Assembly: GCA_021375695.1 (NCBI GenBank)
Contig: JAEPKX010000015.1
Location: forward strand, 1 to 38,512
DNA from: Candidatus Igneacidithiobacillus taupoensis
GTDB taxonomy: Bacteria; Pseudomonadota; Gammaproteobacteria; Acidithiobacillales; Acidithiobacillaceae
Direction of reading: 5' to 3'
Length of the DNA: 38,512 bases
Positions within the stretch are counted from its first letter, which is position 1. Every line of letters starts with the position of its first letter. The notes below the pieces were generated by a model that was not told the DNA's origin, did not search any database, and saw only the letters and a program-made list of their open reading frames with translations. A program made the translations under genes and the position numbers. Of this stretch, positions 1 to 38,512 are shown one piece after another.

Positions 1-124
1 TCCGCCGGTCCACATGACTGCGTACCCACGCCGTCGCCGCCTCCGCTTCCCGGGCCGAGAGATTCGTGTCCTGGAAAAAGGCTCCGTGCCCCGCTACCCC
101 TTGATTCACCGTGTTGTCACTCAT
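1..124 (-). CDS. hdrB: sHdr complex subunit HdrB, N-terminal fragment (runs off the window)
   Basis: This is the first 41 codons of an HdrB-like subunit, starting 13 bases downstream of the hdrC stop. HdrB-type proteins carry two cysteine-rich CCG domains that bind the unusual non-cubane iron-sulfur clusters of heterodisulfide reductases. In sulfur oxidisers the sHdr complex acts in the cytoplasm and oxidises protein-bound sulfane sulfur towards sulfite. The visible part lies before any cysteine motif, so identification rests on exact nucleotide identity with the long copy at 37179 and on gene order (hdrC-hdrB). It is the last visible gene of the minus-strand sulfur operon. It is incomplete because of the window edge, not because it is broken. 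Confidence 0.9.
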   Translation of the reverse strand, partial: MSDNTVNQGVAGHGAFFQDTNLSAREAEAATAWVRSHVDRR

Positions 125-126
125 AA
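1..126. repeat. Inverted repeat, left copy (pairs with 37177-37302)
   Basis: Bases 1-126 are the exact reverse complement of 37177-37302. The identity covers the first 41 codons of hdrB plus two bases before the start codon, and stops there: the upstream flanks differ (hdrC end on the left, a solitary promoter on the right). How far the left copy extends is unknown because the window ends. An overlap of about this length is also what de Bruijn assemblers leave at a repeat boundary, so a contig-end origin is possible. Confidence 0.93.
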
Positions 127-137
127 GTCTAGCCCTC

Positions 138-824
138 TCAGTCCTTGTCAGATTGGCTTTCCAGCCAGTCCTCATAATCTTCCCGCTTTTCGTCAATGAA
201 ATCCTCAATTACGTCATAGAGGTTTTCATCCATGGTTTCGAGAGACTTCAGTACCCCGGTCATTTCCCAGATGGTGTACATTTCCACCGAGGTCTTCAGA
301 GATACTTCCCAGGCAGTTTCTACGGTCTGGAGGGTCCGGACAGGGATAGCTTTGCGCAAAACCCGAAGATCACCCTCTACTTTCTGGATGTTTGGACCCC
401 AATCGGGGAAGTGATCAGGCTGGATCATATCTGGAGAAAGTTGGTTGCCAGTGGTGATCAGCTTGAGCATCACTCGTCCAAAAGGCCGCAAAACGTCCTT
501 GGCAGATTGCATGCCGTGCCGAATGGCTACTTCGCGCATGATCATGACCAATCCACCAGGAGAATTCTTGAAGGGGCAACGTGCAGCACAGGTCATACAT
601 TGGGCACAGGCCCAGATTTTCTCCTGCATGGCATCGTAGATCTGCTCCACATTTTCCGTCCACAGGAGCTGGACGATCTCCCGCGGACTATAATCATAAA
701 ACTGTGCCGATGGACAGGTGGCGGTACAGATACCACAGTTGAGACAACCATTCAGTTCGTGATCGTAGCGAAAATCTGCGCGGATCTCGTCGTACATCTC
801 TTTCATTTCAGCGTAAGTCGCCAT
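138..824 (-). CDS. hdrC: sHdr complex subunit HdrC (ferredoxin-like electron-transfer subunit)
   Basis: The 228-residue cytoplasmic protein has two 4Fe-4S motifs typical of HdrC: C27-x2-C30-x2-C33-x3-C37-P and C73-x2-C76-x2-C79-x3-C83-P. After about residue 90 it is helical and rich in charged residues, with an acidic C-terminus. In the sHdr complex HdrC passes electrons between HdrB and the flavoprotein HdrA. No signal peptide is visible. It sits 75 bases downstream of dsrE and 13 bases upstream of hdrB, which matches the rhd-tusA-dsrE-hdrC-hdrB order known from Acidithiobacillus. Family assignment is secure. The enzymatic role in sulfur oxidation follows from family knowledge and context. 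Confidence 0.93.
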   Translation of the reverse strand: MATYAEMKEMYDEIRADFRYDHELNGCLNCGICTATCPSAQFYDYSPREIVQLLWTENVEQIYDAMQEKIWACAQCMTCAARCPFKNSPGGLVMIMREVAIRHGMQSAKDVLRPFGRVMLKLITTGNQLSPDMIQPDHFPDWGPNIQKVEGDLRVLRKAIPVRTLQTVETAWEVSLKTSVEMYTIWEMTGVLKSLETMDENLYDVIEDFIDEKREDYEDWLESQSDKD

Positions 825-899
825 TCACTTGCTCCTCACTCGCAAAAAACTACCTACATTCAGTCTGACCGCCACCCCAAGCATCCGTTCCCTCTTGAC

Positions 900-1370
900 T
901 TAGATGAAGAGGGTAATGTCGGACTCTCCCGCAAACTCAAAGAAGGCAGCCGCACCACCAAGCTCGACACCATCAATAAAATCAGCAGTATCAAATTCAA
1001 ACAGATCAACGGTCATCTGGCAGGCGATCATCCGTACCTCGGCCTCCACACAAAGTTCCCGCAGCTCTTCCAGACTTGCAACCCCTTTTGCCTTCATTTT
1101 GTTCTTCATCATGGAGGTAGCCATACCTTCCATCCCGGGAAGAATCATCATCAAGTTAGGCATGGGTACCGGCATCGGCATCGCTGGATTGCCCAAGGGA
1201 CTTACCCGCAAATGTCCCAAGTCTTTCTTCAGCAACTGCAAACCATAAAACGTAAAGAAGATCTCTACGCTATAGCCCAGGGCCGCTGCCGTCGAAGCCA
1301 AAATAAAGGGGGGATAACCCCAGTCCAATGTACCTTTGGTGGCAACAATCGCCAATTTTTTTTCGTCCAT
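900..1370 (-). CDS. dsrE: DsrE-family sulfur carrier (DsrE/DsrF/DrsH-like)
   Basis: The 156-residue protein opens with a DsrE-type Rossmann-like strand (KKLAIVATKGTLDW) and contains a methionine- and proline-rich stretch (about residues 63-80) and two cysteines near residues 107 and 116 (the second in MIACQMT), one of which should carry the sulfane sulfur. DsrE3-type proteins exchange sulfur with TusA in the cytoplasm and feed the sHdr pathway. The start is supported by an AGGAG about 6-7 bases before ATG. It lies between tusA (48-base gap) and hdrC (75-base gap). The subgroup (DsrE2 or DsrE3A) cannot be settled by eye. Confidence 0.9.
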   Translation of the reverse strand: MDEKKLAIVATKGTLDWGYPPFILASTAAALGYSVEIFFTFYGLQLLKKDLGHLRVSPLGNPAMPMPVPMPNLMMILPGMEGMATSMMKNKMKAKGVASLEELRELCVEAEVRMIACQMTVDLFEFDTADFIDGVELGGAAAFFEFAGESDITLFI

Positions 1371-1418
1371 TGCGTCACTCCTCGTAGCTGACTGAAGCCC
1401 AAGCTTCCGTAGCGAGTC

Positions 1419-1649
1419 CTAGGCCTTTTGAATGAAGAAGATAAACTCACCACCAGCCTCAGCCTGGTCAAGGAGCGGATTCTTTGTTTGCTTCGAAAAC
1501 GCCTCGAAGTCTTTCACCGCACCCGGATCCGTTGCCACAACCTTGAGGATCTGTCCCGCAGACATTTCTCCCAAGGCTTTCTTCGTACGCAGGATCGGTA
1601 AGGGGCAATTCAGACCACGGGCGTCCAGCAACTTGTCTTCTTGTACCAT
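1419..1649 (-). CDS. tusA: Sulfurtransferase TusA
   Basis: This small protein (76 residues from the chosen start) has the TusA core ARGLNCPLPILRTKKAL with the conserved CPxP motif, whose cysteine binds persulfide sulfur. An in-frame ATG four codons upstream (1661) exists, but its own codons form the GGAGG that lies 6 bases before the ATG at 1649, so 1649 is preferred. In sHdr organisms TusA takes sulfur from a rhodanese and passes it to DsrE and on to the Hdr complex. It lies between the rhodanese gene (121-base gap) and dsrE. The C-terminus FIFFIQKA is normal for the family. Confidence 0.93.
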   Translation of the reverse strand: MVQEDKLLDARGLNCPLPILRTKKALGEMSAGQILKVVATDPGAVKDFEAFSKQTKNPLLDQAEAGGEFIFFIQKA

Positions 1650-1770
1650 TGCAACCTCCATTCTCGATTATTCAGAACATACTGACTCTAACAGGATCCA
1701 AGTAACACGCAAGGTAAAGTTTTTGATTTCTTGATTAAGCAATCATATTTCAGAAAATACTAATACTCGC

Positions 1771-2088
1771 TCAGACCAAAGGGAAACCCCGATTCACCCA
1801 TGCTGATACCCCACCTCGCAAATTATATACTTCACCAAAGCCTTGGGCGGCTGCAAAGGCACAAGCCTGGGCAGAACGGCCACCACTCAGGCAATAGAAA
1901 ACAATGGGCTGGTCTTTCGCAAGCTCGTCGATGCTCATAGGCAACAAATGCAGGGGGATGTGCTTGGCCCCATGTATCATTCCTCGAGCCACCTCCGCTG
2001 GGGAGCGTACATCGACAAGTTTCGCACCATGCCCCTCCTCCAGCCATTCTTTGAGCTGCTCCGCGGTAATTTCTTTGAATCCATACAT
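1771..2088 (-). CDS. rhd: Single-domain rhodanese sulfurtransferase
   Basis: The 105-residue protein is a single rhodanese domain. It has the entry motif LVDVRSPAEVARGMI and the active-site loop CLSGGRS with the catalytic cysteine. It has no signal peptide and is therefore cytoplasmic. Such proteins move sulfane sulfur from low-molecular donors to TusA, which is the next gene. It lies 70 bases downstream of moaA. The start has only a weak ribosome binding site. Position and size match the first gene of the Acidithiobacillus hdr cluster, so here moaA and the soe genes appear to be joined in front of that cluster. Confidence 0.92.
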   Translation of the reverse strand: MYGFKEITAEQLKEWLEEGHGAKLVDVRSPAEVARGMIHGAKHIPLHLLPMSIDELAKDQPIVFYCLSGGRSAQACAFAAAQGFGEVYNLRGGVSAWVNRGFPLV

Positions 2089-2158
2089 AAGATTACGAAT
2101 CCTACCAGTTCCAGGATGGAAGATAATACACCTCTACAGCAGCAAGTTCTAATGGATT

Positions 2159-3184
2159 TCAACCCCCAAGGCGCATCATGAATATTCTGGAGGATCGCTC
2201 CCGATCCTGAAGAAACGCATGTTGCTCAGGCTTGTCTGCCCAGACTCCGGCACGAATGGTTGCGGCTATCTCTTCATCGCCCACAGAAGCATTTCGAAGC
2301 AGGGGGAGAAGATCCATTCCCTGTTCCTGACCAAGACAATAGACCAAGCGTCCTGTGGCAGTAAGCCGGACCCGATTGCAGGAAGCGCAGAAGTTATCGC
2401 TGATAGGAGTAATAAAACCAATTTGGCTCGAGCCATTGGCGAAGCGATAGAGGCGTGCTGGTCCCTGGTCACGGCTACTGGCAATGGGGAAGAGGGTCCC
2501 GGCATTCCGTTCCAATATCTCACGGGCTTCCACCGCCGATAAATAGGAGCTATCCTGGGTAGTAGTACCAGCAGTGCCCAGCGGCATCGCTTCTATGAAG
2601 CGAATATCCAGATTGCGTTTCTGGGCAAAGTCCACTAGCTGGAGAATATCTTCCTCGTGCTTTCCCCGCATCAATACCGCATTGAGTTTGATCCTTGGAA
2701 TTCCTACGGATCTTGCCTTTTCAATCCCCATCAACACTCTTTTCAAGGAACCGCCTCGCGTGATGACGCGGAAGCGTTCCGGATCGAGGGTATCCAAACT
2801 GACATTGAGACTATTGAGCCCGGCCGCCTGGAGGTCAGCAGCAAAACGATCCAGCAAGTAGCCGTTGGTACTGAGACTTACCTTACCAATTCCAAGACCA
2901 ACCCCATACTGAACGGTTTCCACGACCCGAGGATGAATCAGCGGTTCCCCACCAGTAAGACGCAAATGTTGCAAACCCAAACCCCGAAAGATGCGCAGCA
3001 AGCGTTGGGCTTCTGGGCCACTGAGATGATCCTCCCGATCAAAATAAGGGGTCCCTTCGGCTGGGCTACAATATTGGCACCGGAAGTTACAGTGCTCGGT
3101 TAGGGAAAGGCGCAGATAGGTAATCTGCCGACCAAAGCGGTCCTGCAAGCCGCTTTCTTTCCCTGTAGCTTCCGGATTCTTCAT
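2159..3184 (-). CDS. moaA: GTP 3',8-cyclase MoaA (molybdenum cofactor step 1)
   Basis: The 341-residue radical SAM enzyme has the N-terminal cluster motif C32-x3-C36-x2-C39 and the C-terminal second-cluster motif FCASCNRVRLTATG with a later cysteine (VYCLG). It ends in the MoaA-typical double glycine needed for activity. With MoaC it converts GTP to cyclic pyranopterin monophosphate, the first intermediate of the molybdenum cofactor. It lies 34 bases downstream of soeC, inside the sulfur gene string, which suggests that cofactor supply is co-expressed with the molybdoenzyme SoeA. moaC is found about 6 kb away at 8277-8759. Confidence 0.95.
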   Translation of the reverse strand: MKNPEATGKESGLQDRFGRQITYLRLSLTEHCNFRCQYCSPAEGTPYFDREDHLSGPEAQRLLRIFRGLGLQHLRLTGGEPLIHPRVVETVQYGVGLGIGKVSLSTNGYLLDRFAADLQAAGLNSLNVSLDTLDPERFRVITRGGSLKRVLMGIEKARSVGIPRIKLNAVLMRGKHEEDILQLVDFAQKRNLDIRFIEAMPLGTAGTTTQDSSYLSAVEAREILERNAGTLFPIASSRDQGPARLYRFANGSSQIGFITPISDNFCASCNRVRLTATGRLVYCLGQEQGMDLLPLLRNASVGDEEIAATIRAGVWADKPEQHAFLQDRERSSRIFMMRLGG

Positions 3185-3218
3185 TTCTTCATCCTAGAGA
3201 AATCTGGACTCCACGTCG

Positions 3219-4157
3219 TCAGCAACGTTGACGACCATGGTATAGATTGACCACATGCTGCGCCTCAACAAAAAAGAGCCAACGCTCCAGACCAAGACCT
3301 ACGACGATGGAGACGGCTGCCACGATAACAGCTGGCACCGACTGTGCCCCCAAAGAAACGCCCAGTGCGATTATGGGTACCACAACGGCTAGAAGATACA
3401 TGAGCACTTTGATGGATCTGGCTTTTTCTTGCGGTAAGATGTGACCAAATTCCTCGGTCAAAAAGGTGCCAAAGGTGTGCCCCTGGTCCAACAAGCGTAC
3501 AGTGGAACGATTAAAACCGGTAGCAGTATGGATGGTAGGACCTGCCGGACGGGATATCCAGAAATAATAAATGCCTTTGAGAAGGGCGACTGCGGCAATC
3601 AAGGCAATGGCCAAGCCAATGAAAATCGATGCATTGCCACCCGTGATCACCCGAATGGCTGCCAGTAGGGTTGCTCCCGTGGCCAATCCCATTGCATAGA
3701 AATTTGCCGGCACCAGCGGCGTATTCCACTGCCGGATGGTACGAAGAACCGCATAGATCATGCCCTGACAGAAAATAGTGATCAGCCCCAGTAAACCGGC
3801 AATGCTAGCAAGCGTTAACCCAATACGGGCGTCAGGGGCACCGGTAAGAAAAACCCAGACCAGATAGCCGATGGCGAAGGGATAGAAGGACACAGCGAAA
3901 ACGCCTTCTCGCGCCAGCCAGGATGTCCGCCACCGGGTGAAGGCACGCCAGGCATTTTTGGGATTGGCCAGGTGCGCTGTGGACGAAAGCATGCCAATGG
4001 TGACAAAAACCAAGGACAGCAAAACCCCAATCAAGGTTTGCGATGGGCTCAAGCCCCCATCAATGTGCAAATCATTGATGATGGCAATGAGTGCCATCAG
4101 CCCAAACCCACCTCCCGAGAAGAGGGTGAGAAAAATTACCGCCAATGCTGCATGCAT
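3219..4157 (-). CDS. soeC: SoeC/DmsC-type membrane anchor of molybdoenzyme
   Basis: The 312-residue protein is almost entirely hydrophobic, with about eight membrane helices from residue 4 to about 300, in the DmsC pattern. Such subunits anchor the catalytic and iron-sulfur subunits and exchange electrons with quinones. It is the third gene of a soeA-soeB-soeC set and starts 10 bases after soeB. I assign SoeC rather than DmsC because the catalytic subunit has no Tat signal and the operon continues into the sHdr sulfur genes. Family membership (DmsC-like) is clear. Sulfite as substrate is inferred. Confidence 0.82.
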   Translation of the reverse strand: MHAALAVIFLTLFSGGGFGLMALIAIINDLHIDGGLSPSQTLIGVLLSLVFVTIGMLSSTAHLANPKNAWRAFTRWRTSWLAREGVFAVSFYPFAIGYLVWVFLTGAPDARIGLTLASIAGLLGLITIFCQGMIYAVLRTIRQWNTPLVPANFYAMGLATGATLLAAIRVITGGNASIFIGLAIALIAAVALLKGIYYFWISRPAGPTIHTATGFNRSTVRLLDQGHTFGTFLTEEFGHILPQEKARSIKVLMYLLAVVVPIIALGVSLGAQSVPAVIVAAVSIVVGLGLERWLFFVEAQHVVNLYHGRQRC

Positions 4158-4167
4158 AAACGACTCC

Positions 4168-4860
4168 TCAGCGCTCTATGACCCGGTTGACCCATTCCTT
4201 TACCTTGATGGCAGCTTTCTTTTTCAAGCCTTCCGTTGGAATAGGGGCATGTACCCGAGGCGGAAGATAATGGTTGGTTGGATCATAATTGAGCTCCGGC
4301 AGCAACTGATACCCCCCCCGTTCGCGGACAGCTCGACTCACGGGACTTTCGGGATCATCAAAATCCCCGAACATGCGCGCATGGGCCGGGCAGGTCAGCA
4401 CACAGGCGGGTTGCCGCTCTTCCTCAGGGATTTCCATATCATAGATGCGGTCGATACAAAGAGTACACTTTTTCATGGTACCCGATACCCTGTCCAATTC
4501 CCGCGCTCCATAAGGACAAGCCCACGAGCAATAATTACATCCCATACATTTATCCTGATCTACCAGGACAATACCATCTTCCGGACGCTTATGACTTGCA
4601 CCTGTGGGACAGACGGTGACACATTCCGCATTCTCGCAGTGCATGCAGGACATGGGAAAATTGACAGTCTTGTTGTAGGGATATTCGCCTATTTCATAGT
4701 GGCGAATCCGATTGAACCATACCCCCGAGGGTTTTGCGCCGTAGGGGTTATAATCTGTCAGTGGTGCGGTGGTACCACTGGTATTCCACTCCTTACAGGC
4801 GACCGCGCAGGCATGACAGCCAACACAGGTATCGAGATCGATGACAAGTCCGAGTCTCAT
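4168..4860 (-). CDS. soeB: SoeB-type iron-sulfur electron-transfer subunit
   Basis: The 230-residue ferredoxin-like protein has four cysteine groups for 4Fe-4S clusters: CVGCHACAVAC near the start, CMHCENAECVTVCP, CMGCNYCSWACP, and CTLCID with a distant CVLTCP. This is the DmsB/PsrB/SoeB layout. A TTG-initiated extension of six codons is possible, but AAGGAG stands 7 bases before the ATG at 4860, so that start is chosen. It connects the molybdenum subunit to the membrane anchor. It begins 18 bases after the soeA stop and ends 10 bases before soeC. Confidence 0.88.
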   Translation of the reverse strand: MRLGLVIDLDTCVGCHACAVACKEWNTSGTTAPLTDYNPYGAKPSGVWFNRIRHYEIGEYPYNKTVNFPMSCMHCENAECVTVCPTGASHKRPEDGIVLVDQDKCMGCNYCSWACPYGARELDRVSGTMKKCTLCIDRIYDMEIPEEERQPACVLTCPAHARMFGDFDDPESPVSRAVRERGGYQLLPELNYDPTNHYLPPRVHAPIPTEGLKKKAAIKVKEWVNRVIER

Positions 4861-4878
4861 GGCTAACTCCTTACCCAA

Positions 4879-7737
4879 TCAAGATTTGAGGTTGACGGGT
4901 TCATGGGTGTGATATCGCAACACGTCCGGTGCCGGAGCGCTCCCCGGTAGCGGTTTCATGGTGGGGAAGGTCGGCCATGTTCCTTCTTCACCGGGAGCAG
5001 CAGGGGTGATTTTGACCATCAGATCATACCATGCTGCCTGACCAGTAATGGGATCGGAGTTGGTAAGACGCCTCTCCCCTTGTTTCGGAGGCAAGAGTTC
5101 TGAGATCAAATGGTTCATCAAGAAACCACGGGTAGCTTCGGCGGCGTCCGGCTTCAGGCCCCAGGCGCCCGACTGCTTGCCGATGGCATTCCAGGTCCAT
5201 ACCGTATCCTCTTGACAGCCCTCGATCAGCTTCACCTGAACGCGGATCTTGCCATTGTGGCTCTCTACCCAGACCCAGCTTTTGTCTGCAATGCCCATTT
5301 GCTCTGCCCGCTTACGGTTCATATACAAATAATTCTGGGCAATGATCTGCCGCAGCCAGGCATTCTGGCTATCCCAGGAGTGATACATCATCATTGGGCG
5401 CTGATTAACGGCATAGAAGGGATATTCCTTCTTGTCAATACGCTGCTGCTCCAAGGGTTCATAGTAGTCAGGCAGCGGATCGAAATAAGTAGCCAAGCGC
5501 TCCCGATCCACTGGATCTTTGGGACAGGGACCATCGTACAAGCCCATTCCTGCCAAACGAAAGCGCTGGAATGTCTCGGAATAGAGCTCAATAATGATGG
5601 GATCCGCCGTAGGATTGAAGCCAATACGCTGGGCCAATTCCAGGTATTCCTTGTTGGCAAAGCGATAAAAGCGCATGGACTTGGGCAGGTGATATTGGAA
5701 GAATCCCTGGTTTTCGATGTAGTGTTCCCATTGATTGGGATTGGGCTCACCACGTAAATGACTTTGTCCATCCTTGCCGCGCCAGCCGGCCAGGAAACCG
5801 ATCCCCGGAGCACGCTCGAAGTTGGCAATGAAATCCTTGTAGCTACTGAACCTGGGTGTACCGTCTTCTTTGGTAAAGGCAGGAAATTTCAGTTTTCCGG
5901 CAATTTCTACCATCACATCCTGCCAGGGCCGCACGTTGCGATCGGGTTTCAGGATGGGGTGACGGATGGAATCGCAGATTGCATCTGGTTCGGAAATGGG
6001 TCGGTCCAACAATGAGATGGAATCATAGCGTTCCAGGTAGGTGGTATCTGGAAGAATGAGATCGCCAAAATTGACCATTTCCGAGTGAAATGCGTCGACG
6101 ACGACCAAAAAGGGTATTTTGTACTCGCCGTTCTCATCTTTGGCCTTGAGCATCTCCTGCACGTTGGCCGTATTCATGGTGGAATTCCAACTCATGTTGG
6201 CCATGAAGAAGATCAGGGTATCAATACCATAAGGGTCCTTGTTAACGGCATTGGTGATGACCATATGCATTAGACCATGGTTGGCAATGGGCGCTTCCCA
6301 GGAGTATGCCTTGTCGATCCGCTTGGGTCGGCCCTCTTCGTCGATTACCAGATCCTCAGGGGCGGTGGGAAACCCCAGGGGCAGGGACGAAAGGGGGGTG
6401 TTGGGAGCGCTATGCTGGGCTGGTTTGTTGGGCGGCGGTACCGGCTTGGGGTAAGGTGCTTTGGCACGAAAACCACCTGGGCAATCGATGGTACCCAAGA
6501 GAATTTGTAGCAAATGGATGGCGCGTGCCGCCTGCAATCCATTGGAATGGGCAGAAATGCCGCGCATGGCATGCATGGATACGGGACGGCCAATAAATCT
6601 GTCGTGCTTGCGTCCAGCCCAATCTGTCCATTCCACCGCAATTTCGATGCTCTCCTGGAAGGCTACATGGGCCATCTCCAAGGCCAGGCGCTCAATGGTT
6701 TCTGCAGGTATCCCCGTAATTTTGCTGGCGTTGACCGGACTGTACCGTTCATCCAAATACCGATCGGCCAAAATCGACATAATGGTTCGCACCGGCCGAC
6801 CATCCGGAGTTTGATATTCGCCAAAGAGGGCGGGCTTCACGCCCGGCTGCATTCCATTGACGAAAGCTTCCTGTTCCAGGTCCCAGACCAAGGGGTGGCC
6901 TTCCCCATCCCGCCAGAGCAGACCATCACCCTTTTGACCCGGGGTCTGGACCACCAGGAAGGGAGCATTGGTATAGCGGAGCAGAAAATCCCAATCGAAC
7001 TGCTCGTTGGTCAAGAGGACATGGACCATGGAAAGAGCAAACATGCCATCGGTACCCGGACGAATGGGGACCCACTCATCGGCAATGGCCTGATAACCGG
7101 TGCGGGCCGGGTTGATACCCACGAACTTGCCACCGTTGCGCTTGAGTTTTTCCAAGCCGATCTTCATGGGATTGGAGGAATGATCTTCGGCTACGCCCCA
7201 GAGCATGAAATACTTGGTACGATCCCAATCCGGGTCGCCAAACTCCCAGAAAGCATGTCCCAGCATGTAGAGACCCGCCGTGGCCATGTTGACGGAGCAA
7301 AAGCCACCATGGGCCGACCAGTTGAGGGTCCCAAATTGCTGCGCCCAAAGACCCGTTAGCGCTTGCATTTGATCGCGACCCGTAAAATAGGCGAGTTTGT
7401 TGGGGTCTGTGGCTCGGATATGGGCAAGGCGCTCAGTCAAAATCTGGATGGCTTCGTCCCAGGAAATCTCCTCGAACTCGCCAGAACCCCGTTCGGCGCC
7501 GGGCTTACGGCGGAGAGGATTACGAAGCTTGGCAGGGGAATACTGCTTCATGATCCCGGCAGAGCCTTTGGCGCAGAGAACCCCCTGATTGATGGGGTGA
7601 TTGCGATTACCCTGAATGAATCGCACCTTGTTGTCTTCTAACGTGACCTTGATTCCACATCGGCAGGCGCACATGTAGCAGGTACTGTACTTGATCTCTT
7701 GCTTCTTGTGGTCCTCGAACTCCATGACCGTAGCCAT
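4879..7737 (-). CDS. soeA: SoeA-type molybdopterin oxidoreductase (probable sulfite-oxidising, cytoplasmic)
   Basis: The 952-residue protein belongs to the DMSO reductase superfamily. An N-terminal 4Fe-4S motif is visible (C20-x2-C23-x3-C27-x27-C55). C147 in HGGFCSVNM sits where related enzymes supply the molybdenum ligand. The C-terminal part has the dinucleotide-binding domain. There is no twin-arginine signal, so the protein should stay in the cytoplasm, unlike PsrA or PhsA. Together with a DmsB-like and a DmsC-like subunit this fits SoeABC, which oxidises cytoplasmic sulfite. The linkage to sHdr genes supports this. A polysulfide or thiosulfate reductase remains possible. The start at 7737 follows a GAGGGG; an upstream in-frame ATG at 7773 lacks such a site. 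Confidence 0.85.
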   Translation of the reverse strand: MATVMEFEDHKKQEIKYSTCYMCACRCGIKVTLEDNKVRFIQGNRNHPINQGVLCAKGSAGIMKQYSPAKLRNPLRRKPGAERGSGEFEEISWDEAIQILTERLAHIRATDPNKLAYFTGRDQMQALTGLWAQQFGTLNWSAHGGFCSVNMATAGLYMLGHAFWEFGDPDWDRTKYFMLWGVAEDHSSNPMKIGLEKLKRNGGKFVGINPARTGYQAIADEWVPIRPGTDGMFALSMVHVLLTNEQFDWDFLLRYTNAPFLVVQTPGQKGDGLLWRDGEGHPLVWDLEQEAFVNGMQPGVKPALFGEYQTPDGRPVRTIMSILADRYLDERYSPVNASKITGIPAETIERLALEMAHVAFQESIEIAVEWTDWAGRKHDRFIGRPVSMHAMRGISAHSNGLQAARAIHLLQILLGTIDCPGGFRAKAPYPKPVPPPNKPAQHSAPNTPLSSLPLGFPTAPEDLVIDEEGRPKRIDKAYSWEAPIANHGLMHMVITNAVNKDPYGIDTLIFFMANMSWNSTMNTANVQEMLKAKDENGEYKIPFLVVVDAFHSEMVNFGDLILPDTTYLERYDSISLLDRPISEPDAICDSIRHPILKPDRNVRPWQDVMVEIAGKLKFPAFTKEDGTPRFSSYKDFIANFERAPGIGFLAGWRGKDGQSHLRGEPNPNQWEHYIENQGFFQYHLPKSMRFYRFANKEYLELAQRIGFNPTADPIIIELYSETFQRFRLAGMGLYDGPCPKDPVDRERLATYFDPLPDYYEPLEQQRIDKKEYPFYAVNQRPMMMYHSWDSQNAWLRQIIAQNYLYMNRKRAEQMGIADKSWVWVESHNGKIRVQVKLIEGCQEDTVWTWNAIGKQSGAWGLKPDAAEATRGFLMNHLISELLPPKQGERRLTNSDPITGQAAWYDLMVKITPAAPGEEGTWPTFPTMKPLPGSAPAPDVLRYHTHEPVNLKS

Positions 7738-7832
7738 TTGCAACCCCTCGTTGTTTCTGCTCCGACACTGCACACCGGATAGCTGGACGACAGATGTTGA
7801 CCAAGGTAAAGAGAGAAGGCAACTCAGGTTTT

Positions 7833-7861
7833 TTGATTTGATAATAAGACGTGCTTATTTG
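7833..7861 (+). promoter_or_regulatory. Candidate promoter with an inverted repeat in its spacer
   Basis: TTGATT (7833-7838), a 17-base spacer and TATTTG (7856-7861) form a moderate sigma70-type promoter for the gene at 7921. The palindrome AATAAG-ACGTG-CTTATT (7843-7859) fills the spacer, a classical repressor operator position. The region also lies upstream of soeA on the other strand, so a bound regulator could affect both genes. A short hairpin CCTTA/TAAGG (7871-7886) follows in the leader. The promoter is matched by eye and unproven. Confidence 0.45.
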
Positions 7862-7920
7862 CCAGTTTGTCCTTAACAGGATAAGGTCATCGTTGAATCA
7901 TACCGGATGGAGACCATGAA

Positions 7921-8226
7921 ATGAATCGCAGTGACTTCAAAGAGCACACCCGGATCACCGTGACCTGGAAAGACAAAGAAGGAAAACTCCGCCCCGGCAA
8001 CTTCTACGTCTATGCCCTGCTCAAAGATGCCATGATAGTTCGTGCCACCGACAAGGATGGCTTGCTTCGCAAGCTCCCCTATGCCGATGTATTGCGCATT
8101 GTAAAATCCCAAGAGGTGGCCCCGCAGGATCGCTACCTGATCCCCGAAGAAGTGCTCAAAGAGAGCAATTGGAAGGATCGGGACATCATGGTCCGCTATA
8201 GTTCTTCTCCTAGTCGGGGCAAATAA
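7921..8226 (+). CDS. Small hypothetical protein
   Basis: I do not recognise this 101-residue protein. It is soluble, highly charged, without signal peptide, membrane segment or cysteine. The first 65 residues look like a small beta-barrel (alternating hydrophobic stretches such as RITVTWKD, NFYVYALL, MIVRATD), and the tail is hydrophilic (SSSPSRGK). The start at ATG 7921 is supported by GGAG upstream. It is transcribed away from soeA and towards moaC, so it is a single-gene unit between molybdenum-related genes. A link to the molybdoenzyme or cofactor is only suggested by position. Codon use resembles its neighbours. Confidence 0.75.
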   Translation: MNRSDFKEHTRITVTWKDKEGKLRPGNFYVYALLKDAMIVRATDKDGLLRKLPYADVLRIVKSQEVAPQDRYLIPEEVLKESNWKDRDIMVRYSSSPSRGK

Positions 8227-8276
8227 ATTGGTTTTTCGGCGGGGACTGATGCCAATAACGGGTCATCCCTGCCAGA

Positions 8277-8759
8277 TCAGGATCGCTCCCAGCGGCCAGA
8301 CTTCCCCCCCTCCTTTCGGGTAATGCCGATTTTACTCAGGATCATTCCTCGATCCACGGCCTTACACATATCATAGATAGTCAACAGTCCCACACTGACT
8401 GCCGTCAATGCTTCCATCTCCACGCCGGTTTGACCCTGACAACGAACTTCGGCCTCACAGCATATCCTGCTCGGGTTTTCGTGGAAAGAAAAATGAACCT
8501 CCACACCCGTCAGGAACAAGGGGTGTGCCAAAGGGATCAACTCGGCCGTGCGTTTGCTGGCCTGGATGGCAGCAATGCGCGCCACGCCAAGAACATCTCC
8601 CTTGCGCAACGCACCATCGCGAATGAGCTGGAGAGTAGCTGCTTGCATGTGGATTTCACCCGTAGCAATGGCTAACCGGGCGCTCGTGGATTTTGCTGCG
8701 ACATCGACCATATGGGCTTCGCCAGCCGCATTGAAATGGGTAAGATGATCTTCTTTCAT
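8277..8759 (-). CDS. moaC: Cyclic pyranopterin monophosphate synthase MoaC
   Basis: The 160-residue protein matches MoaC throughout: [40 protein letters not shown] and the active-site stretch [13 protein letters not shown]. It ends with the family's KSGR. With MoaA it makes cyclic pyranopterin monophosphate in the cytoplasm. A GTG four codons upstream (8771) is an alternative start. I prefer ATG 8759, but the ribosome binding sites do not decide. Its 5' end lies head to head with the sigma54 promoter of the binding-protein operon at 8766, so the two divergent promoters must overlap or lie very close together. Confidence 0.94.
8524..8539. promoter_or_regulatory. Candidate imperfect activator site inside moaC
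   Basis: TGTGCCAAAGGGATCA matches the perfect palindrome at 13211-13226 at 13 of 16 positions, with the left half (TGTGCCAAA) intact. It lies about 227 bases upstream of the -24/-12 element at 8766, a distance workable for a sigma54 activator. It sits in the moaC coding sequence and its right half is degenerate, so this may be chance. Confidence 0.3.
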
Positions 8760-8765
8760 GTGATT

Positions 8766-8781
8766 TGGCACCTATCTTGCT
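8766..8781 (+). promoter_or_regulatory. Sigma54 (-24/-12) promoter of the sensor operon
   Basis: TGGCAC-CTATC-TTGCT has the invariant GG (8767-8768) and GC (8779-8780) separated by exactly 10 bases and matches the sigma54 consensus at all key positions. Transcription should start near 8792, about 30 bases before the ATG at 8822. It points into an operon that itself encodes an NtrC-type activator, suggesting autoregulation. Confidence 0.8.
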
Positions 8782-8821
8782 TCCTGTTTCAGAACCTTTT
8801 CTTGCGGGTGATCGAGGAACC

Positions 8822-10342
8822 ATGCTTCCAGTTCTTCGTGTTTTGACTCTGCTTTGCTTCTGCCTTGCCCTGTGGCCCTTGGGGGTGAAGGCGGATCTTC
8901 GCTTCTTGCTCCCCCCGGTCAGCAGTCCAGAGGTCATGTATACGGCCTTTACTCCCCTTGCCAAAGCGTTGCAGAAGGCGATCCACGAGCCGGTTCAACT
9001 GAGTTTCACCGCCGACCTTGGTCAATTCTACCTGAAGGCTCAGGAAAAAAGGGCGCAAATTGTCTTGTATTGCCCTATAGCCTATCTGAAGGTCGCCCAC
9101 GAGGTCCCCTACACCCCGTTGGCTGGCCTCCAACCGCCACCTGGTGGTAACCATAGTGTCATTGTAGTGCGGAGTGATAGCCCCATTCAGAACCTCCTGC
9201 AACTGCGTGGCAAGTCTTTTGTCATGGGCAATCCTGCTTGCGCAGCCTCCTCCCTGGTTCCTCTGGCCTTGCTTGATTCCGTCGGTATTCCCATCAAATC
9301 CCTGGGGGCACTCCATCACGGTGGCAGCGACAGCAATGCGTTGCTGGATGTTGCCGCTCGCTTTTATGATGCCACAGCAGTTGCCGAAAACGTTGCGGAG
9401 CCCTACCTGCGCGCCGGCACCCTTAAGATCCTTGCGCGAACGCCGGTTGGGCCTGGGGATCTCATCGCGGCATCGGCCGAGGTTCATCCCCATACCCTGG
9501 GCAAAATAAAGCAAACCCTGCTCCATCTTGACCAGATCAATCCCCAGGCAATGGCAGCCATTGCCCCCTTGGCTTCGGGAATGATCTCCATTCCACCGGG
9601 TACCTATGATCCCCTGCGCTCCCTCTACAAGGAAACCTACGGTATCGAACTCAACCCCAAAAAGAATCGATCCCTCTGGCGGCTTGGGGTCCCACCTGCT
9701 TTTTCGCCATTGGCAGCGGAAGATCTTTTTGCTCCCCTTCGTCAGGCTCTCCAAACGCTAACTGCCCAGCACTCCATAGCGATTTCCGTACCCGCGAGTA
9801 GCCAGGCATATCTCTCGGCGATTCGGGCAAAGCGATACCGTTATGTACTTGTGAATCCAGATTTGCTGCGAGCAGCAGGCAAAGAATTACACCCCATTGC
9901 CACCTTGCTACCCAATGCGGGCGAGACGGGCCTTTCGATCATTCGAGTTGACCATCCGGCTACCCATGGGGCCCTTCGGGTTGCCTACGAGAGCCCCTAC
10001 TGCAGCGCGCGCTCCCTTCTCCAAAAAACCATTTTTTCTCTGGCTCATCGGCAACCGGTACAATGGGTGCCGGTGCGCTCGGAGCGGGCTGTTTTTGCTG
10101 CCCTGGGGAGTGGCCAGGCCAATTGGGGCGTGGTGCGCAGTGCGACCGTGGAAAATCTGCGCAAGACGGCTCCAAACACTTGGGAAATCATAGCCCAAAG
10201 AGGGCCAGCTCCAGCCTGGATTCTTGCCAGTACCTCGCCCCTATCTGGCCAGGATCGACTGCAACTTGGCAAAATTTTATCTAGCATACCGAAGCAGTCT
10301 TTGGAAAAAGCTGGTTTTCAGGAGATCGTGCTTGCCCAATGA
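8822..10342 (+). CDS. Periplasmic binding protein with two tandem PhnD-like domains
   Basis: The 506-residue protein starts with a signal peptide (hydrophobic core LRVLTLLCFCLALWPLG, then cleavage near VKA-D). Two similar halves follow. Residues about 23-265 form a PhnD-type domain (FTPLAKALQKA, LRGKSFVMG, DATAVAENVAE). Residues about 285-500 form a second, more diverged copy (FAPLRQALQTL, LRVAYESPYCSARSLL, ANWGVV). Such domains bind small oxyanions. The fused relative TtrS senses tetrathionate through a PhnD-like domain, so a sulfur oxyanion sensor for the next-door kinase is a reasonable inference. The start at 8822 has GAGGAA upstream and lies downstream of the sigma54 promoter, whereas the longer frame from 8765 would begin before it. 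Confidence 0.85.
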   Translation: MLPVLRVLTLLCFCLALWPLGVKADLRFLLPPVSSPEVMYTAFTPLAKALQKAIHEPVQLSFTADLGQFYLKAQEKRAQIVLYCPIAYLKVAHEVPYTPLAGLQPPPGGNHSVIVVRSDSPIQNLLQLRGKSFVMGNPACAASSLVPLALLDSVGIPIKSLGALHHGGSDSNALLDVAARFYDATAVAENVAEPYLRAGTLKILARTPVGPGDLIAASAEVHPHTLGKIKQTLLHLDQINPQAMAAIAPLASGMISIPPGTYDPLRSLYKETYGIELNPKKNRSLWRLGVPPAFSPLAAEDLFAPLRQALQTLTAQHSIAISVPASSQAYLSAIRAKRYRYVLVNPDLLRAAGKELHPIATLLPNAGETGLSIIRVDHPATHGALRVAYESPYCSARSLLQKTIFSLAHRQPVQWVPVRSERAVFAALGSGQANWGVVRSATVENLRKTAPNTWEIIAQRGPAPAWILASTSPLSGQDRLQLGKILSSIPKQSLEKAGFQEIVLAQ

Positions 10343-10373
10343 ATACTGGTATGCCGATTTATCATTTGCCCTA

Positions 10374-11819
10374 ATGCTTCCATTTTCCAAAGCCTGGCAG
10401 CGACTCACCTGGCGCAGCAAAAGCATGGCACTGGTGCTGCTCTTGGTAGCAATGATCTATCTTCTCATTGCTTTTTTTGTGTACACCTCGGTGCGCGAGG
10501 ACCTCACCAGCCAAGTCCAAACCGAGTTGCAGCGACTGACCCAATCCATTGCCCAAGCGGCAGCAAACCCTCTGTTACTGCGCAACGCAGGCCAGCTGGA
10601 GGCCCTGGCTAAGAGCAGTAACTCCCTGGTTGCAAGAATTATTATTACGGATTCCTCTGATACCGTGGTGGCCAGTTCCGAACTCCCGCTGGTGGGGGAG
10701 CAACTGAACCCAAAAGAGCAAGCAGGGTTGCCCAGGATCTATTCGTACCAAGCCAGCATCCAGGCCGGAAAAGATCTCTTGGGTACCGTCTGGTTGCAAA
10801 GCAACAACAAGCAAATCAATCAGCTAATCAATAACAAATTAAATCACACCATTAGTCGACTACTTTTGCTGGGCATCAGCACTGCGATCATTGGCTTGGT
10901 TGGCGCCTATCTCGTGAGTCTTGCCATTACGCGTCCAGTATCCAGACTCATGAGAGAAATGACGCAGATGGAGGGACAGTTGGGTCTTGCCTCCCTGACC
11001 CATGGTCACTCAGCAGACGCTTCCAAGGATGAGCTCTACCGCCTGGAGCTTGCCTTTCGGTCCATGACCCAACGCCTCCAAGAACACCTCCAGGAGTTAC
11101 GCAAGCTCCATCAACGACAACAAGCTATGCAATGCATGGTGACCATTGGTCAAATGTCTTCCCAGGTAGCCCATGAAATCCGCAATGCCTTGTCCTCCGT
11201 CCGTGGCGCTGCCCGTTATCTGGTGCGCTACGATGATCCAGCCAATCGAGAGGATTTTCTGCGGATTATCGAAGAGGAAGTACAACGGCTCTATGACATG
11301 ACCCAAGGGTTTTTGGACTTTGGCCGAAGCTACGAAATCCATCCCAGCATCCAGGAAGTGCGGCCTTTCTTGGAACGCTGCGTGCAGCGCCACCATGCTG
11401 ATATGGAAGCTCGGGCCATTACTGTCCATCTGCATTGTCCCGCTGGTCTGAAGGCCAGTTTCGATGCTTCTCTGCTGGCTCAGGCCATGAGCAACCTACT
11501 CCTCAATGCCTGCGATGCGGCACCTGAGCGATCTGGTATCATAGAGATCTCCGCCTATGCCGAAAATGGTGGGATAAAAATTCTGGTTACGGATAATGGT
11601 CCGGGGATACCGCCTGCGCGTCGCAACGAAATCTTCAAACCCTACGTCACCACGAAGACCAAAGGCAGTGGATTGGGCCTGGCTGTCGTAGCTAAAATCA
11701 TGATGTTCCATGAAGGGACAGTAGAGTTGCAGGACACCGATGGACCAGGCGCTTGTTTCGCCTTGTATCTACCCAGTGTGGCCGAAACCCAGCTCGCCCC
11801 TTCCTCGCAATCCCATTAA
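10374..11819 (+). CDS. tspS: Membrane sensor histidine kinase, TspS-like (NtrB-type)
   Basis: The 481-residue kinase has membrane helix 1 (about 18-38), a periplasmic domain of about 120 residues, helix 2 (about 163-183), a HAMP segment (ITRPVSRLMREMTQ), and an NtrB-type phosphoacceptor helix with H267 in VAHEIRNALSSVRG. The ATPase domain has N-box SNLLLNACDAA, DNGPGIP and GSGLGLAVV. It should phosphorylate the downstream NtrC-type regulator. It matches the TspS role described beside the A. caldus sox genes. It starts 31 bases after the binding-protein gene and ends 12 bases before the regulator gene. The start has no clear ribosome binding site, so translation may be coupled. Confidence 0.9.
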   Translation: MLPFSKAWQRLTWRSKSMALVLLLVAMIYLLIAFFVYTSVREDLTSQVQTELQRLTQSIAQAAANPLLLRNAGQLEALAKSSNSLVARIIITDSSDTVVASSELPLVGEQLNPKEQAGLPRIYSYQASIQAGKDLLGTVWLQSNNKQINQLINNKLNHTISRLLLLGISTAIIGLVGAYLVSLAITRPVSRLMREMTQMEGQLGLASLTHGHSADASKDELYRLELAFRSMTQRLQEHLQELRKLHQRQQAMQCMVTIGQMSSQVAHEIRNALSSVRGAARYLVRYDDPANREDFLRIIEEEVQRLYDMTQGFLDFGRSYEIHPSIQEVRPFLERCVQRHHADMEARAITVHLHCPAGLKASFDASLLAQAMSNLLLNACDAAPERSGIIEISAYAENGGIKILVTDNGPGIPPARRNEIFKPYVTTKTKGSGLGLAVVAKIMMFHEGTVELQDTDGPGACFALYLPSVAETQLAPSSQSH

Positions 11820-11831
11820 TCAAGGAGTCCC

Positions 11832-13199
11832 ATGGCAACGCAAATTCTCATCGTCGAAGATGAGCGGAACCTTCGCAGGGTCTTGGCTGCCGTGTTACGC
11901 GCGGAGGGTTTTTCGGTGATGGAAGCCGAAAGTGGCGAGGGGGCACTGGAACTACTCGCCAATGATATCCCTTCTTTGATTTTGAGTGACCAACGCCTTC
12001 CAGGAATATCTGGCGTGGAACTCTTGCACGCAGTAAAAAAACAATGGCCCGAAATCCCTTTTTTGATCAGCACCGCCTACGGCGAAATCGAGCAGGCGGT
12101 GGAAGTCATCAAGGCTGGTGCCGAGCACTATCTAACCAAGCCTGTGGATGAGGGAGAGTTGATTGCTCTTATTCGCCAGATCCTGGAACGGCGGGGACGG
12201 CAGGTGCCACCGCTGCGTCAAGCACCCCGTCGCCATGGTCTGATTGGCGTAAGCCGGGCCATCCAGCAACTGCTGGAAACCATTGACCTGGTGGCCCCAG
12301 CACCTTCCAATGTGCTGATCACCGGAGAGTCGGGGACTGGGAAAGAATTGGTTGCTCGTGCCTTGCATAATGCCAGCCCGCGCCGGGAACAACCCTTTGT
12401 TGCTTTCAATTGTGGTGCCATCCCATTGGAGTTGGTGGAAAGTGAAATCTTTGGCTACGAACGGGGGGCTTTCACCGGAGCGATCCGCAGCCAACCCGGA
12501 AAACTGGAGGCTGCGGCAGGTGGCACGCTGTTTCTGGATGAGATAGGGGATATGCCACTGCCCATGCAAGTCAAGCTGCTTCGTGCGCTCCAGGAACGCG
12601 AGTTCAACCGCCTCGGTACCCATCAAACCATTCGTTTGGAAGCAAGGGTGATCGCTGCCACCCACATTGATCTCAAAGAAGCCATTAAAGAGGGACGCTT
12701 TCGCGAGGATCTTTATTATCGACTGAATGTCATTCCCCTGCATATTCCACCCCTGCGCGAACGTCGAGCCGACATCATCCCTTTGGTACAACATTTTTTG
12801 GGGAAAATCTGCAACGAAATCGGAAGGGAAGCTGTAACCATGGATGCTGACGCTCTGGCTGCCCTCGAAGCCTATAGTTGGCCGGGCAACATTCGTCAAC
12901 TGGAAAACCTCCTTGAGCGCATGGTGGTGTTGAGTCGACAGTCTATCCTTGGCTTGCGCGATCTACCCAGCGAAATCCGCCAAGGTGAATCCCATATTGA
13001 TAGGAAGATCGCAAGCCCCTTTGATCTTCCTGCCCTGGAACGACAAACCGTGCTGAGCGCGCTGGAAAAAACACGCTTCAACCAAAGCCAGGCCGCGGTG
13101 CTCCTCGGTATCAGTCGCAAACAACTGCGCACCAAAATGAAAAACATGGGGCTTTTGGCAGATCAGGCAGACGAGGACGGAACAGACATAGATTATTAA
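11832..13199 (+). CDS. tspR: Sigma54-dependent response regulator, TspR-like (NtrC family)
   Basis: The 455-residue protein has three parts. A receiver (1-120) carries acidic E9/D10, phospho-acceptor D53 and K103. An AAA+ domain (about 137-365) carries Walker A GESGTGK (165-171) and the sigma54-contact loop GAFTGA (212-217). A Fis-type helix-turn-helix (about 422-445) contains [20 protein letters not shown]. It should bind upstream sites when phosphorylated and open sigma54 promoters. The perfect palindrome at 13211 and the -24/-12 element before soxX lie directly downstream, and a second -24/-12 element stands before its own operon. An AAGGAG precedes the start. It corresponds to TspR of A. 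caldus by context and architecture. Confidence 0.93.
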
Positions 13200-13209
13200 A
13201 GCAGCCCTA

Positions 13210-13227
13210 CTGTGCCAAAAGGCACAG
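13210..13227. promoter_or_regulatory. Perfect palindrome, candidate TspR activator site (UAS)
   Basis: TGTGCC-AAAA-GGCACA is a perfect 16-base inverted repeat (13211-13226), extended by one pair to 13210-13227. It lies 11 bases after the tspR stop and 185 bases upstream of the soxX -24 element, a usual place for a sigma54 activator site. It closely resembles the TspR site I recall from A. caldus (TGTCCCAAATGGGACA). As RNA it would also form a stem with an A4 loop, but no T-run follows directly. Confidence 0.7.
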
Positions 13228-13233
13228 GCTGGC

Positions 13234-13255
13234 GCCCGCACTGGGCCGTTTTTTT
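13234..13255 (+). terminator. Weak intrinsic terminator after tspR
   Basis: A short GC stem (GCCC, loop GCACT, GGGC) is followed two bases later by seven T residues (13249-13255). Together with the stem at 13210-13227 it could end transcription of the sensor operon and separate it from sox. The stem is only four pairs, so efficiency is doubtful. Confidence 0.45.
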
Positions 13256-13410
13256 AGTTTACACAGGCTGGCTATCCCTGCTGCAAGCACTCGGCTCTCT
13301 CCCAACAAATACAATACCCCCTTTGAATACAAAATGTTTTCTTTTGTTTCACGGACCAAGAGAAGGGAGGATTGGTTTCTTTTCTCTGGTCTCATCTTTC
13401 TGCTGGAAGC

Positions 13411-13426
13411 TGGCACAAAAACTGCT
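13411..13426 (+). promoter_or_regulatory. Sigma54 (-24/-12) promoter of the sox operon
   Basis: TGGCAC-AAAAA-CTGCT has GG (13412-13413) and GC (13424-13425) with exactly 10 bases between them. Transcription should start near 13437, 40 bases before soxX. The 278-base gap between tspR and soxX (13200-13476) otherwise holds the palindrome at 13210, the T-run terminator and AT-rich DNA that could accommodate bending. Confidence 0.82.
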
Positions 13427-13476
13427 GTAGTTAAGGTCAGCCGGGTAATGGCCCGGACAGCACCTTAGGAGTAGTT

Positions 13477-13863
13477 ATGAACGCTCATCGACACAATCGC
13501 TCTGGTGTCCATGCGGGTTTCATCGGGATGGTTATGCTTGCAGCAAGTGCAACCGTTTGGGCAGCTCCCGCAGTCAACAATATTGAAGCCGGCCGCGCGC
13601 TGGCTTTTAACCGTGCCCAAGGCAATTGCCTGGCTTGCCATGCCCTCCCTGGTGGTTCACAGCCTGGAAACGTAGGACCAGCCCTGCCCATGAAAGGCGT
13701 TACCTTCCAGCAGATGTTCCAAAGCAAGGAGAAGCTGGTGGCTTTTTTGAGTGATCCAGAATCACTTTTTCCCTATGCAAACATGCCCGAGTTTGGCAAG
13801 TATAAGGTCCTTACCCACACGCAATTGGAACAAATTGCTGATTATCTTTGGTCACTGAAATAG
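13477..13863 (+). CDS. soxX: SoxX, monoheme cytochrome c subunit of SoxAX
   Basis: The 128-residue protein has a signal peptide (about 1-30, ending ATVWAAPA), one c-type heme site C51-x2-C54-H55 and a probable axial ligand M103 in YANMPEFG. SoxX pairs with SoxA in the periplasm, where SoxAX attaches thiosulfate oxidatively to SoxY. It is the first gene of the sox operon, 51 bases downstream of the sigma54 element, with TAGGAG before the start. Length is short but normal for gamma/acidithiobacillial SoxX. Confidence 0.95.
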   Translation: MNAHRHNRSGVHAGFIGMVMLAASATVWAAPAVNNIEAGRALAFNRAQGNCLACHALPGGSQPGNVGPALPMKGVTFQQMFQSKEKLVAFLSDPESLFPYANMPEFGKYKVLTHTQLEQIADYLWSLK

Positions 13864-13885
13864 CCCTTGTAAGGAGTAGAACCGA

Positions 13886-14395
13886 ATGAAAAAAGTACAG
13901 CGTAGACAATTTCTGGGGACTAGCGCCACAGCGGTTGCCGTTGCGGCGGTTGCAGGAAGTAGCCTCTTGCGGGCAGGCAGCGCAATTGCCGGCAACGTGG
14001 CGGGATGGCCTGCCAAGGCCTTTGATGCCAAGACCCTCGATCAGGCCATGACCGACTCCATTGGCAAAACGAACATTCCTGTTTCTGCCAAAGTCATCCT
14101 CAAGGCCCCCACCATTGCCGAGAACGGCGGTTCCGTTCCGGTCACTATTGAAGTCGATTCCCCCATGACCGCCGATGACTACATCAGCACGGTGTGGCTC
14201 TTTGTCGATCACAATCCGACTCCCCTTGCCAGTCAATTCAACTTTACTCCTGCTTGTGGCAAGGCTTACATCCAGGAACGAATCAAGATGGCCAAGACGG
14301 ACAATGTTCGGGTGGTTGCCAAAACCAACAAGGGCGAACTGATGGCTTCTGCTCCCAAGGAAGTCAAGGTAACCATTGGTGGTTGTGGCGGTTGA
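13886..14395 (+). CDS. soxY: SoxY, thiosulfate carrier subunit
   Basis: The 169-residue protein has a twin-arginine signal (R6-R7-QFLG, hydrophobic stretch, cleavage near residue 35) and the diagnostic flexible C-terminus GGCGG, whose C167 carries the sulfur substrate during the Sox cycle. It forms the SoxYZ carrier with the next gene product in the periplasm. A second cysteine (FTPACGKAY) is present in the core. It lies 22 bases after soxX with an AAGGAG. Intact. Confidence 0.96.
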   Translation: MKKVQRRQFLGTSATAVAVAAVAGSSLLRAGSAIAGNVAGWPAKAFDAKTLDQAMTDSIGKTNIPVSAKVILKAPTIAENGGSVPVTIEVDSPMTADDYISTVWLFVDHNPTPLASQFNFTPACGKAYIQERIKMAKTDNVRVVAKTNKGELMASAPKEVKVTIGGCGG

Positions 14396-14431
14396 TTTTT
14401 TTGATTCCATTTTTTCGAAAGGAAACAGATT

Positions 14432-14764
14432 ATGGCAGAAGCACTCGGTAATCCTATGATTCGCATGCCCAGTAGTGCCAAAAAAGGAGACATTGTCGAG
14501 GTTCGCTCCTTGATCATGAATCCCATGACCACTGGGCTTACCAAAGACAAGGCGGGTAAAGTCATTCCAGCACATTTCATTCAGACCGTGACCGTTACTT
14601 TCAACCAAAAACCATTGCTCGATGTGGACTGGAGTACTGCAGTTAGCGCCAATCCCTATCTTGCATTCAAAATGCGTGCAGAAGAGAGCGGCACCTTGGA
14701 GATGACATGGAAAGATAATACCAACGGAACCTGGTCAGCCACCGCCAAAATCACCGTAAGCTGA
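14432..14764 (+). CDS. soxZ: SoxZ, partner of the SoxYZ carrier
   Basis: The 110-residue beta-sandwich protein has the SoxZ start (NPMIRMPSSAKKGDIVEVRSL), the central HFIQTVTVTFNQKPLLDVDW segment and the end GTWSATAKITVS. It has no signal of its own, so it should be exported together with SoxY through the Tat pathway, as in other Sox systems. It lies 36 bases downstream of soxY with AAAGGAAA before the start. Confidence 0.96.
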   Translation: MAEALGNPMIRMPSSAKKGDIVEVRSLIMNPMTTGLTKDKAGKVIPAHFIQTVTVTFNQKPLLDVDWSTAVSANPYLAFKMRAEESGTLEMTWKDNTNGTWSATAKITVS

Positions 14765-14833
14765 CCTTCCAGGCGCGGTGCTGGCTTGTGTGCACTGCGC
14801 CGATTTCCAAATAAATCCGGGAGGGAAATGAAA

Positions 14834-15697
14834 ATGAAGACTTGGATTGCACCCATTGCAGCCATAGCCCTAGCAGTGACCAGTTCTGCCGCCAATGCGG
14901 TCAATTGGTGGGATCTGGGTAATACCAAAGTTGGTCCAAAACAAACCTTGCAGGAATTTCATGAATACTTCCAGCAAAAATTCCCAAAGATGCCCCTCGA
15001 GAAATATGCCCTGGGTGCGTACGCTTTCAGTCCGGAACTGTATAGTCAGTACCAAGAAGCAATACAATTCAATCCTGGTGACTTGACCCTGTCCGAAGGG
15101 AAAAAGCTTTGGGAAACCCCTTTCAAGAATGGCAAGACTTATGCCAGCTGTTATCCCAACGGGGGCAAGGGAGTGGCTGCTCACTATCCGATGTTTGACA
15201 ATAAAACCGGAGAGGTGGTCACCCTGGGCATGAGCATCAATGCCTGTCGTCAACAAAATGGTGAGGCGCCATTGAAATACGGTAGCCAAAGCCTTATCGC
15301 CCTCCAGACCTATCTTGCCTCCCTTGCCAATGGCATGCCCGTTGATGTCAAAGTGGAAGGACCGGGAGCCGTCAAAGCCTTTGAAGAAGGCAAAGCCTAC
15401 TATTTTATGAAGCGAGGTCAGCTCAATTTCTCTTGTGCCTCCTGCCATGTGGCCTATGCTGGCAAGTATCTGCGCGATCAAATCATTTCTCCTGTCCTGG
15501 GGGAAAGTGCCCATTTTCCCACCTATCGCGCTGCATGGTCAGCGGTGAACACGCTACAAAAAAGAATACAGGGTTGTAACAAGCAGGTGGAGGCACAGCC
15601 CGAGCCCCTGGAGAGTGTAGATTATCGAAATCTCGAGTATTTCATGACTTACCTGAGCAATGGCATCAAAATCAACGTACCTGGATATCGCCCATAG
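14834..15697 (+). CDS. soxA: SoxA, cytochrome c subunit of SoxAX
   Basis: The 287-residue protein has a signal peptide (about 1-22, SSAANA-V), a pair of cysteines (SCYPNGG and NACRQQNG) where diheme SoxA has its first heme but here without CxxCH, the functional heme site CASCH, and the C-terminal cysteine in GCNKQVEA, which forms the catalytic cysteine persulfide ligand. It is therefore a monoheme-type SoxA. Two ATGs compete (14828 and 14834). GGAGG is 3 bases before the first and 9 before the second, so the second is preferred. It lies in the sox operon after soxZ. Confidence 0.94.
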   Translation: MKTWIAPIAAIALAVTSSAANAVNWWDLGNTKVGPKQTLQEFHEYFQQKFPKMPLEKYALGAYAFSPELYSQYQEAIQFNPGDLTLSEGKKLWETPFKNGKTYASCYPNGGKGVAAHYPMFDNKTGEVVTLGMSINACRQQNGEAPLKYGSQSLIALQTYLASLANGMPVDVKVEGPGAVKAFEEGKAYYFMKRGQLNFSCASCHVAYAGKYLRDQIISPVLGESAHFPTYRAAWSAVNTLQKRIQGCNKQVEAQPEPLESVDYRNLEYFMTYLSNGIKINVPGYRP

Positions 15698-15747
15698 AAA
15701 ACCTTGCTGGTGTTGTGCCAGCACTACCGTAAACACAGGAGCCACAG

Positions 15748-16281
15748 ATGTCTGTTTTGCCATTTCGTAGGGCCGCTGCTGGTGCTGCCCTCTTTGTCAC
15801 ATTGAGTTTGGCCACGACTGCACAGGCTGCGCTCATTCCCTCTCCCGTGGCCGGCATGCCGCCCATTAATCCAGAAAGCCCTCTGTATGTAGTGAATGTT
15901 GACAAAGGTGTTACTCCTGCCCAAGTAAAACTCGGAATCACCAACGGCGCTGAATCGGAAAACATGAATGTCGTTGGCACTCTGGATGTGCAGCAGGGGC
16001 TCAAAGAGAGAGGCATCAAGAGTAACTCCCCCTACGTAATTTATGAGGTATGCAATCTCGTTCTGGGTTCAAAGATTCTCACCAAGGACCCGGAATTTGG
16101 TGCATTTGCTCCCTGCAAAATAGTGATGTTTGAGAGCCATGGCCAACTGAAATTGATGACTTACTTACCGACGTATGCGCTTAAGTATTTTCCAAAGAAT
16201 GCCGAGGCCGCGAAAGTTGCCGCTGAACTTGACAAACAAATCATTACTGTGATGAAGCAAGCAAAATCCGGCGGACTGTAG
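15748..16281 (+). CDS. Exported DUF302-type protein in the sox operon
   Basis: The 177-residue protein has a signal peptide (about 1-27, ATTAQA-A) and a DUF302-like core with IYEVCNLVLGSKIL and APCKIVMFE, giving two conserved cysteines. DUF302 proteins are periplasmic or cytoplasmic and of unknown role. Its place between soxA and soxB, 50 bases after soxA and 29 before soxB, with an AGGAG and no promoter visible, indicates co-transcription and a role in periplasmic thiosulfate oxidation. The two cysteines might bind sulfur or metal, which is inference only. Confidence 0.85.
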   Translation: MSVLPFRRAAAGAALFVTLSLATTAQAALIPSPVAGMPPINPESPLYVVNVDKGVTPAQVKLGITNGAESENMNVVGTLDVQQGLKERGIKSNSPYVIYEVCNLVLGSKILTKDPEFGAFAPCKIVMFESHGQLKLMTYLPTYALKYFPKNAEAAKVAAELDKQIITVMKQAKSGGL

Positions 16282-16310
16282 ATTTTCATAATAACTGGGG
16301 AGGTGCCATC

Positions 16311-18041
16311 ATGCGTTTAGGTAGAAGAGATTTTTTACAATTATTGAGCATTGCCGCAGCCGGTAACTTTTTTGCCCCCGGCGCAATCCAGGCAGCCTGG
16401 GGAAGTGATAAAGACCCCTATGACATCCCTGCTTTCGGCAATGTCACCCTGTTGCATATGACTGATTCCCATGCCCAATTACTCCCGGTATGGTGGCGCG
16501 AGCCGGATACCAATATTGGCGTGGGTTCCGTGCTGAACCAAACGCCACATCTCTGCGGCAAGTGGATGCTGGATTACTACAAGGTCAACCACGGCAAACG
16601 GAATGAATACAGTTTTTCCTGTCTGGATTTCGCTACCCTGGCCCATCAGTATGGCAAGATTGGCGGATATGCCCATATTGCGACCTTGGTGAAACGGTAT
16701 CGTCAGCAGTTGGGTGCAGAACGTACCTTGCTTCTGGATGGCGGTGATACCTGGCAAGGATCGGCAACCTCGCTATGGACCAAGGGCGAGGACATGGTCG
16801 GTGCGCAAAATTTACTGGGGGTTGACGATTTTGTTGGCCATTGGGAATTCACCTTTGGTCAAAAACAGGTCGAGTACCTGATCAAAAACAAATTGAAGGC
16901 CAATTTTTTGGCGCAAAATGTATTCAGCAACACCTGGCAAGAGCCGGTTTTCAAACCCTACCATATCCATGAAATCAGTGGCCGTCGTATTGCTGTCATT
17001 GGCCAGGCCTTTCCTTTCACGCCCATTGCCAATCCTGCTTATCTGATTCCTGATTGGGGCTTTGGCATCCATACCGAAAATATGCAAAAAATGGTCGACA
17101 AATGTCGTCAGGACGAGCATGCCGATGTGGTGGTCGTGCTTTCCCATAATGGCGCCGATGTAGACAAGAAGATGGCATCGCTGGTCAAGGGCATTGATAT
17201 TATCCTTGGTGGACATACCCACGACATCATGGGGCCTAAGCCCTTCCAGGTCGGCAAGACACTGATCATCAACAGCAGTACCAATGGCAAAATTCTGGCC
17301 CGCTTTGATCTGGACGTTGGCAAGGGGCAATTGAAGGGCTGGCGCTTTCATTACCTGCCGGTTTTCTCCAACCTCATTCCTGCAGACCCGCAGATGGAGC
17401 AGTACATCGCAGGAGTCCGCAAACCCTATCTGGAAAAACTCCAGCAGCCTTTGGCAACTACAGGCAGCCTGCTCTATCGGCGCGACAACTTCAATGGCAC
17501 CTTTGATCAGCTCCTTTGTGATGCACTGCGGCAGGAAATGGACTGCGAAGCTTCCTTTTCGCCGGGCTTCCGTTGGGGCTACTGCAAGCTACCGGGAGAA
17601 ACCATCACCATGGAAGACGTCATGGGCCAGACTGCCATTACCTATCCACAAGTCACGGTCAATGAATATACCGGGGAACAGATCAAGAACATCATGGAGC
17701 AAGTGGCCGACAATATCTTCAACCCCAACCCCTATTACCAACAGGGTGGAGATATGATTCGCGTCGGCAATATTCAGTACCATTTCAACCCCGATGAAAA
17801 GATCTATCACCGGATCAGCAACCTACAAATCGGCGGCAAGCTCGTCCAGGCCAACAAGAAGTACAAAGTGGCGGGTTGGGCGGCAATGCAGCCCGTTGAA
17901 GGAAAACCGGTATGGGAGGTCTTTGCGGCATGGTTGCAGCATCAGAAGCACGTGGAAGTTGACAAGGTCAATCTACCCATTCTGAATGCCGACATGCGTA
18001 ACAACCACGGGATCGCTTTCCCCAAAAGCTATGGTCTCTGA
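16311..18041 (+). CDS. soxB: SoxB, thiosulfohydrolase (dimanganese)
   Basis: The 576-residue protein starts with a twin-arginine signal (R4-R5-DFLQLLS) and has the metallophosphatase/5'-nucleotidase fold with the metal motifs MTDSHAQL, GGDTWQGSATSLW, GHWEFTFG, VLSHNGADVD and GGHTHD. SoxB hydrolyses the sulfonate from SoxY-bound S-thiosulfonate and releases sulfate in the periplasm. It is the last gene of the sox operon. soxCD is not present, so the sulfane sulfur must be processed otherwise, plausibly by storage as sulfur or transfer to the cytoplasmic sHdr route. GGGGAGG precedes the start, and a strong terminator follows 27 bases after the stop. Confidence 0.97.
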   Translation: MRLGRRDFLQLLSIAAAGNFFAPGAIQAAWGSDKDPYDIPAFGNVTLLHMTDSHAQLLPVWWREPDTNIGVGSVLNQTPHLCGKWMLDYYKVNHGKRNEYSFSCLDFATLAHQYGKIGGYAHIATLVKRYRQQLGAERTLLLDGGDTWQGSATSLWTKGEDMVGAQNLLGVDDFVGHWEFTFGQKQVEYLIKNKLKANFLAQNVFSNTWQEPVFKPYHIHEISGRRIAVIGQAFPFTPIANPAYLIPDWGFGIHTENMQKMVDKCRQDEHADVVVVLSHNGADVDKKMASLVKGIDIILGGHTHDIMGPKPFQVGKTLIINSSTNGKILARFDLDVGKGQLKGWRFHYLPVFSNLIPADPQMEQYIAGVRKPYLEKLQQPLATTGSLLYRRDNFNGTFDQLLCDALRQEMDCEASFSPGFRWGYCKLPGETITMEDVMGQTAITYPQVTVNEYTGEQIKNIMEQVADNIFNPNPYYQQGGDMIRVGNIQYHFNPDEKIYHRISNLQIGGKLVQANKKYKVAGWAAMQPVEGKPVWEVFAAWLQHQKHVEVDKVNLPILNADMRNNHGIAFPKSYGL

Positions 18042-18067
18042 ACCATCTGTGTAAACGAGCAGCCTGA

Positions 18068-19303
<1,236 letters not shown>

Positions 19304-19316
19304 CCGTAGTTCTGCA

Positions 19317-20150
19317 ATGTCTGCACTCTTTGCAAGCCGGCCCGTTCCTTCCGTCCTGCGACTGCTCGGGCTACTGGTTCTGAGCGCTGTTCTTAGCTAT
19401 TACAGTGTCGGAAGCCCCCAAATCAGTCGATTGGGTTTAGAAATTGCTCGTCCGATTTTTTGGATCAATGGTCAGCTACTTGGGGGCTGGTACACCCTTA
19501 GGCAGTACCTGCAATCCCGTAGCGAACTCTTGCAGGAAAATGCCCAATTACGTGCCACGCTGCAACACCTGCAAGCAGAGAATCTGAGCATTCCTATTCT
19601 ACGGACCGAGAACCAGCAACTCCTGGCACTCCTGGATAGTTTTCCAACCCCTCCCGGGCGCGTTGCTGTGGCGCAAATTGAGGCGCAGAACGTCAGTGCC
19701 GGCAATCAACGCATCGACATTAATCTGGGAAGTGCCCAAGGTGCCTATGTAGGCCAGCCCGTTCTGGCATCCGGAGGGATCGTCGGCCAGATCCTTGCGG
19801 TCAGCAAGGACAATGCCCAAGTAGCTCTGCTTTCCGATTTGATTAGCTCCATTCCCGCCCGACCCGTTGATGGCAAGCTGGACCTGCTCGTGCGCGGAAC
19901 CGGTCGGATTGACCAGCTCGAGATTCCTTTTCAGCCCCACAACACTCCGTTGACGGTAGGAACCCAATTGATCAGCTCAGGGCTTGGGGGGAGATTTCCC
20001 CCAGGCTTACCCATTGGCGTGATTGCATCCGTGGATCGGAGCTCGACGGGCCCATTTGCCCGTATTCGGGTTCGTCCAAGCGCAAATTTAGCTGCACTGA
20101 CCACGGTATTATTACTCTGGCCCCAGTCCCGTGAACCAGCTGCCCAATGA
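19317..20150 (+). CDS. mreC: MreC, rod-shape determining protein
   Basis: The 277-residue protein has an N-terminal membrane helix (LLGLLVLSAVLSYYSV), a coiled coil (about 65-110, LLQENAQLRATLQHLQAEN) and a C-terminal two-barrel periplasmic domain ending at ALTTVLLLWPQ. MreC scaffolds the elongasome in the periplasm. ATG 19317 is chosen. A TTG at 19290 that overlaps the mreB end is possible, and neither has a clear ribosome binding site. It overlaps mreD by ATGA at its end. Confidence 0.95.
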   Translation: MSALFASRPVPSVLRLLGLLVLSAVLSYYSVGSPQISRLGLEIARPIFWINGQLLGGWYTLRQYLQSRSELLQENAQLRATLQHLQAENLSIPILRTENQQLLALLDSFPTPPGRVAVAQIEAQNVSAGNQRIDINLGSAQGAYVGQPVLASGGIVGQILAVSKDNAQVALLSDLISSIPARPVDGKLDLLVRGTGRIDQLEIPFQPHNTPLTVGTQLISSGLGGRFPPGLPIGVIASVDRSSTGPFARIRVRPSANLAALTTVLLLWPQSREPAAQ

Positions 20151-20626
20151 AAATTGGTGTCATCGTATTTTTGTTGGCCTTGGCATTCGTTGCCCAGACC
20201 CTACCCTTGGGCCAACTCTATGCCCATCTGCACCCGAATTTTGTCGCCCTGGTGATTCTCTACTGGGCCTTGAGCAGTGCCAATGGCCTGAGCTACTTCC
20301 TGGTATGGACCATCGGCATCCTCCAAGACCTCCTGGAAGGAACCGTCCTTGGCAGCCAAGGTATTGCCCTGGTGGTGATGGTGTTTCTGCTCTATGCCTG
20401 GATTCAACGCGTGCGGCGCCTACCGTCTTGGGAACAGCTTTTCTTCATCTTTGTCTTACTGTTGGTCGAACGGCTTATAGCTTGGCTCTGGCAAGCATGG
20501 ACGGGGGCTCTCCTTTGGGAAAATTCTCTACTGATGGGACCCGCGCTGGGAGCTACCCTCTGGCCGTTGTTCGTTTTTCTCTGCGAGAGCCTGGAACGTG
20601 CCTGGCCTGGCAAAAAAGGGGTATAA
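20147..20626 (+). CDS. mreD: MreD, rod-shape determining membrane protein
   Basis: The 159-residue protein has five to six membrane helices, with the MreD-type LHPNFVALVILYWAL, IGILQDLLEGTVLGSQGIAL and a C-terminal cytoplasmic tail AWPGKKGV. It starts in the ATGA overlap with mreC, which implies translational coupling. It belongs to the elongasome in the inner membrane. The next gene is rodA after only seven bases. The transpeptidase gene mrdA, which in many proteobacteria stands here, is missing. Confidence 0.94.
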   Translation: MKIGVIVFLLALAFVAQTLPLGQLYAHLHPNFVALVILYWALSSANGLSYFLVWTIGILQDLLEGTVLGSQGIALVVMVFLLYAWIQRVRRLPSWEQLFFIFVLLLVERLIAWLWQAWTGALLWENSLLMGPALGATLWPLFVFLCESLERAWPGKKGV

Positions 20627-20633
20627 GCAAGGG

Positions 20634-21737
20634 ATGAATCAGATCGATTGGCCAGCCAGGATCCGGCGCTGGTTAGGGCACCTGGATCCAGCGCTGCTCA
20701 CCGGCGTGTTGATCCTGATGGCTATCAGCCTTGCCGTCCTCTATAGTAGTAGTCAGGAAAATCTCCATGTGGTCTGGGCTCAAGCCCTCCGCTTTGGTAT
20801 TGGCATGACCATCATGACCTTGGTTGCCAACATCGCTCCCGAACGTCTTCGCTCGTGGGCACTTCCGCTCTATGCTATCAGTATTTCGCTGCTGATCTTG
20901 ACCCTGTTGATTGGTGAAAGCAGTTTGGGCGCAAAACGCTGGCTGGGGATCGGTTCCCTCAGCTTTCAGCCTTCGGAACTTGTCAAACTGGCCCTACCCT
21001 TGATGCTTGCTTATTACTACTCACAAACAGACGACGCACGCTCCTGGCAGGCCACCCTCATCGGCTTTGGTCTCATTGCCATTCCTTTTTTGCTGATTGC
21101 GAAAGAACCGGATTTAGGCACTGCGGTACAAATTGGTGCTGCTGGGCTATTTGCCATGTGGCTGGCCGGGGTACCCAGACGCTGGTTCATTGCCCTTGTC
21201 CTCCTGGCAGCCATCAGCGGTCCCATTCTCTGGCACTTTTTGCATGGCTACCAGAAGCAGCGGATCCTCACTTTTCTGGATCCGCAGCGGGATCCTTTGG
21301 GGGCTGGTTACCACATTATTCAAAGCATGATTGCCATTGGTTCCGGGGGATTATTTGGGGAAGGATGGTTCCATGGCTCTCAGGTAAATTTGGACTTCTT
21401 GCCGGAAGCACAAACGGACTTTGTCTTTGCCGGGTTTGCCGAGGAATTTGGATTGCTGGGGGTCCTGGTCCTTTTATCGGCTTATTTATTGATTATCCTG
21501 CGGGGGCTTATCATTGCTTTCGAGAGTCGGTACCGCTTTGGCAAGCTCATCGCTGGCACCTTGAGCCTGACCTTTTTTCTCTATATTTTCATTAATATGG
21601 GCATGACTACGGGTATTTTGCCAGTGGTTGGCGTACCACTCCCCCTGGTTAGTTATGGAGGTACGGCCATGCTGACCTTCCTGATTGGCCTGGGTATCCT
21701 CATGTCGGTCCGTTCTCATCCCCGACTTCACGACTGA
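20634..21737 (+). CDS. rodA: RodA, peptidoglycan glycosyltransferase (SEDS family)
   Basis: The 367-residue protein has about ten membrane helices and SEDS hallmarks: SLGAKRWLGIGSLSFQPSE, the KEPDLGTA motif with the functional aspartate, and LPLVSYGGTAM near the end. It polymerises glycan strands during elongation, normally with PBP2. ATG 20634 is seven bases after mreD. A longer frame from 20598 overlaps mreD and has no SEDS sequence. No PBP2 gene lies next to it in this window. Confidence 0.96.
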   Translation: MNQIDWPARIRRWLGHLDPALLTGVLILMAISLAVLYSSSQENLHVVWAQALRFGIGMTIMTLVANIAPERLRSWALPLYAISISLLILTLLIGESSLGAKRWLGIGSLSFQPSELVKLALPLMLAYYYSQTDDARSWQATLIGFGLIAIPFLLIAKEPDLGTAVQIGAAGLFAMWLAGVPRRWFIALVLLAAISGPILWHFLHGYQKQRILTFLDPQRDPLGAGYHIIQSMIAIGSGGLFGEGWFHGSQVNLDFLPEAQTDFVFAGFAEEFGLLGVLVLLSAYLLIILRGLIIAFESRYRFGKLIAGTLSLTFFLYIFINMGMTTGILPVVGVPLPLVSYGGTAMLTFLIGLGILMSVRSHPRLHD

Positions 21738-21761
21738 ACCTATCTGCTATTGAGGCAATTC

Positions 21762-22928
21762 ATGGATTTTGTCCGCTTGCTAACCTGTATTTTGGTCACC
21801 ATCGTTCTTGCTGCAGGTGGTAGTGGTACCGCCTCGGCGGTTACGCCAACTCCGGTACTACCCATACCCCCTGCACCTGGCTTACCCAACGTTGCCAGCT
21901 ATGTACTCATGGATTATCAGACTGGTCAGATCATTGCCAGCAAGGACCCTGATTTGCAGCGCGCTCCCGCCAGTCTGACCAAACTGATGACGGCCTATCT
22001 GACTTATCAGGCAATTGCCAGTGGCAGCCTACATCCAGAGGAGAATCTACCGGTATCCAATACAGCCTGGAAAACGGGGGGTTCGCGGATGTTTATCCAA
22101 CCCGGTCTGCCGGTCACGGTAAATCAATTGCTGCATGGTCTCTTGATCGATTCTGGGAATGATGCTGCGGTTGCCCTGGCGGAAGCCGTAGGTGGCAGCC
22201 AGAGTGGTTTTGTTCCCCTAATGAATGAAGCTGCGCAAAAGCTGGGTTTGCATCACACCCATTACACGAATGCAGATGGGCTTCCCGACGACAATCTGTA
22301 TACAACCGCCATGGACGTTGCCAAACTGTCGCGGGCACTCATTCAGCAATACCCGCAGATTTTGCAAATCACCAGATTGAAATCCTATACTTATAACAAA
22401 ATCACCCAACGAAGCTGGAACCCGGTACTGTTTCGTGATCCCAGTGTGGATGGTCTCAAAACGGGCCTAACCGATGCCTCTGGCCATTGCATCGATGCCA
22501 CCGCCTTGCGTAATGGTCGCCGCCTGATTGCTGTGGAGATGGGAGCGCCAAGTTGGTCCAGTGGAACAGATGCCATCGAGACTCTCCTGAACTATGGTTA
22601 TCGTTTTTACGAAAACCATCCACTCTATGGGCCCAATACGCGGGTCAGCACCTTGCACGAGATGGACTGGTCCCCGGCAAAGGTACCTCTGGAGGTCACC
22701 GAGCCGGTGGTGGTCACCATCCCTCGTGGTCGCGCCGCTGACTTGCAGACGGTGGTGCAAGTGAACAGCAAGCTGCAGCCACCCTTTGCCAAAGGCACCA
22801 TAGTAGGGCAGCTCCTGGTACAACTGGATGGAAAAACCATTCAGTCGGTCCCCGTGCTTACCCAGGTAGCGGTAAAAAAAGCGAGCTGGTTGGAAAGAAT
22901 CTGGCACCGAGTCCAAGCTGCGCTGTAA
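21762..22928 (+). CDS. dacA: D-alanyl-D-alanine carboxypeptidase (PBP5/6 type)
   Basis: The 388-residue protein has a signal peptide (about 1-26), the acyl-serine motif S71-LTK74, S131-G-N133 and K233-T-G, and a C-terminal beta domain with an amphipathic end (ASWLERIWHRVQAAL) for membrane attachment. It trims the terminal D-alanine from peptidoglycan pentapeptides in the periplasm. The ATG at 21762 has a GAGG 7 bases upstream; the TTG at 21750 overlaps that site. It follows rodA by 24 bases. Confidence 0.95.
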   Translation: MDFVRLLTCILVTIVLAAGGSGTASAVTPTPVLPIPPAPGLPNVASYVLMDYQTGQIIASKDPDLQRAPASLTKLMTAYLTYQAIASGSLHPEENLPVSNTAWKTGGSRMFIQPGLPVTVNQLLHGLLIDSGNDAAVALAEAVGGSQSGFVPLMNEAAQKLGLHHTHYTNADGLPDDNLYTTAMDVAKLSRALIQQYPQILQITRLKSYTYNKITQRSWNPVLFRDPSVDGLKTGLTDASGHCIDATALRNGRRLIAVEMGAPSWSSGTDAIETLLNYGYRFYENHPLYGPNTRVSTLHEMDWSPAKVPLEVTEPVVVTIPRGRAADLQTVVQVNSKLQPPFAKGTIVGQLLVQLDGKTIQSVPVLTQVAVKKASWLERIWHRVQAAL

Positions 22929-22936
22929 GGTCCAGG

Positions 22937-22959
22937 GCTTCCCGTTGGGCCCGGGAAGC
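22937..22959 (+). terminator. Hairpin after dacA
   Basis: A perfect 8-pair stem GCTTCCCG / CGGGAAGC with a seven-base loop lies eight bases after the dacA stop. It has no T-run, so it may be a weak or Rho-assisted terminator, or an RNA-stabilising hairpin, between dacA and the lip genes. Confidence 0.5.
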
Positions 22960-23011
22960 ACTACCATGGTCCCTTACTTCAAAAATCAGTCATGGGCCTG
23001 GAGGATTGGCG

Positions 23012-23275
23012 ATGATTCCCGATACACCCGATCCGGATTTTCCGCATCTACACCACCTGAAGGCCATTGGCCAGCATGAAGATCTCTTGCAAGCGGTCCG
23101 CGAAGCCATTGATCCCCTTGCTCCCGGGTTGGAGCCCGGCGCTTTTCAGTTACGGGAAAGCCGGCAGGGCCGATATGCGGCGGTTACCTGCTCGCTGGTC
23201 GTAGAGAACCCCGAACAGTTACAGGCAATCTACGCAGCCATCCAAAAAATTGAAGGGGTCTTGCTGTGCCTGTGA
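23012..23275 (+). CDS. ybeD: DUF493 family protein (YbeD-like)
   Basis: The 87-residue protein matches YbeD/DUF493 in size and layout: an N-terminal FPHLHHLKAIGQHEDLLQAV, a central strand YAAVTCSLVVENPEQLQAIYAAI and the end EGVLLCL. It has an ACT-like fold and an unknown, possibly regulatory, role. It classically stands between dacA and lipB, as here. The GGAGG seven bases before ATG 23012 decides the start over a TTG two codons upstream. It overlaps lipB. Confidence 0.93.
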   Translation: MIPDTPDPDFPHLHHLKAIGQHEDLLQAVREAIDPLAPGLEPGAFQLRESRQGRYAAVTCSLVVENPEQLQAIYAAIQKIEGVLLCL

Positions 23276-23916
23276 ATCACCATCCCATTGCCATTCGTTG
23301 CTGGCCCGGCCTTTTGCCATATTATACGGTGCTTGAGGCCATGCGGGAGTATTCTCGCCAGCGTGATGCAGAAAGCGAAGATCAAATCTGGATGCTCCAA
23401 CATCCCCCGGTTTTCACCCTCGGGCGTAGGGCAGATCCCGCCGACGTAGTGGATCCTGGTCCCATTCCAGTCATTCGGAGCGATCGTGGCGGTAAAGTGA
23501 CCTATCATGGTCCAGGTCAATGGGTCATCTATGTCTTGCTGGATCTCCCACGCGCCGGAATGAGTATTCGCGAGCTTACCCACGCCCTGGAAGGGGCAGT
23601 GATTGCATTGCTCAATAGCCATGGGATCGAAGCAGAAGCGCGTAGCGATGCACCCGGCGTCTATGTACAGGGCGCCAAAATCGCCTCCCTGGGCTTACGC
23701 GTACAAAAAGGATTGAGCTACCACGGTCTGAGCCTGAATTGTGCCATGGACCTCGGTCCTTTTGCCCGTATTCATCCCTGTGGTACGCCCGGTCTTGCCG
23801 TAACCCAGGTCCAGGATCATTGTCCAGATCTAACCCTGGCAAAAGTCGGACAAGAATTATTGGAGCAATTAGGCAAGACCCTCGGACGGCCTCTGCAAAA
23901 GGGGGATCACCAATGA
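23272..23916 (+). CDS. lipB: Octanoyltransferase LipB
   Basis: The 214-residue protein has the LipB signatures [14 protein letters not shown], the catalytic K136 in [11 protein letters not shown] and the catalytic C170 in [13 protein letters not shown]. It moves octanoyl groups from acyl carrier protein to lipoyl domains in the cytoplasm. I chose the GTG at 23272, whose GTGA overlaps the ybeD stop. A GTG two codons upstream is equally possible. It overlaps lipA by ATGA. This is the housekeeping lipoylation pair and not the LplA/LipS type associated with sHdr lipoate-binding proteins. Confidence 0.95.
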
Positions 23917-24875
23917 CCAGCCATCCTGAAGAAGGAACGATAGCCCAACGAGGAAGAGAAAAAGTACAGCGCAATCCCATTCCTATCTCGGTTGTCTCTG
24001 GCACGACGGTAAAAATACCCAAGCCGAGCTGGTTGCGGGTGCGCTCCCCCTTGCATCCGGTCGTGGACCATTTAAAAGGAATACTCCGCGACGCACAGCT
24101 GCATACGGTGTGCGAAGAAGCCTCTTGTCCCAATCTCGGGGAGTGTTTTCGCGCGGGCACTGCTACCTTCATGATCCTGGGAGATCTCTGCACCCGTCGT
24201 TGTCCTTTTTGTGACGTCGCCCATGGCCGTCCCCACGCCCCTGACCCACAAGAACCCATCCATCTTGCCGAGACCGTAGCGCGTATGGGTTTGCGTTTTG
24301 TGGTGGTGACTTCGGTAGACCGCGATGACCTCCGGGATGGCGGGGCCAGTCATTTTGCAGCTGTCATCCATGCCCTGCGCGAGCGCTGTCCACATACGCA
24401 AATCGAAATCCTCGTGCCTGATTTCCGTGGGCGAATGGAAAAAGCACTGAGCATACTGAGAAAGGCACCTCCCGATGTTTTCAACCATAATCTGGAAACC
24501 GTTCCCAGGCTCTATAGCCAAGCCCGACCGGGCGCCGACTACCACCATTCCCTGACCCTCCTGCGCCGATTCACGGAACTCTTTCCAGACATTCCCACCA
24601 AATCCGGGCTTATGCTTGGCTTGGGAGAGTCCATGGAGGAGATCCTCCAGGTCATGGCCGATCTTCGCAAAGCCGGCTGCTCCTTGCTGACCCTGGGTCA
24701 ATACCTGGCACCGTCACGGGAACATTTGCCAATCGTGCGCTATGTAACTCCCCAGGAGTTTTCGCAACTCGAACGAAGCGGCCGCGCCATGGGTTTTCGT
24801 CACGTGGCAGCGGGGCCTCTCGTTCGATCCTCTTACCACGCCGAACATAGCTTTCGGGAATGGTCCAGCGACTGA
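23913..24875 (+). CDS. lipA: Lipoyl synthase LipA
   Basis: The 320-residue radical SAM enzyme has both iron-sulfur motifs: auxiliary C67-x4-C72-x5-C78 and radical SAM C93-x3-C97-x2-C100. It inserts two sulfur atoms into the octanoyl chain made available by LipB. The start is the ATG of the ATGA overlap with lipB. The frame is open far upstream inside lipB, but there is no LipA sequence there. The end [14 protein letters not shown] is typical of the family. Confidence 0.97.
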
Positions 24876-24884
24876 TCTTTTTCC

Positions 24885-25679
24885 GTGCTTGCCGTTGACC
24901 TCTTGGTGATCGCCTCGGCCCTGCTGCAGCCCCCAGGTGTTCTTTTGATCCTGCTTGGTGTGGGACTACTCCTGGACTGGTGGGCTGCCTGGCATTGGCT
25001 GGGTAGAAGCCTGGCGGGTATCGCCCTGCTGATCCTTTATGCCAGCAGCACCCCTTTGGGATGCTATGCCCTGCTGGCTCCCCTGGAAAATCGTTATCCA
25101 CCCCTGACCCAGCCCTGGAACGGTCCCAACCGACCCGAGGCCATTGTTGTTTTGGGTGGTGGTGAGGTCATGGATCCTGGGCAAAGCAGTCCGGAAATGG
25201 CCAATGCTCGCACCTTGATGCGATTACAGGCGGCAGCCGCGTTGGCCAAGGCAACAGATTTGCCGGTCATTCCCAGTGGCGGGGCCCCCCGCTATGGAGC
25301 CCCAAGCGAAGCGGCCACCATGGCCAAGCTCCTGCGAAGAAGCTTTGGATTGAAAAACCCCATCTGGTGCGAAGGAAAATCCTACAATACTGCTGCCAAC
25401 GCCAAAGATAGCGCTTTGCTTTTGTCCCAACGTGGAATCCAGCGCATTTATCTGGTGACTTCTGCCCTGCACATGCCCCGGGCAATGGCCTGGTTTACCC
25501 ACGAAGGTGTACAAGCAGTCCCTGTGCCTTGTGACTATCGTCTGGCCAGCAAACCCTCCAAAAGTCGCTGGCAATCCTGGCTTCCTCGGGCAATTTATGA
25601 AGAAATCAGTAGCGAAGTCATCCACGAGTATCTGGGACTCCTCTGGTTCAGGATACAAACCCATCAACTGGATTTTTGA
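24885..25679 (+). CDS. ElyC/YdcF-like membrane protein (DUF218)
   Basis: The 264-residue protein has two N-terminal hydrophobic segments (about 4-30 and 42-60) followed by a DUF218 domain: AIVVLGGGE, LPVIPSGGAP, EGKSYNTAANAKDSA and VTSALHMPRAMAWF. ElyC in E. coli supports envelope and peptidoglycan precursor integrity. That role here is inferred. It begins with GTG nine bases after lipA, with only a poor ribosome binding site. Its 3' end overlaps the convergent L,D-transpeptidase gene by 16 bases. Confidence 0.88.
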   Translation: MLAVDLLVIASALLQPPGVLLILLGVGLLLDWWAAWHWLGRSLAGIALLILYASSTPLGCYALLAPLENRYPPLTQPWNGPNRPEAIVVLGGGEVMDPGQSSPEMANARTLMRLQAAAALAKATDLPVIPSGGAPRYGAPSEAATMAKLLRRSFGLKNPIWCEGKSYNTAANAKDSALLLSQRGIQRIYLVTSALHMPRAMAWFTHEGVQAVPVPCDYRLASKPSKSRWQSWLPRAIYEEISSEVIHEYLGLLWFRIQTHQLDF

Positions 25680-26758
25680 TCGGGCAGATAGACCTTGACA
25701 TGGATCTGATCTTTGTTGGCCTGACTCGCCAAGGGTAGTGGTGGTGGCACCGCCGCATCATTGGCACCTGGACCATAGGGGGCATAGGCGTAGGGTTTGG
25801 CTGGCAGCGCCCTGGCAAGGGTAGCGTAGCTTGGGGATCCCTTGCTGATGGGCAAGGCTACGGTGTTGTGTTCGGCAACTATCCGCCGCACCCGAGCCCA
25901 GTCAATGGGCTCCTGGATATGGTTGGCGGCCATGAAATTCTTGATGCTGACTACCGCCCGCTGCAAATCATCAGGACCGTGTTTATGGTAGGCATGCAAT
26001 GGTTTATAGGACTGCAGATAAACCTGTCCGTTGCGCTCCCCCACCATGTTGGGCTCATCAATGATTCGTACTGGCGTTCCTACCGGAACCATCGGAAAAA
26101 GTTGGGCAATATTTTCCGGGTACATCTGGAAGCAACCCTGACTGGCGCGCATTCCCACACCCCATGGGTGATAGGTACCATGGATGAAAATACCGGAAAG
26201 CCCAGTCTCCATGGCCAATTCGCCCATGGGGTTCTCGGCCCCAGGGGGCCAGTACCAGGGAATGTCCATGTGGAACTTCTTTTCAAACCACGCATGGATA
26301 TTTCTGGGAACATTCCACGCCGGCATCTTGAACTTCTGGATGATGCTGGTGGTGGTCAGGCTTTCTTTCCAGCCCGGCAAAAAGACCCCTACGGGATAGG
26401 TAAAGACCACATGCTGACCAGCGGGAAAGTAATACAGTCGACGGGCTGGAATGTTGACGATGATCCCCGTCCAAGGCTTGGGGGGTAACACGTATTCTGC
26501 CGGGATAATCACCTTGGTGGCCTGACCTGGAAGCCAGGGATTGACGCCAGGGTTGGCCCGGGTAATCTGGTTATAACCTACGTCATAGAAACGTCCGATA
26601 TCCAGCAGCGTGTCGTCCCGGTGGCTAGTGACTGCCAGCAGGTTGCCTACCACATTACCATGCGCAGGCAAGGGGAAAACCGTACCCTGGGCCGAGGAAC
26701 TGAGCAGAAGGATTCCACCGATGAACAACAAAATTGCATTGAAAGAGATTCGCGGCAT
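25664..26758 (-). CDS. L,D-transpeptidase (YkuD family) with LysM-like domain
   Basis: The 364-residue exported protein has a signal peptide (about 1-25), a LysM-like segment (about 42-86: DDTLLDIGRFYDVGYNQI), a YkuD catalytic domain (about 97-235) and a proline- and alanine-rich tail. The active site includes H193 in HGTYHPWG and C209 in ASQGCFQM. The residue after CF is Q211 where most relatives have arginine (SHGCIRM/VRL). It should cross-link peptidoglycan or attach proteins in the periplasm. The ATG at 26758 is preceded by GAGGAAAAG; an upstream in-frame start at 26788 lacks a site. Confidence 0.92.
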   Translation of the reverse strand: MPRISFNAILLFIGGILLLSSSAQGTVFPLPAHGNVVGNLLAVTSHRDDTLLDIGRFYDVGYNQITRANPGVNPWLPGQATKVIIPAEYVLPPKPWTGIIVNIPARRLYYFPAGQHVVFTYPVGVFLPGWKESLTTTSIIQKFKMPAWNVPRNIHAWFEKKFHMDIPWYWPPGAENPMGELAMETGLSGIFIHGTYHPWGVGMRASQGCFQMYPENIAQLFPMVPVGTPVRIIDEPNMVGERNGQVYLQSYKPLHAYHKHGPDDLQRAVVSIKNFMAANHIQEPIDWARVRRIVAEHNTVALPISKGSPSYATLARALPAKPYAYAPYGPGANDAAVPPPLPLASQANKDQIHVKVYLPDQKSS

Positions 26759-26849
26759 CTTTTCCTCGAATAGTGACCGGGCAAACAAAAACTCGGCCTT
26801 GCATCCTGTATCGATTCAAAGCGTAATTGTACCGAAAATGGAGAGCATA

Positions 26850-27278
26850 ATGGAATCACCTTTTTTACTGCGAATACGAGAAACTCTGGATGGCGAGCGA
26901 CGGATCAGTGAAACCACCCGATCAGATTTCCAGGCCCTGGACCATCTTGTTGCGAACATCGCCCAGGATCTGCAAGTGGACTATGATGGTCCAGAGGTTG
27001 GCATTGGGACCAATTCCGGTTTACACCGGTTACGCGTAGCCGAGCATCACTGGACAGGTGCCCAGCGTGGCTGGGGAGTCGCGGTATGTTCTTATGCCCA
27101 GAGCAATCATCCCCGCAGTGAATGGCGGCTTGCAAAGGTCAGTCGGGAACGCCTTCCACTGGTACTCCATGCCCTGCCCAGATTTTTTCTGGGATATGTC
27201 CAGGTTGCCCGGTCGCAGCGCGAGGATCGGGCCAGCCTTCGACGACTCCAGCAAATTGCCAAATTGTTGCAGCGTTGA
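26850..27278 (+). CDS. Hypothetical protein upstream of the GTPase module
   Basis: The 142-residue soluble protein is not recognised. It has an acidic first half (about 1-60, helical LDGERRISETTRSDFQALDHLVANIAQDLQ in character), a central part rich in histidine and tryptophan (about 62-95) and a basic helical C-terminus (RSQREDRASLRRLQQIAKLL-like). It has no signal or membrane helix. GGAG six bases before ATG 26850 decides the start, although the frame is open upstream. It is 72 bases from the FimV-like gene, in the same direction, and may belong to that operon. Confidence 0.75.
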   Translation: MESPFLLRIRETLDGERRISETTRSDFQALDHLVANIAQDLQVDYDGPEVGIGTNSGLHRLRVAEHHWTGAQRGWGVAVCSYAQSNHPRSEWRLAKVSRERLPLVLHALPRFFLGYVQVARSQREDRASLRRLQQIAKLLQR

Positions 27279-27350
27279 CAGGGACCCAAAAGCAACTAAG
27301 TACTTCTCGCAAGTGAAAGAAACAAAGCAGTGACTTCGAGCCCAAGGTTT

Positions 27351-28865
27351 ATGTCCATTCCCAGCAGCAGTCTCATCCTCATTGGACTGGCAGTGTTCTT
27401 ACTGCTGGGTGCCATCGGCTGGAAGCTTTACCAGCAGCGCAGGGCTCCCTCCCAGCGGATGACACCCAAGTCAAATGCTGCGCCCCATGGGAATATTGCG
27501 GAGGTTCCAGCAGCACCGACACTCCCCCCAGCAGCCCCTGTCGTACCAGCAGGCAACGGTGCAGGAGACTTTGCCGTCGAAGAAGTCTCCATTCTTGATG
27601 AAGTAGAGATTTATTTGGCCTATGGACACAAGGAGCAAGCAGTTACCACCCTCCGCTGGTATGTGGATCATCATCCCGGGGATTTTCCCCAACGGGAGCG
27701 CTTGCGAAAGCTCTACCTTGCACTCAATGATCTCGATGGACTGGCAGAACAGCTGGATGCAGATCTCACCCTGGGAGCCATTACCCCAGAAAGTGCGCGT
27801 ACCCTGGTCCTGGAGGCATTGGATCAGGATCCAGGCCATCTTGCTTTGCGGGTACTTGCAGAAGACCGCCTGCACTTTAGCCTCGACGATCTGGAAGCGG
27901 AACTTCGCAGGCGTCGACCCATACACACAGGGCCATCAGAACCCGAGACCGAGCAGCTAGCCCTATCTGGCTTGCGGGCAGAATTGCAGCAGGTCATCGT
28001 ACATCCCGAGCCCATCGACCTGAGCAGTCTCCCGTCCCTGGAACCGTTTCCCCGGGAAAAAAGTGCAGCGGCGGTGGTGGCAGAAGAGTTCGAGGGAAAA
28101 GCCTTGGTACGCGGCAACTCTCCCCTGTCGCCGCTGAGCGATGAAGAACAACAGGTGGTTTCTACCCTAGTCTCCGTACCGCGCTTGACCAAACTGCTCT
28201 TGCGCAGTGGACAAGAGCGTGCTGCAGAAGAACTACTGCAACGACAGATCATCCTGCATCCCAAGCAACTGCACTTTCATGTACTACTGCTGCAGTTGCT
28301 TTTTCATCGGCAAGACCTCAATGCCTATGGGCTCGCCCTGCTCCGTTTGTATATTGCTCTTTGGGGTTTGGGTAAGGCTCTTCGCCAGCGACTGCTGGAG
28401 GTCGGCAAGCATTTGGGAGTCCATCCACTTTGGACAGAGTTGGCAGCTTGTGAAGGCGCTGAAGAAAAACTCGCCCCCTTGGCAGAGCGTTATGGACTAT
28501 ATCTTCCCCTTGCAGCCATTCCTTTGAGTAACCCGCCCTTAGTAGAAGAGCGATTGCGGCGGGATGGCGAATTGAGCGAAGCAAAGAGCGATGATCAGGT
28601 TTTTCGGGAGTTCAATCTCTTACTTGATTACGGTCAAGTCGAGGAAGCTGTGGATTTATTGGAAAATGCCGCCCTCAGCACACCACATCAGCGAAGCTAT
28701 TTTGCCCCTTTACTGGAGATGTATGAAAGGATGCAGGCCCGGGATCGTTTTACTCGCTTCAGCAAAAAAATTCTTGCCGGCACCCAGTTGCCCGATGAGA
28801 GCATCTTGCGGCAGATGTACCATCTATCAGAACGTTTGCAAGAACCAAAGTCGGTCCGAGCCTAG
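27351..28865 (+). CDS. FimV/HubP-like membrane protein with TPR-type repeats
   Basis: The 504-residue protein has an N-terminal membrane helix (about 9-25, LILIGLAVFLLLGAIGW), a proline-rich linker (about 45-75), a FimV-like TPR unit (DEVEIYLAYGHKEQAVTTLR, about 83-140), an acidic middle, and a second helical-repeat region (about 270-480) with DEVxxxY/QVEEAVDLLENAAL character. FimV/HubP proteins organise type IV pili and polar proteins. No LysM domain is visible, so this is a reduced relative. It leads a set that includes a small GTPase and roadblock proteins. Start 27351 is uncertain; GTG 27330 is an alternative. Confidence 0.75.
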   Translation: MSIPSSSLILIGLAVFLLLGAIGWKLYQQRRAPSQRMTPKSNAAPHGNIAEVPAAPTLPPAAPVVPAGNGAGDFAVEEVSILDEVEIYLAYGHKEQAVTTLRWYVDHHPGDFPQRERLRKLYLALNDLDGLAEQLDADLTLGAITPESARTLVLEALDQDPGHLALRVLAEDRLHFSLDDLEAELRRRRPIHTGPSEPETEQLALSGLRAELQQVIVHPEPIDLSSLPSLEPFPREKSAAAVVAEEFEGKALVRGNSPLSPLSDEEQQVVSTLVSVPRLTKLLLRSGQERAAEELLQRQIILHPKQLHFHVLLLQLLFHRQDLNAYGLALLRLYIALWGLGKALRQRLLEVGKHLGVHPLWTELAACEGAEEKLAPLAERYGLYLPLAAIPLSNPPLVEERLRRDGELSEAKSDDQVFREFNLLLDYGQVEEAVDLLENAALSTPHQRSYFAPLLEMYERMQARDRFTRFSKKILAGTQLPDESILRQMYHLSERLQEPKSVRA

Positions 28866-28877
28866 GGAGGAGACAGC

Positions 28878-29999
28878 ATGAATGAAAAGCCCAACGCCGT
28901 CGCCACATCCCTCGTAGTGCAAAGCATTGGTATGGATGCACGCAAGGAAGCCGTATTTCGCATGGCCTTCAAGATGAATCGAAGGCACGCCTATCGCTTG
29001 CTCGAAGACGGTGAAAAAGAAAAAGTCGATCTCGCCATTGCCGACCTCGACTCTCCCGAGGGCCTGGCCCAGGCGCGCACCTTTGCCAGGGAACAGCCGC
29101 ACATTCCTTTGCTCGGAACCAGTACCACTCCCGAGCAGTATCCAGAATTTCGGGTGCTTCGCAAGCCCATTCGCATGGAAACCCTTTTCCCGGCCCTTGC
29201 CCAACTCCTCCAGCAGCCTGCAAATGCTCCTGCATCCCTCCCTCCTGTCGAAACGGCGAGCCCTCCCCCCCCAAAACCAGAGGCTTCCCAGCCGTCCACC
29301 AAGGCAGCAGATGCCGATCTTCGGGTCAGCCTATCCCGGCGTTGGAACCCGGAACAGGTGGAATATTTTGACCCGGACCAGGGGATTCTTGCCCTCGTCC
29401 AACGGGCGGTGCGGGATCAAATCCCCACCCAGATTCTCAATCCCGAGGGAAAACTCCTCTGGCGTATCCTCCCTGGGGACGGCTTGGTCGAAAGCTATGG
29501 GAGCTCCACGGAAGAAAATAAAGCCCTGACTGATCCGGAGCGGCTCCAGGTCCGGGTTGACAGCTCCCAGGCAAACGGCCAGCCAAAGCACCAGCAGGGG
29601 CTACAGGAGTTCCTTTGGTCCTTCTCTGCCGCCGTCGCCCGGGGACGAATGAGTCGTCGCATTCCCCTCCACCATCCGGTAAAGCTCCAGCGCTGGCCCA
29701 ACCTCACGCGTTTGCGTCCATTACCGGAAGCCTTACGGCTCTCGGCATTTCTGGCTCGCTCACCCGCCTCACCGCTACTCACCATCCGGATGCTGCAAGT
29801 TGAACCTGCAGATCTTTTTAATTTTCTTGCGGCAAGCGATGGTATTGGCATTCTGCAATATGGTCCTGCAGCTACGAGCACTATCCCTTCGAATCAAACG
29901 ACCCCCGCTACCAGCGAGGCGTCGACCAGAACTGTAGAGCCACCTTCACCAAAACGTGGGCTGCTGGGCCGACTATTGGCAAAGATCGCGGGCTTGTAA
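28878..29999 (+). CDS. Two-domain protein with degenerate receiver-like N-terminus
   Basis: The 373-residue cytoplasmic protein begins with a receiver-like fold (about 10-112): VDLAIADLDSPEG carries an aspartate at the phosphorylation position and VLRKPIRMETLF the conserved lysine, but the acidic pair after strand 1 is missing (VVQSIGMDA), so phosphorylation is doubtful. After a proline-rich linker (about 115-140) comes an unrecognised domain (about 145-330, RWNPEQVEYFDPDQGILAL). The C-terminus is basic (PKRGLLGRLLAKIAGL) and might contact membrane. A strong GGGAGGAG precedes the start. It lies 12 bases after the FimV-like gene and 32 before the GTPase gene. Confidence 0.72.
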   Translation: MNEKPNAVATSLVVQSIGMDARKEAVFRMAFKMNRRHAYRLLEDGEKEKVDLAIADLDSPEGLAQARTFAREQPHIPLLGTSTTPEQYPEFRVLRKPIRMETLFPALAQLLQQPANAPASLPPVETASPPPPKPEASQPSTKAADADLRVSLSRRWNPEQVEYFDPDQGILALVQRAVRDQIPTQILNPEGKLLWRILPGDGLVESYGSSTEENKALTDPERLQVRVDSSQANGQPKHQQGLQEFLWSFSAAVARGRMSRRIPLHHPVKLQRWPNLTRLRPLPEALRLSAFLARSPASPLLTIRMLQVEPADLFNFLAASDGIGILQYGPAATSTIPSNQTTPATSEASTRTVEPPSPKRGLLGRLLAKIAGL

Positions 30000-30031
30000 G
30001 GAGAAAAGGCTTAGAACCCCAAGGAGGTCGT

Positions 30032-30598
30032 ATGAGGGAAGACAACAAAATTGTATTTACAGGCCCCGTGGGGGCAGGCAAAACCTCGGCCATTGCCGTC
30101 CTCTCCGACGTGCCGATCATCTCCACCGATGCCAAGGCATCGGACATGACGATCAACCGCAAAGGCCACACCACCGTCGCCATGGACTATGGCATCCTGC
30201 ATTTGGGAGAAAAGAGCAAGGTCCACCTCTATGGGACCCCTGGCCAGGAACGTTTTGATTTTATGTGGGATATCTTGACTACGGGCGGTCTGGGTCTGGT
30301 ACTCATGCTCGATAACACCCGTCCCAACCCAAAAAAAGATATGCATTTCTTTCTTCATGCCTTTAAAAATTATATCAGCGATGTTCCGGTAGTCATCGGA
30401 ATCAGCAAAACCGATCTTGCCCCGCGGCCCACCACCACGGAATATGCCGAAATGTTTGCCGAGGTGAGCCAGGACCTCCAGATGCTCAATCCGGTTCCGC
30501 CCATCTTTGAAGTCGATGGCCGCAACAAGGAAGATATCAAAAATCTGGTCATGGCATTGCTCTTTTCCATTGATCCCGGGATCGGGGCTGCGGTATGA
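30032..30598 (+). CDS. Small Ras-like GTPase (COG2229/MglA-like)
   Basis: The 188-residue GTPase has P-loop G11-PVGAGK-T18, switch II LYGTPGQERFDFMW (68-79) with the Gly-Thr-Pro-Gly form typical of COG2229 and related to MglA, and base-specificity motif S125-KTD128. Such enzymes act as bacterial polarity or signalling switches and are controlled by roadblock proteins, two of which are encoded immediately downstream. AAGGAGG eight bases before the start is strong. Its stop overlaps the next start (ATGA). Confidence 0.9.
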   Translation: MREDNKIVFTGPVGAGKTSAIAVLSDVPIISTDAKASDMTINRKGHTTVAMDYGILHLGEKSKVHLYGTPGQERFDFMWDILTTGGLGLVLMLDNTRPNPKKDMHFFLHAFKNYISDVPVVIGISKTDLAPRPTTTEYAEMFAEVSQDLQMLNPVPPIFEVDGRNKEDIKNLVMALLFSIDPGIGAAV

Positions 30599-31233
30599 GC
30601 ATACAACTGGTCAGCGCTTCCACTCCCCTCTATGCCGAACTGAGTCCGGCAGGGGCCTTTTATGTGAGTTCTGGCCCGGAGTTGGAAGGCAATCGCACGG
30701 TATTACTGGGAATTCTCCGCGAGGGTGCGCAAGCACCATTTTCGGTTACCACTGCCTTGCGCTGGACCCGCCTGGACAGTGAAGAAGATGCCCTTCGTAG
30801 TATCCTTCGCCTGCAGCGATTAGGACTCATCCGTGGCAACGAACAGCCTCGTCCCGCCCCCACCGAGCGGCTAGAAGACATTCTCCCCCCTTTACTTGCT
30901 CAATTATCCGATAGAAAGCAGGCCCTGTTGGCCGATGAAAATGGATTCTATCTAGCCACTGCCGGATTTCTGCATGAATCAGCCGAAGAATTGGCAGGAC
31001 TCTCTGCCGATCTACTGAGCCTACAAAATCGACACGGGCGCCTGTTACGAAACAATCTGCGGGTGCATAGCGAAAGCTGGGCCTTGGTGGACCCCGCAGG
31101 CCAATCGGAATTGGGCTTTTGGCCCCTTTTCATTGGTCCACAGCGATTCATGTTGATCATTGGCGGTACCCCGTTGCTGCAAAACCAGTCTTTTGTCTCA
31201 TTGATCCAGGTCCTTGATCAGCGCTATCGCTGA
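30595..31233 (+). CDS. Winged-helix plus roadblock-like protein
   Basis: The 212-residue protein appears to have an N-terminal winged-helix-like part (about 25-80, SEEDALRSILRLQRLGLIRG) and a C-terminal roadblock/LC7-like part (about 105-210: KQALLADENGFYLATAGF, ESAEELAGLSADLLSL, RFMLIIGGTPLL). Roadblock proteins bind small GTPases as activators or adaptors. The ATGA overlap with the GTPase gene implies coupled translation and a direct partnership. The domain calls are from pattern only. Confidence 0.65.
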   Translation: MSIQLVSASTPLYAELSPAGAFYVSSGPELEGNRTVLLGILREGAQAPFSVTTALRWTRLDSEEDALRSILRLQRLGLIRGNEQPRPAPTERLEDILPPLLAQLSDRKQALLADENGFYLATAGFLHESAEELAGLSADLLSLQNRHGRLLRNNLRVHSESWALVDPAGQSELGFWPLFIGPQRFMLIIGGTPLLQNQSFVSLIQVLDQRYR

Positions 31234-31262
31234 ATCATCACTTTTTTTGAAGGAGCCACCAG

Positions 31263-31625
31263 ATGCGCGAAGAAATGTTAAAATCAATACTCAGTGACCT
31301 GAACGGGTCCTCTGCCGACATCGAGGCGTCGGCGGTGATTTCTACCGATGGCCTTACCATCGCCTCTTTGCTGGCCGCTAACATGGACGAGGACCGGGTG
31401 GGGGCCATGGCTGCGGCCATGCTCTCCTTGGGCGATCGGACGGCAGCGGAATTGGCGCGAGGGGAACTCGAACAGGTAATGATCAAGGGTGATGGTGGAT
31501 ATGTGTTGCTGATTCACGCTGGGCACGACGCCGTCCTGACCGTCATTGCCCGGAAAGAAGCCAAACTCGGCCTGGTCTTCCTGGATGCCAAGCGGGCTGC
31601 CCAAGGGATTGCCGAGCTGCTCTGA
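31263..31625 (+). CDS. Roadblock/LC7 protein (MglB-like)
   Basis: The 120-residue protein is a complete roadblock/LC7 domain: IEASAVISTDGLTIAS, AAAMLSLGDRTAAELARGELEQVMIKGDGGYVLLI in parts, and DAVLTVIARKEAKLGLVFLD. Homologues such as MglB are GTPase-activating partners of MglA-like GTPases. It has a strong AAGGAG upstream and lies 29 bases after the previous gene. It ends the module: the next gene is glyQ. Confidence 0.9.
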   Translation: MREEMLKSILSDLNGSSADIEASAVISTDGLTIASLLAANMDEDRVGAMAAAMLSLGDRTAAELARGELEQVMIKGDGGYVLLIHAGHDAVLTVIARKEAKLGLVFLDAKRAAQGIAELL

Positions 31626-31690
31626 TCGCCTCTCTTTTCAAGAACAAAGGCCATGGGTCATAATCGGTGCCCTTGGTGGGCGGGGACCCT

Positions 31691-32569
31691 ATGACCTTTC
31701 AGGAAATCATTCTACGACTACAGCAGTACTGGGCAGAGCAAGGTTGTGTACTGCTTCAGCCCATGGATATGCCGGTGGGGGCAGGGACCTTTCATCCGGC
31801 CACCTTCTTGCGGGCAATCGGACCCGAGCCTTGGCGTGCCGCCTACGTTCAACCTTCCCGACGACCCACGGACGGTCGCTATGGCGATAATCCCAACCGC
31901 CTGCAGCATTATTATCAGTTTCAGGCAGTGCTCAAACCCAGCCCGCCCCATCTCCAGGATCTGTATCTGGATTCTTTGGCCACCTTGGGCATTGATCCGG
32001 CGGTGCAGGACATCCGTTTTGTGGAGGACGACTGGGAGTCGCCCACCCTGGGCGCTTGGGGCTTGGGTTGGGAGGTCTGGTTGAATGGCATGGAAGTCAC
32101 CCAGTTTACCTACTTTCAGCAAATCGGGGGGCTGGATTGTCGTCCGGTCATGGGGGAAATCACCTATGGCCTGGAACGCTTGGCCATGTATCTCCAGGGA
32201 GTAGATAGTGTCTATGATTTGATCTGGACGCCCGGGATTCTTTATGGCGATGTCTATCATCAAAATGAAGTCGAGCAATCCCGCTACAACTTTGAACTGG
32301 CGCCCATTGATGTACTGCTGGCCCGTTTCGCTGCCGCCGAGTCCGATTGCCAAAACCTACTGGCCGCCCGTCTGCCTCTCCCTGCCTATGAACGGGTATT
32401 GGAATGCTCCCACAGCTTCAATCTGCTAGATGCTCGCCATGCCATTGCCGTCAATGAGCGGGCACGCTACATCGGCAGGGTCCGCAACCTAGCCCGCGGC
32501 GTGGCAGAGCTCTATGCTGAGGCCCGGGCGAAGCTAGGGCATCCCATGCTCCCAAAGGAATCCCGATGA
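31691..32569 (+). CDS. glyQ: Glycyl-tRNA synthetase alpha subunit
   Basis: The 292-residue class II synthetase subunit has [54 protein letters not shown] and the catalytic-core [15 protein letters not shown]. The start at 31691 has GGCGGGG upstream; a GTG-initiated extension at 31667 has no family sequence. With GlyS it forms the heterotetrameric enzyme. Its stop overlaps the glyS start (ATGA). Confidence 0.97.
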
Positions 32570-34644
32570 GCTTTCGCGATCTCTTGGTGGAAATTGGTTG
32601 TGAGGAACTCCCTGCCCGCGAGCAGGTACAACTCCAAGAAAGCGCTGCCGATCAATTTGCGCAGCTCCTGGACACAGCAGGGATTGGCTACGGAGTAATA
32701 CAGCCCTATATTGGCCCAAGAAGAATTGCCGTGCTGGTCCAGGATCTGGCCGTAGCAACCCGTCCTGAAACAGAAATTCGCCGAGGACCGACTCTGGAAC
32801 GCGCCTTTACGGATGGCAAAGCCACTGCGGCGGCCGAAGGCTTTGCCCGATCCTGTGGCGTTAGTGTTGCTGATCTGGAAACCCTGGAAAGTGACAAGGG
32901 GCCGGTGCTTGCCTTTCGCATCACGCACCCCTCCAGGCCTACAGCGGAACTTCTCCCCACGCTTGCCAACCGTTGGCTCCAAAACCTTCCCTTCCGCAAA
33001 CGGATGCGCTGGGGAAAGTTAGAGGAGAGTTTCAGCCGCCCCATTCGTTGGCTCTTGTTGCGCTTTGGCGCTGAGACCCTTCCCTGGCAGAGTTATGGGC
33101 TCCTGGGAGAAGCCCACAGTTTTGGGCATCGTGTCCATCACCCCGGCCCTGTCCCCTTTGTCCACCCCAAAGACTATGTCGCTGCACTGGAGCAAGCCAA
33201 GGTGCGGGCTTCCTGGCCGGAACGTCGGCAGTATATTGCTAGGCGCATCGAACAACTAGCCAGGGAAATGGACTGTGAACCCCTGCTTTCTGGGTCCCTA
33301 CTCGATGAAATCACGGGCCTTAATGAATGGCCGGTGGTCTTGGCAGGAGGATTCGCAGAGGAATTCCTGCGGATTCCGGAAGAGGTGCTGATCACGGTCA
33401 TGATCCAACATCAACGTTATGTACCCCTGCGCAGCCCCAATGGACGTCTTGCCCCGCGCTATACCTTTGTCGCCAACCTGGAAAGCCGCGATCCCCAGGT
33501 AGTCATCCATGGTAACAATCGCGTTCTACGGGCACGACTGGCCGATGCCACCTTCTTCTGGGACCAGGATCGGCAAGTACCCCTGGCCCAGCGTGTATTG
33601 GCATTGGATCAGGTCCTCTTTCAGGAGGGACTTGGCAGTCTGGGCGACAAGACCCGCCGACTACAACGCTTGGTACGCCAATGGGCCGGGGACTTTGGGG
33701 TCGACGCCGATATCCTCGAACGAGCCGCCACCCTCTCCAAGGCCGACCTGCTTACGGGAATGGTGGGCGAATTTCCGGAGCTCCAAGGGACCATGGGCGC
33801 CTACTATGCCCGCCATGACCAGGAAGAGGAGCGTGTCTGTCAAGCCATTGGCGAACACTATCGACCCGTGGGTCGAGAGGACAGCATCCCCCAAAGCCTG
33901 GAAGGGCAAGTCCTGGCTTTGGCCGATCGCCTGGATACACTTACTGGTTTCTTTGCCCTCGGCAAGATTCCCAGTGGCGATCGGGACCCCTTTGGCCTGC
34001 GACGTGCCTCCTTGGCGGTCTTACGTATTAGCTTGGAAGGGGAACGGAAGCTCTCCTTGCGACGGATGATCCAGTCGAGTCTCGATACCTACGGCCCCAG
34101 CCTTCCTAGCAAAGCCCCTGCCTGCGGCGAGCAGATCCTGGAATTTTTTGCCGATCGGCTACGGGTCCTCCTGCGGGAAGAGGGTTTCGCTTCGGATCAG
34201 ATCAATGCCGTGCTGGCCGTCGCTGGCGATGATCCCCTAGACACCCGTAGACGCTTGGAAAGCCTGGCACTGTTTCTGGCTGATCACCCCGCTGCCGCAG
34301 ATCTGGCAGCACTGATCAAACGGGTACACAACATTCTTCGCAAGGAAATGGTAGCAAGCGGCCCGGTGCGCGAAGAATTGCTCCTGGAGCCTGCCGAGCA
34401 AGCGCTTGCCAGACGATGGCAAGCCTTACGAGGGCAAGTGCAGGAATTTCTGGCAAGCCAGCAATACCTTGCTGCCCTGGCGACCCTGGCGGAATTACGC
34501 GAAGCCGTCGATGTTTTTTTTACCGAGATTCTGGTGCTCTGCAATGACGAAGCCCTGCGCAACAATCGACTGGCATTGCTTCGTGAACTGCAGGAAGCCT
34601 TTGGGCAAATTGCCGATTTTTCCCTTCTCCAGGGCCGCGGATGA
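32566..34644 (+). CDS. glyS: Glycyl-tRNA synthetase beta subunit
   Basis: The 692-residue protein has the normal GlyS length and begins [16 protein letters not shown]. It contains the central HD-type part ([48 protein letters not shown]) and a C-terminal anticodon-binding region. It is translationally coupled to glyQ and in turn overlaps gmhB by ATGA. Intact. Confidence 0.97.
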
Positions 34645-35174
34645 GTACGCTCATCATTCTCGATCGGGATGGGGTCATCAACGAGGATAGTGACGCCTAC
34701 ATCAAAAGCCCAGCGGAGTGGCGACCCATTCCCGGCAGTCTGGAAGCCATTGCCCGCTTCAACCGGGCGGGGTATCTGGTGGTAGTGGCCAGCAATCAGT
34801 CCGGGATTGGCCGCCGGCTTTTTGATCTTCGCGCCCTCAATGCGATTCATGCCAGGATGCGGCGAGAACTCAGCAACGTGGGCGGACGCATCGATGCCTT
34901 GTTTTTTTGTCCACACCATCCCGAGGCAGGCTGTACCTGCCGCAAACCCGAACCGGGGATGTTCCGGGAAATTGCCGAGCGTTTCCAGGTAGACCTCCAA
35001 GGGGTTCCCGCCGTCGGGGATAGCTGGCGTGATATCCAGGCGGCTCGCCAAGCCAATGCGAGTCCACTCCTGGTCTTGACTGGCAAAGGCAAGAATCTGG
35101 AAAACAAAGCCCATCAGGAACGGGTCCCTGTTTTTGCCAACCTGGCTGCCGTAGCAGATGCCCTGCTCTCTTGA
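34641..35174 (+). CDS. gmhB: D-glycero-D-manno-heptose 1,7-bisphosphate 7-phosphatase
   Basis: The 177-residue HAD phosphatase has the nucleophile motif LDRDGVIN (D8, D10), VVASNQSGIGR, the zinc site CPHHPEAGCTCRKP and the magnesium motif AVGDSWRDIQAA. It removes the 7-phosphate in ADP-heptose synthesis for lipopolysaccharide core in the cytoplasm. It overlaps glyS by four bases and precedes plsC by 15 bases, a known glyQS-gmhB-plsC order. Confidence 0.95.
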   Translation: MSTLIILDRDGVINEDSDAYIKSPAEWRPIPGSLEAIARFNRAGYLVVVASNQSGIGRRLFDLRALNAIHARMRRELSNVGGRIDALFFCPHHPEAGCTCRKPEPGMFREIAERFQVDLQGVPAVGDSWRDIQAARQANASPLLVLTGKGKNLENKAHQERVPVFANLAAVADALLS

Positions 35175-35189
35175 GTCCAGCTCTACTCC

Positions 35190-35891
35190 ATGCTTCGTAG
35201 CCTGTTGTTCATGATCCTCTTTTTTTGCTGGACCGCATTGTGGGCTGTGGTGCTGCTCCCCTTTCCCCTCCTTCCCCAGGGGTGGCGCTACTGGGGTTGC
35301 GGCACCTGGGCCCGCGTTGCCAGCCGGTTATTTCTCGTGTGTTTGCGGGTACGACTGACGGTGAAGGGCTTGCAACACCTTCCCGGGGCTCCCTTTGTCC
35401 TTTTGAGCAACCACCAATCAACCCTGGAGACCTTGCTGCTCTGGTCTTTTTTTCCGCAACTGAGCTTTGTCTTGAAAAAAGAATTATTACGAATTCCTCT
35501 GTTTGGCTGGTACCTCCCCCTGGCCCAACCCATCGCCATTGATCGCAAAGCCGGACCCAAGGCCCTCCACAAGGTGCTCACCGAGGGAGAAAAGCGATTA
35601 CGTGGGGGGATTCCGGTGCTCCTTTTCCCCGAAGGAACCCGCCAACCCTGCGGTACCCTGGGCAAATTCCATCAAACCGGGGCAGCCTTGGCCAGGCAGG
35701 CCGGTGTCCCCATCGTGCCGCTTGCCCTCAATACGGGCTGCTTCTGGCCCCGCCATGGCTTTCGCAAAAGGAGTGGGGACTGCCATCTCCATTTTGGTCC
35801 TCCCATTGCCCCCGAGGGGTCCTCGGGTCAACTCACGACACAGGTACGCGACTGGATTGCTGCGGAACTGCAGACGATGCCTGCTCCATGA
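35190..35891 (+). CDS. plsC: 1-acyl-sn-glycerol-3-phosphate acyltransferase
   Basis: The 233-residue protein has an N-terminal membrane helix, the acyltransferase motif I N74-H75-QSTL-E80, with glutamate in place of the usual aspartate (Hx4E), and motif III FPEGTR (about 146-151), plus VPIVPLALNTG. It makes phosphatidic acid at the inner membrane. The Hx4E form is, to my knowledge, seen in related proteobacterial enzymes, so the protein need not be inactive. Its last 59 bases overlap the convergent RimK-type gene. Confidence 0.92.
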   Translation: MLRSLLFMILFFCWTALWAVVLLPFPLLPQGWRYWGCGTWARVASRLFLVCLRVRLTVKGLQHLPGAPFVLLSNHQSTLETLLLWSFFPQLSFVLKKELLRIPLFGWYLPLAQPIAIDRKAGPKALHKVLTEGEKRLRGGIPVLLFPEGTRQPCGTLGKFHQTGAALARQAGVPIVPLALNTGCFWPRHGFRKRSGDCHLHFGPPIAPEGSSGQLTTQVRDWIAAELQTMPAP

Positions 35892-36753
35892 GTGCAGCAA
35901 CGATTTGCCCGGCCAGATCCAGACCCGTTACTCCTTCGATCCCCTCCAGGCTGGGAACGGGGTTTACTTCCAGAATGACATAACCCCCTTTTCCGTCGGC
36001 CATGAGATCGACGCCCGCAAAGTCCAGGTCCAGGGCGACGCAGGCAGCAATGGCCCATTCCCGCAAGCGCAGATCCAATTGGCCCGGATCCAGGGCTCGT
36101 GCGCTTCCTCCACAATGGAGATTGCTGCGAAACTCATTGCTCCCTGCCCGACGCTCCATGGCAGCGATTACCTGACCATACAGCACCAGGAGGCGAAGAT
36201 CCGTCCGCCCTGGCAGATACCGCTGCAAAATCAATTCATGCTGGAGATGTAGCAAGGTATCGGCAAGCCCTCGGGCGGCCGAAGGGCTCTCGATCAGATT
36301 CACGCCAACCCCCTGAGAACCCGCCAGCAGCTTGCTCACCACCGGTACCCCCAGCTGTTCCAACGCCCCCCCAAGACCAGAACCATCGGCCAGGTACCAG
36401 GTGTCAGGAACCGGCAGGCCCGCCGCTGCCAGAATCTGCAAGGAAAGAAACTTATCCCGCGCCTGGGCCAGCGCCTTGCCAGGATTGAGGCAGAGGGAAC
36501 CCATCTGCTGGAAATGTAGAAGCAAGCGGGCCCCCAGTGCGGTCAGGGGGGCGCCAATGCGCGGTATGACCCAGGTGGGTGGGGTGAGCAGCTCTTCCTC
36601 GTAGTAGAGGATGGTTTTTCCCTCCTGCAACACGGCAACACAACGCTCGGGATGTAAAATTCGCACGGGGACCCAACGCTCTTCCAGGGCCGCGCGCAAA
36701 CGGCGAGTGGAATAAAGATCTGGATGCCGTGAAAGCAATACAGCACTGCTCAC
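35833..36753 (-). CDS. RimK-type ATP-grasp ligase
   Basis: The 306-residue protein has the RimK/alpha-L-glutamate ligase layout: DKFLSLQILAAAGLPVPDTW, VVSKLLAGSQGVGVNLIES (phosphate-binding loop), LILQRYLPGRTDLRLLVL, SNLHCGGSARAL and the metal motif FAGVDLMADGKGGYVILEVN, ending PSLEGIEGVTGLD. Members ligate amino acids, usually glutamate, to a carboxylate on ribosomal protein S6, cofactors or lysine precursors. The substrate here is unknown. It is translationally coupled to the small gene upstream (ATGA overlap at 36750-36753). Confidence 0.88.
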   Translation of the reverse strand: MSSAVLLSRHPDLYSTRRLRAALEERWVPVRILHPERCVAVLQEGKTILYYEEELLTPPTWVIPRIGAPLTALGARLLLHFQQMGSLCLNPGKALAQARDKFLSLQILAAAGLPVPDTWYLADGSGLGGALEQLGVPVVSKLLAGSQGVGVNLIESPSAARGLADTLLHLQHELILQRYLPGRTDLRLLVLYGQVIAAMERRAGSNEFRSNLHCGGSARALDPGQLDLRLREWAIAACVALDLDFAGVDLMADGKGGYVILEVNPVPSLEGIEGVTGLDLAGQIVAALMEQASSAVPQQSSRVPVS

Positions 36754-37040
36754 GGGGCTTCCCGATAACGCAAAAGGGGAAGTTCGCCGTGGGCGATAGA
36801 GCGCTCAATGAATCCTGCGCGCCCTGGTTCACGGGCTTCCAATGCGGATCGGGCTTGGGATGGGCAAGCAAGTACTGCACAAAAAAGCACCTCCAGCTCC
36901 CAGGGATCGACCCGCAAGGAGCCAAAGGGATCCAGCGCCGATACGGGTCGCCAAAAGAGATTGGAACGCCAGCCCTTGGCGCGCAAGGCTGGTTCCTGAA
37001 AGAGTTCCCGGCAACGTTTCTCGATTTCCCTGGACATCAT
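36750..37040 (-). CDS. Small hypothetical partner of the RimK-type ligase
   Basis: The 96-residue protein is not recognised. It is soluble and has two cysteines in the hydrophobic stretch WELEVLFCAVLACPSQ and an otherwise charged composition (MSREIEKRCRELFQEPALR at the start). The GGAG before the paired ATGs supports translation, from 37040 or 37037. Its ATGA overlap with the ligase gene makes it very likely real and possibly the substrate-side or adaptor partner of the ligase, which is inference. It shares the 138-base upstream gap with hdrB on the other strand. Confidence 0.7.
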   Translation of the reverse strand: MMSREIEKRCRELFQEPALRAKGWRSNLFWRPVSALDPFGSLRVDPWELEVLFCAVLACPSQARSALEAREPGRAGFIERSIAHGELPLLRYREAP

Positions 37041-37069
37041 TTCTCCGGTAATGGGTGGTTAGAGGGTAT

Positions 37070-37098
37070 TTGGCATCGGAACCATAGTAGAGCATAAT
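37070..37098 (+). promoter_or_regulatory. Candidate sigma70 promoter of solitary hdrB
   Basis: TTGGCA (37070-37075), a 17-base spacer and CATAAT (37093-37098) make a good promoter 80 bases before the hdrB start. AAGGAG (37167-37172) six bases before the ATG is a strong ribosome binding site. Confidence 0.6.
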
Positions 37099-37176
37099 AG
37101 TCAAGTATAAGTAGATCCGTAAGGCGCGCGGACTTTCACTTTGCTATTGGGAATCAGAGGACCCAAAAGGAGTTTT

Positions 37177-37302
37177 TTATGAGTGACAACACGGTGAATC
37201 AAGGGGTAGCGGGGCACGGAGCCTTTTTCCAGGACACGAATCTCTCGGCCCGGGAAGCGGAGGCGGCGACGGCGTGGGTACGCAGTCATGTGGACCGGCG
37301 GA
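37177..37302. repeat. Inverted repeat, right copy (pairs with 1-126)
   Basis: Exact inverted copy of the left end of the window, beginning two bases before the hdrB start codon. Bases further upstream differ from the left copy. Confidence 0.93.
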
Positions 37303-38512
37303 CGGTGGATCTGGGCGAGCGGATGGACGACATTCGCGAGCACATGTGGGAGCTGGAGAAGGAAGGGGAGATCATCGTCCACCGGATCACGGATGCCCAC
37401 CAGCCGGTGGAAGTGGAAACCCTGTTTGGCTGGAAAAAGCGGATTCCCACCAACCAGCTCTGGCATCACAAGAGCTGTGGGCAGTGTGGCAACATCCCGG
37501 GCTATCCCACCAGTCTCATGTGGTTCATGAACCGCTTTGGCATTGACTATCTGGACGAGACGGACCAGACCTCCTGCACGGCCTGGAACTACCACGGCTC
37601 TGGCATTGGCAACGTCGAGTCTCTGGCTGCGGTATTCCTGCGCAACTTCCATCAGGCCTATGTCTCGGGCAAGCAGCATGGTTTTGATTATGGGCATTTT
37701 TATCCGCTGGTGCACTGCGGCACCTCCTTTGGCAACTACAAGGAGATCCGCAAATATCTGGTGGAATCGGCGGAACTGCGCGAGAAGGTCAAGAAAATCC
37801 TCGGCAAGCTAGGCAGGCTGGTGGATGGCAAGATTGTCATTCCTGAGGAAGTGGTGCACTACAGTGAATGGCTGCACGTCATGCGGCATCGCATTGCCAG
37901 TGAATTGCAGACCATTGACATGAGCAACATCCGCGTCACGGTCCATGCGGCCTGCCATTACTACAAGATGGTTCATGAAGATGCCGTGTATGACAACAGC
38001 ATCCTGGGTGGCAATCGCACAGCGGTGGGGACTTCGATAGCCCAGGCCCTGGGGGCCCAGGTCATTGACTACTCCACCTGGTATGACTGCTGTGGCTTTG
38101 GTTTTCGGCACATTATCTCCGAGCGGGAATTCACCCGTAGTTTCACCATGAACCGCAAGATCAAGGTGGCGCGGGAAGAGGCCAAGGCTGACGTCATGAT
38201 TGGCATCGACACCGGTTGCATCACCACCATGGACAAGAACCAGTGGATCGGCAAAGCCCATGACATGAACTACTCGGTACCGATCATTGCCGACGTGCAG
38301 CTGGCGGCCCTGGCATGTGGCGCCGACCCCTTCAAGATCGTCCAGCTGCAGTGGCATGCTTCGCCCTGCGAAGATCTGGTCGAAAAGATGGGCATCAGCT
38401 GGGACAAGGCCAAGGCCGACTTCCAGGAATATCTCAGGCAGGTGGAGCAGGGGAACGTGGAATATCTCTACAATCCCGAACTCGCTACCAATCAGCAGAT
38501 CAATATGAATAC
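37179..38512 (+). CDS. hdrB: sHdr complex subunit HdrB, second copy (3' end beyond the window)
   Basis: An uninterrupted frame of 444 codons runs to the window edge. Two cysteine-rich CCG-type regions are visible: near residues 94-150 (KSCGQCGN, TSCTAWNYHG) with a later VHCGTSFG, and near residues 255-360 (HAACHYYK, DCCGFGF, IDTGC). These bind the non-cubane clusters of HdrB. The N-terminal 41 codons are identical, base for base, to the copy at the left edge. Unlike that copy it is not preceded by hdrC but has its own promoter, and downstream genes are not seen. Codons are more G/C-ending than in neighbours, which suits a highly expressed gene. Confidence 0.9.
   Translation, partial: MSDNTVNQGVAGHGAFFQDTNLSAREAEAATAWVRSHVDRRTVDLGERMDDIREHMWELEKEGEIIVHRITDAHQPVEVETLFGWKKRIPTNQLWHHKSCGQCGNIPGYPTSLMWFMNRFGIDYLDETDQTSCTAWNYHGSGIGNVESLAAVFLRNFHQAYVSGKQHGFDYGHFYPLVHCGTSFGNYKEIRKYLVESAELREKVKKILGKLGRLVDGKIVIPEEVVHYSEWLHVMRHRIASELQTIDMSNIRVTVHAACHYYKMVHEDAVYDNSILGGNRTAVGTSIAQALGAQVIDYSTWYDCCGFGFRHIISEREFTRSFTMNRKIKVAREEAKADVMIGIDTGCITTMDKNQWIGKAHDMNYSVPIIADVQLAALACGADPFKIVQLQWHASPCEDLVEKMGISWDKAKADFQEYLRQVEQGNVEYLYNPELATNQQINMN

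What the first reader, a model, noticed from the sequence alone, without database searches (positions are those of the whole stretch)
27351..31625. Undescribed five-gene module: FimV-like TPR, degenerate receiver, COG2229 GTPase and two roadblock proteins
Seen: five closely spaced genes (gaps 12, 32, -4 and 29 bases) encode a single-helix TPR protein resembling FimV/HubP, a protein with a receiver-like domain lacking the acidic pair, a Ras-like GTPase (GPVGAGKT, SKTD), a winged-helix/roadblock-like protein and a roadblock/LC7 protein. Known: MglA GTPase and MglB roadblock control polarity and motility in Myxococcus; FimV/HubP organises poles and type IV pili. Inferred: this is a membrane-tied GTPase switch, perhaps for pole definition or surface attachment to sulfur or minerals. 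The two different roadblock-like partners and the degenerate receiver have no counterpart I know.
Basis: partly seen in the sequence, partly recalled or inferred. Interest (0 to 1): 0.8.

Follow-up and report, generated by a model that had tools for sequence, protein, structure and literature searches.

The report
Bacterial Ras-like GTPase polarity operon
A five-gene operon in a sulfur-oxidising Acidithiobacillus-type bacterium encodes a small Ras-like switch protein and its helpers; it is a member of the 'Group 3' MglA systems catalogued in 2014 but hardly tested, here shown to carry a TPR protein as a standing partner and probably to steer surface pili or cell polarity.

Summary
In detail: genes, order and spacing are as described. 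'Undescribed' is wrong: GTPase, receiver-plus-winged-helix protein and two MglB-type roadblock proteins make up the 'Group 3' MglA system of beta/gamma-proteobacteria (Wuichet & Sogaard-Andersen 2014, PMC4316618).

The GTPase has that group's signature: GTPGQ in 81 of 81 sequences, Thr in place of the arginine finger, variable G4 lysine, D-x-R in G5. Of 80 loci fetched by GTPase alone, 76 hold all five genes in order, in Neisseria, Snodgrassella, Methylomonas, Thiothrix, Sphaerotilus and others.

AlphaFold models support a receiver domain (VIA Z 11.7) and the roadblock topology in both small proteins. The receiver lacks the acidic pair but keeps the phospho-acceptor-position Asp and Lys-Pro.

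New here, as far as I could search: the TPR protein as fifth core gene; a conserved amphipathic C-terminal helix on the receiver protein; two subtypes (long membrane TPR, or short TPR plus PAS and PhnD-like genes); and a second GTPase+TPR pair in this genome.

Best reading: an MglA/MglB-type switch at the membrane, with the TPR protein as effector scaffold, controlling type IV pili or polarity. Output and complex are inferred, not shown.

The parts
26850..27278 (+). Conserved unknown protein (142 aa), upstream gene, probably same transcription unit
   Evidence: Relatives at the same place in Acidithiobacillia only: 7 ORF hits within the fetched loci, several loci being too short to show it, and in L022; no Pfam match. 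Not part of the widespread five-gene core.
27351..28865 (+). TPR protein (504 aa): one N-terminal membrane helix (about residues 7-26), short N-terminus outside, TPR repeats inside
   Evidence: TPR_14 2.5e-7, TPR_19 2.2e-6; orthologue precedes the receiver gene in 76 of 80 loci; paralogue beside the second GTPase.
28878..29999 (+). Receiver-like protein (373 aa): pseudo-receiver 9-114, linker, C-terminal alpha/beta plus winged-helix-like domain about 160-335, C-terminal amphipathic helix 362-372
   Evidence: Profile search of the PDB gives mostly receiver domains, E 0.0095-0.9; AlphaFold pLDDT 84.7; VIA Z 11.7 to receivers over 13-114; D56, D58, K96, P97 conserved; C-terminal helix motif in 73 of 78.
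30032..30598 (+). MglA-family (Group 3 type) small GTPase, 188 aa
   Evidence: ATP_bind_1 3.9e-15, Ras 2.9e-7; GTPGQ 81/81, TT at G2, D-x-R at G5.
30595..31233 (+). Winged-helix-like N-terminus plus roadblock/LC7 domain, 212 aa; second MglB-type protein
   Evidence: Robl_LC7 in 27 of 36 relatives, best 1.5e-5; best PDB sequence match CvnB5, E 0.0046; model has roadblock topology a-bb-a-bbb-a after a three-helix plus strand N-terminal domain.
31263..31625 (+). MglB-type roadblock/LC7 protein, 120 aa
   Evidence: Robl_LC7 6.1e-16; PDB profile matches to Asgard roadblock 7f8m 3.4e-30, CvnB5 1.8e-12, MglB 0.0021; VIA Z 16.5 to Thermus MglB; invariant D29-G30.

Best explanation
The five genes encode one signalling unit, a Group 3 MglA system. 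The GTPase cycles between GTP and GDP. The 120-aa roadblock protein is its MglB-type regulator (most likely GAP, possibly also exchange factor), alone or paired with the roadblock domain of the 212-aa protein. The pseudo-receiver protein sits at the inner membrane through its C-terminal amphipathic helix and is an adaptor rather than a phosphorylated response regulator. The TPR protein, anchored by one membrane helix in this lineage, is the effector or scaffold that the GTP-bound GTPase engages, as SgmX does for MglA. The output is most likely placement or activity of type IV pili, i.e. cell polarity and surface attachment. Shown here: domain content, conserved order, GTPase motifs, folds. Inferred: GAP activity, membrane binding, TPR as effector, pili as output.
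For: Gene set conserved in order in 76 of 80 loci chosen by GTPase only. GTPase motifs match Group 3 of PMC4316618, and the described neighbours match. The set includes Snodgrassella alvi (L060), whose mglA is assigned to Group 3 and where an orphan mglB mutation alters type IV pilus-type motility (PMC11112851). GTPase plus TPR pairing recurs at a second, independent locus. Parallel to MglA-SgmX(TPR)-FrzS(pseudo-receiver) in pilus control (PMC11580455). 33 of 34 genomes with the 212-aa protein have PilM and the exception has PilT. Bactofilin gene adjacent in 9 loci. C-terminal amphipathic cationic helix in 73 of 78 receiver proteins.
Against: No pilus gene is next to the module. FliG is enriched as well (29 of 34, against 152 of 276 overall), so the co-occurrence does not single out pili, and the p-values ignore phylogeny. 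The joined winged-helix-roadblock plus roadblock model has pTM 0.59, so pairing of the two is not settled. GTPase-partner contacts were not modelled. No experiment on this operon was found for Acidithiobacillus.
Confidence: 0.55

Rival explanations
1. The system regulates transcription: the receiver/winged-helix protein is a DNA-binding output and the GTPase tells it when to act. This is the suggestion of PMC4316618 for Group 3.
For: Winged-helix-like C-terminal segment: helices 285-294, 299-306, 310-322 then a strand; isolated weak winged-helix Pfam hits; the 2014 authors' Phyre2 result.
Against: The same protein ends in a conserved cationic amphipathic helix of membrane-binding type, and the operon holds a TPR protein with a membrane helix, which the 2014 account does not mention. 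Winged helices are also common protein-protein modules.
Confidence: 0.2
2. A general sensory G-protein system like the actinobacterial conservons, with output other than pili: flagella, redox response or metabolism. The 212-aa protein would be the exchange factor, as MfpC (CvnC type) is for MfpB.
For: Type B operons continue with a PAS protein and a PhnD-like binding protein (33 and 34 loci), which look like sensors; FliG co-occurrence; CvnB-type GAP and CvnC-type GEF roles (PMC13343842).
Against: No histidine kinase in the module; PAS and PhnD genes are absent from the type A operons including this one; Neisseria and Snodgrassella are, from general knowledge, not flagellated.
Confidence: 0.2
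3. The genes are neighbours without a common function.
For: None beyond the lack of experiments.
Against: Order kept across beta/gamma-proteobacterial lineages in loci not selected for it; median gaps 3, 18, 2 and 49.5 bases.
Confidence: 0.02

Closest known systems
Group 3 MglA system (Wuichet & Sogaard-Andersen 2014, PMC4316618)
   Same: GTPase with GTPGQ and no arginine finger; receiver+winged-helix protein; two MglB homologues; beta/gamma-proteobacteria including Neisseria.
   Different: The TPR protein is not mentioned there; this genome keeps the G4 lysine (SKTD), which many relatives lack; the amphipathic helix and the type A/B split are additions.
mgl operon of Snodgrassella (PMC11112851)
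   Same: Group 3 mglA with two coupled mglB genes; S. alvi locus L060 has the same five-gene order.
   Different: That paper studies an orphan third mglB and does not mention TPR or receiver genes. The window genome has only one Robl_LC7 hit over the cut-off.
MglA-MglB-SgmX-FrzS of Myxococcus xanthus (Group 1)
   Same: Ras-like GTPase, roadblock regulator, TPR effector, pseudo-receiver adaptor acting on type IV pili.
   Different: Group 1 has TVPGQ and an intrinsic arginine finger; the GTPase lies apart from several partners there; here all are in one operon. SgmX and this TPR protein share only TPR repeats (26 bits against a cut-off of 1800).
Conservons / actinobacterial G-protein systems (Group 2)
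   Same: GTPGQ-type GTPase and a CvnB-like roadblock protein in one operon.
   Different: No histidine kinase; no CvnC assignment for the 212-aa protein.
FimV/HubP polar landmark proteins
   Same: One membrane helix and related TPR repeats (profile against the genome's own FimV, E 4e-16).
   Different: No FimV core or LysM region; the true FimV is a separate gene (G000:C58, E 7.9e-21).
Ragulator / Rag GTPase complexes
   Same: Roadblock proteins, several kinds, serving small GTPases; the folds match.
   Different: Eukaryotic; heterodimer formation here is untested.

Membership tests
MglA Group 3 GTPase | GTPGQ in G3 | tested here: met
   81 of 81 aligned sequences including the window.
MglA Group 3 GTPase | Thr instead of the arginine finger in G2 | tested here: met
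   TTVA(M/L)DYG-type G2 throughout.
MglA Group 3 GTPase | G4 often lacks the lysine; G5 DAR | tested here: met
   In the family G4 is TQMD/TRMD in many and D-x-R in G5 in all. The window itself has SKTD and DGR, so it keeps the lysine.
MglA Group 3 system | Next to a receiver+winged-helix protein and one or two MglB homologues | tested here: met
MglA Group 3 system | Falls in the Group 3 clade of a tree with Groups 1-5 | not tested
   No tree with reference Groups 1, 2, 4 and 5 was built; the link rests on shared operon and 58-59% identity to Snodgrassella, whose mglA is called Group 3 in PMC11112851.
MglA Group 1 (M. xanthus type) | TVPGQ and arginine finger | tested here: not met
   GTPGQ and Thr.
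Conservon (Group 2) | Histidine kinase CvnA in the operon | tested here: not met
   None among the flanking ORFs examined.
FimV/HubP | FimV core / periplasmic LysM region | tested here: not met
   No hit to TIGR03505 in the TPR protein at E up to 1; separate FimV gene found.
FimV/HubP | FimV C-terminal TPR domain | tested here: not met
   TIGR03504 absent from the window protein's list; one of 24 relatives at 0.0065 only.
Response-regulator receiver | Receiver fold | tested here: met
   VIA Z 11.7, rmsd 2.2, 100 residues; Foldseek best E 1.3e-3. Helix 2 is missing and helix 4 very short in the model.
Response-regulator receiver | Acidic pair for Mg2+ | tested here: not met
   Residues after strand 1 read Q-S in the window (LVVQSIGMDARK); D56 and K96-P97 are kept.
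Roadblock/LC7 (31263-31625) | Robl_LC7 profile over the cut-off | tested here: met
   58.4 bits against 23.
Roadblock/LC7 (30595-31233) | Robl_LC7 profile over the cut-off | tested here: not met
   18.1 bits against 23 for the window protein. 27 of 36 relatives match at E up to 0.1 and the predicted topology fits, so it works like one; formal profile membership is below cut-off.

The most novel reading that the evidence does not exclude
Group 3 MglA systems are complete, one-operon versions of the Myxococcus leading-pole module: GTPase, pseudo-receiver adaptor on a MinD-like membrane helix, TPR effector, and a heterodimer of two different roadblock proteins (Ragulator-like) as GAP or GEF. They would control pilus polarity in many beta/gamma-proteobacteria including Neisseria, in a membrane-anchored (A) and a PAS/PhnD-sensing (B) form.
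Probability: 0.3. Interest if true: 0.65.

Novelty: new member of a known kind. Interest (0 to 1): 0.42.

Why it matters
How piliated beta/gamma-proteobacteria such as Neisseria decide where and when to use pili is poorly understood, and few of them are thought of as having an MglA-type polarity switch. A conserved operon that brings GTPase, two roadblock proteins, a pseudo-receiver and a TPR protein together names the partners to test at once, in laboratory species. For acidithiobacilli it offers a handle on attachment to sulfur and minerals.

Tried and rejected
Considered and rejected: chance clustering (order kept in 76 of 80 unselected loci); TPR protein as FimV (no core domain, genuine FimV elsewhere); membership in MglA Group 1 or in conservons (motifs, no kinase). 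Profile-profile comparison of the two roadblock families gave no significant match (probability 0.6%), so their kinship rests on Pfam and topology. Pfam on 42 receiver-protein relatives found no consistent family; its C-terminal domain was not modelled alone, so its fold is open. In the structure search of the joined model only the second roadblock domain (222-345) was really tested. The joined chain was a natural reading of locus L039 with stops read as Gly; pTM 0.59 leaves pairing open. Pilus co-occurrence was not specific: flagellar FliG is enriched too. Papers on this operon in Acidithiobacillus: none found. Promoter and terminator scan no better than shuffles.
Full report
What is there. 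The window is contig C50 of a 1.73-Mb, 98% complete genome whose closest named matches are Acidithiobacillus. Five ORFs lie head to tail on the + strand at 27351-31625 with gaps of 12, 32, -4 and 29 bases, followed by glyQ and glyS. A sixth ORF upstream (26850-27278) has relatives at the same place in Acidithiobacillia only and no Pfam match.

What the proteins are. The GTPase matches ATP_bind_1 and Ras, the last protein matches Robl_LC7 strongly, the fourth weakly (18.1 bits against a cut-off of 23), the first matches TPR repeats, the second matches nothing in Pfam. Relatives settle the weak cases: 27 of 36 fourth-gene proteins hit Robl_LC7, with the conservon protein CvnB5 as best PDB match. 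A profile of 42 second-gene proteins finds 23 PDB chains, nearly all receiver domains, and its AlphaFold model (pLDDT 84.7) matches receivers at VIA Z 11.7 over residues 13-114. Helix 2 is missing and helix 4 very short in that model. The acidic pair is replaced, but D56, D58 and K96-P97 are conserved.

Roadblock folds. A chain read through from the fourth to the fifth gene of locus L039 (stops read as Gly, 21 paired sequences) gave a model in which both proteins have helix-two strands-helix-three strands-helix, with a three-helix-plus-strand domain before the first. The fifth protein matches MglB and Ragulator subunits (VIA Z 16.5 to Thermus MglB). pTM was 0.59, so I draw no conclusion about how the two pair.

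Distribution. tblastn finds the same genes in order in the Acidithiobacillaceae loci taken, and in full in two genomes of a second family of the order. A scan of 84,980 species with the GTPase alignment alone returned 80 best loci of at least 579 relatives. Of these, 76 have TPR, receiver, GTPase, winged-helix-roadblock and roadblock genes in that order; three others lack genes on short contigs, one is rearranged. They include Neisseria, Snodgrassella, Chromobacterium, Methylomonas, Thiothrix, Sphaerotilus and Halothiobacillus.

What it is. Wuichet and Sogaard-Andersen (PMC4316618) described MglA Group 3: almost only beta/gamma-proteobacteria, GTPGQ in G3, Thr for the arginine finger, often no G4 lysine, DAR in G5, and a neighbourhood of one unknown protein (receiver-like N-terminus, winged-helix C-terminus) with one or two MglB homologues. 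Across 81 sequences GTPGQ is invariant, G2 carries TT, G4 varies (TQMD, TKMD, SKTD) and G5 is D-x-R. The window itself keeps the lysine. Snodgrassella mglA is assigned to Group 3 (PMC11112851), and its locus here is L060. I therefore file the module as a Group 3 MglA system; a tree with all five groups was not built.

What is added. First, the TPR protein: the 2014 text has no mention of TPR, yet it is a fifth core gene. Second, its pairing with the GTPase recurs: the same genome has a second GTPase with a shorter TPR protein and a lipoprotein-like gene near a cobalamin-independent methionine synthase-like gene, the two TPR proteins aligning at E 3e-19. Third, the receiver protein ends in a cationic amphipathic helix such as RGLLGRLLAKIAGL in 73 of 78 relatives; from general knowledge this resembles the MinD membrane anchor. 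Fourth, two subtypes split cleanly in a tree of three joined proteins: A, long TPR protein with a membrane helix (Acidithiobacillia, Neisseriales, Hydrogenophilus-like); B, short TPR protein without that helix. In most B loci the operon continues with a PAS protein and a PhnD-like protein (33 and 34 loci). A bactofilin gene lies next to the TPR gene in 9 loci. Fifth, in one relative the GTPase is fused to a Ser/Thr kinase (L024).

How it may work. In Myxococcus, MglA-GTP acts on pili with the TPR protein SgmX; the pseudo-receiver protein FrzS binds SgmX (PMC11580455). In mycobacteria the CvnB-type MfpD is a GAP and the CvnC-type MfpC probably a GEF (PMC13343842). By analogy the 120-aa roadblock protein is the GAP, the 212-aa one a paired subunit or exchange factor, the pseudo-receiver a membrane adaptor and the TPR protein the effector. 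These steps are inferred. Of 34 class-wide genomes with the 212-aa protein (E < 1e-20) 33 have PilM at E < 1e-20 against 213 of 276 overall (p about 0.001, phylogeny ignored), and the exception has PilT. FliG is also enriched (29 of 34; p about 8e-5). Pili are the commoner denominator, since five of these genomes lack FliG, but this is weak evidence.

The FimV comparison. The TPR protein has no FimV core match at E up to 1; the genome's FimV is at C58. Their TPR repeats are related (profile E 4e-16). So 'FimV-like' is right for the repeats and wrong for the protein.

Verdict. Real, conserved and interesting, but a member of a known, little-tested class.

Noticed in passing
window 26850-27278 (+): Conserved 142-aa protein of unknown family upstream of the TPR gene, found in Acidithiobacillia loci only.
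   Followed up: partly
window 25664-26788 (-): LdtE-like L,D-transpeptidase (YkuD) divergent from the operon; a YkuD gene also lies upstream of the module in 8 Neisseria loci, beyond an RNA methyltransferase-like gene in the one examined.
   Followed up: partly
L029 (G000:C5) 5551-7563 (-): Second GTPase with a shorter TPR protein and a DUF3568 lipoprotein-like gene, no roadblock gene, near a methionine synthase-like gene; kept in other Acidithiobacillaceae.
   Followed up: partly
L024 1596-3086 (+): Ser/Thr protein kinase fused to the Group 3-type GTPase in one relative (Pkinase 8.4e-38).
   Followed up: partly
L087 7618-8853, L073, L080 and about 30 other loci: PAS-domain protein and PhnD-like binding protein follow the roadblock gene in type B operons.
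   Followed up: yes
L070, L086, L088 and six Sphaerotilus-group loci (L078, L098, L101, L102, L104, L112): Bactofilin gene beside the TPR gene.
   Followed up: partly
L039 5544-9000: Tandem of roadblock and PhnD-like genes: two roadblock copies and three PhnD-like copies.
   Followed up: no
L027 5413-6809: Another GTPase in a Thermithiobacillaceae-like relative, preceded by a protein that looks like a PATAN/DUF4388 domain by eye but has no Pfam hit.
   Followed up: no
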